DNA of 64,000 nucleotides, from assembly GCA_031459765.1 (NCBI GenBank), contig JAVKHY010000013.1, positions 1 through 64,000 of the forward strand. Reading direction: 5' to 3'. Of the stretch, positions 1 to 64,000 are shown piece after piece. The notes under the pieces are model-generated. The model worked only from the letters and a program-made list of their open reading frames with translations, had not been told where the DNA came from and did no database searches. How positions within the stretch are numbered: the first letter of the stretch is position 1; each line of letters begins with the position of its first letter. Made by a program: the position numbers and the translations under genes. The DNA comes from Armatimonadota bacterium. GTDB lineage: Bacteria; Sysuimicrobiota; Sysuimicrobiia; Sysuimicrobiales; Kaftiobacteriaceae.

Positions 1-1926
1 CCCGAACAGGACCACGGAAACCGCGTAGGTGGGATGGCCGAGCAGGAGGATGCCCTGCTGCATCAACGGGATCTCCACGAAGAGATAGCCGGCTCCCAGG
101 AGCAGGAAGTAGACCAGGACCGTCCCGGCCCGCGCCGGGACGGTCCCCAACCGCCGGAGCGGCCACAGGACGAGGAGGATCGAGAGGAGGAGCGTGACGG
201 CAAAGGCGCCCAGGATCACCAGGTAGCCCCCTCCGCCGAAGGGCTGCCACGTCCGCCCCAGGCCGGCCAGGATGGCCGGCACCTGCTGACGCCGGAAGAA
301 GTGGAAGAAGAACGGCCGGCTGTCGGTGGCCGGAGCGATGTCGAAGGGACTGTCCTCGATGTACTGCCGCCGTGTCGCAGGGGCCAGCATCGCCGTGAAC
401 GCGGCGCGGTAGACGTCGACGGGCAGCACGTTGAAGCGGTTGCTGGTCTCGGGGCCGAGCCCCGGCGCGTAGATCACATCGAACCGGCGGGAGGCGGCGA
501 AGGCGGCCAGCCGGGCGACCTCGGCCGCCGTCCAGGGCCGGCGGCCGAGGAAGAGGGTTGCCGTGTGGAGCGAGCGGACCGCCGCGAGGTGTGCGGCGGG
601 CGCGAGCCCCAGCTGCTCCAGGGCGACGGCGGCGGCGGCCCACACCTTCACCTCCTCGCTGGGCGGCTGCTGCAGCCAGCGGGTCACCACCAGGATGCCG
701 TCGGCGGTCAGACGGTCGATCAGATCCCGGAAGGCCTCCACCGTATACAGGTAGTGCTCGGTAAGCGAGTAGGCTCCAGAGGCGATGACCTGGAAACTCT
801 CGCGCGGGGGCAGATGGACGACATCGAAACGCGCCTTCTCGCGACGGAGGAAGACCCGGACGTCTTCGCGCACCACCCTCAACCGCGGATGCCGGAAGAC
901 CGACGGCGCGGCGCCGACGGCGGCCTCCAGCACCAGCGGATTGGACTCGACGACGACCACCTCCGGCATCCCGTGGCGCAGGGCGCCGAGGATTTCGAAT
1001 CCCGCCCCGCCGTCGAGGACCAGGGTAGGTCCGCGGCGCAGGGCATAGACGGCCGAAGACGGGATGAATGCGGTGAGCGCGGCCTGCGCCATCCCGGGCA
1101 GCGGCCGCGGCGCGTCGCCGTCGAGCGTCAGGATCGTCGTCGGCGGCACCCGCCCGCGGTAGGCGGGGCTGAGGCCCGGGACGGCACGGATCGCCCCGCT
1201 CGCCACCACGTCCACCCTGGAGACCGCGTTCGACCGGCTGAAGGTGATGCGGGCGTCGGGGAAGAGGGCGTACTGGCTTAGGGCCTTATACGGCGAGAGC
1301 CGCAGCGGCGGGGTCACCGTCAGCGACGCGGCGAGCAGAAGCGCCGTCAGCGCACCGGCGGCGGGGACCAGACGGGAGGGTCTCGGCCACAGGCATCCGG
1401 CGCCCGCCGCTCCCAGCCCCGCCGCGGCGAGCAGCGCAGCGGGAGCCGGAGCGACCTGCAGGATTCCCACAGCCAGCAGGCAGCCGGCACCGGAACCGAC
1501 CAGAGAGGCGGCGTAGACCGACCCGGCCTCCTGCGGCCGGGCCGCCAGCGCCCCGCCGACAGCCAATCCCGCGCAGAGGAAGGGGAGGACCATCGCTGCC
1601 AGCTGCGCCGCCAGGTAGGCAAACTGCACCGGCTCCAGGACGATCCGATAGGCGTCGAAGGGCACGAGGAGCAGCGCGCCGTAGGCGGCCGCAACAGCCG
1701 CCGGGAACAGACCGGCGGCGCAGGCGGACACCGTCTCCCCGGCCCGGTCCCTCCCGAGAATGGTGAGCAGGGTGCCGCTGGCCCCGTACCCCAAGAGACC
1801 GATCCCCACGGCCAGGAAGGCGAAGTGGTACCACTGCACGATGGAGAAGATCCGGGTGAGCGCGATCTCCATCAGCAGGCCCGCCGCCGAGACGAGCCCG
1901 ATGCCGACTCTGGACCGCAGGCGCAT
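1..1926 (-). CDS. Spermidine-synthase-like membrane protein (3' end beyond window)
   Basis: Reading the minus strand from ATG at 1926 gives an open frame to the window edge, so the C-terminus is missing. The first ~210 residues are strongly hydrophobic (several membrane segments). They are followed near residue 302 by a Rossmann SAM-binding motif LDGGAGFEILG, then VVVVESNP, the usual acidic ribose-binding position. A second hydrophobic stretch lies near the cut end. This matches the membrane-fused spermidine synthase / SAM-binding family. The catalytic D-S-S-D-P-type motif of true aminopropyltransferases is replaced by VVHLPPRESF, so aminopropyl transfer is doubtful and the substrate is unknown. 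The gene is divergent from the BMP importer. The start is chosen because it opens the first membrane segment; AGGAAG lies about 17 bases upstream, which is far for a ribosome binding site. Confidence 0.8.
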   Translation of the reverse strand, partial: MRLRSRVGIGLVSAAGLLMEIALTRIFSIVQWYHFAFLAVGIGLLGYGASGTLLTILGRDRAGETVSACAAGLFPAAVAAAYGALLLVPFDAYRIVLEPVQFAYLAAQLAAMVLPFLCAGLAVGGALAARPQEAGSVYAASLVGSGAGCLLAVGILQVAPAPAALLAAAGLGAAGAGCLWPRPSRLVPAAGALTALLLAASLTVTPPLRLSPYKALSQYALFPDARITFSRSNAVSRVDVVASGAIRAVPGLSPAYRGRVPPTTILTLDGDAPRPLPGMAQAALTAFIPSSAVYALRRGPTLVLDGGAGFEILGALRHGMPEVVVVESNPLVLEAAVGAAPSVFRHPRLRVVREDVRVFLRREKARFDVVHLPPRESFQVIASGAYSLTEHYLYTVEAFRDLIDRLTADGILVVTRWLQQPPSEEVKVWAAAAVALEQLGLAPAAHLAAVRSLHTATLFLGRRPWTAAEVARLAAFAASRRFDVIYAPGLGPETSNRFNVLPVDVYRAAFTAMLAPATRRQYIEDSPFDIAPATDSRPFFFHFFRRQQVPAILAGLGRTWQPFGGGGYLVILGAFAVTLLLSILLVLWPLRRLGTVPARAGTVLVYFLLLGAGYLFVEIPLMQQGILLLGHPTYAVSVVLFG

Positions 1927-2093
1927 CGCCGTGACCCGCAGGCACTCTTCCTGCCGCGCCGACGCCTTCCTCCGCGCTCCGCGGCGGGGAGGAGGAAACT
2001 CGCGGCACCTGTCGAAAACCGCGGCGCAGCCACGGGGTCTGAGCAGATCGGGACTCAGTGCGTCCACTTCAGGGAAACGAGGGGGAGGCGAAG

Positions 2094-3359
2094 ATGGAAC
2101 GCGCTCGTTGCAGGCGGAGGGGGCTCGCTCCGATCCGGATGGTCGTCGCGCTGTTCGTGCTCGCGGTACTGTTCGCCGGATCCGGAGGCGCGACGACGGC
2201 GCCGGCTTCGGCGGGAGCGGCCACACCGATAACGCTGGCCATCCTGCACTTCAGCGTGATCAAGGGGACGACCTGGTCCGGCGCCCATCACCGCGCCGCC
2301 CAGCGCATCGCCCAGAAGTACCCCAACGTGAAGTACGTCTACCGCGAAGAGGTGGGGCCGGACTCCACCAATCCCTTCGCCGAAGAACTCATCCGGCAGG
2401 GCGCCAACATCGTGGTGGGCAACGCGGAGTTCATGGGGCTGCCGCTCCGGGACATTGCCGACAAGTACCCCAACGTCTACTTCGCTTCGGTCGTGGCCAG
2501 CGACATCAGCACCAAACGGAACTTCATCCGGTTCTTCCCCCGGCAGTATCAGGCGCTCTACCTGGAAGGGCTGATCGCGGCGGCGCTCACCCGCACCGGC
2601 AACATCGGCATCGTCTCCGCCTTCCCCAACATCCAGGTCATCCGACGCACCGCCGGCTTCTACCTGGGCGTCCAGGACGGGGCGAAGGCGCTCAACAAGA
2701 AGGTGAACGTCTATGTGAAGTACGTGGGCGACTGGTACAAGCCGGCCGAAGAGCGGGAGATCGCCACGACCCTGGTCACCCAGTACAAGGCGGATGTGAT
2801 CACCCAGCAGACGGACTCCGGCTCGCCGCTGGACGTGGCCCAGGAGCGGAAGATCTGGTTCGTGGGCAAGGACATGGACACCGTGGGGTTCTACAAGTGG
2901 TCCAGCACCGACACGGTGGCGGTCTCCTTCGACACCCGCTGGGAGGTCCTTTACGACCGCATGGTGCGCGACTTCATGGCCGGCAAGCAGAACCCGGCCA
3001 ACTTCCTCTACCTCGGCATGAAGGACACCATGACGCTGGCCGACGGCACGGTGGAGAGCGCCGTGGACATCATGAACAACCTGAAGGTGGGCGTGGACGC
3101 CATCAGCCCCAAGGCCCGCCCGCTCATCCCGGCGTCGATCATCACCCTGGTGCGGCAGCGGCGCGACCAGATGATGAAGGGCACCTGGGATCCCTTTGAA
3201 GAGCACGCCTTCGTCAGCAACGGCACCGGCCTGGCGCTCAAAGATCTCCCGATCCCGGCCAAGGGGACGGTGGTGAAGAAGGCCGGGACGAAGCCCACGG
3301 ACCAGTGGCTGCTCGGGAAGTTCAACTTCGACCTCGAGGGGATGACCATTCTGAAGTAG
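2094..3359 (+). CDS. BMP-family ABC transporter substrate-binding protein
   Basis: A 421-residue exported protein. It has an Arg-rich n-region, a hydrophobic signal segment (about residues 15-32) and then a BMP/PnrA-type body. Typical BMP segments are visible: NIGIVSAFPN after the first lobe, and a TQQTDSG segment in the second-lobe region. Members bind nucleosides or other purines for import, so nucleoside or purine uptake is the likely role; the ligand cannot be read from sequence. ATG at 2094 is preferred over GTG at 2058 because GGGGGAGG lies about five bases upstream. It is first gene of a four-gene importer (binding protein, ATPase, two permeases) and is separated from the ATPase by a terminator-like hairpin. 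Confidence 0.9.
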   Translation: MERARCRRRGLAPIRMVVALFVLAVLFAGSGGATTAPASAGAATPITLAILHFSVIKGTTWSGAHHRAAQRIAQKYPNVKYVYREEVGPDSTNPFAEELIRQGANIVVGNAEFMGLPLRDIADKYPNVYFASVVASDISTKRNFIRFFPRQYQALYLEGLIAAALTRTGNIGIVSAFPNIQVIRRTAGFYLGVQDGAKALNKKVNVYVKYVGDWYKPAEEREIATTLVTQYKADVITQQTDSGSPLDVAQERKIWFVGKDMDTVGFYKWSSTDTVAVSFDTRWEVLYDRMVRDFMAGKQNPANFLYLGMKDTMTLADGTVESAVDIMNNLKVGVDAISPKARPLIPASIITLVRQRRDQMMKGTWDPFEEHAFVSNGTGLALKDLPIPAKGTVVKKAGTKPTDQWLLGKFNFDLEGMTILK

Positions 3360-3421
3360 CGTCGGCGCCGCACCTGGGTTACGGCGTGCGGGGCATGGGT
3401 CTGCGCTGCCAGCACCGTTGC

Positions 3422-3466
3422 GGCTTCTCCGCCCGGGAGAACGGGCCCGGGCGGAGAAGCCTTTTT
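3422..3466 (+). terminator. Intrinsic-terminator hairpin inside the BMP importer operon
   Basis: Perfect 16-base inverted repeat: GGCTTCTCCGCCCGGG at 3422-3437 and CCCGGGCGGAGAAGCC at 3446-3461. The loop is 8 bases and five T follow at 3462-3466. It lies between the binding-protein stop and the ATPase start, which begins only 13 bases after the T run. It probably works as a partial terminator or 3'-stabiliser that leaves more binding-protein mRNA than ATPase/permease mRNA. Confidence 0.85.
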
Positions 3467-3479
3467 GGGGTGTGATGCT

Positions 3480-5015
3480 GTGACCGCGTCCGAGCCCATC
3501 CTCGCCGCCCGAGGGATCACCAAGCGCTTCCCCGGGGTGCTGGCCCTGGACCGGGTGGACTTCGAGGTGTACCCCGGGGAGATCCACGCCGTCCTGGGCC
3601 AGAACGGCGCCGGCAAGACCACGTTGATGAACATCCTGTTCGGCCTGGTCCAGCCGGATGACGGGGTGCTGTACCTCGAGGGACGCCCGGTGCGCTTTCG
3701 CTCCCCCCATGACGCCCTGGCCCGGGGCATCGGGATGGTCCACCAGACCCGGCGACTGGTGGCCGCGCACACCGTGCTGGAGAACATCGTGCTCGGACAT
3801 CCCGCCCTGCGCGGACTGCTCAACCTACGCCGCGCCCGCGCCGAGGTCCAGGCGCTGTGCGACCGCTACGGCGTCGCCGTGGACCTCGGGGCGCGCGTCT
3901 GGCAGCTCTCCGAAGGCGAGCGGCAGTGGGTGGAAATCCTCAAGGCCCTGCACCGCGGGGCGCGGATCCTGATCCTCGACGAACCGACGTCGGTCCTGAC
4001 CCCGCCCGAGGTGAAGATGCTGCTGGCCGGGCTGCGGGCCATGGTCCGCGATCAGGGAGTCACCGTGCTGCTGGTCACCCACAAACTCCCCACCGTCATG
4101 GCCGCCAGCCGGCGCGTCACGGTCCTGAGGTCGGGCCGCGTGGTGGCGCACCTGCCCACCTCCCGGGCCACGGAGGACACGCTGATCCAGCACATGATCG
4201 GCCGCGACGTGGTCTCACCCACGGGAGGCCGGTCGCCGGGGGCCGGCCCGCCGCTGTTGGAGGTGGAACACCTCGCCGCCTTCAACGACAAGGGACTGCT
4301 TTCGCTGCGCGGGATCAGCTTCGAGCTGCGGGCAGGGGAGATTTTGGGCGTGGCGGGCGTGACGGGGAACGGTCAGGAAGAACTGGCCCAGGTCCTGGCC
4401 GGCCTGCGCCCGGCGGCCGCGGGACGCCTGCGCCTGGCCGGCCGAGATGTCACCCACTCTTCGCCGCTGGAGCGCTGGCGGCTGGGCGTCGGCTACATTC
4501 CCGCGGAGCGCACCGAAGTGGCGTCCATCGCCGCCTTCTCCCTGGTCGAGAATACCGCCCTGACCTACCACTTCGACCCGGCCTTCACGCGCCGCGGTCT
4601 CCTCGACGAAAGCGCGCTGACGCATCTCACCCGGCGCATCATGGCCACGTTCGGCGTGAAGGCGCCGCACCAGCGCGTTAGGGCGCAGCACCTGTCGGGC
4701 GGGAATCTTCAGAAGCTCATCCTGGGCCGTGTGCTCTCCCGCAACCCCCGACTGGTCATCGCCCACCTGCCGACCCAGGGGCTGGACGTGGAGGCCGCCG
4801 CCTTCGTCCGCTCCGCCCTGCTGGACGCCAGGGAGGCCGGCGCGGCCGTCCTCCTGATCTCGGAGGACCTGGACGAAATCCTGTCGCTCAGCGACAGGGT
4901 GGCGCCGATCTACGAAGGGCGCCTTATGGCCGTGCTCCCCCGCCACGGGGCCGACGCGGAGGCCGTGGGGGCCATGATGGCGGGGCGGTCGATGCAGGAG
5001 GCCGGCGTGCCGTGA
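3480..5015 (+). CDS. BMP-type ABC transporter ATP-binding protein (double ABC)
   Basis: A 511-residue protein with two ABC domains in one chain, as in nucleoside and sugar importers. The first half has a complete Walker A GQNGAGKTT (40-48), signature LSEGERQWVEI (near 142) and Walker B ILILDEPTS (near 165). The second half has the degenerate P-loop GVTGNGQEEL (293-302), signature LSGGNLQKL (near 404) and a Walker B-like HLPTQGLDV (near 429) in which the usual acidic pair is absent. Such asymmetry is normal in this family. GTG at 3480 gives the typical N-terminus; TTG at 3465 would lie in the terminator T-tract. Its last bases overlap the next gene (GTGA). Confidence 0.93.
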   Translation: MTASEPILAARGITKRFPGVLALDRVDFEVYPGEIHAVLGQNGAGKTTLMNILFGLVQPDDGVLYLEGRPVRFRSPHDALARGIGMVHQTRRLVAAHTVLENIVLGHPALRGLLNLRRARAEVQALCDRYGVAVDLGARVWQLSEGERQWVEILKALHRGARILILDEPTSVLTPPEVKMLLAGLRAMVRDQGVTVLLVTHKLPTVMAASRRVTVLRSGRVVAHLPTSRATEDTLIQHMIGRDVVSPTGGRSPGAGPPLLEVEHLAAFNDKGLLSLRGISFELRAGEILGVAGVTGNGQEELAQVLAGLRPAAAGRLRLAGRDVTHSSPLERWRLGVGYIPAERTEVASIAAFSLVENTALTYHFDPAFTRRGLLDESALTHLTRRIMATFGVKAPHQRVRAQHLSGGNLQKLILGRVLSRNPRLVIAHLPTQGLDVEAAAFVRSALLDAREAGAAVLLISEDLDEILSLSDRVAPIYEGRLMAVLPRHGADAEAVGAMMAGRSMQEAGVP

Positions 5016-6151
5016 GGCTGGGCCGGTTTGAACTGCTGCTCGAACCCCGGGCGCAGCTGTCGGCGATCTCCGCCGTCCTCACCGCCGTCCTGGCCATCGT
5101 CCTGGCCCTGGCGCTGAGCAGCGTCCTCTTCATGTCGGCCGAAGGCGGCGTCGTCTCGGGGTACCGGGTCCTCTTCTCCTACGCCTTCTTCAACCTCTCC
5201 GGCCTGCTGGCCACCCTGCAGCGTGCGGTCTACCTCCTGTTCTGCACCTATGCCTTCCTCGTGCCGCTGCGGGCGGGGCTGTGGAACATCGGCCTGCCCG
5301 GCCAGGTCTTCGCCGGAGCGCTGGCGGCCTTCGCCGTCCCCCTCCTCCTGTCGCCGGGCCGCCCTCCCGCGCTGCCGCCCGCCCTCGTCATCGGCATCAT
5401 GGTGGTCGCCGCCGCCGTCGCCGGGGCGGTGCTGGGCGGATTCTCCGGCATTCTGCGGGCCCGGCTGCAGGTGAACGAGATCCTGGTCACCATGATGCTG
5501 AACTCGATCTTCTTCTGGCTGGTCTCCTACATGATCAAGGAGGGAGGCCCGCTCATGGGGGCGACGGCCGAGGGGGAGAGTTTCAGCCTGCCGCCCGCCC
5601 TGTACGCGCCCCTCCTCGGCGGCCTCCCCTTCACGGCGCTGCTGGCGCTGGGCGCCGCGGTCTGCCTGGACCTGCTGTTCGCGAAGACGGCGCTGGGCTA
5701 CCGCATCCGGGCCCTGGGCGAGAATCCGGCGGCGGCACGGTACGGCGGCATCCTCCCTGTGGCCCTGTCGCTGACGGTCTTCGTGCTGGGCGGCGCCTTC
5801 GCCGGCGTGGCCGGGTACCACTACTTCGCCGCCCTGCCGGGCCTCTACAAGATCCCGGGGAACTACGGCTTCTACGGGGACCTGGCCTTCTACGGCATCA
5901 TCTCGGCGTTGATCGCGCGCGGGTCGTCGCTGGCCGCCGTCCCCATCGCGGTGCTGTTCGCCGGCCTGTCGCTGGGCGCCCGGTTCGCTCAGGGGGCGCT
6001 GCACCTGCCCTTCGGCGTGGACTATGCGCTGCTGGGTCTCCTCATGATGACCTTCGTGGGCTCGCAGGTCGTGTACAACTTCCGTCTGTCCTGGCGGCGC
6101 CTTCCGGCCGGCGCGGCGGCGGCCGTGGCGCCGCGGATTCCGGAGGCCTGA
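5012..6151 (+). CDS. BMP-type ABC transporter permease 1
   Basis: A 379-residue, very hydrophobic inner-membrane protein (about eight to ten membrane segments) of the branched-chain-type permease family (BPD_transp_2) used by BMP/nucleoside importers. The ALGENPAAARYGG segment after the middle loop is the conserved cytoplasmic element contacting the ATPase. It starts with GTG overlapping the ATPase stop (GTGA), so translation is coupled. It pairs with the second permease, six bases downstream, to form the channel. Specificity is inferred only from the binding-protein family. Confidence 0.92.
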   Translation: MRLGRFELLLEPRAQLSAISAVLTAVLAIVLALALSSVLFMSAEGGVVSGYRVLFSYAFFNLSGLLATLQRAVYLLFCTYAFLVPLRAGLWNIGLPGQVFAGALAAFAVPLLLSPGRPPALPPALVIGIMVVAAAVAGAVLGGFSGILRARLQVNEILVTMMLNSIFFWLVSYMIKEGGPLMGATAEGESFSLPPALYAPLLGGLPFTALLALGAAVCLDLLFAKTALGYRIRALGENPAAARYGGILPVALSLTVFVLGGAFAGVAGYHYFAALPGLYKIPGNYGFYGDLAFYGIISALIARGSSLAAVPIAVLFAGLSLGARFAQGALHLPFGVDYALLGLLMMTFVGSQVVYNFRLSWRRLPAGAAAAVAPRIPEA

Positions 6152-6157
6152 GGGCCG

Positions 6158-7033
6158 ATGTGGGAGCTGCTGGCCCGGAGCCTGGAGGCCTCGACGATCT
6201 TCCTCTTCGCGGGCCTGGGCGAGCTCATCGACCAGCGCTCGGGCGTCCTCAATGTGGGGCTCGAGGGCGTCATGCTCTTCGGCGGCACCGCGGCGTTCAT
6301 CACGGCGCAGACCACGGGCAGCTATCCGCTGGGCTTTGCCGCAGGGCTGGCCGTCGGGGCCCTGCTCGGCGTGGCCCACGGCTTCTTCTCCATCAGTTTG
6401 CGCGGCGACCAGGTGGTCAGCGGCATGGGGCTGTGGATCCTGAGTTTCGGGCTGACCACCTTTCTCGGCAGCCGATACACCGGACCGCTGGGGCTGCCGC
6501 GCATCCCCGCGGTGGCCGGCCTGTCGCCGTTCTTCCCCCTGGGCGTGCTCCTGATCGCCGCCGGCTGGGTGCTGCTCTTCCGGACGAGCCTGGGGCTGGC
6601 CGTCCGCTCCGCGGGGGAGAATCCGGCGGCGGCGGAGGCGTCCGGCGTGAACGTCGCGGCCATCCGCTACCTGTGCGTGACGGTGGGGGGCGCGCTGGCG
6701 GGGTTGTCCGGGGCCACCTACACCCTGTCCTACAACCCGGTCTGGACCTACAACTTCCTGATGGGCTGGGGATTCGTCAGCCTGGCGCTGGTCTTCTTCT
6801 CGATGTGGAATCCGTGGATTCTGCTGGCCGGCGCCACGCTGTTCGGCCTCATGTGGCAGCTCTCCCTGAGCCCGGAACTGGTGCTGCCGGGCGTCCTCTC
6901 CCGCTACATCTGGCGCACGGTGCCCTTCGCCATCACCATCCCGATCCTGGTCGTCATCTCCACGTCCTGGTTCCGCACCCGCTGGGGGCTGGCCCGCCCC
7001 GAAGCGCTGGGGCGACCCTACGTCAAGGGCTAA
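6158..7033 (+). CDS. BMP-type ABC transporter permease 2
   Basis: A 291-residue hydrophobic permease, shorter partner of the preceding one. The opening residues (LFAGLGELIDQRSGVLNVGLEG) are the signature N-terminus of the second BMP-system permease. A conserved loop SAGENPAAAEASG matches the corresponding element in permease 1, showing that the two are paralogues. Last gene of the importer operon; the next gene is convergent, with only four bases between stops. Confidence 0.92.
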   Translation: MWELLARSLEASTIFLFAGLGELIDQRSGVLNVGLEGVMLFGGTAAFITAQTTGSYPLGFAAGLAVGALLGVAHGFFSISLRGDQVVSGMGLWILSFGLTTFLGSRYTGPLGLPRIPAVAGLSPFFPLGVLLIAAGWVLLFRTSLGLAVRSAGENPAAAEASGVNVAAIRYLCVTVGGALAGLSGATYTLSYNPVWTYNFLMGWGFVSLALVFFSMWNPWILLAGATLFGLMWQLSLSPELVLPGVLSRYIWRTVPFAITIPILVVISTSWFRTRWGLARPEALGRPYVKG

Positions 7034-7037
7034 CCCC

Positions 7038-7400
7038 TCACCTGCTCTTCGACCACACGATGCCCACGCGGTTCTTCATCCGGATGGATCTGCCCACCGG
7101 GTCGTAGAGGAACGCCCAGCGATACCGCTGCTCACCGTCCCGGTAGAAGACGGTGTACAGCGTCAGGGGTCCCTGACGGCGCGATTCGACCCTGTCGATC
7201 GGGTGCGACGAAGAGCCGCCCTCCCCGGTTCCGAAGACGATGGCGTCGGGCCGCAGCTCGAAATACCGGTCGGCGTAAGGCGGCGTCGGCGTCCGCCACA
7301 CCCCGACCAGCTCCTCGGGCACCGTGGAGGAGCGCCGCGTCCCGCACCCGGCCGTCAGCGCCACCAGGACGACGGCCACGGCCGCCGTCACCCTGCTCAT
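7038..7400 (-). CDS. Small predicted lipoprotein
   Basis: A 120-residue protein with a lipoprotein signal: a hydrophobic run ends in LTAGC, giving lipidated Cys19. The mature part is short and polar, with a WRTPTPP segment and a C-terminal half that resembles a small beta domain; I do not recognise the family. ATG at 7400 overlaps the stop of the HD-GYP gene (ATGA), so it is the last gene of that operon. It probably sits on the outer face of the membrane. A longer frame upstream exists but lies inside the HD-GYP gene and would lose the signal peptide. Confidence 0.75.
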   Translation of the reverse strand: MSRVTAAVAVVLVALTAGCGTRRSSTVPEELVGVWRTPTPPYADRYFELRPDAIVFGTGEGGSSSHPIDRVESRRQGPLTLYTVFYRDGEQRYRWAFLYDPVGRSIRMKNRVGIVWSKSR

Positions 7401-9583
7401 CGGGACTCCCCGGGCGCCGGCTGCGCCCCCACCGGAAGGAGACCTGCCGTCCCGGCATCCCGCGCGGAACGCCGTGCCGCCCGCTGGCCGGACCAACGCG
7501 CCGGGTCCCCGGCCACCACCTGGAGAAACGCCTCGACCACCCGCGGGTCGAACTGTGTTCCGGCGCCCTTCCTGATGACCTCCACGGCCTGCTCGGGATG
7601 CAGACCGCGCCGGTACGGTCGGCTGGAAACCAGCGCGTCATAGGTATCGGCCACAGCCAGCACGCGGGCGTGCAGGCTGATCGCCTCCCCCTTGAGGCCT
7701 TCAGGATAGCCTGATCCGTCGAACCATTCGTGGTGCTGGCGGACGATGGGCAGGCACGCCTCGAACCCGGGGATCGGCTCCAGGATGCGCGCTCCGATGG
7801 CGACGTGCGCCTGAACCTCCCGCTGCTCTTCTTCCGTCAGCTTCCCGGGCTTGTCCAGAATGTCCCCGGGGGTGCCGATCTTGCCGATATCGTGGAGCAG
7901 CCCGCCGCGACGGAGGATCTCCAGCTCCGCCGCCGACAGGCCCATCGTCCGAGCGATGGCCGTGGCCAGGTCGGTGACACGCTCGGAGTGACCCGAAGTC
8001 CACGGCGACTTGGCGTCGATGGCGCGAGCCAGGGCGGTCAAGGTACCCCAATGCAGCTGGCGGAGTTCCGCGACCAGGCGGGCGTTGGAGAGCGCCACCG
8101 CCACCTGGTCCGCGACCTGCCGGACCAGCCGCACGTCTTCTTCGGAATGGACCGGGACGGGGTGCCCCAGGCTGATGACCGCGGCGGCCGCCCCGTCCAG
8201 GAAGATGGGCGCGACGAGAAAGGAACGCATCCCGCGGGCGGCCAGCGGCGCGAGGTAGGGCGGCAGGACCTCCCGCCCGTCGGGGATCCAGACCTCGGGA
8301 TGGTCGAACAGATCCCGCAGATCGCCGGGGGCCAGGAGGATCTCCAGGCGGACCTCGCCGTCGACGGCCGTACGGAGATACGTGGTCGCCCCGACCGGCG
8401 GGGCACCCTGCAGCAGGCTGATGCTGACGCCGTCGTGGGGAAGGAGGTCGCGCAGGTAGACCAGCACCGCTTCCACGATGCGCGAGGGTTCCCACGAGGA
8501 GAGAATCGCCCGGTCGATCTCATTGATCGCCTTTAGAGAGGCGAACTGCCGGCCCAACCGGGCGGTCATCACATTCAGGGAGGCAGCCAGCTCCTGGAAC
8601 TCGTCGCCGCTGGTGACGGTGACGCGGGTCTGGAAGTCCTGGTTGGCGATCCGTCGCGTCGCCTCGCGCAGCTTCTCCAGCGGCACCAGGTTCCGCCTGA
8701 TCTGGGTCAGGCTGAGCAGCACCACAACCCACAGCGCCAGGAAGGTGATGAGCAGGAAGAGCCGCCGGAAGTTCGCCAGGGGCGCCAGCACGTCGCTGCG
8801 GGCCTGGCTCACGACCACGACCCACCGCGGCGTGAAAAACGCGGGCCTGAGGTAGACGGTCCAGTAGTCGGCCAGGTACTCCCCGTCGTCGCGCACCCAC
8901 CGGAAGCGCCCCGCCGTGGAGCGGCGCACCGCCTCCAGCGCCTCCTGCGGCAGCACGGGGGGCGGGTCGGAGGAACAGAACAGCACCCGGTTCGCCTGAT
9001 CGAGGACACAGAGATCGACAAAGGCGGGAAGCCCGTCGACCTCCCACAGGTAGGCCGGCCTGATCTGGCCGACCAGCATGCCCCGCTCCGGACGCGCCGG
9101 GTCGACGTTCCGGCTCATGAAGACGCAGGGGGCGGTCTGCCCGCAGGGTGCCGTTGAAATCACGCTCCTCCCGGTCTGCAGGTGTCGGTATTCCTGGGCC
9201 GTCAGCGGCCGCGGAGTCTGGATCCGTCCCCGGAGGGGCCGCCGCCGACCGTCGGCGGCGACGAGGTCCACACCTGCGAACCGCTCCTCCAGGTCCGCCT
9301 GCAGGGCGGCCGACGGCCCGGTCGGAAAGGCGGCCACGCCGTCCAGCATGGCCGCGATCAGCCGCAGTTCGGCGTCGAGGAAGGACAGTCGCTCGAAGAT
9401 GCTCATGCCCTGCGCCTTGCTGACCTGGCGGAGTTGCTGCTCGCCGTGGGCCGTCAGCTGCCCGCTGACGTGGTGGAAGGCGAGGACGGCCAGCGCACCG
9501 AGAGGCAACAGCGCGCACAGGATGAACAGGGAGAAGATCCGACCGGCGACGCGGCTGCGCAGAGAGGTCGGGTCGAATCTCAT
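7397..9583 (-). CDS. Membrane sensor with HAMP, GAF and HD-GYP (c-di-GMP phosphodiesterase)
   Basis: A 728-residue protein. N-terminal membrane segment (about 14-36), extracytoplasmic dCache-like sensor (about 40-270), second membrane segment (about 277-300), HAMP (about 300-355), GAF (about 365-505) and a C-terminal HD-GYP domain. The HD-GYP domain has LLHDIGKIG and, further on, HHEWFDGSGYPEG, so the metal-binding His/Asp residues and GYP motif are intact. The family hydrolyses cyclic di-GMP. It is followed by the lipoprotein gene (4-base overlap), and the pseudopilin gene is 12 bases upstream, which suggests a link between c-di-GMP signalling and a surface structure. The sensed ligand is unknown. 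Confidence 0.93.
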   Translation of the reverse strand: MRFDPTSLRSRVAGRIFSLFILCALLPLGALAVLAFHHVSGQLTAHGEQQLRQVSKAQGMSIFERLSFLDAELRLIAAMLDGVAAFPTGPSAALQADLEERFAGVDLVAADGRRRPLRGRIQTPRPLTAQEYRHLQTGRSVISTAPCGQTAPCVFMSRNVDPARPERGMLVGQIRPAYLWEVDGLPAFVDLCVLDQANRVLFCSSDPPPVLPQEALEAVRRSTAGRFRWVRDDGEYLADYWTVYLRPAFFTPRWVVVVSQARSDVLAPLANFRRLFLLITFLALWVVVLLSLTQIRRNLVPLEKLREATRRIANQDFQTRVTVTSGDEFQELAASLNVMTARLGRQFASLKAINEIDRAILSSWEPSRIVEAVLVYLRDLLPHDGVSISLLQGAPPVGATTYLRTAVDGEVRLEILLAPGDLRDLFDHPEVWIPDGREVLPPYLAPLAARGMRSFLVAPIFLDGAAAAVISLGHPVPVHSEEDVRLVRQVADQVAVALSNARLVAELRQLHWGTLTALARAIDAKSPWTSGHSERVTDLATAIARTMGLSAAELEILRRGGLLHDIGKIGTPGDILDKPGKLTEEEQREVQAHVAIGARILEPIPGFEACLPIVRQHHEWFDGSGYPEGLKGEAISLHARVLAVADTYDALVSSRPYRRGLHPEQAVEVIRKGAGTQFDPRVVEAFLQVVAGDPARWSGQRAARRSARDAGTAGLLPVGAQPAPGESR

Positions 9584-9595
9584 CCCCGTCTTCCC

Positions 9596-10093
9596 TCAGT
9601 ACTGGGACGCCAGGCCCACATAGGCGCCGTCGTTGGCGCGGATGATGTCGTCCTGACTGACGCCGGCCGTCAGGGCCGGAGCGCTCTTCCCGTCCTTGCC
9701 CACGCTGTAGAGGTCGTAGGCCGTGTTGAGCGGCACCAGGAAACGGTCCTTCCGCATCTGCCCTTTGCCCTTGACCTCCGCGAAGTTCAGGTACTGATAG
9801 GGCGCACCCCAGGGATCACGGGAGCTTCTCCCGAGGTCGGCGAGCGTGCGCGGCAGCGAACCGGTGGCGAGCTCGTAGGCGCCGATCTCGGACTCCAGGG
9901 TGCGGATGTCGGCGACGGCGCGGGCGATCCGGGCCGCCTCCAGAGCGGAGCGGAGATTGGGGACGAGGATGGCGGCGACGGTCAGGACGATGGCGGCGGC
10001 GACGACGAGCTCGATCAGGGTGAACCCGTGATGTCGCGGCCCGGGACACCCCGAGTCCGGGGACGCGCGGCGGAGCTCGACCTCGTCGGGCAT
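9596..10093 (-). CDS. Type II secretion-type pseudopilin (GspG-like)
   Basis: A 165-residue protein with a class III signal. The prepilin peptidase site is Gly23 before FTLIELVVAAA, with the conserved Glu at +5 of the mature protein. A single hydrophobic helix follows, then a globular domain with a DPWGAPYQY segment typical of GspG major pseudopilins, and a C-terminal SVGKDGK segment resembling the GspG calcium-site region. No other secretion or pilus gene is in the window, so it is an orphan here. It stands immediately upstream of the HD-GYP gene (12 bases). ATG 10093 is chosen because it gives a 23-residue leader. Confidence 0.88.
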   Translation of the reverse strand: MPDEVELRRASPDSGCPGPRHHGFTLIELVVAAAIVLTVAAILVPNLRSALEAARIARAVADIRTLESEIGAYELATGSLPRTLADLGRSSRDPWGAPYQYLNFAEVKGKGQMRKDRFLVPLNTAYDLYSVGKDGKSAPALTAGVSQDDIIRANDGAYVGLASQY

Positions 10094-10237
10094 CGATGAA
10101 TCCTCGTCTTCCCGGCGTGGCCCGGCGCACCGAGACGATCGTCCTGCCTCCACCTTCCGGCGCACGGGAAAAGTGCAGAGCCACTCCTCCCCAGGCTCCT
10201 GGAGCAAGATCGGTGCCGCAAACCGGGCGCCCCCCGA

Positions 10238-11347
10238 CTACCGCTGCCCGAGCATGGGCAGCTCGTACACCGACTTCCAGCCCGGGCTCAACGGCTCTTT
10301 CAGGTAGGGCTCCAGCTCCGTGGGATCGCGCAGGGAGATCAGCTCGGGCGGCGGCACCGTCCCGGGCGGGTACCGCTCCAGGATCTCATCGTGCACCAGC
10401 GTCAGGTAGCGGAGGATCGCGGCCAGGGGCCGCTTGGCCTTCCACGCCTCGCCCCTGGTGGCCCGCCCCACGACGCCCTGGGGCGTCCCTTTGATCTCGA
10501 TCGCGGCGTGCCCCTCGCCCTCGCTCCACCGGTGGGGACGGCGGTAGGCGTCCACCGCAGTGTCGAAGTGTCCGCCCGGCAGGAGGGCCACCGGCTCGGT
10601 ATCCACGGCGTAGGCCATGTCCACCATCTCCGGGTAGAGGAACAGCGACAGCGAGGTCTCCGCCTCATCGGCGTGGACAAAGGGCGTGTCGAAGACGCCG
10701 CCCTGCTCCCGGGGGCGGAAGAATTCCCGCACCGCCCGGTGCCAGTCCACCACCCGGAACACTCCGGGCAGCCGGTACCGCCGGCAGAACTCCTGCACCG
10801 CGCCCTCCAGAACCCACAGCTGCCCGTGGTTGTTGACGATGATCTGTTTGCGGAAGCCGTCGTTCCACAGCCCCAGCATCACATCGATCATCACTTCCTT
10901 TGCCACCTCGTCCCGCAGGATGACGGTCCCGGGCATCCCCAGGTGGTGGTAGGGATGCGCCCCGTACATCAGCGGGGGCAGGGCCAGGTTGACGGGAGCG
11001 CCGCGTTTCGCCGTGTACCGTCGCACCCCCTCGCAGATCATGCTGGCATACAGCGTATCCACCGCGCTGACCATGGCCTGACCGTGGTTCTCGGTGGATC
11101 CGACCGGGATGAGCACGATGTCGTTCTTGCGGCGGTTGGCCTCCAACTGGTGCCGGATCGTGGTCTGGATGTACGCGCCGGGTGTGGCCCACTCGCACGG
11201 GGAGGGCACGCCGTAGTCGGCGAGAATGGCGTCGATCTCCTCGTCGCTGGCCTCCCAGATCGCCCGCTTCAGCCGGCCCACCGCGGTGTCTTCGAACCAG
11301 AGATCCGGAGCAGGCCGGCGTGACCCTCCTGTCGGTGCCTGGCTCAT
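10238..11347 (-). CDS. Creatininase-family metal hydrolase
   Basis: A 369-residue protein of the creatininase (cyclic amide / ring-opening hydrolase) superfamily. Family landmarks are STENHG (usual STExHG metal site), VNNHGQLWVLEG (usual NGHGGN region) and HADEAETSLSLFLYP (usual HAGxxETS). The middle motif departs from the standard NGHGGN, so substrate is likely not creatinine. It carries about 100 extra residues compared with classic members, including a long N-terminal arm. Related longer members include a hydrolase of the diketo-inositol route, but no inositol genes accompany it, so I leave the substrate open. It is divergent from the zinc-ribbon/dehydrogenase pair. Confidence 0.82.
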   Translation of the reverse strand: MSQAPTGGSRRPAPDLWFEDTAVGRLKRAIWEASDEEIDAILADYGVPSPCEWATPGAYIQTTIRHQLEANRRKNDIVLIPVGSTENHGQAMVSAVDTLYASMICEGVRRYTAKRGAPVNLALPPLMYGAHPYHHLGMPGTVILRDEVAKEVMIDVMLGLWNDGFRKQIIVNNHGQLWVLEGAVQEFCRRYRLPGVFRVVDWHRAVREFFRPREQGGVFDTPFVHADEAETSLSLFLYPEMVDMAYAVDTEPVALLPGGHFDTAVDAYRRPHRWSEGEGHAAIEIKGTPQGVVGRATRGEAWKAKRPLAAILRYLTLVHDEILERYPPGTVPPPELISLRDPTELEPYLKEPLSPGWKSVYELPMLGQR

Positions 11348-11525
11348 GGCAAACCTCCTCCAACCGGATTCCTCTCCCCCATTATCACGTTGCCAGGCCG
11401 GACTCCGTCATCGGGCGCGCGCCGGATGATCCGGCCTCACCGCCGCGCCCGACGCCCCGGATCGGCGACAAACCTGATGGTTCTCCTCGGACCCCTCGCG
11501 TACACTGGTAGCGGAGGTGGCTGTC

Positions 11526-11759
11526 ATGACCCATTCCGATCTCGCCTCGGGGGCGGCGCCGGGCCGGGAGCAGCTCCTGGCCATCTGCCCGCGCTGCGGT
11601 CGTATCTTTGCCCCCACCGCCGGGGCCGGCTGCCCCACCTGCGGGTTCCCGTTGAGCGCCATCCTGGCCCGTCCGTCGGATCTCGCGCCCCGTGGGGGAA
11701 GCCCGGCAGACGACCGCGTGAGTGCCGAGGGATCCCGGGCACGGGGGAGCCGTCACTGA
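11526..11759 (+). CDS. Small zinc-ribbon protein
   Basis: A 77-residue protein with two C-x2-C knuckles (CPRCG and CPTCG, 11 residues apart) that form a rubredoxin-like zinc ribbon near residues 20-40. The rest is low complexity. ATG at 11526 has GGAGG about eight bases upstream; GTG at 11517 would overlap that site. Stop is four bases before the dehydrogenase start, so the two are probably cotranscribed. No specific family recognised. Confidence 0.65.
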   Translation: MTHSDLASGAAPGREQLLAICPRCGRIFAPTAGAGCPTCGFPLSAILARPSDLAPRGGSPADDRVSAEGSRARGSRH

Positions 11760-11763
11760 GACC

Positions 11764-12792
11764 ATGCGCGCCGTCGTGAAGGCCCGGCCCGGGCCCGGAC
11801 TGGACCTGGAAGAACATCCTGTCCCCGAGCCCGGGCGCGACGAGGTCCTGATCCGCGTCCGGGCGGCTTCCATCTGCGGCACGGACCTGCATATCTGGCG
11901 CTGGGATCCGTGGGCGCAGCGCCGCATCCGTCCGCCCGTGATCGTGGGACACGAGGTCTGCGGCGAGGTCGCGGCGGTCGGCAGCGACGTGACCGGGATC
12001 GATACCGGAACGCTGGTCTCGGCGGAGAGCCATGTCGTCTGCGGCGTCTGCGACCTGTGCCGGACCGGGCGGGGCCACCTCTGCCGCAACACGCGCATCC
12101 TGGGCGTGGACCGCGACGGCGGCTTCGCCGAATACGTGACGATCCCCGCCATCAACGCCTGGCCGAACCCGCCGGAGATGCCGGCGGAGATCGCCGCGCT
12201 GCAGGAGAACTTCGGCAACGCGGTGCACACGGCGTTCCAGGTGGACCTCCGCGCCAGGAAGGTGCTGGTCACCGGCTGCGGCCCCGTGGGCGTGATGGCC
12301 ATCGCCGTGGCCAAGGCCATCGGCGCGCGGGCCGTTTATGCCACCGACGTCAGCCCCTACCGGCTCGACCTGGCCCGGACCATGGGGGCCGACGCCGTCT
12401 GCAACCCCACGGAGTCCAACGTGGTCCAGACCGTCCTGGACCTCACCGAGGGCGAAGGCGTCGATGTGTTGCTGGAGATGTCCGGGGCGCCCTCAGCGCT
12501 GCGGGAGGGCCTGGAGCTCCTCAAGCCCGGGGGCGAAGCGGCGCTCCTCGGCCTGCCGGGGCGGCCGGTGGAACTCGATCTCGACACCCTGGTCATCTTC
12601 AAGGGCATCACCGTGCACGGCATCGTCGGCCGGCGGCTGTGGGAGACCTGGTACCAGGCCCGCGGGCTGCTGCGGGCCCGTGCCTTCGACCTGACCCCAC
12701 TGGTGACTCACCGCTTCCCGCTGGACCGGTTCGAAGAGGCCTTTGAGTTGATGGCCTCGGGGCAGTGCGGCAAGGTCGTCCTGGTGCCCTGA
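11764..12792 (+). CDS. tdh: L-threonine 3-dehydrogenase-like zinc alcohol dehydrogenase
   Basis: A 342-residue medium-chain dehydrogenase. Catalytic zinc ligands: Cys38 in SICGTDLH and His63-Glu64 in GHE. Structural zinc site: Cys93, Cys96, Cys99 and Cys107. Rossmann motif GCGPVG at 171-176. The segments WDPWAQRRIRPP and ILGVDRDGGFAEY, and LQENFGNAVHT, closely follow the threonine dehydrogenase pattern, which oxidises threonine to 2-amino-3-ketobutyrate with NAD. Length fits the family (about 340). Other polyol dehydrogenases share the fold, so substrate is probable rather than proven. ATG 11764 aligns with the family N-terminus. No ketobutyrate CoA-ligase gene is nearby. Confidence 0.85.
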   Translation: MRAVVKARPGPGLDLEEHPVPEPGRDEVLIRVRAASICGTDLHIWRWDPWAQRRIRPPVIVGHEVCGEVAAVGSDVTGIDTGTLVSAESHVVCGVCDLCRTGRGHLCRNTRILGVDRDGGFAEYVTIPAINAWPNPPEMPAEIAALQENFGNAVHTAFQVDLRARKVLVTGCGPVGVMAIAVAKAIGARAVYATDVSPYRLDLARTMGADAVCNPTESNVVQTVLDLTEGEGVDVLLEMSGAPSALREGLELLKPGGEAALLGLPGRPVELDLDTLVIFKGITVHGIVGRRLWETWYQARGLLRARAFDLTPLVTHRFPLDRFEEAFELMASGQCGKVVLVP

Positions 12793-12825
12793 GGGCCCGC
12801 CGCGGTGGATGCCTGCGGGGTGGCG

Positions 12826-13725
12826 CTACCCGAAGAGGATGGCCAGGCTGCCCAGCAGCGAGGTCACGCTGCCCACGGCGACGCGCACCCCGATCTCCTC
12901 ATCCACGGGCAGGAGCCGACGGCTGAGGAAGATGACGAGCAGCACCTGGAGGTTGTAGAGCGCGGAGACGTTGGCCACGGGGCTCCGCTGCAGCGCCATG
13001 AACAGCAGCAGGATGGCGGCGGTGTTGCTCAGCGCGCTGATCAGCACGTCACGATTCCCCAGCTCCCGACGGGGGAAGCGCGGCATCCGTACCGAGAGCC
13101 AGGTGGCCTGCCCGAGAAAGGCCACGGAGGCGCCGATGGCCGCCCCGAGTACCGGCGAGGGCGTAAGGCTGAGCCCGGCGCGCCTCAGTGAATCGCCCAC
13201 GGCAAAGGCGACCGCCGAGGCCAGCGCGGCCAGGACGCCCAGGCCGTCGACGCGGGATTGTTGCTGCCGCTCCCGGCTCACCACCAGCCACAGCCCGGCG
13301 GTGACCAGGGCCGCTCCGGCCAGCTGGAGGGCCCGCGGCAGTTCCCGCAGAAACACCAGGCCGACCAGCACGGCGAACAGCGTGTTGGACAGCCGGATCG
13401 CCGTGGACCGCGAGGGTCCGATCCGCAGCACACTCTGATAGGCCAGGTTCCGCCCGATAAAAGTCCCGGCGACGCCGCCCAGGACGAAGAACACCACGGC
13501 GTGCGCGGTGAGCAGGCGATGGCTGCCCCTGGCGATCTCCCAGACGGCCAGACCGCCGAAGACCACGACGTTGGAGAGCATGCTGACGAAGACCCCGACT
13601 TCAGGAGCCACCGGGCCGCCGGCGGAGTGGCCGGGAACCATGAACCGCCGGGAATAGACAATGCTCAGGGCAAAGGCCAGGGCGGCCAGAAGCGCCAGCA
13701 GTTCCCCTCTCATCACCGTGCTCAT
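12826..13725 (-). CDS. EamA/DMT-family permease
   Basis: A 299-residue integral membrane protein with two tandem EamA repeats (about ten membrane helices). The GRNLAYQSVLRIGPSRST segment in repeat one and VANVSALYNLQVLLVI in repeat two show the internal duplication. Such proteins export amino acids or other metabolites, or import nucleotide sugars; substrate unknown. It is convergent with the dehydrogenase gene (33 bases apart) and stands next to two tRNA genes. Confidence 0.85.
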   Translation of the reverse strand: MSTVMRGELLALLAALAFALSIVYSRRFMVPGHSAGGPVAPEVGVFVSMLSNVVVFGGLAVWEIARGSHRLLTAHAVVFFVLGGVAGTFIGRNLAYQSVLRIGPSRSTAIRLSNTLFAVLVGLVFLRELPRALQLAGAALVTAGLWLVVSRERQQQSRVDGLGVLAALASAVAFAVGDSLRRAGLSLTPSPVLGAAIGASVAFLGQATWLSVRMPRFPRRELGNRDVLISALSNTAAILLLFMALQRSPVANVSALYNLQVLLVIFLSRRLLPVDEEIGVRVAVGSVTSLLGSLAILFG

Positions 13726-13736
13726 GGACAGGACAC

Positions 13737-13812
13737 TGGTGCCGGGGGACGGACTTGAACCGCCGACGCCGGGCTCTTCAGGCCCGCGCTCTACCAGCTG
13801 AGCTACCCCGGC
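13737..13812 (-). tRNA. trnF: tRNA-Phe (anticodon GAA)
   Basis: Read on the minus strand, the 76-base sequence folds as a cloverleaf: acceptor GCCGGGG/CCCCGGC, D arm GCTC/GAGC, anticodon stem CGGGC/GCCCG with loop CTGAAGA (anticodon GAA), and T arm with loop TTCAAGT. The discriminator A and CCA are encoded (bases 13740 to 13737). Confidence 0.95.
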
Positions 13813-13819
13813 ACGCTGT

Positions 13820-13898
13820 TGGCGGGAGCGACGGGATTTGAACCCGCGATCTCCTGCGTGACAGGCAGGTGTGTTGAACCAGGCTACACCACGCCCCC
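13820..13898 (-). tRNA. trnD: tRNA-Asp (anticodon GTC)
   Basis: Minus-strand cloverleaf of 79 bases: acceptor GGGGGCG/CGCTCCC with one G-T pair, D arm GTGT/ACAC, anticodon stem CCTGC/GCAGG with loop CTGTCAC (anticodon GTC), T loop TTCAAAT, discriminator G and encoded CCA. It lies seven bases from tRNA-Phe, so the two are probably processed from one transcript, Asp first. Confidence 0.95.
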
Positions 13899-14000
13899 GG
13901 ATGGACGGCTCCCGCCCAGGGCATTATACCGTCGCCGCGCACGGCGGGTCAACGCAAAGGCGGCAGGCGTTTTCGGGACACGGCGAATAGAAGCACAGCG

Positions 14001-14810
14001 ATGCCCGACCTCCCGGCCACATTGCGCGTCGTCTACGATGCCCGCGGCCACGCTCCGGACGAAGTCGCCCTGGGGGACGTGTACCTCGATCTCGATTTCC
14101 CAGACGTCGTGGAGCGGCCCTTCGTCTATGGCAACATGGTGCAGACCTTCGACGGACAGGCGGTGCTCCAGGGACGCGCCTACACCATCGGCAGCGCGGT
14201 GGACCACTTCCTGCTGCGCCAGCTCCGGGTGCACGCCGACGCCGTCCTCTACGGCGCCGGGACGCTGCGCCTCGACGACGTGATCGTCACGACGCACCCC
14301 CACCTGCAGGAGCGGCGGCGCCGCGAGGGCCGGCCGCCCAACCCGCCGACCGTCGTCGTCTCCGCCACCGCCCGGTTCGGCGATGAGGTCCTGCGGTCGA
14401 AGCAGTTCTTCCGGCGGACGGACTTCGACCGGATCGTGGCGACGACATCCCGCGCCTCCGAGGCGGCCCTCAGGCGCCTGCGGGAGCTGGGGGTGGCGGT
14501 GGAGATCCTGCCGGCCGGAGCCCACGGGGAGGTGGACCTGACGGCGCTGCTGCGGTGGCTGCAGGCCCGCGGGGTCCACAGGGTCCTCTGCGAGGGGGGT
14601 CCCACCCTCAACGCGGCCCTGGACCGCGCCGGCCTGATCGACGAACTGTTCGTCACGGTGGCCCTGCGCCTGGGCGGGGAGACCGGCCGGCCCCGCATCT
14701 TCGGCGCGCCGGTACCTTCCCGCAGGCTCATCCCGGTGCAGATCCTGCTGTTCGTGGACGGCGCCGGCCCGCGGGAGATGTACTTCCGACTCCGCCTGTC
14801 CCCTCCCTGA
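14001..14810 (+). CDS. RibD C-terminal-domain (dihydrofolate-reductase-fold) protein
   Basis: A 269-residue stand-alone reductase domain of the RibD-C / DHFR-like family, which in riboflavin synthesis reduces the ribosylamino-pyrimidine with NADPH. Landmarks: NMVQTFDGQ near the N-terminus, then LRVHADAVLYGAGTLRLDD (NADPH loop region), and VLCEGGPTLNAAL, equivalent to the RibD EGG motif. The deaminase half of RibD is absent and no rib genes are nearby, so a role in riboflavin is uncertain; an NADPH-dependent reductase of unknown substrate is equally possible. Confidence 0.85.
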   Translation: MPDLPATLRVVYDARGHAPDEVALGDVYLDLDFPDVVERPFVYGNMVQTFDGQAVLQGRAYTIGSAVDHFLLRQLRVHADAVLYGAGTLRLDDVIVTTHPHLQERRRREGRPPNPPTVVVSATARFGDEVLRSKQFFRRTDFDRIVATTSRASEAALRRLRELGVAVEILPAGAHGEVDLTALLRWLQARGVHRVLCEGGPTLNAALDRAGLIDELFVTVALRLGGETGRPRIFGAPVPSRRLIPVQILLFVDGAGPREMYFRLRLSPP

Positions 14811-14887
14811 CGGCCGCGGAAACCGAGCAGTCGTGGAATCCTGCGGGCATTTCCATGGAAGAAACGGGCATACCATCAGGATGGGCC

Positions 14888-16948
14888 ATGACCACGGCAG
14901 CGCGTCTCCAGGCAGCGGGCGGCGTTGTGCGGCGCCTCAACGCGGCGGTGAAGTCCCGCCGGCTCTACGGGCCGGGCCACGCCCTCCGCACCCAGACCGT
15001 CTCGGCCTTCGTCGCCGGCGTGGCCGGCTACCACGAGCGGTTCGGCAGTTTCGTCCTGGAGACCCATCGCGACGGATTGATCGTTGAGGGCCAGCCCTTC
15101 GACGGCGGCGAGTCGGTGCACAACCTGGCGCTGCACCTCTACGCCATGGGCATCTGGCAGCTGATCATCACCCCCGGGCTCACCGAGGACGAAGTGGAAC
15201 GGCTGCTGGAGGTCGTCACCCTCGACCGGGAGGAGGTCCTCGCCGCCGGCGGGTTCGTCCCCCTGCTGGCGGCGCGCCACATCAGCCATGTGCGCGTCGT
15301 CGAGCTGCGGCCCGGCGAAGAGGACGTCGCCCAGATCACCCCGCAGCTCCTCCAGGACCTCATCGCGGGACGGCTCAGTCCCTCCGATCAGGCGATGCTG
15401 TTGGGTCTGCTGCGGGCCGGTCCGGACCAGGCGGCCCGGCTGGTCAGCGTGGTGGTGGAACGGGCGAAGCAGGCCTTCCCCGACGCCACAGGCGAGGCGC
15501 TGGCCGGCCGAATCTACGAGGCCCTGGCGGCCCTGGACCGGCTGATCGCGGACACGCCGCCCGGAGAGTCCCAGGATCTGCTCAGGGCCCTGGCCACGGC
15601 CGTGGCGGACCTGGAGGATCCCACCGACGGCGCGGTGCCCAGGACGATCCTGGGCGCGGCGGCCGAAGACATGTCGGCGCGGGCGCTGCTGGCGGCGATG
15701 ACCTCCGAGCAGATCGCCCGCATGGTCATCCCCTGCCTGGAAGCGGGAGAGCCCCCGCCCCAGCTCGGCCAGATCGTCCAGGGGCTGCCCTTCGATCCGG
15801 ACAAGGCCCGGGAGACGCTGGCCCTGATCTCGCAGCGCACGGGGCGATCCTTCGACATCCCGGCGCTGCTGGAAGAAATTTCCGTTCCCGGTTGGATCCG
15901 CAACTTCCCCCAGGATCTGGTGGACTTCCGCATCACGGCAGACGACGTGGCCGTCACCGACGAGGAGGTCCAGGCGCTGGCGGGGGAGGCCCGCACCGAT
16001 GAGGCCTGGATCGCCCGCGAGCACCTGCAGATGCTGCTGCACCTGGCCGCCGCAGAGGAAGATTCCGCGGAACGCCAGGCAGCGCTCGACCTCATCGTCG
16101 CCACCGCGATGCGCCAGCCCGGCGCAGGCCAGGGGGAACTCGCCGCGCTGGCGCTGCGCGGATTGGGCGGTCTGGCGGCGGAGGCGGGCGCCGCGGCGGA
16201 GGCGGGCCGCGCCGCTCTGAGGTCGCTGCTCTCCCGCCTGGCCCAAGCGCTGGCCGTCCGGGAGGTGTGGACCTGGGCGGACGACCATCCCCTGCTGGTG
16301 AACCTGCGCTTGGCGGCCCGCCCGGCGGCGGCCGCCCTGGTGCATCTGCTCCCGCAGGAGCACGACCCGGCGCGGCGACAGGTGTTGATCGCCCTGGCCG
16401 CCCGGCTCGGTGATGCCGCCGTCGAACCGCTGGCCGCGCGCCTGAACGACCCCAATCCGGAGCTGGTCCGGCCCATCGTCCAGGCCCTGGGGCAGATGCG
16501 GACCGCCGCGGCGGTCCGCGCGCTGCGCGCGGCCGCCGCCCACCCCGCCGTCGCCGTGCGGCGGGAGGCCATGGACGCGCTGCGGACTTCGCAACTCCCC
16601 CAGGCGCAGGACACCCTGGTCGCCTTCCTGCGCGACCCCGATCCGGAGGTCCGCCGGCACTGCATCGGCCAGCTCACTCCGGACACCGTGCGGCGGATGA
16701 CCAAGGACCTGGTGGCGATGCTGGCCGCCCCCGAGCTGGCCCGCGCCCCCGAAGTCCGCCGGGCCGTGTGCGAAGCGCTCGTCCGCGGCCGGGCCGTCGA
16801 GGCCATCCCCCAGCTGCGCAGGCACGGCTCGCCTTTCAGACTGCGGGCCGCGGATCGCACCGTGGCCCGTCACGTGCGGGCGGCGGTGGCGGCGCTGGAA
16901 CGGATGCAGCTTCCGACGACGGCCGCGCCGCGGAGGGCGGCCTCATGA
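14888..16948 (+). CDS. HEAT-repeat protein with a sensor-like N-terminal domain
   Basis: A 686-residue, probably cytoplasmic protein. Residues about 10-145 form a domain containing RLYGPGHALRTQ, LIVEGQPFDGG, MGIWQLIITPGL and HVRVVEL, also present in the following HD-GYP protein. The middle is helical; the C-terminal third has HEAT/PBS-type repeats, for example GDAAVEPLAARLNDPN, MRTAAAVRALRAAAAHP and DPDPEVRRHC. HEAT repeats are protein-binding scaffolds. ATG 14888 has an AGGA about seven bases upstream; ATG 14855 in the same frame is the alternative. The stop overlaps the next start (ATGA), so the two proteins probably work together, perhaps as scaffold and effector. Confidence 0.8.
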   Translation: MTTAARLQAAGGVVRRLNAAVKSRRLYGPGHALRTQTVSAFVAGVAGYHERFGSFVLETHRDGLIVEGQPFDGGESVHNLALHLYAMGIWQLIITPGLTEDEVERLLEVVTLDREEVLAAGGFVPLLAARHISHVRVVELRPGEEDVAQITPQLLQDLIAGRLSPSDQAMLLGLLRAGPDQAARLVSVVVERAKQAFPDATGEALAGRIYEALAALDRLIADTPPGESQDLLRALATAVADLEDPTDGAVPRTILGAAAEDMSARALLAAMTSEQIARMVIPCLEAGEPPPQLGQIVQGLPFDPDKARETLALISQRTGRSFDIPALLEEISVPGWIRNFPQDLVDFRITADDVAVTDEEVQALAGEARTDEAWIAREHLQMLLHLAAAEEDSAERQAALDLIVATAMRQPGAGQGELAALALRGLGGLAAEAGAAAEAGRAALRSLLSRLAQALAVREVWTWADDHPLLVNLRLAARPAAAALVHLLPQEHDPARRQVLIALAARLGDAAVEPLAARLNDPNPELVRPIVQALGQMRTAAAVRALRAAAAHPAVAVRREAMDALRTSQLPQAQDTLVAFLRDPDPEVRRHCIGQLTPDTVRRMTKDLVAMLAAPELARAPEVRRAVCEALVRGRAVEAIPQLRRHGSPFRLRAADRTVARHVRAAVAALERMQLPTTAAPRRAAS

Positions 16949-18306
16949 TGACCCGCAAGCCGTCGGTGACGGCCACGCTGCTGCGCTACCTGGCCGCGGC
17001 CAGCAAACACCGCGCGATGTATCCGACCGACCATCCCCTGGTGCGCCGGTCGATGGACGACCTGGTGCAGGTGGTGGACCTGCTGCTGCGCGACCGGGAA
17101 GCCGTCACCTTCCAGATCCACGAGGATACTTTCTTCCTGGACAACGTCATGCTGCCCGAGGAGAGCCTGCGCAACGCCGGGTTGCTGACGGCCTGTCTGG
17201 AGCGCGAGATCGGTCTATTCCAGTTCCGCCGGGGCGTCCCCGCTTCCGAGCTCGCCGGCTTCGTCGAGGTGCTCACGACCTCGCCCCAAGCCGTGCGGGC
17301 CGCCGGCGGTCCGGCCGCCCTTCTGCAGGCGAAAGGGGCGACCCATCTGGGGATCGAGCCGCCGCGCGCCGCCCGGCCCCACGAGGCGGAGATCGAGGTC
17401 GATCCAGGCAACGCCTACGATGCCGGCCATACCGTCGTGCAGGTCCTGCGGGCGCAGGCCGCGCGGCGGGCGCCCCTGGATATGAACAAGGCCCGGATCT
17501 TCCTGTCCGCGGCCATCGAGGTCGTCCGGGACAACCGGTTCACCCTGCTCGGCCTGACGGCAAACCGGGACTACGACGAGACCAGCAGCTACCACGCGGT
17601 GAACGTCTCCATCCTCTCGCTGCTGCTGGGGTTGCAGCTGGGCCTGCAGCACGAGGCGCTGATGGCGTTGGGAATGAGTGCGCTGCTCCACGACATCGGA
17701 AAAGTGCGGGTGCCGCAGCATCTGCTCAGTCGCGCCGCGCCAATGACGGACGAGGAACGGGCCGTCCTCCAGCGCCATCCCGTCCACGGCGCCAGCATCC
17801 TGCGGGATATGGAAGGCCTCGGCCGTCTGGCCGCGGTGGTGGCCTTCGAACACCACGCCCACTACGATCTCACCGGGTATCCGACGCTGCCGGGCAAAGC
17901 GCATCCCAATATCTTCACCCGCCTCGTGGCCGTCGCCGACGCCTACGATACGGTGACCTGCGCGCGGCGCTGCGCGGGCCGGCCGCTGCGGCCGGAACTG
18001 GGGATGAAGTGGATCGCCGCGGGGCTGGGCACGATCTTCGATCCCGTGGCCGGCAAGGTGTTCCTGAAGATGATGGGGATCTACCCCGTGGGCAGTCTGG
18101 TGGAGCTCAACACGGGGCGGCTGGCCGTCGTGATGCGCCCCTCCGAGCAGTTCGTGGACCGGCCGCTGGTCCGGCTGCTGCGGGACGGAACCCTGGAGGA
18201 GGTCGTCGATCTCGCCGCCGATCCCTCCCGGTGGATCACGGCTGGCGTCGATCCCGAAGACGTCGGGGTGGACCTGGCCGCGCTGCACCGGCAGGCCGCG
18301 GGCTAA
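16945..18306 (+). CDS. HD-GYP domain protein with N-terminal domain shared with the HEAT protein
   Basis: A 453-residue soluble protein. Residues about 10-140 repeat the N-terminal plan of the preceding protein (MYPTDHPLVRRS, TFFLDNVMLP, EIGLFQFRRGV, ATHLGIEP). The HD-GYP domain follows: HDIGK at 249-253, EHHAHYDLTGYP ending at 313. Metal-binding residues appear present, although ARR follows where the usual SDRPYR would be. A C-terminal ~90-residue domain with VELNTGRLAVV is common in this subgroup. The role is probably c-di-GMP hydrolysis, or a degenerate signalling effector. Start ATG 16945 overlaps the upstream stop. Confidence 0.88.
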   Translation: MMTRKPSVTATLLRYLAAASKHRAMYPTDHPLVRRSMDDLVQVVDLLLRDREAVTFQIHEDTFFLDNVMLPEESLRNAGLLTACLEREIGLFQFRRGVPASELAGFVEVLTTSPQAVRAAGGPAALLQAKGATHLGIEPPRAARPHEAEIEVDPGNAYDAGHTVVQVLRAQAARRAPLDMNKARIFLSAAIEVVRDNRFTLLGLTANRDYDETSSYHAVNVSILSLLLGLQLGLQHEALMALGMSALLHDIGKVRVPQHLLSRAAPMTDEERAVLQRHPVHGASILRDMEGLGRLAAVVAFEHHAHYDLTGYPTLPGKAHPNIFTRLVAVADAYDTVTCARRCAGRPLRPELGMKWIAAGLGTIFDPVAGKVFLKMMGIYPVGSLVELNTGRLAVVMRPSEQFVDRPLVRLLRDGTLEEVVDLAADPSRWITAGVDPEDVGVDLAALHRQAAG

Positions 18307-18312
18307 ATTTTC

Positions 18313-19908
18313 TTATTTCTTGAGGTGGAGCACAAGATCCCGCGCCTGCGGCGGCGTGAAGGCGCGGGCCCCCGCCCCCGCGGCGACGGTTCCGGAGCCG
18401 GCGATCGTCCCCGTCGCGGGGTCGAACCACTCGTAGCGGTACGTACCGGAAGGCAGGGCGAGGGAGAACGCCGCGCCTGTGGCGGTGTAGACCACGTATT
18501 CCGCTCCCGGATCGGCCAGGACATAGATCCGATCGCCGGAGCGGACGAGCGCGTTGGCGGGCGTCATCGTCCAGTACGGAATGCCGCGCTCCGCCCAGAA
18601 GCGCACCAGATGGCCGATGTCGGTATACTCCGGCCGGTCCAGCCAGCGCGTGGTGAAGATGGGCGCCGTCCCGTCGCAGCCCTGCAGCCCGCAGTCGCCG
18701 GCGCTGCCGAAGCCGCCGGCCAGCGCGATGCCCCAGATCGCCCGTCGGTGCTGGTCGCGATCGTAGACGGCGACCCCGGCCTGCGGCCGCTCGCCGATGT
18801 AGCCGTACTCGTCGTTGACCACCGGCATCCCCCGGCCGCGGTTGAAGAGAATGCCGGCGTGGCCCCACTCGTCGCCGTGGATGTACCGGCGGTTGCGCAG
18901 GCCGTACTGGATCACGGCGTGCACCGGCCAGGACGACCCGAAGAATTGAAAGTCGATCCGGGTCCGCTGGTGGATGGACAGCGGCCGCAGGAATCCCCCG
19001 CGGCGCATCCACGGATCTTCGTTGCGCACGATGGCGCCGATTGCGTTCCAGTATTCCTGCGGCCGGTCGGTGTACTCCCACTCGTTGGTCAGGGTCCAGA
19101 TGACGTGGTGAAAGGCACCGTAGCGGGCCAGGGCGTACCGCACGTACCGTTCGTCCTGGGCCGGCGTCCCAAAGGCGCCGGGCGCGTCGGTGAAGAGGAT
19201 CACGTCGGCCACGAGCCCTGCGGCTTCGAGGTAGCGGATAACGGTATCGAAGGCGCGCCAGTAGGGCAGATCCAGGGTGTCGTGGTCGCCCCCGGCGAAG
19301 GGCGCGGCGCAGGGTACGCCGACGCGGCGACCGGCGCACCAGGTGGTCAGGAGGAGTCGAATCTTGTTCATGCCGTGGGCGGCCGTGGCATCGACCGCCG
19401 CACGCCACGGATCGCCGGCCAGCGCGGCCAGGACCATCTGGTAATAGGTCTGGCCCCACATGAAGTACCGTGTCCCGTCGTCCCAGACGAAACTGTGGGG
19501 GTGGGCCTCGTCACGGCGGAGAAAGCCGTGGTTCCCGGCCGGGGGTGGACCGACCTGCAGGATCCCTGTCGTTTCTAGCCCGGCATCCGGCGGCGAGGAC
19601 GCCGTACTGTACCGCCACTCCCCCTCCGCGGTGGGCGTGAACCTGATTCGGTACGTCGCTCCGCCGTCCCAGAAGCCGCGTACGGTCATCCGCTCCCCGC
19701 TGGGCCCGGTGAAGGTTGCGGTGACCGTGACGTCGCGATAGGGATCGGCGACGGGACGGATCGCGGTGAGCGAGATCTCGTGCACCGTCCACTTCGGGAC
19801 GGCCACCGGGGTCGCGGAAAAGAGATCAGTGGGTCGTGAGGCTTCGATCATGGCCCATCCGAGAAGGCCCAGGAGGATACCCGCCAGCAGGCCCGGGCGG
19901 TACAGCAT
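18313..19908 (-). CDS. DUF5060-DUF4038 glycoside-hydrolase-like exoprotein
   Basis: A 531-residue exported or membrane-anchored protein. Signal/anchor helix at about 5-25; an Ig-like DUF5060 domain (about 45-125, VRGFWDGG...YRIRFTP); a TIM-barrel DUF4038 domain (about 145-440) with YFMWGQTYYQM, MNKIRLLLTTWC, WTLTNEWEY and VVNDEYGYIG, where the acidic residues of the two last motifs are candidate catalytic acids; and a C-terminal beta domain with YEWFDPATG like the family's collagen-binding-type module. The family includes plant-glycan apiosidases. ATG 19908 places the start 83 bases inside the upstream glycosyltransferase gene; a later ATG would delete the signal helix. Confidence 0.85.
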   Translation of the reverse strand: MLYRPGLLAGILLGLLGWAMIEASRPTDLFSATPVAVPKWTVHEISLTAIRPVADPYRDVTVTATFTGPSGERMTVRGFWDGGATYRIRFTPTAEGEWRYSTASSPPDAGLETTGILQVGPPPAGNHGFLRRDEAHPHSFVWDDGTRYFMWGQTYYQMVLAALAGDPWRAAVDATAAHGMNKIRLLLTTWCAGRRVGVPCAAPFAGGDHDTLDLPYWRAFDTVIRYLEAAGLVADVILFTDAPGAFGTPAQDERYVRYALARYGAFHHVIWTLTNEWEYTDRPQEYWNAIGAIVRNEDPWMRRGGFLRPLSIHQRTRIDFQFFGSSWPVHAVIQYGLRNRRYIHGDEWGHAGILFNRGRGMPVVNDEYGYIGERPQAGVAVYDRDQHRRAIWGIALAGGFGSAGDCGLQGCDGTAPIFTTRWLDRPEYTDIGHLVRFWAERGIPYWTMTPANALVRSGDRIYVLADPGAEYVVYTATGAAFSLALPSGTYRYEWFDPATGTIAGSGTVAAGAGARAFTPPQARDLVLHLKK

Positions 19909-21553
19909 CAGGAAGCCGCGGTGAGACTTTCGACTTTCTCCACGGCGAACTCTCCCCCTGGTCACCCTCTCCGTCCCCCTCATACAGGGACACTCGGGCG
20001 GCGCCCGGCAGGATGTCGACGCGCACCAGCCCGTCGATGCGCCCCGCCGGAAAGGGCTCGTCTTGGGTCCATCCGTAGACGAACCATACTCGAGGGTTCT
20101 CCCGAACATACTGTTCGAGCCGACGGATGTCCTCCTCCGTCATCTGCCGCCCCAGAAGCCACTCCGCCCTTCTCAGCTCACCTGGCCTCCCGGGAAAATC
20201 CGCGGGAATCCCACGGCGGATCACGTCGGGCCCACCGAATCTCACGTAGTAGTAGTCGAAGAGGATGACGCCCGAGGGCAGGTAGAAGACCACGACGTCT
20301 CCCCGCTTGGCACGTTGGGCTATGTGGCGCGCGATCGTCTCCTTCCTCGCCTTCGGATGACGGAAGTAGCTTGCGGCCCCGGCCAGATTCAGCGTCAGCA
20401 ACCCGATCACGGCGGTAGTCGCCAGCTTCTTGGGGTACGCGACCACAGCGCGGGCAATGGCCACGGCCGCCGGGATGCTCGTCCAGATCACCGCCCTGGC
20501 CGCTCCATCCCACCGCAAGGCGCGGTGGAAGACGAAGGGACCGACAGCGAACAGGAGGAGCGGGGCCACCAACCACAGGACCGCCACGGCCACCCGCTCC
20601 CAGCGAGGATCCCGGATGGTCTGCCAGAGGACATGGCCCGCCAGCGCGGGCAGGATCAGTGCGACCAGCGGCGGCTCCCAGCGCGGCGGCAGGGGGAGCC
20701 CCTGCAGGGGAAAGTAGAGCCGTTCCAGCGCCGTGAGGGCATCGCCGACCGCCATGGTAGTGGTTCCACGATCGGTGAGAATCTGCTCTATCGCCGGAAT
20801 CATCCACGGACTCCACAGGGCCAGCACGGCCAGCTGCGCCAGGGCGTACCGGAGGAGGAAACCGGCCCGCAGGGCCTGCCGGCCGAACCCGGCGCTGAGC
20901 AGCAGGACAGCGGCGACGGCCCAGAAGAGGACTGCCGCGTCATGACTCCACAGGGCGAGCGCCGTCCCGCCGACGTAGGCCAGCCATCCCCGGCGACGGA
21001 GACCGCCTCCGCTCGGCTGGCCTGCCGCCTGATCAATCGCCGCCGCGCCCCACATCGCGAGGAGACAGGCGAAGGCAAACAGCGCGTACATTCGCGCCTC
21101 CTGCCCGAAGTAGAGATGGAAGGGGGACGTGGCGATGAGTGCGGTGGCCAGGAGGGCCGCCGTGTCGCCCGCCAGCCGGCGCCCGAGCGCGTACACAAGC
21201 GGCAAGGCAGCGATACTGATGGCCGCCGACGGAAGACGGAGGATCGCCTCGTGGTCCCCGAACCATCCCGTCCAGAGGTGCAGGAGGCCGTAGTAGAGCG
21301 GGGGGTGGAAGTCGATGAGCCGGCTCAGACGCCAGATGTCGGCCGCCGTCCGGCCCGCCATCCACCAGCTGAAGGCCTCATCGTACCAGAGGGTCTTGCG
21401 GCCGATGGCCGATAGCCGCAGACAGGCGCCAGTAACGATGACCAGCGCGAGGAGAAGCTCGCGCCCGACGGCGACCCGTTTCCAACGGAAAGCGATCTTC
21501 TTGGCAAGATGGCCGGGTGGCCGGACAAGAATATCCACGGAGGACAAGGTCAT
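19826..21553 (-). CDS. GT39/ArnT-like membrane glycosyltransferase
   Basis: A 575-residue GT-C type enzyme. The first luminal loop has the family's catalytic acidic pair (LWYDEAFSWW, Asp-Glu near residue 58), then FHPPLYYGLLHLW and FGQEARMYAL, all hallmarks of PMT_2/ArnT-type transferases that move sugars from polyprenyl-phosphate donors to protein, lipid or glycan. About ten membrane helices precede a soluble C-terminal region. The last ~28 residues overlap the DUF4038 gene in another frame and are Pro/Gly-rich. ATG 21553 lies in a perfect palindrome and lacks a clear ribosome binding site. Confidence 0.85.
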   Translation of the reverse strand: MTLSSVDILVRPPGHLAKKIAFRWKRVAVGRELLLALVIVTGACLRLSAIGRKTLWYDEAFSWWMAGRTAADIWRLSRLIDFHPPLYYGLLHLWTGWFGDHEAILRLPSAAISIAALPLVYALGRRLAGDTAALLATALIATSPFHLYFGQEARMYALFAFACLLAMWGAAAIDQAAGQPSGGGLRRRGWLAYVGGTALALWSHDAAVLFWAVAAVLLLSAGFGRQALRAGFLLRYALAQLAVLALWSPWMIPAIEQILTDRGTTTMAVGDALTALERLYFPLQGLPLPPRWEPPLVALILPALAGHVLWQTIRDPRWERVAVAVLWLVAPLLLFAVGPFVFHRALRWDGAARAVIWTSIPAAVAIARAVVAYPKKLATTAVIGLLTLNLAGAASYFRHPKARKETIARHIAQRAKRGDVVVFYLPSGVILFDYYYVRFGGPDVIRRGIPADFPGRPGELRRAEWLLGRQMTEEDIRRLEQYVRENPRVWFVYGWTQDEPFPAGRIDGLVRVDILPGAARVSLYEGDGEGDQGESSPWRKSKVSPRLPDAVPPGPAGGYPPGPSRMGHDRSLTTH

Positions 21554-21563
21554 ACTAGTATGA
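21550..21563. promoter_or_regulatory. AT-rich 14-base palindrome over the GT39 start codon
   Basis: TCATACTAGTATGA is a perfect inverted repeat that includes the minus-strand ATG at 21553. AT-rich palindromes are uncommon in this G+C-rich sequence. It could be an operator or chance; no matching second copy was noticed. Confidence 0.35.
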
Positions 21564-21659
21564 GAGTTTGTTGTCCGTACATCTGTCTCCGGACGGATTA
21601 TGGCGGGCACGCCGCTGGAGGTGTGACTCCTCCGCCGAAGTTCCACCCGGACCCTCGGG

Positions 21660-21694
21660 AAAAACAACAAGAGACGGTCGCGAACCGTCTCTTG
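21660..21694 (-). terminator. Intrinsic terminator after the lysine-rich micro-ORF
   Basis: On the minus strand, an 11-base stem CAAGAGACGGT/ACCGTCTCTTG with a 5-base loop is followed by TTG and five T. The T run is only on the minus-strand side, so it ends transcription coming from 21766 downward, i.e. from the micro-ORF, before the glycosyltransferase gene. Confidence 0.85.
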
Positions 21695-21727
21695 TCATCA
21701 ACGCAGTCGTGAACGCCTGCGTCGGGT

Positions 21728-21766
21728 CTACTTCTTCTTCTTCTTGGCCGCCTTCTTCTTGGCCAT
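21728..21766 (-). CDS. 12-residue lysine/alanine micro-ORF
   Basis: ATG at 21766 opens a 12-codon frame, MAKKKAAKKKKK, then TAG. GAGGGAGGG lies about six bases upstream and is an excellent ribosome binding site. An intrinsic terminator starts 34 bases after the stop. All lysines use AAG. The sequence resembles the lysine-rich tails of bacterial histone-H1-like proteins, so nucleic-acid binding is possible, or it may be a leader peptide whose lysine codons sense charged tRNA-Lys. No longer reading frame explains the composition. Function unknown. Confidence 0.55.
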   Translation of the reverse strand: MAKKKAAKKKKK

Positions 21767-21944
21767 TGACCACCCTCCCTCTTGCGCCTCCGCGCGCGGA
21801 TCTGGACGGCTGCGTGCCGTCACGCACAATAGTTCGCCACCACATATAGTTCTCCTCCTCCCTCCGGCCACTATTTTTGGTGGCGGAGTTGAGGCAACGG
21901 AGGATGGAGCGCGGGACGGCCGAAGGAAGGGGAAAGGTCGGACC

Positions 21945-23858
21945 ATGCGGACGCTTGCCGTTCTGGTGCTCATCGCGGCCACCCTGCCGACGCGGACACC
22001 GCCGGCTTGGGCCCAGCCTCCGAATGACGTGGCGGGGCACTGGGCGGCGGAACGCATCGCCCTCCTGCTGCGACGCGGAATCGCACCCCCGGGAGCCGAC
22101 CAGACCTTTCGTCCCGATGACCCGATCAGCCGGGCGGAGTTCCTGCGGTGGGTGATCGCCGCCGCGGGGCTGCCGGTGCGTCCCGGCGCCCTCACCTCCT
22201 TCGTAGACGTCCCACCCTATCATCCTGCGTCGCCCTTCGTGGAGGCGGCGGTGGCCCGGGGCATCATCCCGCGGACGCCGATGTTTCTCCCCGACGCCCC
22301 GGTGACGCGCCTGGAGGCCGCGATGATTGCCGTCCGCGCCATCGGCTACGCGGCGGAAGCTGCGGCGCTGGCTCTGCAGCCTCCGCCCTTTGAGGATGCG
22401 GCGACGCTGGCGGAGGCGGAGCGCGGCGCCGTCAACGCGGCGCTGCGCATGGACCCGCCGCTGCTGGCCGAACCGGCCGCCGCGACCTTCCGGCCCCAGG
22501 ACCCGATGACGCGCGCCGAGGCGGCGTCGCTCGCGGCCGGCGTCCTGCTCGGCGTGGAGAACGGCGTGCGGCTGCGCGCAACGATCCCGGTCGCCCCGGG
22601 CCTGGAGTTGCTGGTGGAAAAGCGGGGTGTGCTGCGCGCTCCGGTCCTGTGGCGGGTACAGGTCGGCGCCTTCACCAGCGAGAGCAACGCCCGCCGTCTG
22701 GCCCTGCGCCTGCAGGAGCGCGGCCTGCCGGTGGACGTGGAGTTCCAGGACGGGTTCTACAAGGTCCGCGCGGGCAACTTCGCCAGCATCGTGGATGCCC
22801 AGGCCCTGAAGGAACGGCTGGGCCGCGAGGGATACGCCACCTGGGTGGTGCAGACGCTGCCGTCCTTCGAAGGACTGGCCGGTCCTTCGCGTGAAGCGGC
22901 CCTGTTCCTCGATCCCACCTCCGGGGCCCGGCTCGTCCCCGCGGTGGGCGACGGCGGCCGGATGCGCCGGCAGCGGGTGAGCGAGATCGCCAGACGCACC
23001 GGAGCGCTGGCCGCGGCCAACGGCGGCTACTTCTCCGCCGCCGGAGACCCCCTGGGCTGCCTGATGATCGACGGCGAGTGGGTGAGCGAACCCGACGTCC
23101 GGCGCTCCTGTGCCGGGATCACGGCGGAGGGGACGGTGCTCTTCGACCGGCTCCATGCGGAGTTCACGGCGCTGGCCGGGGAGGCCTCGGCCCGGATCGA
23201 CGGGCTCAACCGCGAACGGCGTGCCGACGAGCTGATCCTGTACCGGCCGATCTACGATGCGAGCACGCGGACCAACGCCTTCGGCGCCGAGGCGGTGGTG
23301 AGCAACGGCGTCGTCGTCTCCGTCGCGGACCAGCGGGGAAACTCTCCGATCCCGCGGGACGGATTCGTGCTCTCCGGACACGGGCGGGCGCGGCAGTGGA
23401 TCCTGCGCGCCCTGGCTCCGGGCCTGCCGGTCGTCGTGCAGACCGTGCTGGTTCCCCGCGGGGCGGATTCGCGCTGGCAGCAGATCGTCCACGCCGTCGG
23501 CGGCGGGCCGCGGCTGCTCAGCGGCGGCGAGTGGACACCGCCGGAGGATTTCCCCGCGGCGCTCACCGACCGTCGTCACCCGCGCACGGCGATCGGAGTG
23601 CTGGCCGACGGCCGCATCCTGCTCCTGGTCGTCGACGGCCGCCAGCCGACCCACAGCCTGGGCATGACGCTGCCGGAGCTGGCCATCGCCCTGCGGCGGC
23701 TGGGGGCGGTGGAGGCGATGAACCTGGACGGCGGCGGATCGTCGACCCTGGTCGTCGGCCACCGGGTCGTCAACCAACCCTCCGACGAAACCGGAGAACG
23801 GCCGGTGGCCGTGGCGCTGCTGGTCCTGGGCCCTCAGGCTCCCGCACCGGGCCCCTGA
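21945..23858 (+). CDS. SLH-SPOR-phosphodiester glycosidase (NAGPA) exoprotein
   Basis: A 637-residue secreted protein. Signal peptide ends at AWA (about residue 22). Three S-layer homology repeats follow to about residue 200 (DVAGHWAAERIALL, FVDVPPYHPASPFVEAAV, FRPQDPMTRAEAASLA). A SPOR domain spans about 222-295 (WRVQVGAFTSESNARRLALRL), which in other proteins binds glycan strands lacking stem peptides. The C-terminal half is a phosphodiester glycosidase domain (AANGGYFSAAGDPLG; AMNLDGGGSSTLVV). It therefore combines cell-wall anchoring, peptidoglycan binding and sugar-phosphodiester hydrolysis. ATG 21945 gives a clean signal peptide; GGAAAGG precedes it. The end overlaps the convergent MocA-like gene by 25 bases. 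Confidence 0.88.
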   Translation: MRTLAVLVLIAATLPTRTPPAWAQPPNDVAGHWAAERIALLLRRGIAPPGADQTFRPDDPISRAEFLRWVIAAAGLPVRPGALTSFVDVPPYHPASPFVEAAVARGIIPRTPMFLPDAPVTRLEAAMIAVRAIGYAAEAAALALQPPPFEDAATLAEAERGAVNAALRMDPPLLAEPAAATFRPQDPMTRAEAASLAAGVLLGVENGVRLRATIPVAPGLELLVEKRGVLRAPVLWRVQVGAFTSESNARRLALRLQERGLPVDVEFQDGFYKVRAGNFASIVDAQALKERLGREGYATWVVQTLPSFEGLAGPSREAALFLDPTSGARLVPAVGDGGRMRRQRVSEIARRTGALAAANGGYFSAAGDPLGCLMIDGEWVSEPDVRRSCAGITAEGTVLFDRLHAEFTALAGEASARIDGLNRERRADELILYRPIYDASTRTNAFGAEAVVSNGVVVSVADQRGNSPIPRDGFVLSGHGRARQWILRALAPGLPVVVQTVLVPRGADSRWQQIVHAVGGGPRLLSGGEWTPPEDFPAALTDRRHPRTAIGVLADGRILLLVVDGRQPTHSLGMTLPELAIALRRLGAVEAMNLDGGGSSTLVVGHRVVNQPSDETGERPVAVALLVLGPQAPAPGP

Positions 23859-24433
23859 AGTCTCTCGAGGTCCGCCGGCAGATCGATGTCCAGGGCGGCC
23901 TCGGGCGGGATCTCGACGGTGGCCACCTCGCCCCGATGGGTCTCGATCACCTGGCGCGCCCCCTGGTCCCCCTCCAGCAAGAGCAGCTCGATGAACAGGC
24001 TGCGGTCGAACAGCGTCGGCGCGCCCAGCACGGCGCCGTAGCGGCAGGTCACGATCCGCTTGCCCGTGGCCCGGTAGGCGGCGATCAGGCGGCCCACGAT
24101 GCCCGCGTCGATGCGCGGCTGGTCGGCAAGGAGGATCACCGCGGCCTCGGCGGAGGCCGGCAGCGCGCGGACGCCGGCGCGGATGGAACTGCCCATTCCC
24201 TCGCTGTGGTCGGGGTTCAGGACGGCGCGCGCCGGGACGCTCCCCAGCAGCGGCAGGTAGCGGTCGCGGTCGGCGCCCAGCACGACGAGGATGCTCGAGC
24301 ACCCGGCACCCGCCGCCGCCTCCACGGCGCGGAGGAGCAGCGGTCGGCCCTCATAGGACAGGAGGAGTTTGGGCCGTCCCATCCGCCGGCTGCCGCCGGC
24401 GGCAAGGATGATGGCGGCAACATCTCGCGGCAC
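23834..24433 (-). CDS. MocA/MobA-like molybdopterin nucleotidyltransferase
   Basis: A 199-residue nucleotidyltransferase of the MobA/MocA type. N-terminal nucleotide-binding signature AAIILAAGGSRRMGRPK, a GMGSSIRAGVRAL segment typical of MocA, the metal-binding LLADQPRID, and a C-terminal DIDLPADLERL. MocA adds CMP to molybdopterin to make the dinucleotide cofactor (MCD) used by xanthine-dehydrogenase-family enzymes and CO dehydrogenase, which fits its place as last gene of the cox operon, 40 bases after coxF. Product 199 residues, normal for family. Confidence 0.9.
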   Translation of the reverse strand: MPRDVAAIILAAGGSRRMGRPKLLLSYEGRPLLLRAVEAAAGAGCSSILVVLGADRDRYLPLLGSVPARAVLNPDHSEGMGSSIRAGVRALPASAEAAVILLADQPRIDAGIVGRLIAAYRATGKRIVTCRYGAVLGAPTLFDRSLFIELLLLEGDQGARQVIETHRGEVATVEIPPEAALDIDLPADLERLQGPGAGA

Positions 24434-24473
24434 AGTGGCATCGCGCCGCAGCCCGCTGTTGCCGGTCCCCGGT

Positions 24474-25598
24474 TCAGGAGGCCCCGGCCGCCCGCTGCGT
24501 TTCGTGGATAGGCCCTCGCCGCTCTCTCAGAAATCCGCCCCGCCGCCCCGCCTCCACCGCCTGGATCTCCGCCAGCAGCGCCAGGGCGATCGCCTCCGGA
24601 CCCTCGCCCCCGATGTCGAGACCCACAGGACCGAACAGGCGCGCGCGGTCCTCCGCGGTGAGGATCACGCCCTGCCCACGGAGCTCCTCGAGGATCTTCT
24701 CCGTGCGCTGGCGCGGTCCCAGCATCCCGATGTAGCGCACCGGCGTGGCCAGGAACCCGCGCAGGAGATCCCGGTCGTGAAGGTAGTTGTGGGTCATCAC
24801 GACGACGTAGGTCCGATCGTCGATCGCCACCCGTCCCGCAGCCTCCTCGGCCGAAGCCCGCACGAACTGCCGGGCCCCGGGAAACCGCTCCGGGGTGAGG
24901 AATCGTTCCCGCGGGTCCACGACGACGACCCGCCAGCCCATCGCCGAGGCGAACTGCACCACGGGGATCGCGTCGTGTCCCGCCCCGCAGACGATCAGGC
25001 GGATCGGCGGGCGGATCACCTCGACGAAGGCCCTTCGGTCTCCCCCGGCCGTCGGCAGGACCACCAGCCGGGAGGCGCCTTCGGCCAGCGCGGCCTGCGC
25101 GGCCCGGACGGCGCGGGTCTCCGCCTCCGGATCATCCAGTCTGCCTTCGCCCGCGCCGTCGGGACGGACGGCGATCCACCGCCCGGCCGGCGGCCCGTCC
25201 AGGAGTTTCACCAGGGCGATCGTCCGCTCCCCTTGCAGGGCGGCGCGGAGGAGGGGCCACTGCGCCGAGGCCGGATCCACCGGCTCGACGAAGAGCTCCA
25301 CCGCGCCGTTGCAGCCCAGCCCCAACCCCCACACCGCGTCGTCGTCGGCGGTGAGGTCGTAGGTCACCAGCCGCGGGGTGCCGCTGGCCATCACCTCGTC
25401 GGCCACGACCATGAGGTCGCTCTCCAGACACCCGCCGCTGATGTTCCCCACCATCTCCTGGGAGGCGCTCATGAGCAGCCGCGCCCCCGCGCGCCGGTAG
25501 GTCGACCCGCGGACGCCCACGATCGTGGCCAGCGCCAGGCGCTCGCCGCGCCCGGCAAAGGTGTCGATGGCCGTGAGGATGTCCAGCAGCTCTCTCAT
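24474..25598 (-). CDS. coxF: XdhC/CoxF-family Mo-cofactor maturation protein
   Basis: A 374-residue XdhC/CoxI-type protein. N-terminal domain with IVGVRGSTYRRAGARLLM and the Cys-containing NISGGCLESDL, followed by LGLGCNGAVELFVEP. C-terminal Rossmann-like XdhC_C domain with VCGAGHDAIPVVQFASAMGW, DPRERF and YIGMLGPRQRTEKIL. XdhC binds the Mo-cofactor, helps its sulfuration and inserts it in the hydroxylase. The order D-E-F of the Oligotropha cox cluster is kept here, which supports the symbol. Start is six bases after the coxE stop. Confidence 0.9.
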   Translation of the reverse strand: MRELLDILTAIDTFAGRGERLALATIVGVRGSTYRRAGARLLMSASQEMVGNISGGCLESDLMVVADEVMASGTPRLVTYDLTADDDAVWGLGLGCNGAVELFVEPVDPASAQWPLLRAALQGERTIALVKLLDGPPAGRWIAVRPDGAGEGRLDDPEAETRAVRAAQAALAEGASRLVVLPTAGGDRRAFVEVIRPPIRLIVCGAGHDAIPVVQFASAMGWRVVVVDPRERFLTPERFPGARQFVRASAEEAAGRVAIDDRTYVVVMTHNYLHDRDLLRGFLATPVRYIGMLGPRQRTEKILEELRGQGVILTAEDRARLFGPVGLDIGGEGPEAIALALLAEIQAVEAGRRGGFLRERRGPIHETQRAAGAS

Positions 25599-25604
25599 TA
25601 GGCG

Positions 25605-26747
25605 CTACCTCCGCCGCGCCGCAAGGTGCTTCTCGAGCCGGCGCAGGCTCTCCAGGTTGTGCGCCGAGGCAAAGACATCGACATAGGGCAACGCCGCGCG
25701 CATCCCCTGGCAGATCGGCTCGTAGCCGGGGCTGCCGAGCAGCGGATTGAGCCAGATCACCCGCCCCGCCCGGCGGTGCAGCTCGGCCATGGCCTGTTCC
25801 AGGATCTCGATGTCGCCGGTGTCCCAGCCGTCGCTGATCACCAGCACCACCGTGTGGGGCGTCAGGAGCCGCGCACCGTAGCGGTCCAGGAACGTCCGCA
25901 GGCTGGCGCCGATCTTCGTCCCTCCGGACCAGTCCGGGACCTGCCTGGCCACCTCGTCCAGCGCGGTACGCAGGTCGTCCTCCGACATTGCATCGGTGAT
26001 CCGGGTCAGCGACGTGCTGAACACCATCGTCTCGACCCGCCCCAGGGCGTGCTGCAAAGCGTAGATGAACTGGATCAGGAAGCGGCTGTACAGGTCCATG
26101 GAGCCGCTGACGTCGGCCAGCAGGACCACCTGCACGCGCTGAATTCTCCGCCGCCGGTAGGCGAGATCCACGATCTCGCCGCCGCGGCGCAGACTGTGGC
26201 GAATCGTGCGACGCAGATCCACCCGCGCGCTGTGTCGGGCGGCACGGGTGCGGCGGGACAGCCGCGTGGCCACCCGCCGGGCGATGGCCACGACCAGCCG
26301 GGTCACCTCGTGCAGCTCGTCGGCGGTGAAGGTGCTGAAGTCTTTCTGCACCAGGACCTCGACGGGACTGTAGGCCGGCAGCGGCTCGTCGCCCTCCGCC
26401 GGCGGCGCGTCGTCCAGCCACTCCGCCAGTGCCGGAGGCGGCTGCACGCCGTCGCCGGCGGCCTCGGCGTCCGGCGCGGACTGGGCACCGGAGGCGCCGT
26501 CGGGCGGTGGGGGATTCCAGTACTCTTCGAACACCTCGTCGAAGACGGCCAGGTCGTCACGTCGCGAGGTCAGCACGGTGCGCAGCGCGAGATAGCACTC
26601 CCGGCGGTCGCCCACGTCCACCGCACCGAGGGCGCGCAGGGCGTCGGCCGCCTCCCGCGGGCCGACCGGCACCCCGCGCGCGCGGAGGCGCCGGCAGAAG
26701 GCCACGACGTGGGCGGTGAGGTTGCCGAAGCGGCGCGGCGCGTTCAT
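25605..26747 (-). CDS. coxE: CoxE-type von Willebrand factor A protein
   Basis: A 380-residue CoxE-like protein. The VWA domain in the C-terminal half has an intact MIDAS motif (DVSGSMD near residue 211), then GTKIG and ISDGWDTGD that complete the metal site. The N-terminal half is helical with an acidic, Pro-rich linker. CoxE partners the AAA ATPase CoxD in building the Cu-S-Mo centre of CO dehydrogenase; the coupled ATGA overlap with coxD supports this. ATG 26747 is preferred to an upstream frame extension that runs into coxD. Confidence 0.92.
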   Translation of the reverse strand: MNAPRRFGNLTAHVVAFCRRLRARGVPVGPREAADALRALGAVDVGDRRECYLALRTVLTSRRDDLAVFDEVFEEYWNPPPPDGASGAQSAPDAEAAGDGVQPPPALAEWLDDAPPAEGDEPLPAYSPVEVLVQKDFSTFTADELHEVTRLVVAIARRVATRLSRRTRAARHSARVDLRRTIRHSLRRGGEIVDLAYRRRRIQRVQVVLLADVSGSMDLYSRFLIQFIYALQHALGRVETMVFSTSLTRITDAMSEDDLRTALDEVARQVPDWSGGTKIGASLRTFLDRYGARLLTPHTVVLVISDGWDTGDIEILEQAMAELHRRAGRVIWLNPLLGSPGYEPICQGMRAALPYVDVFASAHNLESLRRLEKHLAARRR

Positions 26748-27700
26748 CGGCGGGGCAGCCCGACACCCTGGCCGGCTACCCGATCGATCATCTCCTGCGT
26801 CCACGGTCGCGGCTCCCGGTCCAGGGCGGCGACGCTGGCCAGCAGGTGGTCCAGCCACTGGGTGCGTACCCGCTCGGCGTCGTCGCGCTGTTTAAAGAGG
26901 ACCCCCAGCGTCTCGGCCACCGCGGCCTCGTCCAGGTGGTCGTGGTGCAGCGCCATGAGGGCCAGACTCCAGTCCAGCGTCTCGGCGATCCCGGGCGTCT
27001 TCTCCAGCTTCGTCTTGCGCACAAACTGCATGAAGGCGGCGATCTGCTCCGCCAGGCGGTCGTTGATGGCCGGGACCTTGCGCCGGACGATGGCCAGTTC
27101 CTTGTCGAAGGCCGGGTAGTCGATCCAGAGGTACAGGCAGCGCCGTCGCAGCGCGTCGCCCAGCTCCCGGGTGCGGTTGCTGGTCAGCACCACGTAGGGG
27201 ATGTGCTTCGCTCGGATCGTGCCGATCTCGGGGATCGTCACCTGCCAGTCGGAGAGCACCTCCAGGAGAAAGGCCTCCCACTCCTCATCGGCGCGATCGA
27301 CCTCGTCGATGAGCAGGACCGGGGCCCGCTCATGGGTGATCGCGGCCAGCAGCGGCCGCTTCAGGAGGAAGGGTTCGCTGAAGATCTCCCGCTCGCGGAT
27401 CTCGACGGGCAGATCGCTGTGCTCCTGCAGCCGGATGTGCAGCAGCTGGCGCTGGTAGTTCCATTCGTACAGCGAGGTGGTGGCGTCCAGGCCCTCGTAG
27501 CACTGGAGGCGGATGAGGTCCGTGTCCAGGGCCCGGGCCATGACCTTGGCCACTTCCGTCTTGCCAACGCCGGCGGCGCCTTCGATGAGCAGAGGTTTGC
27601 GCAGCTGGATGGCCAGGTAGACGGAGGTGGCCAGACTCTGGTCGGCCACATACCCCTGGTCCTCGAGCATGGACTGGATGCGGACGATCTCGGGGTGCAT
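26744..27700 (-). CDS. coxD: CoxD-type MoxR AAA+ ATPase
   Basis: A 318-residue MoxR-family ATPase. Walker A GAAGVGKTE at 41-49, Walker B VLLIDEVDRAD near residue 127, sensor-1 region VVLTSNRTRELGDALRRR. Characteristic CoxD segment LQCYEGLDATTSLYEWNYQRQ follows the P-loop. CoxD acts as a chaperone in stepwise sulfuration and copper insertion at the active site of CoxL. Overlaps coxE by four bases. Sixty bases separate it from the upstream coxG. Confidence 0.93.
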   Translation of the reverse strand: MHPEIVRIQSMLEDQGYVADQSLATSVYLAIQLRKPLLIEGAAGVGKTEVAKVMARALDTDLIRLQCYEGLDATTSLYEWNYQRQLLHIRLQEHSDLPVEIREREIFSEPFLLKRPLLAAITHERAPVLLIDEVDRADEEWEAFLLEVLSDWQVTIPEIGTIRAKHIPYVVLTSNRTRELGDALRRRCLYLWIDYPAFDKELAIVRRKVPAINDRLAEQIAAFMQFVRKTKLEKTPGIAETLDWSLALMALHHDHLDEAAVAETLGVLFKQRDDAERVRTQWLDHLLASVAALDREPRPWTQEMIDRVAGQGVGLPRR

Positions 27701-27760
27701 AATTTCATCATACGGGAACGCTGCAGCAGCGACCAGAGGGACCGACCGTGGCCGGGAGGC

Positions 27761-28207
27761 TCACGCCTCCAGCTGCGCCTTCACGCACTCGAACAGTTCC
27801 GCGGTCTTCCGTTCCACCGTACTGTCCAGCAGTCGGGCGCCCACGGTGGCCAGGGGACCGCTGACCACCACGTCCGCCGTCCAGCGGAGCTCCGTCACGC
27901 CGCCCTCGCCGTCGGCCAGATCCACGGTGCTCGTGACGTCGACCCCGCTACCCAAACCGCTCCCCCGGCCGGCGATCACGGCGTGCGCCGGTTCCTGGAG
28001 GTCCCGCATGGTGACCTCAAAGGTGAAGTTCCCCCGGATGAAGGCCACGCCGACGCGGACCACCGCCCGGAAGCGGCCCTCCCCCAGGACGTCCAGGCTC
28101 TGGACATCGGGCAGGCAGCGGCTGACCCTGTGGGGATCGACCAGGAACCCCCAGACCTGACGGCGCCCGGCGCGGATGGCCAGCATTCCCTCGTAGTGCA
28201 GCGGCAT
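27761..28207 (-). CDS. coxG: CoxG-like SRPBCC protein 1
   Basis: A 148-residue START/SRPBCC-fold protein of the CO dehydrogenase subunit G family. Pattern: FLVDPHRVSRCLPDVQSLDVLG, then RVGVAFIRGNFTFEV, then LRWTADVVVSGPLATVGARLLD. CoxG has been proposed to attach CO dehydrogenase to the membrane, and related proteins bind hydrophobic quinones; no membrane segment is present here. ATG 28207 follows the XdhC-YHS stop by one base. A second CoxG lies at 32955-33392. Confidence 0.88.
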   Translation of the reverse strand: MPLHYEGMLAIRAGRRQVWGFLVDPHRVSRCLPDVQSLDVLGEGRFRAVVRVGVAFIRGNFTFEVTMRDLQEPAHAVIAGRGSGLGSGVDVTSTVDLADGEGGVTELRWTADVVVSGPLATVGARLLDSTVERKTAELFECVKAQLEA

Positions 28208-28208
28208 G

Positions 28209-29123
28209 CTAGGCGCCCGCGGCGGCGTAGGCCGCCGGGTCGCGCTCAAACGTCTGGCGGCAATGCGCGCTGCAGAAGTAGTAGCGCATCCCGGCGAACT
28301 CGACCGTGTGCTGCGCGGTCCCGGGGGTCACGGCCATCCCGCAGATGGGATCGATGGCCGCGGCCGGCGCGGGGGCGGGGGCGACCGGAAGGGTCCGGCC
28401 GCGCCGGATCTGCACGAGCTCGGCGAGAATGCTGAGGGCGATCTCTTCCGGGGTCACCGCCCCGATGTCCAATCCGGCCGGCACCTTGATCCGCCGGATC
28501 TGCGCCTCCGTCATCCCCCGGCCGCGCAGGTAGGCGGCTACCGCCTCGGCCCTCCGCCGGCTGGCCACCAGCGCCACGTAGCCGGCGGGCGAGCCCAGGA
28601 CGCGCAGGAGGGCTTCCTCGTCGTAGGTGCCCATGGTGGCCACGACGACGGCGGTGTCCGGGGTGATCCGCTCGGCCAGTTCCTCCAGCGAGTGGGGCAG
28701 GCCGGCCATCCAGACGTCGAAGGCGAGCAGCCGGCCCATCTCGGCCAGCGCGGCCACCAGAGGGGCGTCGCCGATCAGGAGGAGCACGGGGCGGGGGAGC
28801 ACCGGTTCGATATAGATCTCCAGGCTGCCGCCGCTGTGGCAGGTCATGACATGGTGGATCACCCCCGGCCGTTCGGCAGGCGGTGTCGGGCTGAGGCAGA
28901 TCAGCCGCGGGATCCCCTCCCGCAGCGTCTGGAGCGCTTCGGTCAGCACCACCGGATGGGCGCAGCTGCCCCCGACCCATCCCTCCAGTGTGCCGTCCGG
29001 CAGGATCAGGGCCTTCATCCCCGCGCGGGCCGAAGACGGTCGCTCCGCCCGGACGACCGTGGCCACAGCGAAGGGCAGCCCCTTCGCCCGCAACGCCGCC
29101 GCCCGCTCGAGAAGGTCGCCCAT
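28209..29123 (-). CDS. XdhC-family protein fused to a C-terminal YHS metal-binding domain
   Basis: A 304-residue protein. The XdhC N-terminal domain (about 1-90, WVGGSCAHPVVLTEAL) and XdhC_C Rossmann domain (about 110-240, VVVATMGTYDEEALL, IKVPAGLDIGAVTPEEIA) are followed by an Ala/Pro linker and a YHS domain: DPICGMAV and YYFCSAHCRQTFERDP. YHS domains bind metals and occur in copper and heavy-metal proteins. It lies directly after coxL (8 bases) and before coxG. CoxI is the corresponding XdhC-like protein in other cox clusters. I infer that it handles the Mo-cofactor and perhaps the copper of the CuSMo centre. ATG 29123 is chosen; upstream extension runs into coxL. Confidence 0.87.
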   Translation of the reverse strand: MGDLLERAAALRAKGLPFAVATVVRAERPSSARAGMKALILPDGTLEGWVGGSCAHPVVLTEALQTLREGIPRLICLSPTPPAERPGVIHHVMTCHSGGSLEIYIEPVLPRPVLLLIGDAPLVAALAEMGRLLAFDVWMAGLPHSLEELAERITPDTAVVVATMGTYDEEALLRVLGSPAGYVALVASRRRAEAVAAYLRGRGMTEAQIRRIKVPAGLDIGAVTPEEIALSILAELVQIRRGRTLPVAPAPAPAAAIDPICGMAVTPGTAQHTVEFAGMRYYFCSAHCRQTFERDPAAYAAAGA

Positions 29124-29131
29124 CAGCGGGC

Positions 29132-31480
<2,349 letters not shown>

Positions 31481-31484
31481 GTCT

Positions 31485-32860
<1,376 letters not shown>

Positions 32861-32919
32861 CCAACACCCCCTCGTGCCGTCGAGCTATGGACCCCTGTCC
32901 AGGCAAGCGACGGGAAATT

Positions 32920-32951
32920 CGGAGGTTGATTCTCCGGAATCTCCGGATTCC
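32920..32951. promoter_or_regulatory. Inverted repeats upstream of coxM
   Basis: Two overlapping inverted repeats: CGGAG (32920-32924) with CTCCG (32932-32936), and GGAATC (32936-32941) with GATTCC (32946-32951), the latter a 6-4-6 palindrome. CTCCGGAAT and CTCCGGATT form a near direct repeat. They lie in the only sizeable gap before coxMSL, so operator or mRNA processing element are possible. No T run follows in either direction. Confidence 0.4.
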
Positions 32952-32954
32952 CTT

Positions 32955-33388
32955 CTAGCGGGGAAGTTCCCTCTCCACGGCCTTGAAGAACTCGCCGGCG
33001 ATCTGCCGGGCCACGCCGCCGATCAGGCGGTGGCCGACGCTGGCGATGAGGCCGGTGATCTGCGCCTCGCCGGTGTAGTGCACGACGGTCCGGCCGTCCT
33101 GTTCCACCAGGCGGAGCTCCCCGGTGGCCCGGATCGTCCCGGGCCGCCCGCCCCCTTCTACCCGCAGGGTCATCCGCTCCGGCGGAGCCTTCTCGGTGAT
33201 GCTGACCGTCCCGTCGTACACGCCCCTGACCGGTCCCACCGCCAACTCGATCCGTGCCGCGTAATGGTCGGGGCCCTGGGGGGTGAGCGTCTTCACGCCA
33301 GGGGTGGCGCGGGCCAGGACGGCCGGGTCGTTGAGCAGCGCCCAGATGCGCTCGCGGGGAGCAGGGAAGGTATAGGTGCCTTCGACTT

Positions 33389-33392
<4 letters not shown>
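32955..33392 (-). CDS. coxG: CoxG-like SRPBCC protein 2
   Basis: A 145-residue CoxG-family protein, the better match of the two in the window: GTYTFPAPRERIWALLNDPAVLARATPGVK at the N-terminus shows the typical pattern, ending with GLIASVGHRLIGGVARQIAGEFF. SRPBCC fold with a hydrophobic cavity; possibly involved in tethering CO dehydrogenase. ATG 33392 overlaps the acetoacetyl-CoA synthetase stop (ATGA), tying the two genes in one transcript. Confidence 0.9.
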
Positions 33393-35371
<1,979 letters not shown>

Positions 35372-35494
35372 CGCTGTCCCTCCTTCCACTATAGCGTTCC
35401 ACCCTGACCGAAGGCGTCCCCGGCGCCTTGCCGAAGAGACAGGGTAGAGGCGCCGGAGCTCCGGCAGCCGTTCCCTGCGGGAGTGTGATCTGGT

Positions 35495-36931
35495 ATGGCT
35501 GTGCAACAGGTCGATCGGAAGCTGTATATCGGAGGACGGTGGACGGGCGGGGGCGAGGTGATCCCCGTCCGCAACAAGTACAGCGGCGAGATCATCGGCA
35601 CGATCCCGTCCGCGACACGCGATGATGTGGATGCCGCCGTCGCCGCCGCGCTCCGGGCGGCCCCCCTCATGGCGGAGATGCCCGCCCACCGCCGGGCGGC
35701 GATCCTCCAGGCCGCGGCGGCGGGGATCCGGGCCCGACGCGAGGAGTTCGCCCGCACCATTGCCGCCGAAGCCGGCAAGGCGCTCAAGTACGCCCGCATC
35801 GAGGTGGACCGGGGCATCAGCACCTTCACCTTCGCCGCGGAAGAGGCCAAACGACTGCACGGCGAGACGGTGCCCCTGGATGCCGCGGCCGCCGGAGAGG
35901 GCTACTTCGGCTTCTTCGTCCGCCGACCGGTCGGGGTGGTGGCGGCGATCACCCCCTTCAACTTCCCGCTCAACCTGGTGGCGCACAAAGTGGCGCCCGC
36001 GCTGGCGGCGGGGAACAGCGTCGTGCTGAAACCGGCCTCCTGGACGCCGCTCACCGCCGTCCTCCTGGTCGAGACCCTCATCGAGGCCGGGTTGCCCCCG
36101 GGGGCGATCAACCTTGTCGCCGGGCCGGGGGGCACCGTGGGCGAGTGGCTGGTCACCGATCCCCGCGTGGCCAAGGTGACCTTTACGGGCAGCGCGGACG
36201 TCGGCCGGCAGATCGTCTCCCGCGCCGGGATCAAGAAGATCACCCTTGAACTGGGCAACACCTCGCCGGTGATCGTCGCCCCCGATGCCGACCTGGAGTT
36301 CGTGGCCCGGCGCTGCGCCGTCGGCGCCTACTACAACTCCGGGCAGGTCTGCCTCTCCGTGCAGCGCATCCTGAGCGACCGGACCGTCTACGATCCGTTC
36401 CTGGACCGGTTCACCCGGGCCGCGGAGGCGATGGTGGTCGGCGACCCCCTGGATGAACGGGTGGACGTCGGTCCGATGATCGACGAGGGCGAGGCGGTGC
36501 GCATCGAAGGCTGGGTCGCCGAGGCGGTGAACGGCGGCGCCCGGGTGGCCACCGGCGGACGGCGGGAAGGACCCGTCTACTGGCCCACGGTCCTCACGGA
36601 TGTCCGGCCTGAGATGACGGTCGTGGCCCGGGAAGCCTTTGCGCCCGTCGCCTCCGTGATGCCCTACGACGACTTCGAGGAGGCGCTGCATCTGGCCGAC
36701 GCCACGGAATACGGGCTGCAGGCCGCCGTCTTCACGCGCAGCCTCGACCGCCTCTTTCAGGCCATGCGCCGGCTCAACTTCGGCGGCATCATCGTCAACG
36801 ACGCCCCCACTTTCCGTGTGGACCACATGCCCTACGGCGGCAACCGGCAGAGCGGGATCGGCCGCGAGGGGGTGCGCTACGCGATGGAGGAGATGACCAA
36901 CATCCAGATCATCGCCATCCGCCAGGGGTAG
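35495..36931 (+). CDS. Aldehyde dehydrogenase family protein
   Basis: A 478-residue NAD(P)-dependent aldehyde dehydrogenase. Cofactor region TPFNFPLNLVAHKVAPALAA with the Lys of LKPASWTPL, FTGSADVG, catalytic Glu252 (LELGNTSP) and catalytic Cys286 (NSGQVCLS). The sequence style (TPFNFPLN, NSGQVC) resembles lactaldehyde, non-phosphorylating glyceraldehyde-3-phosphate or phosphonoacetaldehyde dehydrogenases; the substrate is open. It is divergent from the acetoacetyl-CoA synthetase, sharing a 123-base region, and precedes the second Mo-hydroxylase. Confidence 0.92.
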   Translation: MAVQQVDRKLYIGGRWTGGGEVIPVRNKYSGEIIGTIPSATRDDVDAAVAAALRAAPLMAEMPAHRRAAILQAAAAGIRARREEFARTIAAEAGKALKYARIEVDRGISTFTFAAEEAKRLHGETVPLDAAAAGEGYFGFFVRRPVGVVAAITPFNFPLNLVAHKVAPALAAGNSVVLKPASWTPLTAVLLVETLIEAGLPPGAINLVAGPGGTVGEWLVTDPRVAKVTFTGSADVGRQIVSRAGIKKITLELGNTSPVIVAPDADLEFVARRCAVGAYYNSGQVCLSVQRILSDRTVYDPFLDRFTRAAEAMVVGDPLDERVDVGPMIDEGEAVRIEGWVAEAVNGGARVATGGRREGPVYWPTVLTDVRPEMTVVAREAFAPVASVMPYDDFEEALHLADATEYGLQAAVFTRSLDRLFQAMRRLNFGGIIVNDAPTFRVDHMPYGGNRQSGIGREGVRYAMEEMTNIQIIAIRQG

Positions 36932-37038
36932 CGGCCGTCCGGAGCCAGACCGGGCTTTAGACGGTTTCCGCCGCACCAACCGCATCGTCTCTTCCGGGGG
37001 CTGGAACCGCCGGGCAGCAGGCGACACGCCGGTCTCCG

Positions 37039-37044
37039 TATAAT
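37039..37044 (+). promoter_or_regulatory. Possible -10 element just before the Mo-hydroxylase start
   Basis: A perfect TATAAT in a G+C-rich gap, 17 bases before ATG 37062. Transcription would begin about 11-13 bases before the start codon, and no ribosome binding site is visible in between, so the message could be nearly leaderless. No convincing -35 box was found. Confidence 0.45.
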
Positions 37045-37061
37045 ATGAACCCCTGTTTCCC

Positions 37062-39404
37062 ATGGGGACGCGCTACTTCGGCGAACGCGTCAAACGCAGC
37101 GAAGACCCGCGGTTGCTGACCGGCCGCGGGCTCTACGTCGACGACATCCGACCGCCCGGCGTGGTTCACGCCGCCTTCCTCCGCAGCCCTCACGCCCACG
37201 CCCGTATCCTCCGCATCGATGTGTCCCGGGCGCGGGCCGCGCCCGGGGTGGCGGCGGTTTACACCCGGGCCGATCTGCCCCCGGCCCTGGCCGCGCCGCT
37301 GCCGAAACTCATCCCCCACCCGGCGCTGCTTCACCACAAGACGCAGTACGCCCTGGCTCCCGAGAAGGTCCGTTACGCCGGCGAGCCGGTCGCGCTGGTC
37401 ATCGCCGAGAATCGCTATGTGGCGGAAGATGCCGTGGAACTCATCGAGGTGGAATACGATCCGCTGCCCGCCGTGGTGGATCTGGAGCAGGCGGCGCGAC
37501 CGAACGCGCCGCTGGTCCATGAGGACATCGGCACCAACGTGTGCGCGCACTATACCCAGCGCGTGGGCAACGTAGAGGAGGCCTTCGCCCGCGCCGCCCA
37601 CGTCTTCCGGGAGCGGTTCGTCTTCGACCGCGGGGCCTCGGCGCCCCTGGAGTGCCGCGGGATCGTGGCGCAGTGGGAGGCGAAGCTGCGCCAGCTGACG
37701 GTGTGGGACAGCACCCAGGCGCCGATCCGCATTCGCAACTACCTCAGCCAGCTCCTGGGGCTGCCCCAGCAGGACGTCCGCGTCATCGCCCCCGACATCG
37801 GCGGCGGCTTCGGCCCCAAGATCATGATGTGCTATCCCGAAGAGGTCCTCATCCCCTGGGCGGCGATGCAGTTGAACCGGCCGGTGAAGTGGATCGAGGA
37901 CCGACGCGAGCACTTCGTCGCCACCAACCAGGAGCGGCTGCAGATCCACGACGCGGCCATCGCCGTCGACGCCGACGGCCGCATCCTGGGGGTGCGGACG
38001 GAGTTCCTCTATGATTCGGGAGCGTACATCCCCTATGGGATCATCGTCCCCATCGTGGCCAGCACCACCCTGCCCGGCCCCTACAAGATCCCCAACTACC
38101 ACTGCGAGTTCAAAGCCGTCTTTACCAACAAGACCATCGTCAGCCCCTACCGCGGCGCGGGCCGCCCCCACGGTGTCTTCGTCATGGAGCGCCTGCTGGA
38201 CCGCGTGGCGAGGGAACTCGGGCTGGACCGCGCCATCGTGCGGGAGCGCAACTTCATCCAGCCCGACGAGTTCCCCTACGAGGTCGGACTGATCTACCAG
38301 GACAACGCACCGGTGGTCTACGACAGCGGGGACTACCCGGCGACACTGCGCAAGGCCATGGAGATGATCGACTACGCCGGGTGGCCCGAGCGGCGGAAGC
38401 AGTTCCGTCGCGAGGGCAGGTATGTCGGGCTGGGTATCGCCTGCTACGTCGAGGGCTCCGGGATTGGGCCGTACGAGGGATGCCGCGTCACCGTGGAGCC
38501 GTCGGGCAAGGTCTTCGCTGCCACCAGCGTCGGCACCCAGGGACAGGGCCACTACACCTCGTTCGCGCAGATCGTGGCCGACGCGCTCACCGTGCCGGTG
38601 GAGGACGTCACGGTGGTGACCGGCGACAGCGGGGCGTTTTCCTGGGGCACGGGCACCTTCGCCAGCCGCGCCGCGGTGGTCGCGGGCAACGCCGTCTACC
38701 TGGCGGCCCAGGCCGTTCGCGAGAAGGCCCTCCAGGTGGCCGCGACGAGGCTGGAGGCCCGGGTCGAGGACCTGGAGATGGCCGACGGCAAAGTCTTCGT
38801 CCGCGGCACCCCCGGCCGGGCGATGACGCTGGCGGAGATCGCTGTGGCCGCCAACCCGCTGCGGGGCACCATCCCCAGGGAGTGGGATCAGCCCGGCCTG
38901 GAGGCCAGCCGCTACTTCGCCCCCTCCGGCGGGACGTGGCCCAACGGCGCTCACGCCTGCCTGGTGGAGGTCGATCCGCAGACCGGAATGCTCTCGGTCC
39001 TGAAGTACGTCGTGGTGCACGACTGCGGGCGGGTGATCAATCCCCTCATCCTGGAGGGGCAGATCCGGGGCGGCGTGGCGCAGGGGCTGGGCGGCGCCTT
39101 CTACGAACGGCTCGTCTACGACGAGAGCGGACAGCTTCTGACGCAGACCTTCATGGACTACCTGCTGCCGACCGCCGCCGAAGTCCCCGTCGTGGAGATC
39201 GGCCATCTGGAGACGCCGTCTCCGCGCAACCCCCTGGGGGTCAAAGGGGCCGGCGAGGCCGGCGTGATCCCGGTCGGCGCCCTCATCGCGCAGGCGGTGG
39301 AGGACGCGCTCCAGGAGTTCGGGGTGCGCATCACCGAGATGCCCCTCTCCCCGAGCCGGCTCCTCGAGATCATCACGGCGGCGTTGGCGGTGGGCGCGCG
39401 ATGA
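37062..39404 (+). CDS. Xanthine-dehydrogenase-family molybdenum subunit (PYRGAGR type)
   Basis: A 780-residue Mo-cofactor subunit. The active-site loop is SPYRGAGRPHG, the non-form-I type, with no copper-binding Cys, so this is not a classical CO dehydrogenase. Mo-binding GGGFGPK, VGTQGQGHYTSFAQ and catalytic Glu in GVKGAGEAG are present. It hydroxylates an unidentified aldehyde, purine or N-heterocycle. The following genes encode FAD and FeS subunits (order L-M-S, unlike M-S-L in the cox operon) and an AllH-like protein, each overlapping by four bases. Own promoter likely (TATAAT at 37039). Confidence 0.93.
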   Translation: MGTRYFGERVKRSEDPRLLTGRGLYVDDIRPPGVVHAAFLRSPHAHARILRIDVSRARAAPGVAAVYTRADLPPALAAPLPKLIPHPALLHHKTQYALAPEKVRYAGEPVALVIAENRYVAEDAVELIEVEYDPLPAVVDLEQAARPNAPLVHEDIGTNVCAHYTQRVGNVEEAFARAAHVFRERFVFDRGASAPLECRGIVAQWEAKLRQLTVWDSTQAPIRIRNYLSQLLGLPQQDVRVIAPDIGGGFGPKIMMCYPEEVLIPWAAMQLNRPVKWIEDRREHFVATNQERLQIHDAAIAVDADGRILGVRTEFLYDSGAYIPYGIIVPIVASTTLPGPYKIPNYHCEFKAVFTNKTIVSPYRGAGRPHGVFVMERLLDRVARELGLDRAIVRERNFIQPDEFPYEVGLIYQDNAPVVYDSGDYPATLRKAMEMIDYAGWPERRKQFRREGRYVGLGIACYVEGSGIGPYEGCRVTVEPSGKVFAATSVGTQGQGHYTSFAQIVADALTVPVEDVTVVTGDSGAFSWGTGTFASRAAVVAGNAVYLAAQAVREKALQVAATRLEARVEDLEMADGKVFVRGTPGRAMTLAEIAVAANPLRGTIPREWDQPGLEASRYFAPSGGTWPNGAHACLVEVDPQTGMLSVLKYVVVHDCGRVINPLILEGQIRGGVAQGLGGAFYERLVYDESGQLLTQTFMDYLLPTAAEVPVVEIGHLETPSPRNPLGVKGAGEAGVIPVGALIAQAVEDALQEFGVRITEMPLSPSRLLEIITAALAVGAR

Positions 39405-40278
39405 AGCCCGCGCCGTTCCTCTACGCCGCTCCGGAGACGCTCGACGACGCCGTGGCGCTGGTCCACCGCTACGGAGCCGAGGGCAAGGTCCTGGCCGGCG
39501 GACAGAGCCTGGTCCCGTTGCTCAACATGCGCCTGGCCCGCCCGCGCGTCCTGGTGGACCTGAACCGGGTCCGGGAGCTGGACTACATCAAGGACGGAAA
39601 GGAGATCCGCATCGGGGCGATGACGCGGCAGCGGACCGCCGAAACCTCCCCCGTCGTCCGGCAGAAGCTTCCCCTGCTGGCCGAGGCGGTGCGCTGCATC
39701 GGTCATCCTCAGATCCGCAACCGGGGAACGATCGGAGGCAGCATCGCCCACGCCGATCCCGCTGCAGAGCTGCCGGCGGTGCTGGCCGCCCTGGACGGTA
39801 CGGTGGTCCTGCAGAGCCGTCGGGGGAAGCGGACCCTGCGGGCGGAGGCGTTCTTCTTGAGCTACCTCACCACGGCCGCGCTGCCCGACGAACTCCTGGT
39901 GGAGGTGCGGCTGCCCGCCCACCAGCACCTGGGCACCGCCTTCCTGGAGGTGGCGAGGCGCCACGGCGACTTCGCGCTGGCCGGCGTGGCTGTGGCGCTG
40001 GAACGAGACGGCGACGCCGTCCGCCGGGTGCGGATGGCCTTCACCGGCGTGGGGGCGACACCGACGCGCGTGGAGGAGGCGGAGGAAGCGGTCCTGAAAG
40101 GCGGCCTCAACGATCGCGCCTTCGCCGAGGCCGCGCGTATCGTCACCGCGCGGTTGACCCCCGACAACGACATTCACGCCAGCGCGGAGTATCGCCGGCA
40201 CGTCGCCGGCGTCCTCACCGAGCGGGCGCTGCGTCTGGCCGCCCGGCGGGTGGAGGGACAGACCTCGGGAGGCAGGGG

Positions 40279-40282
<4 letters not shown>
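39401..40282 (+). CDS. FAD-binding subunit of Mo-hydroxylase 2
   Basis: A 293-residue CoxM-like flavoprotein with AGGQSLVPLLNMRLARP near residue 34 and RNRGTIGGSIAHADPAAE near 108, the two FAD signatures. It transfers electrons from the FeS subunit to an acceptor. ATG overlaps the large-subunit stop (ATGA). Paralogous to the CoxM at 31982-32860. Confidence 0.94.
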
Positions 40283-40865
<583 letters not shown>

Positions 40866-40869
<4 letters not shown>

Positions 40870-41732
40870 GCGCGTCGATTTCGGCCCGCTGGATCGGCTC
40901 GACGATCGCCGACTTGCTGGAGCGCCCTTCTTCGGGAACCACGGTGGCGGTCTTCTCCCGCAGCTGCTACCTCGAGCTGCGGGGCCGCATCGTCGCCCTG
41001 GTTTCCCCCGCCCTCGGCCGCGGGCCGCTGAACATCGTGGCCGAGCCCCGGGCCGGATTTTCCTTCGGCGCTTTTGCCGTCGGGGCCGCCGTGCGCCTTG
41101 CGCCGCCGGCGCTGACGGTCGATCCCGACATCCGGATCGACCTCTCCGACGCCGCGGTGTGGAACGCCGGGCTGGCCGCGCTCAGCGCAGGAGATCGTGC
41201 CCGGGCGTCGCGGTGGCGGTGGGCCGCAGGCCACATCGCGGAGGTGCTGGCGGAGGCCCCGGCGGCGAGTCTCGCCCATCCCGCCTCACGATCCGCCCGC
41301 GCCGCCCGGGGTATGGACGCCCTCTTCGCCGGCCTGCGGACCGGAGACCGGACGGCGGCGGCGACCGGCACCGCGCTGCTGGCGGGGCTGGGAGCGGGTC
41401 TCACCCCGTCGGGCGACGACGTGCTCCTCGGCGTCCTGGTGGCCGCCGCCCTGGCCGACCGCGCTCGCGCCTCCGCGATCGGGGCGGAGGTGCTGAAGGC
41501 GGCGCGCGGCCGCACGACGCGAATCAGCCTGGCCTACCTGGAAGCGGCCTCCCGGGGTGAGGTGGGCGAGGCCTGGCACCTCCTGGCCCGCGCCCTGGAG
41601 GGGGACTCCGACGACGCCGTCCAGGAGGCGACCCGCCGGGTGCTGGCGACGGGCGAGACCTCCGGAGCGGACATGCTGGCGGGATTCCTCCTGGGCCTCC
41701 GGGCGTGGGCTCCGGCGGGCCCTCGCCGATGA
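40866..41732 (+). CDS. allH: DUF2877 protein, AllH-like (oxamate carbamoyltransferase component)
   Basis: A 288-residue protein with the DUF2877 hallmark GLGAGLTPSGDDVLLGVL near residue 180 and GETSGADMLAGFLLG at the C-terminus. The E. coli member (YlbF/AllH, about 270 residues) acts with FdrA and YlbE/AllG as oxamate carbamoyltransferase. Both of those partners are encoded at 52252-55974. Overlaps by four bases both with the FeS subunit gene upstream and the permease gene downstream, so it belongs to the Mo-hydroxylase operon. Start GTG 40866. Confidence 0.82.
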
Positions 41733-42649
41733 CGCGGACGGCGCCTGCTTCCGGGAACCTGCGGGGATACCTGGCCGTGCTCGGGGCGGCGACCCTGTGG
41801 GGAATTTCCGGCGTCGTGGCAAAGACGCTCTTCAACCGGCGGATCGAGCCGTGGACGGTCGTCGAGATCCGCCTGACGGGGGCGTTCCTCGTCCTGCTCC
41901 TGGTGCTGTGGCTGCGCCGCCATCCCCTGCGGGTGGCCCGCGAACACCTCGTCCCGCTCGGGGTGCTGGGTGTGGTGATGCTCTCCACCCAGTTCCTGTA
42001 CTACTTCACCATCAGCGTCACCGACGTCTCCACCGCCATCTTCCTGCAGTACACCGCCCCGGCGTTCGTCGCCCTCTACGGCCGTCTGGCCGAGCGCGAG
42101 GCGCTGTCCGGTCTGAAGAGCGGCGCCATCGCCGTCGCTGTGGCGGGGAGCTACCTGCTGGTCACCGGCGGAGGAGGCATGCGAGTTCGTCCCCTGGGGC
42201 TGGCCACGGGCTTCGCGTCCGCGGTGATGTTCGGCGTCTATGCCGTGCTGGGCCGGAGCCGCGTGCACCGGGTGGGGTCGGTGACCGCCCTGCTGTATGC
42301 GCTGGGGGCCGCCTCCCTCGTCTGGAGCGTCATCGTTCCGCCGTGGAAGGCGTTCGCCGGGCACGCCCCACAGGAGTGGGCGCTGTTCGGCTACATCGTC
42401 GTCTTTGCCACGATCATGCCCTTCTGGCTGTTCCTGACGGGCCTGCGCACCATCACCTCGAGCATGGCCAGCCTTACGGCGACCTTTGAACCGGTGGTGG
42501 CGAGCGCCGCCGCCTTCGCCATCCTGGGCGAACGGCTGTCCCCGCTTCAGGCGCTCGGAGGCGCGGCCATCGCCGCTGCCGTCGTGTTGATCCAGGTGGC
42601 GGACATCCGCACGGAGGCGCGGGGCATCCTGCCTCCGGCGCCGGATTGA
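41729..42649 (+). CDS. EamA/DMT-family permease
   Basis: A 306-residue membrane protein with two EamA repeats (about ten helices): ATLWGISGVVAKTLF opens repeat one, with STAIFLQYTAPAFVALYG at its end, and TATFEPVVASAAAFAILGE near the end of repeat two. It is likely an efflux or uptake carrier for a small metabolite of the Mo-hydroxylase/AllH pathway. ATG 41729 overlaps the allH stop. Last gene of this plus-strand operon. Confidence 0.9.
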   Translation: MTRTAPASGNLRGYLAVLGAATLWGISGVVAKTLFNRRIEPWTVVEIRLTGAFLVLLLVLWLRRHPLRVAREHLVPLGVLGVVMLSTQFLYYFTISVTDVSTAIFLQYTAPAFVALYGRLAEREALSGLKSGAIAVAVAGSYLLVTGGGGMRVRPLGLATGFASAVMFGVYAVLGRSRVHRVGSVTALLYALGAASLVWSVIVPPWKAFAGHAPQEWALFGYIVVFATIMPFWLFLTGLRTITSSMASLTATFEPVVASAAAFAILGERLSPLQALGGAAIAAAVVLIQVADIRTEARGILPPAPD

Positions 42650-42656
42650 GCCGGAG

Positions 42657-43163
42657 TCAGCGGCGGAGGAACCTCAGCGGGTCCAGGGGCGTATTGTGAC
42701 GGCGGATCTCGAAATGCAGGTGCGGGCCGGTGCTGCGGCCGCTGGTCCCCACCGCGCCGATCTCCTCCCCGCGCTCCACCCACTGCCCGACCAGGACGCG
42801 CGTCCCGCTGAGGTGGCCGTACAGGGTGGCCCAGCCGCTCCCGTGGTCGAGGTAGACGGTGCGCCCGTACCCGGCGTACCAGCCGGTGAAGACCACGACG
42901 CCCGGCGCGCTGGCCAGCACCGGCGTGCCGACGTCCGCCGCGATATCGATACCCCAGTGATGCTGCCACATCGTCCGCCGGAGGGGATCGAGACGCCACC
43001 CCTGCGGTGAGCTCAACCAGCCCCAGGTCGGGGTGAGGAACAGGGGGTGGCCGGAGGCCGCCACGGCCTCGGCGCGTGAACCCGGCGCCGGCCGGCCCGC
43101 CAGGACGAGCGTCCCGGCCAGGAGCGCGACGCCGATCACCATGCGAACGGCCCGGTGTTCCAT
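42657..43163 (-). CDS. M23 (LytM-type) peptidase, short secreted form
   Basis: A 168-residue exported protein with an N-terminal hydrophobic signal (about 8-28) and a LytM domain: HHWGIDIAA (first zinc His and Asp), LYGHLSG and GPHLHFEIR (HxH zinc ligand). It cleaves peptidoglycan cross-links or acts as an amidase activator. Convergent with the EamA gene (seven bases apart). Another M23 protein is at 56745-57581. Confidence 0.92.
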   Translation of the reverse strand: MEHRAVRMVIGVALLAGTLVLAGRPAPGSRAEAVAASGHPLFLTPTWGWLSSPQGWRLDPLRRTMWQHHWGIDIAADVGTPVLASAPGVVVFTGWYAGYGRTVYLDHGSGWATLYGHLSGTRVLVGQWVERGEEIGAVGTSGRSTGPHLHFEIRRHNTPLDPLRFLRR

Positions 43164-43528
43164 CGTTGCACTCCGCAGGGGGGGACGCGACAACCACTTC
43201 ACATCTGCCCCCTTCCGGAGGCGGCCAGACCGGGGACCGGAAGGATTCGGCGCTGCACATCGCGCCGGGCGTCCTCCGCGGCGGAATCCGCTCATCCACC
43301 GTCCGTCGCTCCCGTGGTCATCCCTGCGGTGCGGCATCGGGTGCGCCGCTCGCCTCGTCAGACTGCCTGCCCCGGCATCGAGTTCCCCAGGCTCCGGCAG
43401 ACGTTTTGGCCGCACCGACACAAAGTTCCACGGAGTTTGCAAGGCTCTGGCAGGCGGCTTGCTTGTTGCAGATCGTCGGACCTGTCCGAAAGCATGCCGG
43501 TTTGGGCAGGTATTCAGGGGAGTTGACG
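43164..43528. other. 365-base non-coding divergent region
   Basis: Lies between the divergent M23 peptidase and redoxin-like genes. No tRNA, no terminator and no known riboswitch pattern seen. The short frames within it show no protein-like composition. It should hold the promoters of both genes, and GGGGAG at its end is the ribosome binding site for 43529. Confidence 0.6.
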
Positions 43529-44668
43529 ATGAGCCTTGCGAAGTCGTCGCTGAAGAAAGCGCAGATGTGCCCGATGTGCAACACGCCTCTGCCGGCGGGC
43601 GCACTGTTCTGCGAGACGTGCGGGACGGATCTCTCCCGGGCCAGCGTCGTTCTCTCCGCCTACGTGCGTCCGGTCTCCCGGAGCCGTTTCGGCGGCGCCC
43701 GAATCGGGCGCGTGGTCGGGCTTGCCGCCGGCGTTCTGGCCGCCTTTAGCCTGGCCCTGGCGGGGCTGGGCAGCATTCCGGAGGTCAGTGCCCGTGTTCC
43801 GGTGATCGCCCGGCTCGGCGAACCGATCCGCGACGCCTTCAGTGAGGTGATCTCCTGGGGCAGTCGGGGCGGGCAACCCCGGCCGGCGCCCGTCGCGGCG
43901 CCGGTCCCTCCGCCCGTCGTCAGCGCGCCGCCGCTTCCTCCTCCTGCGCCCGTGCCCTCGACGGCGTCCCTGACCGTGCAGTCCACGCCGGCCGGCGCGG
44001 ACGTCTTCATGGACGACGAGCGGGTGGGGAAGACGCCGCTCACGCTGAAGCAGCTGCGGCCGGGCAGTTATGTCGTCCGCGTGGCGCGGAAAGGCTATGT
44101 GGCGACATCAAAGAAGGTCGACCTCAAGCCCAACACCGGGCTGACCGTGACCCTCAACCTCAAGCCGGCGGCCCGGCCGGCCGCCGGCCCGACTCCGAAG
44201 TCCGCGGCCAAACCTAAGCCCGCGGCCAAACCTAAGCCCGCGGCCGAACCTAAGCCCGCGCCGGCCTCACGTCCTCAGGCGAAGCCCGGGGCGCAGCCGG
44301 CGATGCCGGTGGGAGCGGAAGCGCCCGCCTTCTCCCTGAAAGACCGGCGCGGCGTCATCTACCGCCTGTCCGATTTCCGGGGACGCAACGTCGCGGTGTT
44401 GTTCATCTGGGACCTGGACCAGCGCGGCGCCGCGGCGGCCCGCGCCTTCGCCGCGCGCACGGCGGGACAGGAAGCGGTGATCGTGCTGCTGCGGCCGAAC
44501 CGGGTCGCCCTCCGCCGGTTCCTGAGCGCGGAGAATGTCAGCGTCCCCATCTTGCTGGGCCATCCGGGCCTGGCCCAGCGGTACCGGATTCCCGAAGGGG
44601 CGTCCGTCGTCTTTCTGATCAACGACCAGGGCCGGATCCGGCACCGGCAGATCGCCGCGCACTCCTGA
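43529..44668 (+). CDS. Zinc-ribbon / PEGA / cysteine-less redoxin-fold membrane protein
   Basis: A 379-residue protein. Zinc ribbon at the N-terminus (Cys14, Cys17, Cys28, Cys31), one membrane helix (about 57-80), Pro-rich spacer, PEGA domain (about 147-210, TPAGADVFMDDERVGKTPL), Ala-Lys-Pro repeats (about 211-262) and a C-terminal AhpC/TSA-like domain (GAEAPAFSLKDRRGVIYRLSDFRG). Where redoxins have CxxC after the first strand, this reads FIWDLDQRGAAAARAF, with no Cys, so thiol chemistry is not possible and a binding or scaffold role is likely. The only cysteines are the four of the zinc ribbon. Divergent from the M23 peptidase, which may be a functional partner. Confidence 0.82.
   Translation: MSLAKSSLKKAQMCPMCNTPLPAGALFCETCGTDLSRASVVLSAYVRPVSRSRFGGARIGRVVGLAAGVLAAFSLALAGLGSIPEVSARVPVIARLGEPIRDAFSEVISWGSRGGQPRPAPVAAPVPPPVVSAPPLPPPAPVPSTASLTVQSTPAGADVFMDDERVGKTPLTLKQLRPGSYVVRVARKGYVATSKKVDLKPNTGLTVTLNLKPAARPAAGPTPKSAAKPKPAAKPKPAAEPKPAPASRPQAKPGAQPAMPVGAEAPAFSLKDRRGVIYRLSDFRGRNVAVLFIWDLDQRGAAAARAFAARTAGQEAVIVLLRPNRVALRRFLSAENVSVPILLGHPGLAQRYRIPEGASVVFLINDQGRIRHRQIAAHS
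44210..44262 (+). repeat. 18-base tandem repeat coding for Lys-Pro-Ala units
   Basis: Unit AAACCTAAGCCCGCGGCC occurs twice exactly and then once with G for the first A and a truncated end. It encodes the KPKPAA linker of the redoxin-fold protein and keeps the reading frame. Such repeats are prone to length change. Confidence 0.85.
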
Positions 44669-44690
44669 TGGACCGCCCGTCGGCGGACGA

Positions 44691-46427
44691 TCACCGCTCC
44701 CGCCGGAGCAGCCGGTCGCCGACCCCTTCCAGGAGCTCCTGCATCTCCCGGCGCACGACCTGGCGCCAGTACACTCCGACGCGGCCGATGTGCCGGTACT
44801 TGGCCGCCCGGCGCCGGAGCAGCGTCGGCAGCGGCACCCGCCGCAGGCGGCGCACGGCGCGGACCACGGCGGCCCGCAGCAGGTCGGCGGCGAGATCGTG
44901 GTCGGCGTGCGCCCCCTCGGGCGGTTCGGGCACGATCTCGTCGATCACCCCGAGACGCAACAGGTCGGAGGCGGTGATCTTCAGCCCCTCGGCCACTTCC
45001 GCGGCACGGCCGGCGTCGCGCCAGAGGATCGCCGCCGCGCCTTCCGGCGAGATCACGGAGTAGATCGCGTGCTCCAGCATGAGCACATGGTCGGCCACCC
45101 CCAGAGACAGCGCCCCGCCGCTGCCGCCCTCCCCGATCACCGCGCTGACCACGGGGGTGGGCAGGACCGCCATCTCCATCAGGTTGGCCGCCAGGGCCTG
45201 GGCGATGCCCCGCTGCTCGGCCTCAAGTCCCGGGTGCGCGCCCGGGGTGTCGATCAGGGTGACCACCGGAAGGTTGAACTTCGCCCCCAGGCGCATCAGC
45301 CGCAGCGCCTTGCGGTAGCCTTCGGGCAGGGCCATCCCGCGCCGCCGGAACTCCTGCTCCTCGGGCGTCCGGCCGCGCTCCTGCGCCACGACCACGACGG
45401 TCTGATCGTCAAGCTCCCCCAGGCCGGCCACGACGGCCGGATCGTCGCCGAAGTGGCGGTCGCCATGGAGCTCGACGAAGCGGGCAAACAACCGGTCGAT
45501 GAAGTCCACCGCGGTCGGCCGCTGAGGATGCCGGGCCAGCTGCACCGTCTGCCAGGACCGCACCGGCCCGGTCCGCCGCCGGGGGAGCGCCGGCATCCGG
45601 TGGGCCCGGGGCCGCCTGAGACCCGCTTCCGGACTGAGGTGGCCGATCAGGTAGGCGATGGCGGCGCGGAGGTCCTCCCGCGGCACGATCAGGTCGATCA
45701 TCCCCGCGGCGAAGAGGGACTCGGCGCGGTGTGACTCCGGAGGCAGCTGCACGCCCAGGGTCATCTCGATCACCCGGGGCCCGACGAATCCCACCAGCGC
45801 CCGCGGCTCGGCGATGATCACGTCGCCCAGCGAGGCGAAGCTGGCCGCGACGCCGCCGAAGGTGGGGTTGGCCAGCACGGAAATGAACGCCCCGCCCGCC
45901 CGGTCGTGGGCGGCCCGGGCGGCGGCGGTCTTCGCCATCTGCATCAGGGACAGCATCCCCTCCTGCATCCGCGCGCCCCCGCTGCTGCTGACGGTGACCA
46001 CGGGCAGGCGCCGCCGCGCGGCGTGCTCGAAGGCGTCGGCCAGCTTCTCACCGACCACCGAGCCCATCGTCCCGCCCATGAAGTCGAAGTCGAAGACTCC
46101 CAGGACGACGGCGCGCCCTTCGATGCGCGCCTCGCCGGTGACCACCGCTTCGCGCAGCCCCGTCCGCGCCCGCGCCTCGGCCAGCCGGTCGCGATAAGAC
46201 CGCTGGTCGGTGAACCGCAGGGGATCGACGGAGACCAGGCCGCGGTCGAGCTCCCGGAAGGAGCGCGGGTCGGCGAGCATCGCGATGCGCACGGAAGCCG
46301 GCACGGACAGGTAGGTCTGGCAGCGCGGGCAGACGTAGAGGGCCCGGATCAGGACGGCGGGCTCGTGGGCAGTGCCGCACGAGGGACAGGACACCGGCGC
46401 CTGCAACCGCGGATCACGCCCGCTCAC
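44691..46427 (-). CDS. Fused acetyl-CoA carboxylase carboxyltransferase (AccD-AccA)
   Basis: A 578-residue fusion. The N-terminal half is AccD-like: zinc ribbon Cys14, Cys17, Cys33, Cys36, then GGTMGSVVGEKL, SSSGGARMQEG and NPTFGGVAASFASLGD. After a basic linker (about 285-310), the AccA half follows with VELHGDRHFGDDPAVVAGLG, DTPGAHPGLEAEQRGIAQALA, IGEGGSGGALSLG and SVISPEGAAAILW. It transfers the carboxyl group from biotin to acetyl-CoA for malonyl-CoA. No accB/accC gene is nearby. GTG 46427 overlaps the CoA-transferase stop (GTGA). Confidence 0.93.
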   Translation of the reverse strand: MSGRDPRLQAPVSCPSCGTAHEPAVLIRALYVCPRCQTYLSVPASVRIAMLADPRSFRELDRGLVSVDPLRFTDQRSYRDRLAEARARTGLREAVVTGEARIEGRAVVLGVFDFDFMGGTMGSVVGEKLADAFEHAARRRLPVVTVSSSGGARMQEGMLSLMQMAKTAAARAAHDRAGGAFISVLANPTFGGVAASFASLGDVIIAEPRALVGFVGPRVIEMTLGVQLPPESHRAESLFAAGMIDLIVPREDLRAAIAYLIGHLSPEAGLRRPRAHRMPALPRRRTGPVRSWQTVQLARHPQRPTAVDFIDRLFARFVELHGDRHFGDDPAVVAGLGELDDQTVVVVAQERGRTPEEQEFRRRGMALPEGYRKALRLMRLGAKFNLPVVTLIDTPGAHPGLEAEQRGIAQALAANLMEMAVLPTPVVSAVIGEGGSGGALSLGVADHVLMLEHAIYSVISPEGAAAILWRDAGRAAEVAEGLKITASDLLRLGVIDEIVPEPPEGAHADHDLAADLLRAAVVRAVRRLRRVPLPTLLRRRAAKYRHIGRVGVYWRQVVRREMQELLEGVGDRLLRRER

Positions 46428-47614
46428 ACCACACGGTCCTCGCGCAGCCTGGTGATGGCGGCCGGATCGTATCCGAGCTCCCCCAGGATGGCCTCGGTGT
46501 GCTGCCCCAGGGTAGGCGGGGGCAGACGGAGCCGGCCGGGCGTGGCGGAGAACTTCACCGGGAGGCCGGTCTGCCGGAGCGGCCCGACGGTGGGATGGTC
46601 CACCTGCTGCAGCATCCCGCGATGGCGCACCTGCGGATCGGCGAACACCTCCGCCACCGTGAGGATCGGTCCGCAGGGGACGCCGGCGGCGTCCAGCGCC
46701 TCGGTCCACTGCCGGGTCGTCTTTTTGAGGAACAGCCCCTGAAGGTGATCGATCAGCGCCCGGCGATGCGCCACCCGGTCGCGGTTGGTGGCAAAGCGGG
46801 GATCGTCCAACAGGGCGGGATCCAGCAGCTCGGCAAAGCGCCGCCAGATCGCTTCGCTGCCCACCGCGACGTTCAAGTACCCGTCCGCGGTCTGGAAGGC
46901 CTGGTAGGGGACGATCGTCGGATGGGCGCTGCCCAACCGGCCGGGGTTCTCGCCCGTCGCGAAGTAGTAGCCGGCCGCGTAGGTGAGCCAGGAGACCTGG
47001 CCGTCGAGCAGGGCGACGTCCACCAGCTGGCCCTGGCCGGTGCGTTCACGGACCCGGAGGGCGGCCAGGATGCCGTAGGCGGCGTACATCCCCGCGCAGA
47101 TGTCGGCGATGGCCACCCCCACCTTGACCGGCGGCCCGCCTTCTTCGCCCGTGATCCCCATCACCCCGCCCATCCCCTGGAGGATGAGGTCGTAGGCCGT
47201 GCGCTCGCGGTACGGCCCGTCCTGCCCGAAGCCGGAGATGGCGGCGTAGATCAGGCGCGGCACCTCCTCGTGCAGCGCGGTGTAGCCGAGCCCCAACCGC
47301 TCCATGACCCCGGGTCGGAAATTCTCCACCAGCACGTCCGCGCGTCTCAGCAACTGCCGCAGGATCTCCCGCCCCCGCGGGTCCTTGATGTTGAGGGTCA
47401 GGCTCTCCTTGTTCCGGTTTACACTGAGGAAGTACGCGCTCTCCTCCCCGACGAAGGGCGGCCCCCACCCGCGGGTATCGTCCCCGCCCTCCGGCGTTTC
47501 CACCTTGATCACGCGGGCGCCCAGATCGCCCAGCATCACCGTGCAGAACGGCCCGGCCAGGGCCCGGGTCAGATCGACGACCAGGAGGTCGTCGAGGGGT
47601 GGCTGCTGCCCCAT
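46424..47614 (-). CDS. CaiB/BaiF family CoA-transferase
   Basis: A 396-residue class III CoA-transferase. The N-terminus DLLVVDLTRALAGPFCTVMLGDLGARVIKVE and ENFRPGVMERLGL are diagnostic, and VAIADICAGMYAAYG contains the likely catalytic Asp. It moves CoA between carboxylic acids. Start shares a base with the cyclase stop and its stop overlaps the AccDA start, so the three are cotranscribed. Substrates unknown; oxalate/formate-type acids are among the family's substrates. Confidence 0.93.
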   Translation of the reverse strand: MGQQPPLDDLLVVDLTRALAGPFCTVMLGDLGARVIKVETPEGGDDTRGWGPPFVGEESAYFLSVNRNKESLTLNIKDPRGREILRQLLRRADVLVENFRPGVMERLGLGYTALHEEVPRLIYAAISGFGQDGPYRERTAYDLILQGMGGVMGITGEEGGPPVKVGVAIADICAGMYAAYGILAALRVRERTGQGQLVDVALLDGQVSWLTYAAGYYFATGENPGRLGSAHPTIVPYQAFQTADGYLNVAVGSEAIWRRFAELLDPALLDDPRFATNRDRVAHRRALIDHLQGLFLKKTTRQWTEALDAAGVPCGPILTVAEVFADPQVRHRGMLQQVDHPTVGPLRQTGLPVKFSATPGRLRLPPPTLGQHTEAILGELGYDPAAITRLREDRVV

Positions 47615-48453
47615 CAGGCCTCCACGAAGGCCACGAAGCGGCAGAAGGCCGCCTCCCCGCCCTTGAAGCGGAAGGGGAAGCAGCCCACCCAGACCTTCTG
47701 ATCGAGGATCAGGTCGATGTGTCCGCCCACGTTTTCGACGTGGAAGACCCCTTTGGGGAAGAGCATCGTGTGGGTGGCCTGGTAGTCCCGCGGCCAGGGG
47801 AAAGCCTCGTCCATGGGCATCTTGATCTTCTTCTCCACCTCGGGGATCAGGTCGCGCCGCGCGTCCCGCACCTTGGTGTTGAAGGGATGATCGGTGCTGA
47901 TGGCGTCGATGGCCATCCAGCGGATGCCGCGGTCCAGGACCCACTGACAGAACTCGGCCCGGGGGCCGGGATGACGGAGGAAGGCCCGCGGGAGATCGGC
48001 CCGGGCGTCCGGGTGGCGTTCCTTCGTATGGGGGGACCAGTCCTCGTTGTAGTAGGCGTGGTAGCCGGTGTGGATAACCAGGATGTCTCCCTTCTCGATC
48101 TTGAGGTTGTACTTCTTCTCCCACGCCTCGAAGTGCTCGGGGCCGTAGATGTCGTAGTCGCCGATCCCGAACTGCTGCAGGTCCACGACGCAGGCCGGGC
48201 CGACCAGCGTCTCGATGGGGATGCCGGCCACATCGGGCCCGGGGTCGTTGAAGTGCAGCGGAGAATCGAGGTGCGTGGCGATGTGGTTCGTCGTGCTGAT
48301 GTGCTGGGCGTTGACGCCTTCGAAGGCCATCTTCTTCACCCAGGTGATCTTCGGTCCTTCGTAGTAGGCGAAGGGCGGGGAATCCATGCTGAAGTTCTGG
48401 CTGAGGTCGAGGACACGGCACCGGCTGAGATCGAACGCCTTCATCACGATCAT
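47614..48453 (-). CDS. Cyclase-family (kynurenine-formamidase-like) metal hydrolase
   Basis: A 279-residue protein of PF04199. Metal-binding motif HIATHLDSPLHF near residues 57-68 (HxxxHxD), and an IHTGYHAYY segment followed by an IDAISTDHPF segment with candidate acid and His residues. Members hydrolyse N-formyl kynurenine, isatin or other cyclic/acyl amides; the substrate is open here. TGATG junction with the CoA-transferase gene. 115 bases separate it from the upstream permease gene. Confidence 0.88.
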   Translation of the reverse strand: MIVMKAFDLSRCRVLDLSQNFSMDSPPFAYYEGPKITWVKKMAFEGVNAQHISTTNHIATHLDSPLHFNDPGPDVAGIPIETLVGPACVVDLQQFGIGDYDIYGPEHFEAWEKKYNLKIEKGDILVIHTGYHAYYNEDWSPHTKERHPDARADLPRAFLRHPGPRAEFCQWVLDRGIRWMAIDAISTDHPFNTKVRDARRDLIPEVEKKIKMPMDEAFPWPRDYQATHTMLFPKGVFHVENVGGHIDLILDQKVWVGCFPFRFKGGEAAFCRFVAFVEA

Positions 48454-48568
48454 CTCCTCCGCGGCAGTGGACCGGGGCGAACCGCAGTCGCCGACCGGCG
48501 CGACGCGCCGGCCGACGGATCCCGCTTCACAACTACGACGCCTCCCAGGTGAACCCTGCGCACCCGAG

Positions 48569-49474
48569 CTACGTCCGCAGCCGTGGATCGAAGGCGTCGC
48601 GCAGCGCGTCTCCCAGGACGTTGAAGGACAGGACGGTGATGGTGATGGCCAGACCGGGGAAGATCGCCATCCAGGGCGCCCGGGTGGCGAAGTCCACTGC
48701 CGCCCCGCGCAGCATCAGCCCCCAGGCGGGCGTCGGCTCGGAGACGCCGAGGCCGAGGAAGGAGAGCGAGGACTCCAGGAGGATGGCCTGTCCGAGGGAC
48801 GCCGTGAGCATCACCAGGTAGGGCGCCATGACGTTCGGCGCCATGTGGCGGAAGATGACTCGCCAGGGACCGGCACCGATGGCCTGCGCCGCTTCGATGT
48901 AGGTCATCGCCCGCACGCCCAGGGCGCTGCCCCGGACCACGCGCTCCACCCGGGGGACGAAGGACAGCGCGATGGCCACGATCAACTTGTCCGTCCCCGT
49001 GCCGATGATCGAGACGATGGCCAGGGCGACGATGATGATGGGAAACGAGAGCAGAACATCCACCAGCCGCTGCACCAGCAGGTCCGTCCGGCCGCCGAAG
49101 TAGGCGCTGGCCACGCCGATCACCGCGCCGGCTGTGGACCCGAGCAGCGACGCGCCGAAGCCCACCACCAGGGCGGTGCGGGCGCCGTAGATCACCCGGC
49201 TGAGGACGTCGCGCCCGAAGGCGTCGGTGCCGCCCCAGTGCCGGAGACTGGGCGGCCGGAACATCGCGCTGAAGTCGTTGGCCACGGGATTATAGGGGGC
49301 CACCCAGGGGGCGAGGAGGGCCAGGACCAGGAGCAGGAGGATCACGAACAACCCGCCCGCCCCCAGGGGGTGACGGCGGAGCAGGCGCAGCACCGGATGA
49401 CGCCGCCCGGGCCCCGGGGCCGGCGTTCGCTCCGCGGGCCGGCGGGCCGTCACCAGCGCGCCCCCGCCGGTCAC
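48569..49474 (-). CDS. Dipeptide/nickel-type ABC transporter permease 2 (DppC-like)
   Basis: A 301-residue BPD_transp_1 permease with N-terminal helix, HWGGTDAFGRDVLSRVIYGARTAL (DppC signature) and the cytoplasmic EAA loop EAAQAIGAGPWRVIFRHMAPN. GTG 49474 overlaps the DppB stop (GTGA) and is preferred to ATG 49501, which adds nine residues. No Dpp-type ATPase gene is in the window, so it must use ATPases encoded elsewhere. Confidence 0.92.
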   Translation of the reverse strand: MTGGGALVTARRPAERTPAPGPGRRHPVLRLLRRHPLGAGGLFVILLLLVLALLAPWVAPYNPVANDFSAMFRPPSLRHWGGTDAFGRDVLSRVIYGARTALVVGFGASLLGSTAGAVIGVASAYFGGRTDLLVQRLVDVLLSFPIIIVALAIVSIIGTGTDKLIVAIALSFVPRVERVVRGSALGVRAMTYIEAAQAIGAGPWRVIFRHMAPNVMAPYLVMLTASLGQAILLESSLSFLGLGVSEPTPAWGLMLRGAAVDFATRAPWMAIFPGLAITITVLSFNVLGDALRDAFDPRLRT

Positions 49475-50424
49475 TGGTAGGTGATGCGGGGATCGAGCCA
49501 CGCGTAGATCAGGTCGACGAGGAAGTTGACCAGGAGGTAGGCCAGGGCCACCAGCAGCATCAGCCCCTGGATCAGCGTGTAGTCGCGCTGGCTGATGGCC
49601 TCCACGACGAGCTTGCCGATGCCGTTGAGGTTGAAGACCTGTTCGGTGACCACCAGGCCGCCGATGAGGAAAGCGAACTCGAGACCGATCACGGTGATCA
49701 CGGGCAGCAGCGCGTTACGCAGGGCGTGTCGACGCACGATGATCCGCCGGGCCAGCCCCTTCGCCCACGCCGTCCGGACGTAGTCCTCCCGCAGGACCTC
49801 CAGCAGGGCGGACCGCGTCATGCGGGTCGTCACCGCTGAGTAGCGATATCCCACGGCCAGGGCCGGCCAGATGAGCTGCTCCAGGTTCGCCCGCGGGTTC
49901 TCCAGCAGCGGGGTAAAGGTGAGCGGAGGGAGGTAGCGGAAGACGCCCAGCAGGAACAGGATGAACAGGATCCCCAGCCAGAAGGAAGGGACGGCCAGTC
50001 CGGCCACGCTGATCACCTGCACGACGTGGTCGATCCAGCGGCCGCGATACAGCGCGGCCAGGGTGCCCAGGGGGATGGCCAGGGCCGTGGCGATCAGGGT
50101 GGCCATCACCGCCAGTTGCAGGCTCAGCGGCAGGCGGATGGCGATCTCCTGGGTGACGGGATTTCCGGACCACATCGAGGTGCCCAGGTCCGCCCGGAAG
50201 ATCCCCACCATCCACTCCAGGAACTGGGCCGACAGGGGCCTGTTCAGGCCCAGACGCTGGCGCTCCGCTTCGATCACACCGGGGGTGACGAAGCTGCCTC
50301 CGGAGACCAGCCGCAGCTCGACGATGTCTCCCGGGACGATCCGGACCAGGATGAAGATCAGCACGGCCACGGTGACCAGCGTGGGAACCATCAGGGCCAG
50401 TCGCGTGAGTACGTACCGGGTCAT
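49471..50424 (-). CDS. Dipeptide/nickel-type ABC transporter permease 1 (DppB-like)
   Basis: A 317-residue DppB-type permease. N-terminus TRYVLTRLALMVPTLVTVAVLIF, DLGTSMWSGNPVTQEI periplasmic loop, and EAA loop YVRTAWAKGLARRIIVRRHALRNALLP. About six membrane segments. Start ATG 50424 lies just beyond a GC-rich hairpin after the binding-protein gene. Pairs with DppC-like permease to form the channel. Confidence 0.94.
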   Translation of the reverse strand: MTRYVLTRLALMVPTLVTVAVLIFILVRIVPGDIVELRLVSGGSFVTPGVIEAERQRLGLNRPLSAQFLEWMVGIFRADLGTSMWSGNPVTQEIAIRLPLSLQLAVMATLIATALAIPLGTLAALYRGRWIDHVVQVISVAGLAVPSFWLGILFILFLLGVFRYLPPLTFTPLLENPRANLEQLIWPALAVGYRYSAVTTRMTRSALLEVLREDYVRTAWAKGLARRIIVRRHALRNALLPVITVIGLEFAFLIGGLVVTEQVFNLNGIGKLVVEAISQRDYTLIQGLMLLVALAYLLVNFLVDLIYAWLDPRITYQ

Positions 50425-50434
50425 GACCGTGCCG

Positions 50435-50470
50435 GCACCGGGGGGCGGGCCGCCCGCCCCCCCCCGGTGC
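50435..50470 (-). other. GC-rich hairpin between binding-protein and permease genes
   Basis: GCACCGGGGGGCGGGC (50435-50450) pairs with the complementary GCCCG...GGTGC stretch ending at 50470, with three extra C on one side. No T run, so likely an mRNA-stability structure that protects the binding-protein message, or a partial block to readthrough. Confidence 0.6.
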
Positions 50471-50474
50471 GCCG

Positions 50475-52094
50475 CTACTCCGCCAGCCAGTACTCGGCCA
50501 GGTCGGGCTCCACGTAGTGGTTCGTCGTGGTCTTGTAGCCGCGCAGGGTCTTCCAGTAGGGGATGATGCGCTGCCACCACAGCACGTAGAAGGCGTAGGC
50601 CTGCTCGTCCAGGACGCGGCGCTCGAACTGGTGGACCAGGGCGGCGCGCTGTGCCTTGTCCGGTGTCCGGCTCTGCCGGACGTAGAGGGCGTCCAGCTGG
50701 CGGTCGATGTAGCCTCCGTAATTCACCGGGCTGACGTCGGCGGAGAGGAACTTCAGCAGCTGCACGTCGGGATCGTCGATGAAGTCGCAGGCGAAATCCA
50801 CGACCAGGTCGTAGTTCCCGGCCCGCTGGTCGGCGAAGTAGCGGCCGGCTTCGACCTGTTCGTGGCGGACGTTGAGGCCGATCTGGCGCCACTGGTCCAC
50901 GAGGTACACGCCCACCGCCTCATAGGGCATGGAGATGTCGCGGTTCTTCAGGGTGAAGGAGAAGCCCTCCGGCACCCCGGCCTCGCGCAGCAGCGCCCGC
51001 GCCTGCTGGCGCGCCTGCGCGATGTCGCGGCCGTACCCGGCCAGCCGGGCGAGCTCGGCGTCGCTCATCGCCCAGGCCCCGCCGGGAAGCATCATCGCCC
51101 CCACCGGTTTGACGAAGGCGATCTCCGAAAGGGCCTGCGACCCGCCCCAGCGGTCGATGGCCAGGGTCAGCGCCCGGCGCACGCGGGGGTCGTCGAAGGG
51201 CTTCTTCTTGGTGTTGATGGCCACGGTGTTGTTGCACTGCCAGGGCGAGGTGCCCACCGCGACCTTGTCGCCGGCGCTGCGCAGGATGTCGGCCAGCTCC
51301 GCCGGTGAGACGCCGCGGAACTCGGTGAGGGCCTGGCCGCTCTTGATCGCGGCCAGCATCGCGGAGCGGCTGGCGATGAACAGCACCCGGTAGCCGTCCA
51401 GGTAGGGCTTCCCCCGTTCGTAGTAGTCCTCGAAGCGCCGCCCCACCCAGTGCGACCCCCGCACGTACTCCACGAAGCGGAAGGGGCCCGTGCCCATGAT
51501 GTTGCGTTCGTACCAGTGCGGGTCGCGCTCCAGGATCTCCGCCTTATAGACAAAGTTGAAGGGCGAGGCCAGCTTCTCCAGGAACCCCGGCGTGGCGTAC
51601 TTCAGGCGGAAAACCACGGTCTGCGGATCGGGGGCTTCGACGGCCCGGACGCTCTGATACATCGCCTGGCGGGCGCTGACCACATCCCCCTTGGGGAAGA
51701 TGATCTTGTCGTAGGTGGCCTTGATGTCGCGGGATGTCAGCGTCGAGCCGTCGTGGAACTTCACACCGCTGCGGATCTTGAAGGTCCACGTCAGGCCGTC
51801 CCGGGAGGCCGTCCAGGACTCGGCCAGATCCCCGACAACCTTGGGGTAGTTCTGCGTGTCGAACTTCACCAGGTAACTGTAGTGCGGTTTCACGGGATGG
51901 AGCATCGCGAAGGTCGTCTCGCGGTGACCGTCGAAGGACGGCGGTTGCGCGGTCGAGATGTAGACCAGGGTCCCGCCGCGTCGAGGCTGCTGGGCCGGGG
52001 CGGCCGGGGCCAGAACCGCCGCCACCAGCACCGCGATCGCCAGCCATCCCGGGACCGCCCGGACGGCCCGGACTCTCCCCACGGCTCCTGCCAT
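50475..52094 (-). CDS. Dipeptide/nickel-type ABC transporter substrate-binding protein
   Basis: A 539-residue SBP_bac_5 protein with a signal peptide (hydrophobic about 14-34, AQQ cleavage). RGGTLVYISTAQPPSFDGHRE opens the mature protein; LAESWTASRDGLTWTFKIRSGVKFHDGS is the family signature. Binds peptides or other small oligomeric ligands; ligand unknown. Its position in a cluster with AllG, cyclase and CoA-transferase genes suggests a small amide or ureide. 157 bases separate it from the allG gene. Confidence 0.94.
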   Translation of the reverse strand: MAGAVGRVRAVRAVPGWLAIAVLVAAVLAPAAPAQQPRRGGTLVYISTAQPPSFDGHRETTFAMLHPVKPHYSYLVKFDTQNYPKVVGDLAESWTASRDGLTWTFKIRSGVKFHDGSTLTSRDIKATYDKIIFPKGDVVSARQAMYQSVRAVEAPDPQTVVFRLKYATPGFLEKLASPFNFVYKAEILERDPHWYERNIMGTGPFRFVEYVRGSHWVGRRFEDYYERGKPYLDGYRVLFIASRSAMLAAIKSGQALTEFRGVSPAELADILRSAGDKVAVGTSPWQCNNTVAINTKKKPFDDPRVRRALTLAIDRWGGSQALSEIAFVKPVGAMMLPGGAWAMSDAELARLAGYGRDIAQARQQARALLREAGVPEGFSFTLKNRDISMPYEAVGVYLVDQWRQIGLNVRHEQVEAGRYFADQRAGNYDLVVDFACDFIDDPDVQLLKFLSADVSPVNYGGYIDRQLDALYVRQSRTPDKAQRAALVHQFERRVLDEQAYAFYVLWWQRIIPYWKTLRGYKTTTNHYVEPDLAEYWLAE

Positions 52095-52251
52095 CGCTCT
52101 CCCCTCCCCCGTTGGACTTATCCTGGGAACTACGACGCGTCCCCGGGGGCCCCTGCCCGGCCGGAGCGATCCGGGCGCCTCTCTACGACCTCCGCGGTTG
52201 CCGTGTCACCGCAGGCGCGGGGCGGGACTGCAGAGGGTCGTTACACCGGCA

Positions 52252-53502
52252 TCATCCACCCGGCTCCTCCAGCGTCGCCACCATCGCCTCGACGGCCTGC
52301 TCGAAGCAGGCCAGCGGCGGGCGGACCAGGCCGGCGCCGATCTGGCCCACGCCGGCGCGGCGGTGCGCGATCCCCGTGTTCACCCGCGGGGTGATGCCGG
52401 TGCGGACGACCTTGCGGATGTCGATCCCGGTGGGCGTGCCGCGGAACTCCAGCTGGGGGATGCCGAAGGCGGGGTTCTCGGCGACGGTGATCTCGTACAT
52501 CTCCAGCGTCGCCTCCAGAGCCATCTTCGCCGTGCCCCCCACGAACTTCACGATCGCCGGCGCGGCGGCCATGGCGAAACCGCCGATGCCCGCGGTCTCG
52601 GTGATGGTGCTGTCGCCGATGTCGGGGTTGGCGTCGTCCTGGGTGTAGCCGGGGAAGAAGAGGCCCACGGGAATCTCCGCCGGCGCGGTGAACCAGCGGT
52701 CTCCCAGGCCGCTGACGCGGATGCCGAAGTCGGTGCCGTTCCGGGCCATCGCCGTGACGACGGTGCTGCCGGGGACTCCGTGCGCGGCGTCGGTCATCGC
52801 CTTGCAGGCGGCCATGACGGGATTGAGAATGGCCAGGTCGTTTCCGGCCAGGTACTCGAACACCGCGGCCAGGTCCTCGCTCCGCGCGCCGGTGCGGGCC
52901 AGGTGGGGGGCCAGCAGGCGCGCGAACAGCGCCGAGCCGGCGCGGTTGCGGTTGTGGCCCTCGTCGCCCATCTGGATCTGCTGGGCGATCATGGTTTTCA
53001 TGTCGATCCCGCCGGAGCGCTCCAGCGCCCGGCCGGCGATGGGCGCGTAGACGTCGCGCAGCCAGCGCAGCCGGGCCAGCACATCCTCGCCGTAGGCGCC
53101 GTAGCGCAGGACCTTCCCGTACCCTTCGTTGAGGGTGGAGTAGGCGCGGTTGCCCGCGGCGCGGTTCTCCACGATGTACACCGGCATCGAGGCGGTCGTC
53201 ACCCCCGCCATCGGCCCGACGGTCTGGTGGTGGTGACACGGGGCGAAGGTCACGTCGCCCCGCTCGACGATCGCCACCGCCTCCTCCTCGTTGCGGGCCA
53301 GCCCTTCGTAGATCAGCCCCCCGATCACCGCGCCGCGGAGCGGGCCGGACATGCGCGCCCACTCGATGGGCGGACCGGCGTGCAGGACGAGATTCCGCCG
53401 CATCCTCGGAATGACCTCACCGGCCGGCGCAATGCCGGTCAGGACGGGAGTGGCTTCAAGGATGCGCTGGACTGCGGTGCGGTTCGCCTCGTCGATGTTC
53501 AT
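52252..53502 (-). CDS. allG: DUF1116 protein, AllG-like (oxamate carbamoyltransferase component)
   Basis: A 416-residue DUF1116 protein, same length as E. coli YlbE/AllG (about 419). Conserved segments: ARMSGPLRGAVIGGLIYEGLA, CHHHQTVGPMAGV, GDEGHNRNRAGSALFA and GTPTGIDIRKVVRTG. In E. coli AllG, AllH and FdrA are reported to form oxamate carbamoyltransferase, converting N-carbamoyl-oxamate (oxalurate) and phosphate to oxamate and carbamoyl phosphate. ATG 53502 begins the conserved part; ATG 53535 adds eleven residues. FdrA is separated from it by an opposite-strand gene. Confidence 0.9.
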   Translation of the reverse strand: MNIDEANRTAVQRILEATPVLTGIAPAGEVIPRMRRNLVLHAGPPIEWARMSGPLRGAVIGGLIYEGLARNEEEAVAIVERGDVTFAPCHHHQTVGPMAGVTTASMPVYIVENRAAGNRAYSTLNEGYGKVLRYGAYGEDVLARLRWLRDVYAPIAGRALERSGGIDMKTMIAQQIQMGDEGHNRNRAGSALFARLLAPHLARTGARSEDLAAVFEYLAGNDLAILNPVMAACKAMTDAAHGVPGSTVVTAMARNGTDFGIRVSGLGDRWFTAPAEIPVGLFFPGYTQDDANPDIGDSTITETAGIGGFAMAAAPAIVKFVGGTAKMALEATLEMYEITVAENPAFGIPQLEFRGTPTGIDIRKVVRTGITPRVNTGIAHRRAGVGQIGAGLVRPPLACFEQAVEAMVATLEEPGG

Positions 53503-53614
53503 GAGTTCTGTATTGGCCGCCGGCGCCGCGTCCACCTACGGTGCCGGCTCCGGGATCCCGACGGCCCGCCCGCGGAGAGGACGCCTGCCGGAGGGGCGGG
53601 GAAACAGACAGGCG

Positions 53615-54154
53615 ATGGGGAGAATCCTCAAAGCCGCGGTGCTGTCCGTCCTGCTGGCCGCCGGGTGGCCGCAGGGCCGGGGCTTTGCCGCCAGCACCTA
53701 CCGGGCGTGCTCGCTGCTGACGACCGCGGAGGTGGAAGCGGCGCTGCGGGGGCGGGTGACCGGGAGCAACGAACGGGACGCGGTGGTCTCCACGGGTCCG
53801 TACCGGGGCGAGACGATCTCCGGCTGCACCTGGATCGTCGGGTCGGCCTATCTCTCGGTGAGCGTGGTGCGCCGGAAACCCGCCGGGGAGCCGGAGCAGG
53901 CAGCCGCGGTGAGGACACTCCGACGGGCGCTGGACGACCTGCGGCGCAAGCGATGGACGATCGCGCCGGCGGACGTGGCAGGGGCAGAGTGCCACGTCGC
54001 GCAACCGCCGGCGCGCGACCGGCGCGTCGGCCCGGTCGTGGCCTGCTTCATGGAACGCAGGGGGTTTGCCTTCGGCCTCTATGCGGTACGGACCCGCCTC
54101 GCCGCGGAGCAGGTCAAGGCGCTGGGCGACCTCGTCGCCGGGCGGCTCCCTTAA
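53615..54154 (+). CDS. Exported hypothetical protein between fdrA and allG
   Basis: A 179-residue protein with a signal peptide (hydrophobic about 4-18, GFA cleavage near residue 26). The mature part begins with RACSLLTTAEVEAAL and has four Cys (in RACSLL, SGCTW, AECHV, VACFM), enough for two disulfides; the pattern resembles DUF3558-type extracytoplasmic proteins, but I cannot assign it. It is on the plus strand while its neighbours are on the minus strand, interrupting the fdrA-allG pair. ATG 53615 is chosen for the signal peptide. Confidence 0.6.
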   Translation: MGRILKAAVLSVLLAAGWPQGRGFAASTYRACSLLTTAEVEAALRGRVTGSNERDAVVSTGPYRGETISGCTWIVGSAYLSVSVVRRKPAGEPEQAAAVRTLRRALDDLRRKRWTIAPADVAGAECHVAQPPARDRRVGPVVACFMERRGFAFGLYAVRTRLAAEQVKALGDLVAGRLP

Positions 54155-54207
54155 AAGGGGGCGTCCTGCCGGAACCGTTCCCGCGGGGCCCCTCCCGCCG
54201 GCCCGGT

Positions 54208-55974
54208 TCAGGCCCCGAGTTTGTCCAGCATCTCCAGCAGCCGCTGCCTGCCTCCGGCCGGCGGCTGCCAGTCCACCGAGACGACGTCGACCCCCTGGGT
54301 GCGCAGACTGTCGGCGAACAGCTCCAGCCCGACGTTGACGACCTTCGGCGGATGGGCCAGCAGCGGGATGATCCCCGCCGCATTCGGGAGCGTCACCGCC
54401 TCCGCCGCCGGCGGAACCGCAGTCGGTGCGCAGGGCTCGCCGCGGCTTCCCGCGGCCTCGGCGATCAATGCGGCCAGACGGACCCCCTCGACATGGCTGG
54501 AGGGCACCAGGGCGCCGGCGTCGATCAGGGCCTGGACCTGATCGTCGTAGGACTGCGGGTCGAGGTCGGTCCCGGTCACGCTGACGATGATCGGGAGCCA
54601 CCGCCCGGCCGACCGGGCCGCCTCCCGCGCCCGACGGATGACGGGCGCGAACTGCCCCGCCGGATCCGGGTGGGCCCCCCACCCCAGCACCACGTCCATC
54701 AGAATGACGGCCACCTCGGGGTCGGCCGCCTCGCGCAGCAGCCGCTGCTGGCGCAACTCCGGATCGAGCATGGGATGCAGCCGCCCCACGGTGAACTCGT
54801 CGCTGCCCATGTCGATCACGGTGTGCTCCCGGCTCTGCAGGGCGGAGGACAGCAGGCGATCGGGCCGCAGCGGCGTGTTGGAGTAGACGGGACCGATGTG
54901 CCGCTCCAGGACCGCCAGGGCCTCGTAGCACAGCGTCCCGCCGCTGTACAGCCCGCGGATGTAGCGCTGCCCACGGGCCAGGCGCAGCGCCTCCTGCGCG
55001 GGGAGCGCGCGGCGGCGCGGCCAGGACGGCGCCGATCCCGTGGCCAGCCGCACGGCGGTCTCCGCGGCGTCCTCGAGCGTCGCGGCGCCGAAGAGGCGGC
55101 CGGACGAGGGCACGGCGGCGCCGATGAAATTCACAACCACAGGCTTCCCCGTGGCCTGGGCCGCGGCCAGCAGCGTCGAGGCGACCCGGGCCGCCGGCGG
55201 CTTGGAGATGAAGACGATCACGTCGGTGTCGGGATCCGCGGCCAGCGCGGCGAGTGCCCACAGCGCGGTGGCGCCGCCCACGGCGGCGGAGAGGTCGCGG
55301 CCGCCCGTCCCGACGGCGTGCGAGACGCCCGACCCGCCGCGGTGGATCAGCGTGCTCACCTCCTGGATTCCGGTCCCCGCGGCGCCGACGATCCCGATCG
55401 GACCGCGCCGCACGCCGTTGGCAAACCCCAACGCCGCTCCGCCCAGGATCGCCGTCCCGCAGTCCGGGCCCATGACCAGCAGCCCGCGGGAGGCGGCGGT
55501 GCGTTTCAACTCCACCTCGGCCTCCACCGGCACGTTGTCGCTGAAAAGCATCGCGTGCAGGCCCGCGGCCAGGGCCTCCCGGGCCACCCCGGCGGCGAAC
55601 CGCCCGGGGACGGAGATCAACGCCAGGTTCGCTCCGGCCAGGGTCCGCGCCGCGGTGGCGACGGTCTTCGGCCGATAGGCGCCTGCGGTCGGGGTCGCGC
55701 GCCGCTGCGCCAGCGCCTCGTCGGCCCGCGACAGCGCCGCCTCGGCGGAGGCTTCGTCCTCCGCCTCCACCGCCACGATGAGGTCGTCGGGACGCGCCGA
55801 CGCGGCGACCTCCGGAGCGAGCAGCCCGGCCTCCCGCAGCAACTCCTTGTTGGCGTCGGTGCCCATCACCACCCCGGCCTCGCGCACCCCGGGCAGGGTA
55901 CGGATCTCCCGCTGCACGAGCATCAGCGTCACGGAATCGAAGTAGGCGCTGGTCTTGATCCGGCTGCGGAGCAC
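54208..55974 (-). CDS. fdrA: FdrA-like protein (oxamate carbamoyltransferase component)
   Basis: A 588-residue FdrA-family protein (E. coli FdrA about 555). N-terminal SRIKTSAYFDSVTLMLVQREI, VVMGTDANKELLREAGLL, GPDCGTAILGGAALGFANGVRRGPIGIVGAAGTGIQE (succinyl-CoA-synthetase-like CoA-binding fold) and later SGGTLCYEAL, GSDEFTVGRLHPMLD and MDVVLGWGAHPDPA. GTG 55974 is preferred because GAGGTG lies about five bases upstream; ATG 56049 would add 25 residues without a ribosome binding site. Works with AllG and AllH in E. coli. Long acyl-CoA-synthetase-like fold without an AMP-forming domain. Confidence 0.9.
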   Translation of the reverse strand: MLRSRIKTSAYFDSVTLMLVQREIRTLPGVREAGVVMGTDANKELLREAGLLAPEVAASARPDDLIVAVEAEDEASAEAALSRADEALAQRRATPTAGAYRPKTVATAARTLAGANLALISVPGRFAAGVAREALAAGLHAMLFSDNVPVEAEVELKRTAASRGLLVMGPDCGTAILGGAALGFANGVRRGPIGIVGAAGTGIQEVSTLIHRGGSGVSHAVGTGGRDLSAAVGGATALWALAALAADPDTDVIVFISKPPAARVASTLLAAAQATGKPVVVNFIGAAVPSSGRLFGAATLEDAAETAVRLATGSAPSWPRRRALPAQEALRLARGQRYIRGLYSGGTLCYEALAVLERHIGPVYSNTPLRPDRLLSSALQSREHTVIDMGSDEFTVGRLHPMLDPELRQQRLLREAADPEVAVILMDVVLGWGAHPDPAGQFAPVIRRAREAARSAGRWLPIIVSVTGTDLDPQSYDDQVQALIDAGALVPSSHVEGVRLAALIAEAAGSRGEPCAPTAVPPAAEAVTLPNAAGIIPLLAHPPKVVNVGLELFADSLRTQGVDVVSVDWQPPAGGRQRLLEMLDKLGA

Positions 55975-56080
55975 CTCTTCACCTCGGATCCCGGCTCCGG
56001 CGGCGTCGTTGTGGGTGTTCCACCGCAGGCCGCCGTTCCCTTGTCCCATCGCCGGCGTATTTGCTAAACTGATTCAGCTT

Positions 56081-56728
56081 ATGGGCAAAACCGGCAGGAA
56101 AGAGGCGCGCCGCCAGGCACGGCTCGTGCGCCGGGCATCCGAAGCGGAGCAACGCGAGCGCCGCAGGCGGCGCGTCTTCGTCTACGGCGGGATTACGGCC
56201 GTGGGTGTTCTTGTGGTAGTCGCCTGGGCCCTCCGGGCCAACCTGCGGCCTGAGCCCGCGGCGGTGGCCACCGCGGTCCGGGGAGCTTCCGGCCGTCCGG
56301 CCGCGCCAGCGCCGCGCCCGCAGATCGTCAAAGTGGCCGACCAGGGTCGGGCTCACGTCCTACCCGGCGCGCCGCACCCTCCCTACAACTCCAATCCCCC
56401 GACGTCCGGCTGGCACTACGCGACGACCGCAGCCTGGGGCTTCCACAACGCCGAGCTGCCCGACGAACTCATCGTCCACAATCTCGAGCACGGCGGGATC
56501 TGGATCAGTTACAAAGATGCCGAGGATGCTGAGGTCGTCGACGCCCTGGTGGGATTGAGCCGGGAGTATCGGACCAAGGTAATCATCACCCACCGCCCCC
56601 GCAACGACAGCCGGATCGCCGTGGCCGCCTGGGGGCATCTCATGAAGCTGGACCGCTTCGACCGCGCCGCCATCGTCAACTTCATCGCCCGCTTCAAGAA
56701 CAAAGGCCCCGAGTTCGTCCCCGACTAG
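56081..56728 (+). CDS. DUF3105 membrane-anchored protein
   Basis: A 215-residue protein: a very basic N-terminal segment (about 1-30), one membrane helix (about 31-52), and the DUF3105 core with YNSNPPTSGWHYATTAAWG and ELIVHNLEHGGIWISY, the two motifs that define the family. Function unknown; located outside the membrane. Convergent with the M23 gene (16 bases). ATG 56081 has no strong ribosome binding site. Family usually sits with sulfur or thioredoxin-type proteins. Confidence 0.88.
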   Translation: MGKTGRKEARRQARLVRRASEAEQRERRRRRVFVYGGITAVGVLVVVAWALRANLRPEPAAVATAVRGASGRPAAPAPRPQIVKVADQGRAHVLPGAPHPPYNSNPPTSGWHYATTAAWGFHNAELPDELIVHNLEHGGIWISYKDAEDAEVVDALVGLSREYRTKVIITHRPRNDSRIAVAAWGHLMKLDRFDRAAIVNFIARFKNKGPEFVPD

Positions 56729-56744
56729 ATTCGATCCATCGCCA

Positions 56745-57581
56745 CTACGGGGCCCCCTCTGCGCTCCAGGGCAGCGGATCCACGTACAGGCCGTTGATCC
56801 GAAGGGCCCAGTGCAGGTGGGCGCCGGTGGTGACGCCGGTGCTTCCCACACGGCCGACGAGGTCTCCTCGACGCACGCGCTGCCCCGGCGTCACCAGGAT
56901 CCGGGACATGTGAAAGTATCCGGTGAGCACGCCGAGGCCGTGGTCTACGAAAACGGCGTCCCCCGACAGGGGCAGGGGCTCGGCGAGACGGACGATCCCG
57001 TGGTTGGCGGCGCGCACAGGCGTCCCCTCGGGCGCCGCAAAGTCCGTCCCGCGGTGGAACCCGCGGACCGTGCCGTTGTAGACGCTCTGCACCCCGTAGG
57101 GCGAGGAAACCGGCGCATCCACCGGCAGGAGGAATGCCCCCTCCCACCGCTGCCGTGGTTCCAGGACCTGCAACGCGGCGGCCACCTTGCGCTGCTCCTC
57201 GGCCACCATCTCGGGGGTGAACAGCGCCGCCTTGTCGGGATCCAGGCTCAGGCGGCGCTGGCGCCAGGCCACCCATCTGACCCGGACGGTCCGCCGGGCC
57301 AGAACCCGGTCCTGCGCCACGACGCTGAGGGCATAGGCCCCCGCCGCGGTGCGGGCGTCGGCGGCGACATAGGTAAGGTGAAGACCTCCGGCGCCGTAGA
57401 GCGGCCAGCGGCGGCCCGCAAACCGCACTTCGGTCCCGTCGGGAAGGGTCCCGCGCACGGTCACCCGCAGCGCCCGCCCCTGGTCGATGATCGCATCGCT
57501 CAACTGGAGCAGCGGCGCGGCCTCGCCCGGAGGGAGCGCGGACAGCAGGAGGAGCAGGAGGAGAACCGCCAGCCGGAGCAC
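56745..57581 (-). CDS. M23 peptidase with N-terminal beta domain
   Basis: A 278-residue secreted protein. Signal peptide (leucine-rich helix about 3-18), an Ig-like domain with LVRVRG-type strands (about 25-105), helical connector (MVAEEQRKVAAALQVLE), and LytM domain with FHRGTDFAAPEGTPV, GYFHMSRILV and GAHLHWALR, giving all zinc ligands. Degrades peptidoglycan. Starts two bases after the DmpA-type peptidase stop, so probably one operon. Confidence 0.93.
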   Translation of the reverse strand: MLRLAVLLLLLLLSALPPGEAAPLLQLSDAIIDQGRALRVTVRGTLPDGTEVRFAGRRWPLYGAGGLHLTYVAADARTAAGAYALSVVAQDRVLARRTVRVRWVAWRQRRLSLDPDKAALFTPEMVAEEQRKVAAALQVLEPRQRWEGAFLLPVDAPVSSPYGVQSVYNGTVRGFHRGTDFAAPEGTPVRAANHGIVRLAEPLPLSGDAVFVDHGLGVLTGYFHMSRILVTPGQRVRRGDLVGRVGSTGVTTGAHLHWALRINGLYVDPLPWSAEGAP

Positions 57582-57583
57582 GG

Positions 57584-58600
57584 TCAGTTCACCGTCACGC
57601 CGTGGCGGCGCAGGATCTCGAGGACCCGTGGAATCGGCAGCGCGGGCATCTCGTGGCCATCGCGCCCCGTCATGGACTCGGCCATGAACAACGCGTTGAG
57701 GATCGCTTCTTCGGCCGCCTCCACCGCGGCGCGGAACAGCCCGTTCAGCACCGTGCGGTCATGGCGCTCCTGGCGCGGATGGGTGGTGAAGGCGACGGCC
57801 AGATCGCCGCTGGTCTGCCCGCTGATGGCGCCGGTGCGGGCCATGCCGAGGAAGCACCGCCAGGCGATCCGGCGCAGGTCCACGGCGCTCAGGGGGGCGT
57901 CGACGGCGACGACGAAGACGCAGGAGCCGCGCTCCGCCGGCTGGGAGGCGGCCTGCAGCTCGCGCCCGACGGGGACCCCGGCGACGACCAGGTCGCCGGG
58001 AAAGCCGAAGTTCGGCACGGCGAGCACGCCGAGGGTGTAGCCGGGCGGGTCGACCCGACGCGACGCGGTGCCGACCCCGGATTTGAACCCCTGGCAGCGC
58101 ATCCCCACGCCGGCTCCCACGCACCCTTCTTCCACCGGGCCGCCGCGGGCCGACCCGACGGCCTGGAGCACCTCCCGCTCGCCTACCGCCCGGGCCCGCG
58201 CATCGTTCAGGTACCCGTCAAAGCACTCCAGGACCACGGGGTTGACCGTCTCGGCGACGCCGATCGCGGGATCCTGCGCCATCATGTACGTGAGCAGCGC
58301 GTCGGCCACGCGCGGGACGTTGAGGGTGCTGGTGAGCAGGATCGGCGTCTCCACCATCCCCAGTTCCTCGATCTGCATCAGCCCCGTGGACTTCCCGTAG
58401 CCGTTCAGCACCGCGGCCGCCGCCGTCACCTTCTCCTGGTAGAGGTTGCGCCCGTGGGGCAGGACCGCGGTGACCCCGGTGGCCAGGCGGTCGCCGCGCA
58501 ATGCGGCGTGCCCGACCAGGACGCCGGGGACGTCGGTAATCGCGTTCAATGGACCTGTCCCCAGCGTCCCCAGGGCCAGGAACTCGCGCAGTCGGGGCAT
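57584..58600 (-). CDS. P1-family (DmpA/BapA-type) aminopeptidase
   Basis: A 338-residue self-processing N-terminal-nucleophile enzyme (family S58/P1). N-terminal NAITDVPGVLVGHAAL, then GYGKSTGLMQIEELG, GAGVGMRCQGFKSGVGTASR, and the autocleavage segment with nucleophile Ser near residue 224 (ERGSCVFVVAVDAPL). Cleaves D- or beta-amino acid peptides or amides. Cytoplasmic. The upstream gap of 79 bases separates it from the divergent sensor gene. Confidence 0.92.
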   Translation of the reverse strand: MPRLREFLALGTLGTGPLNAITDVPGVLVGHAALRGDRLATGVTAVLPHGRNLYQEKVTAAAAVLNGYGKSTGLMQIEELGMVETPILLTSTLNVPRVADALLTYMMAQDPAIGVAETVNPVVLECFDGYLNDARARAVGEREVLQAVGSARGGPVEEGCVGAGVGMRCQGFKSGVGTASRRVDPPGYTLGVLAVPNFGFPGDLVVAGVPVGRELQAASQPAERGSCVFVVAVDAPLSAVDLRRIAWRCFLGMARTGAISGQTSGDLAVAFTTHPRQERHDRTVLNGLFRAAVEAAEEAILNALFMAESMTGRDGHEMPALPIPRVLEILRRHGVTVN

Positions 58601-58679
58601 GGCACCCTACCACTTGGCAGGTCTCTGCACTCTCTCCTCCGGGAACTGGTGAACATAGAGAAAGGGTATTTGAAAGTTT

Positions 58680-61454
58680 ATGAATGGCGACTTCACCGGG
58701 GGACCTTCCGGAGGCATGCGCGCTTTCGCCCTCCCATTGAGAGGCCTGACGGGCCTGCGGACCCGCCTGCTGCTGCTCCTCCTGCTCCTCCTCATTCCCA
58801 TGTCCGGGCTGATGTACTACGGGAACCTGCAGGAGGATCGCATCCTCGAGCGGCGGACCTTCGAGGAGGTCCAGCGTCTGGCCCAGCACTTCGCCGACCA
58901 GCAGGCGCTCTTCGTCGACCAGACGCGGTACTTCCTCATCAATCTGGCCCACTCCGAAGCGGTGCGCCGCCCGACCGCCGACTGCAACGAGGTCCTGGCC
59001 CGGCACCTGAGGGAGGTGGGCCTCTACGCCAACCTCGGACTGGCCGCCCCCGACGGACGGATCGTCTGCAGCGCGCTGCCCTTCGCCCCAGGGGTCACCA
59101 TCGCCGACCGGCAGTACTTCCGGGAGGCGCTGCGCAGTGGCGGCTTCGCCATCGGCGGGTACCAGATCGGCCGGATCACCGGCCGGGCCACCGTCAACTT
59201 CGGCCTGCCGGTGCGGGGAGCGGACGGCTCGATCACCGGGATCGTCTTTGCCGCCCTTTCCCTGGACTGGCTGAACCGGGCCGTGGGCGCGACCGGGCTC
59301 CCCGACGGCTCCACCCTCACCGTGGTGGACCACAACGGAAGGATCCTGGTGCGCCATCCGGATCCCGAGCGCTGGGTCGGCAAGGCCTACCCCGACGCGC
59401 CCCTGGTCCAGGCGGCGCTGGCCGAGGGCAGGGGCGTGGCGCGGGTCCGGGGGATTGACGGCACCACCCGGCTGTACGGGTTCGTGCCGATCGAGGAACC
59501 CGCCGCCAGAGCGCTGGTGATCGCCGTGGGCATCCCGGTCACCTCGGTTTTCGCGGAGCAGCACGTCATCTTCGGCCGGACGCTGGCCGGCGTCCTGGGT
59601 CTGAGCGCGCTCCTCCTCTTCGCCGCCTGGCTGGTCGTGGGGCGGCTCGTCATCCAGCCCGTGGACGCCCTCGTCCGGGCCACGGAGCGCATCCGCTCGG
59701 GCGACTACACCGCGCGCACCGGCCTGGAGAGGATCTCCGGCGAACTCGGCTCTGTCGCCGCGGCCTTCGACCTGATGGCCGCCGACCTCCAGCGGCGCGA
59801 GGCCGAGCGAGAACGCCACACGCGGCAGATCACCAGGCAGCTGGAGACCATCACCGCGCTCTACGCCGGGGCGCGCCAACTGACGCGCAGCCTGGATGTC
59901 GACGAACTCGCCGGCGCCGTGGCCCGGGCCTACGTGGAGGTGTTCGGGGCGGACCTCGCCTTCGTCGGTGAGGCGTGCGCCGATGGCTCGATCCGGCCGA
60001 CCGCCGTGGTGCCGATGCCGGAGCCCCTGCCGGACGACCTCGTGATCCGCTGGGACGACCCGCCCGAGGCGGCGGGCCCCGTCACCCGCGCGACGCGCAT
60101 CGGTCGCCCGGTGATCGTCGCCGACTTGGCGGCCGAGCCCTCCGTCCAGCCGTGGCTGCGCCACCTGCGGGGGGTGGGGGCGCAGAGTCTGGGCGTCTTC
60201 CCCCTGATGAGCCGGGAGGCACCGGTGGGTGTCATCGTCCTCCTGAGCCGCCGCAGCGGGTTCTTCGCCACGGATCGGGTGGAGCTGTTCGAGGCATACG
60301 CGCACCAGGCCGCCGCGGCGCTGACCAACGCCCGCCTGCACGCCGAGACGCAGCGCCGGCTCCAGCGCCTGGACGCCCTGCGCACCGTGGACCTGGCCAT
60401 CACCGGCAGTCTGGACCTGCGGGTCACGCTGGACGTCCTCCTGGAGCAGGTCACGCGCCAGCTCGGCGTAGACGCCGCCGACGTCCTCCTGCTTCAGCCG
60501 CAGCTGCAGGTCCTGGAGTTCGTCGCCGGCCGCGGGTTTCAAAGCCGCGCCCTGGAAGGGACACGCCTGCGCCTGGGCCAGGGATACGCCGGCCGTGCCG
60601 CCCTGGAACGCCGGGTCGTCCAGGTGCCGGACCTGCGGCTGGCGGACGAGGAGTTCGCCCGCGCGGATCTGGCTGCAGGCGAAGGGTTCGTCACCTACGC
60701 CGCCGCGCCGCTCGTGGCCAAGGGACAGGTCAAGGGGATCATGGAGGTGTTCCACCGGGCGCCGCTGACGCCGGATGCGGAGTGGCTGGGCTTCCTGGAG
60801 GCGCTGGCCGGCCAGGCGGCGATCGCCGTGGACAACGCCGCGCTCTTTGAGGGGCTGCAGCGCTCGAACCTCGAACTCACCCTGGCCTACGACACGACGC
60901 TGGAAGGCTGGTCGCGTGCCCTCGACTTGCGGGACAGGGAGACCGAAGGGCACACCCAGCGCGTCGTCGAGTTGACCCTGCGCCTGGCCCGGGCCATGGG
61001 CCTGAGGGAGGAGGAGCTGGTGCACGTCAGGCGCGGCGCCCTGCTGCACGATATCGGCAAGATGGGCATCCCCGACAGCATCCTGCACAAGCCCGGCCCG
61101 CTGACGGAGGCGGAGTGGGAGATCATGCGCCGCCATCCCGTCTACGCCTACGACCTGCTCTCGCCGATCGCCTACCTGCGTCCGGCCCTGGACATCCCCT
61201 ACTGCCACCACGAGAAGTGGGACGGCACGGGCTACCCGCGGGGCCTGCAGGGCGAGCAGATCCCGCTGGCGGCGCGGATCTTCGCGGTCGTGGACGTGCT
61301 GGACGCCCTGACCTCCGACCGTCCCTATCGCCGGGCGTGGTCCAGGGAGCGGGCGCTGGCCTACATCCGCGAGCAGGCGGGAGCCCACTTCGATCCTGCT
61401 GTGGTCAACGCATTCTTCCGCCTGGTGGACGGCGAACCCGCCACCACCTCCTGA
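58680..61454 (+). CDS. Membrane sensor: dCache-HAMP-GAF-GAF-HD-GYP
   Basis: A 924-residue protein. First membrane segment about 25-45 (leucine-rich), dCache/PDC sensor about 50-285 (FPTADCNEVLA-type Cys near 100; IADRQYFREAL), second segment about 290-315, HAMP about 318-370 (RLVIQPVDALVRATERIRSG), GAF 1 about 385-545, GAF 2 about 560-715 and HD-GYP about 735-915 with LLHDIGKMGIPDSI and HHEKWDGTGYPRG. It should hydrolyse c-di-GMP in response to a periplasmic and a cytoplasmic ligand. ATG 58716 is an alternative start. GAF modules resemble those in the next gene. Confidence 0.93.
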   Translation: MNGDFTGGPSGGMRAFALPLRGLTGLRTRLLLLLLLLLIPMSGLMYYGNLQEDRILERRTFEEVQRLAQHFADQQALFVDQTRYFLINLAHSEAVRRPTADCNEVLARHLREVGLYANLGLAAPDGRIVCSALPFAPGVTIADRQYFREALRSGGFAIGGYQIGRITGRATVNFGLPVRGADGSITGIVFAALSLDWLNRAVGATGLPDGSTLTVVDHNGRILVRHPDPERWVGKAYPDAPLVQAALAEGRGVARVRGIDGTTRLYGFVPIEEPAARALVIAVGIPVTSVFAEQHVIFGRTLAGVLGLSALLLFAAWLVVGRLVIQPVDALVRATERIRSGDYTARTGLERISGELGSVAAAFDLMAADLQRREAERERHTRQITRQLETITALYAGARQLTRSLDVDELAGAVARAYVEVFGADLAFVGEACADGSIRPTAVVPMPEPLPDDLVIRWDDPPEAAGPVTRATRIGRPVIVADLAAEPSVQPWLRHLRGVGAQSLGVFPLMSREAPVGVIVLLSRRSGFFATDRVELFEAYAHQAAAALTNARLHAETQRRLQRLDALRTVDLAITGSLDLRVTLDVLLEQVTRQLGVDAADVLLLQPQLQVLEFVAGRGFQSRALEGTRLRLGQGYAGRAALERRVVQVPDLRLADEEFARADLAAGEGFVTYAAAPLVAKGQVKGIMEVFHRAPLTPDAEWLGFLEALAGQAAIAVDNAALFEGLQRSNLELTLAYDTTLEGWSRALDLRDRETEGHTQRVVELTLRLARAMGLREEELVHVRRGALLHDIGKMGIPDSILHKPGPLTEAEWEIMRRHPVYAYDLLSPIAYLRPALDIPYCHHEKWDGTGYPRGLQGEQIPLAARIFAVVDVLDALTSDRPYRRAWSRERALAYIREQAGAHFDPAVVNAFFRLVDGEPATTS

Positions 61455-61559
61455 GGTCCGAGGGAGACTCCACCGACTGAAACTCCGCCCCATCGGGCAG
61501 ATATGGTACGGCGGAGATCAACTTCTCCAAGGCCAAGGGCGCGGAGGGGTCTGCTCACG

Positions 61560-64000
61560 GTGGCGCCGTCGCTCACCCAGGTCGATCGCCTGCTGCGGGC
61601 GATCATCGACACCGAACCGGCATGCGTGAAGCTGCTGGCGCCGGACGGCACGGTCCTGGAGATGAACCGCGCCGGGCTGCAGATGGTGGACGCCGACTCC
61701 CGCGAGCAGGTCGTCGGCCGGTCGGTGCTCCCGCTGGTCGCACCCGAGTGCCGCGCGGCCTTCGAGGACCTCCAGGCCCGGGCGTTCCGGGGCGAGTCCG
61801 GGACGCTGGAGTTCGAAATGATCAGTCTCAGAGGCGTCCGGCGGCGGGTGGAGACCCACGTCACCCCCGTCCGGGACGACGGCGGTCGGGTCGAGGCCGC
61901 CCTGGCCATCACCCGGGACATCACGCGCCTGCGGCAGGCCCAGGCGGCGCTGCGGCGCGAGAGCGCCCTCCTCCATGCGGTGCTCGAGCACGGCACCGAC
62001 GCCATCGTTCTCCTCGCCGCGGACGGCACGGTGCAGTACGCCAGCCCGTCCACCCGCCGCATCCTGGGTCACCCCCCCGAGGCCCTCGTCGGCGGCAGCA
62101 TCCTGGATCTGGTGCATCCCGACGACCGCCTCCCGGCCAGGAGCGGGCTGCGGCGTCTGGCGGCGCGGGGCGGCACGACCGCCGGGCGGGTGCGGCTGCG
62201 GCGCGACGACGGCACCTGGGCCTGGGTGGAGGCGGTCGCCACCAACCTCCTGGACGAACCCGAGGTCGGCGCCATCGTCGTCAACTACCGGGACATCACC
62301 GACCGGCAGCGGGCCGAGGAGGAGATCACCCGGTCGATGTCGGTGCTGCGGGCGACGCTGGAGTCCACAACGGACGGCATCCTCGTCGTCGACAGGCAGG
62401 GTAGGATCGTCGAGTTCAACCGCCGTTTCGTCGAGATGTGGCAGATCCCCGACCATGTCCTCAGCCGGCGGGACGACGGCCAGGCCCTGACCTACGTCCT
62501 GGACCAGCTCAAGGAGCCTGAGGCCTTCTTGAAAAAGGTCCGCGAACTCTACGCCGCACCGGAGGCCGAATCCTACGATGTGATCGAGTTCAAGGACGGC
62601 CGGATCTTCGAACGGTACTCGCGGCCCCAGCGCATCGGCGATCGCGCCGTGGGCCGGGTGTGGAGCTTCCGGGACGTCACGGCGCGCCGCCGGACGGAGG
62701 CGCAGATCCAGGAGCAGTTGCGGATGCTCGGCGCGCTCTACGCCAGCGCGCAGAAGCTCTCCCAGAGCCTGCGGCTGCAGGAGGTGGCCGACTTCGTCAC
62801 CGCCACCTGCGTGGAGACCTTCGGCGCCGAACTGGCCTGGGTGGCCCACGCCGACCCCGACGGCGCGCTGCGCATCATCAGTTCCGCGCCTGCGGAGAAC
62901 CGGTATCCCGAGACGCTGCAGTTGCGCTGGGACGTGCCGGTGGAGAGGGAAACACCGTCCCCCCGCGCGCTGCGCACCGGAAAGCCGGTGGTGGTCACGA
63001 ACGTCGCCGCCGAGCTCCCGCCCGAAATCGCGGCGCGCCTGGCCGCCGCCGGCTTCCGGTCGGCGGGCGCCTTCCCTCTGATCAGCCGCAACCGGCCCTT
63101 CGGCGTGCTGGCCCTCTACAGCGCCAGGCCGGAGTTCTTCGAGCCGGCCCGCACCGAACTGTACCAGGCCTTCGCCCACCACGCGGCCGCGGCGCTGGAG
63201 AATGCCCGGCTGTTCGAGGAGAGCCTGCGCCGGGCCGGCGAGTTCGAAGCCCTCTACGACACGGCCCATGCCCTCTCTGCGCACCAGGACCTGCGGGCCC
63301 TCCTGCAGGCGATCCTCGACCGCGCCGGGAGGCTGCTGGGCGTCGAGCGCGGCGCGATCCACCTCTACGACCCGGCGCGCGACGACCTGGAGCTGGCCGT
63401 GGTGCGCAACCTGCCGGCCCTGCCGGGAGCGCGCTTCCCCCTCTCCCGGGGCGCCGTGGGCGTCGTGGCCCGCGAGCGACGACCGTTGATCGTCGACGAC
63501 TACGCCCGGTGGGAGGGGAGGAGCGAGGAGATCGCGGCCCTGGGGATCGGGTCCGTGATCGCCGTGCCGATGCTGTACCGGGGCGAACTGATCGGGGTGC
63601 TCAGCCTGAGCGAGCTGGCGGAGCGGCGGCGGCGGTTCACCGACGAGGACGGCCGACTGCTGGCCCTGTTCGCCGCCCAGGCCGGCAGCGCCGTGCACAC
63701 CGCGCGGCTGTTCGACGATGCCCGCCGGCGGCTGGACCAGCTGCAGGCCCTGCACGACATCGACACGGCCATCAGCAGCTCGCTGGACATGCGCGTCACG
63801 CTCACCGTCCTGCTGGACAAGGTGACCTCCACCCTCCGGGTGGACGCCGCGGATGTGCTGCTCATGAACCCGGCAAGCAAGACGCTGGAGCACATCGCCT
63901 CGCGCGGCTTCCGCACCGGCGCGCTGCAGCACTCCCGACTGCAGCTCGGGAAGGGGTACGCCGGCCAGGCCGCCGCGGAACGCCGCACGGTGATCGTGCC
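61560..64000 (+). CDS. PAS-PAS-PAS-GAF-GAF-GAF sensor protein (3' end beyond window)
   Basis: An open frame to the window edge, at least 813 residues. Three PAS domains ([59 protein letters not shown]) with [19 protein letters not shown] and [10 protein letters not shown]-terminal motifs, then three GAF domains. The first and third GAF resemble the two GAF domains of the preceding protein (for example [11 protein letters not shown] versus [11 protein letters not shown]). No membrane helix seen. An HD-GYP or histidine kinase output probably lies beyond the window. GTG 61560 is chosen because GGAGGGG lies eleven bases upstream; ATG 61503 is the alternative. Confidence 0.88.

Follow-up and report, generated by a model that had tools for sequence, protein, structure and literature searches.

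An XdhC–YHS fusion in a form I CO dehydrogenase operon: CoxF with a putative copper-carrying domain

The fusion gene and its operon

The DNA analysed here (the window) is a stretch of 64,000 nucleotides from contig JAVKHY010000013.1 of an Armatimonadota bacterium. Its minus strand carries a 304-aa open reading frame in which translation and Pfam searches place an XdhC_CoxI domain, an XdhC_C domain and a C-terminal YHS domain, at exactly the coordinates that an earlier note on this DNA had given with the strand unstated (Table 1). Both the XdhC and the YHS assignments of that note hold above the Pfam cut-offs, with 58 bits for XdhC_CoxI (cut-off 24), 90 bits for XdhC_C (cut-off 30) and 55.1 bits for YHS (PF04945; cut-off 30.3, E 7.5e-15), and its two motifs, DPICGMAV and YYFCSAHC, are both present in the translation. 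An AlphaFold2 model built with 64 homologues (mean pLDDT 93.8, pTM 0.81) predicts that both domains are folded, with a less certain linker, and its top matches in the PDB are of the XdhC type (2WE7/2WE8 and 3ON5). The fusion is a genuine gene and no assembly artefact, since independent genomes have it in the same position.

The gene does indeed lie directly after coxL, as had been noted, with coxL upstream and 8 nt between the two, and it forms part of a tight minus-strand operon that runs from a coxG-like gene through coxM, coxS, coxL, the fusion, coxG, coxD and coxE to a second XdhC gene and a MobA-like gene. The large subunit scores 1262 bits with TIGR02416 (cut-off 991), and its AYRCSFR motif fits the AYxCSFR pattern of form I. 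The top NCBIfam matches of coxM are FAD-subunit models of related hydroxylases, every one of them below cut-off, and the MobA-like transferase reaches 152 bits with TIGR03310, under that model's cut-off of 186. The second XdhC belongs with the CoxI-type XdhCs; it is a candidate for ordinary Moco-handling, and a better candidate for Mo insertion than CoxF.

Table 1. Coordinates of the fusion, its parts and the neighbouring cox genes in the window
Feature	Position	Strand	Remarks
coxF-YHS (fusion)	28209..29123	-	XdhC_CoxI aa 12-74; XdhC_C Rossmann 114-236; linker ~243-255; YHS 257-301
YHS domain	28221..28355	-	putative metal ligands D258, C261, C284, C288, with Met263 of CGM
Cys54 codon (GGSC)	28962..28964	-	invariant in CoxF-type XdhC
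Cys95 codon (TCHSGG)	28839..28841	-	invariant in CoxF-type XdhC
CoxG-family (SRPBCC) gene	32955..33392	-	Pfam COXG; upstream of coxM
coxM, FAD subunit	31982..32860	-	NCBIfam
coxS, [2Fe-2S] small subunit	31485..31982	-	Pfam Fer2_2, Fer2
coxL, form I CO dehydrogenase large subunit	29132..31480	-	TIGR02416; AYRCSFR
coxG	27761..28207	-	Pfam COXG; start read from sequence, 1 nt past the fusion stop
coxD-like MoxR AAA+ ATPase	26744..27700	-	Pfam AAA_5, AAA_3
coxE, VWA_CoxE protein	25605..26858	-	Pfam VWA_CoxE, 219 bits
Second XdhC, CoxI/aldehyde oxidoreductase type	24474..25598	-	Pfam, NCBIfam, CoxI-type group; no YHS
MobA-like NTP transferase	23834..24433	-	Pfam NTP_transf_3; probable Mo cofactor cytidylyltransferase

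Two further observations concern the same DNA and genome. A second CO-dehydrogenase-like large subunit is encoded on the plus strand at 37062-39404 (NCBIfam CODH_aero_grp5, 1056 bits, cut-off 950), adjoining an aldehyde dehydrogenase gene at 35495-36931; it is not form I, with a below-cut-off 620 bits for TIGR02416 and PYRGAGR in the place of AYxCSFR. The genome also encodes two more YHS proteins, in frames of 224 and 185 aa that lie about 2 kb apart and show no further Pfam domain (L001 and L003; YHS at G000:C3:123933-124076 and 126029-126151).

CoxF orthology and the company of form I coxL

The XdhC part of the fusion is 39% identical to CoxF encoded on pHCG3 of Afipia (Oligotropha) carboxidovorans (157 bits), against only 55 bits to the CoxI of the same plasmid. 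A broad tree of XdhC domains unites the fusions with the CoxF proteins of Alphaproteobacteria in a single clade (SH-aLRT 98) that excludes CoxI-type and other XdhCs; a second, more careful tree includes the window's fusion. Judged by sequence, then, the fusion is CoxF in a two-domain form, because its XdhC part is orthologous to the CoxF of A. carboxidovorans, and the YHS is an extra domain that the latter is missing. A CoxF-like XdhC group without YHS is sister to CoxF in the tree (L122, L131, L132 and L052:4539, from Pseudomonadota and Verrucomicrobiota), and in L122 and L052 a copy from this group lies near a fusion in the same operon.

The company that the fusion keeps was established by profile searches of whole genomes, which made no use of gene neighbourhood and covered 150 genomes of Actinomycetota, 43 of the window's own phylum, 100 of Halobacteriota and 150 of Pseudomonadota. 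The Actinomycetota yielded 27 full fusions and one more cut by a contig end. All 24 of their genomes with form I coxL over the cut-off have the fusion (one of them truncated by a contig end), and the remaining four of the 28 fusion genomes have a coxL fragment adjoining the fusion at a contig end (naive hypergeometric p 5e-24, with phylogeny ignored). The fusion occurs in none of the 19 Actinomycetota genomes whose coxL-like hydroxylases, at the search threshold, all score below cut-off. The picture in the window's own phylum is much the same, with 11 fusions, ten of them in genomes with coxL over the cut-off and one in a genome with a coxL fragment, and the fusion present in 10/10 coxL genomes (p 6e-9 by the same naive test, phylogeny again ignored). 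Both fusions found in Halobacteriota adjoin coxL, and all nine coxL genomes of Pseudomonadota have a CoxF-type XdhC, with a YHS in only one of them (Saccharospirillum).

The lower-scoring XdhC paralogues of the sampled genomes have no YHS, and these include the ones beside coxE without form I coxL. In G110, G004 and the third copy of G061 the XdhC matches pass position 282 only through stop codons, and a confirmed non-CoxF XdhC with YHS was found in none of the sampled genomes. In the sampled genomes the fusion thus tracks form I coxL almost perfectly, by the test that the earlier note had proposed, of the AYxCSFR form against other hydroxylases, and it does not occur mainly beside copper-free hydroxylases, since no confirmed non-CoxF XdhC there carries YHS.

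A wider scan of the collection, run on a set of closer homologues because the first alignment was too diverse, returned 80 loci in 14 phyla, two of them archaeal. By profile 79 of these are fusions, and the eightieth (L092) is seemingly without YHS, yet its YHS is masked by N. The fetched stretch contains coxL at 71 of the 79 fusion loci, and at 63 the fusion lies less than 600 nt downstream of it. Seven of the other eight (L046, L047, L062, L069, L081, L085 and L103) have form I coxL in the genome outside the fetched stretch; the eighth, L073, comes from a genome without coxL over the cut-off, and its fusion lies some 200 nt away from the end of its contig. The neighbours are less constant than the fusion, with coxD in 32 and coxE in 33 of 38 full-length loci, and among the sampled genomes MoxR/VWA genes and CoxI-type XdhCs occur also without form I CO dehydrogenase. 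In these samples, then, the CoxF type, with a YHS in most phyla, is an accessory protein restricted to form I CO dehydrogenase, and XdhC–YHS is the form that CoxF commonly takes outside Alphaproteobacteria. The architecture is widespread and is therefore no oddity of this genome.

Among individual loci, four from Mycobacterium (L087, L094, L105 and L120) have the XdhC–YHS gene directly downstream of a coxL with AYACSFR. A Chloroflexi locus (L046:9995-11164, Centralia_MAG_208) encodes an XdhC that carries two YHS domains in tandem, and has no cox genes within 10 kb; form I coxL sits on another contig of that genome.

Copper, molybdenum and the YHS domain

Copper is the mark that sets form I CO dehydrogenase apart from its hydroxylase relatives. 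Because of this, and because the CoxF type is restricted to form I, we take the fusion to be the coxF of a form I (Mo-Cu) operon in which the XdhC part would dock on the Mo-loaded apo-enzyme and the YHS domain would carry copper and pass it on, a reading to which we give a probability of roughly two in three.

Much of what bears on this comes from Pelzmann et al. 2014 (PMC4240915), who studied the CO dehydrogenase purified from O. carboxidovorans with an insertion in coxF (F::km). The mutant enzyme held 1.85 Mo, 1.40 sulfane sulfur and 0.043 Cu (all in mol/mol) and the enzyme of the H2-grown wild type 1.73, 1.53 and 1.47 respectively, and CoxF is therefore needed in O. carboxidovorans for the insertion of copper and not for that of Mo (PMC4240915). 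This role is a genetic rather than a biochemical one, since the mutant data implicate CoxE too: translation of coxE and coxF is mutually dependent, and CoxF goes untranslated in E::km (PMC4240915).

These metal contents weigh directly on the suggestion of the earlier note that one protein delivers the Mo cofactor through its XdhC part and copper through its YHS. The copper half of that idea is supported, by the association with form I coxL, by orthology to a CoxF whose mutant enzyme is without copper and by an intact ligand set of the copper-responsive type. The coupling to Mo delivery is weakened, because Mo is stoichiometric in the coxF-mutant enzyme and its sulfane sulfur near normal (PMC4240915). 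It is true that the XdhC of R. capsulatus can bind Mo-MPT and then insert it in apo-XDH (PMC2997495), and that the XdhC fold is intact in the fusion, but with full Mo in the enzyme made without CoxF, and with both another XdhC and a MobA-like gene in the operon of the fusion, we consider dual delivery very improbable.

We might also ask whether CoxF mainly sulfurates or protects Mo-SH, with the loss of copper in the mutant a secondary effect. XdhC is known to stabilise sulfurated Moco, and the sulfane sulfur of the F::km enzyme is slightly low and partly in the wrong form (PMC4240915), but that sulfur is still near stoichiometric in an enzyme from which copper is nearly absent, and the other XdhCs, which serve sulfurated hydroxylases free of copper, have no YHS, all of which makes this explanation decidedly unlikely. 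The Cu site proposed for O. carboxidovorans CoxF is the motif MCPSHGTM, in a paper that leaves YHS unmentioned (PMC4240915).

The ligand set of the fused YHS reads D-x2-C-x22-C-x3-C. In the collection scan D258, C261, M263, C284 and C288, together with C54 and C95 of the XdhC part, are identical in 80/80 proteins, where the conservation of D258, C261, M263 and C54 is partly by selection through the scan patterns (AxDP[IV]CGMxV and GWVGGSCA) and that of C284, C288 and C95 is unselected. A set of fusions gathered by profile, without those patterns, has all seven residues in 42 of 46 rows (the window's included). The exceptions are L038, whose cysteines of the set are lost, two copies from Burkholderiales plasmids in which D258 is replaced by N, and L190, a contig fragment without the XdhC part. 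The first of these, on plasmid p380k of Deinococcus sp. AJ005 (L038:7995-9053), has lost most of its YHS ligands (SPVDGEE...YFTCANC) beside an intact form I coxL, and offers a natural test of the need for metal binding by the YHS.

What might such a domain bind? The literature searched held no account of an XdhC–YHS protein that binds metal. The archaeal open reading frame L219, whose YHS matches the profile, encodes a P-type ATPase that translocates copper (TIGR01511, over cut-off). In the adenylyl cyclase of M. phlei, with ligands D178-C181-C204-C208, a Cu2+-specific switch-on occurs only with the YHS in place (PMC4626032). The YHS of the fusion might likewise be a copper sensor or gate that switches CoxF on, with copper travelling via the XdhC cysteines or another chaperone. 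The single characterised fused YHS does switch its enzyme in response to copper (PMC4626032), and a CoxF without the domain still functions (PMC4240915), but association with a product enzyme that itself contains copper suits a donor at least equally, and we think a sensor unlikely.

YHS domains can also be free of metal, as in a toluene-4-hydroxylase crystal, or bind Cd, as in L24e (PMC4626032), and the domain could instead be a structural or docking module, with Zn or with no metal, that helps CoxF to bind CO dehydrogenase, CoxE or CoxD while copper comes from elsewhere. Such a role would fit both the YHS-less CoxF beside coxD and coxE in Alphaproteobacteria and the decayed YHS of the Deinococcus plasmid, but D-C-C-C is strictly invariant though the rest of the domain varies, and the fusion is restricted to a copper enzyme; we hold this to be quite unlikely.

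The YHS is not universally essential, since alphaproteobacterial CoxF proteins, including the sole experimentally studied one, do without it. In the broader tree these lie inside a proteobacterial group that also holds fused ones (SH-aLRT 97), which suggests that the YHS was lost in the alphaproteobacterial lineage of O. carboxidovorans. This is a lean and not a result, because a single clade of all fusions is not rejected (AU test, p 0.36).

We can sketch how a copper-donating CoxF might work. To judge by what is known of XdhCs and by the coxF mutant, the XdhC module would dock on an apo-CO dehydrogenase that is folded and has its sulfurated Mo cofactor in place. The tethered YHS, given the conservation of its ligands and the way in which the M. 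phlei domain responds to copper, could hold one copper through Cys261, Cys284 and Cys288 with Asp258, and Cu(I) might then pass, perhaps via Cys95 (with Cys54), to the sulfur of Mo-SH and the cysteine of AYRCSFR, so that the Cu-S-Mo site is complete. For the part that carries the copper, the YHS tail is thus far the strongest candidate. That the widespread CoxF is a probably ancestral two-domain Cu metallochaperone with the YHS as its Cu(I) carrier, and that the carrier went unrecognised on account of an O. carboxidovorans lineage without the domain, is a broader proposition on which we are evenly divided.

Significance and comparison with known systems

Form I CO dehydrogenase removes CO from the atmosphere, and the published account of how its unique Cu-S-Mo centre obtains copper relies on a motif and a phytase activity, both of them suspected, in a CoxF that has no YHS. 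In the openly accessible papers searched none was found that joins XdhC with YHS, and none that links YHS to form I CO dehydrogenase. As an orthologue of CoxF, the protein itself is of a known type. If the YHS is the copper carrier, the copper route can be tested on a small soluble domain together with four point mutants, in species from Thermomicrobium to mycobacteria. XdhC–YHS also furnishes a marker for genuine copper-type CO dehydrogenase operons outside Alphaproteobacteria.

The closest comparison is with CoxF of O. carboxidovorans OM5 (pHCG3), which shares the orthologous XdhC module, the GG-x-C and C-x-S-x-G cysteines and a cox operon with form I coxL, coxD, coxE and coxG. It differs in being 280 aa long, without YHS, and in a gene order of M-S-L-D-E-F-G against M-S-L-F-G-D-E in the window. 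The cysteine of its suspected Cu motif, MCPSHGTM, aligns with Cys95 of the fusion and is invariant, whereas the histidine is unconserved even in close relatives (H/Q/R/K). The nearest solved structure to the XdhC part is that of the M. smegmatis Rv0376c homologue (2WE7/2WE8), a match that spans the XdhC part alone and leaves the YHS unmatched. The group of R. capsulatus XdhC, CoxI and PaoD shares the XdhC_CoxI and XdhC_C domains and the conserved family cysteine, but its sampled relatives lack YHS and are found with copper-free hydroxylases, and R. capsulatus XdhC binds and inserts sulfurated Moco.

For the YHS part, copper-translocating P-type ATPases have the same type of domain as the fusion, but are membrane transporters. 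The class III adenylyl cyclase of Mycobacterium phlei shares a C-terminal YHS on a short linker with the same D/C/C/C spacing (3/23/4); its YHS is fused to a cyclase and acts as a sensor switch rather than a chaperone, and it is there that a copper response has been reported.
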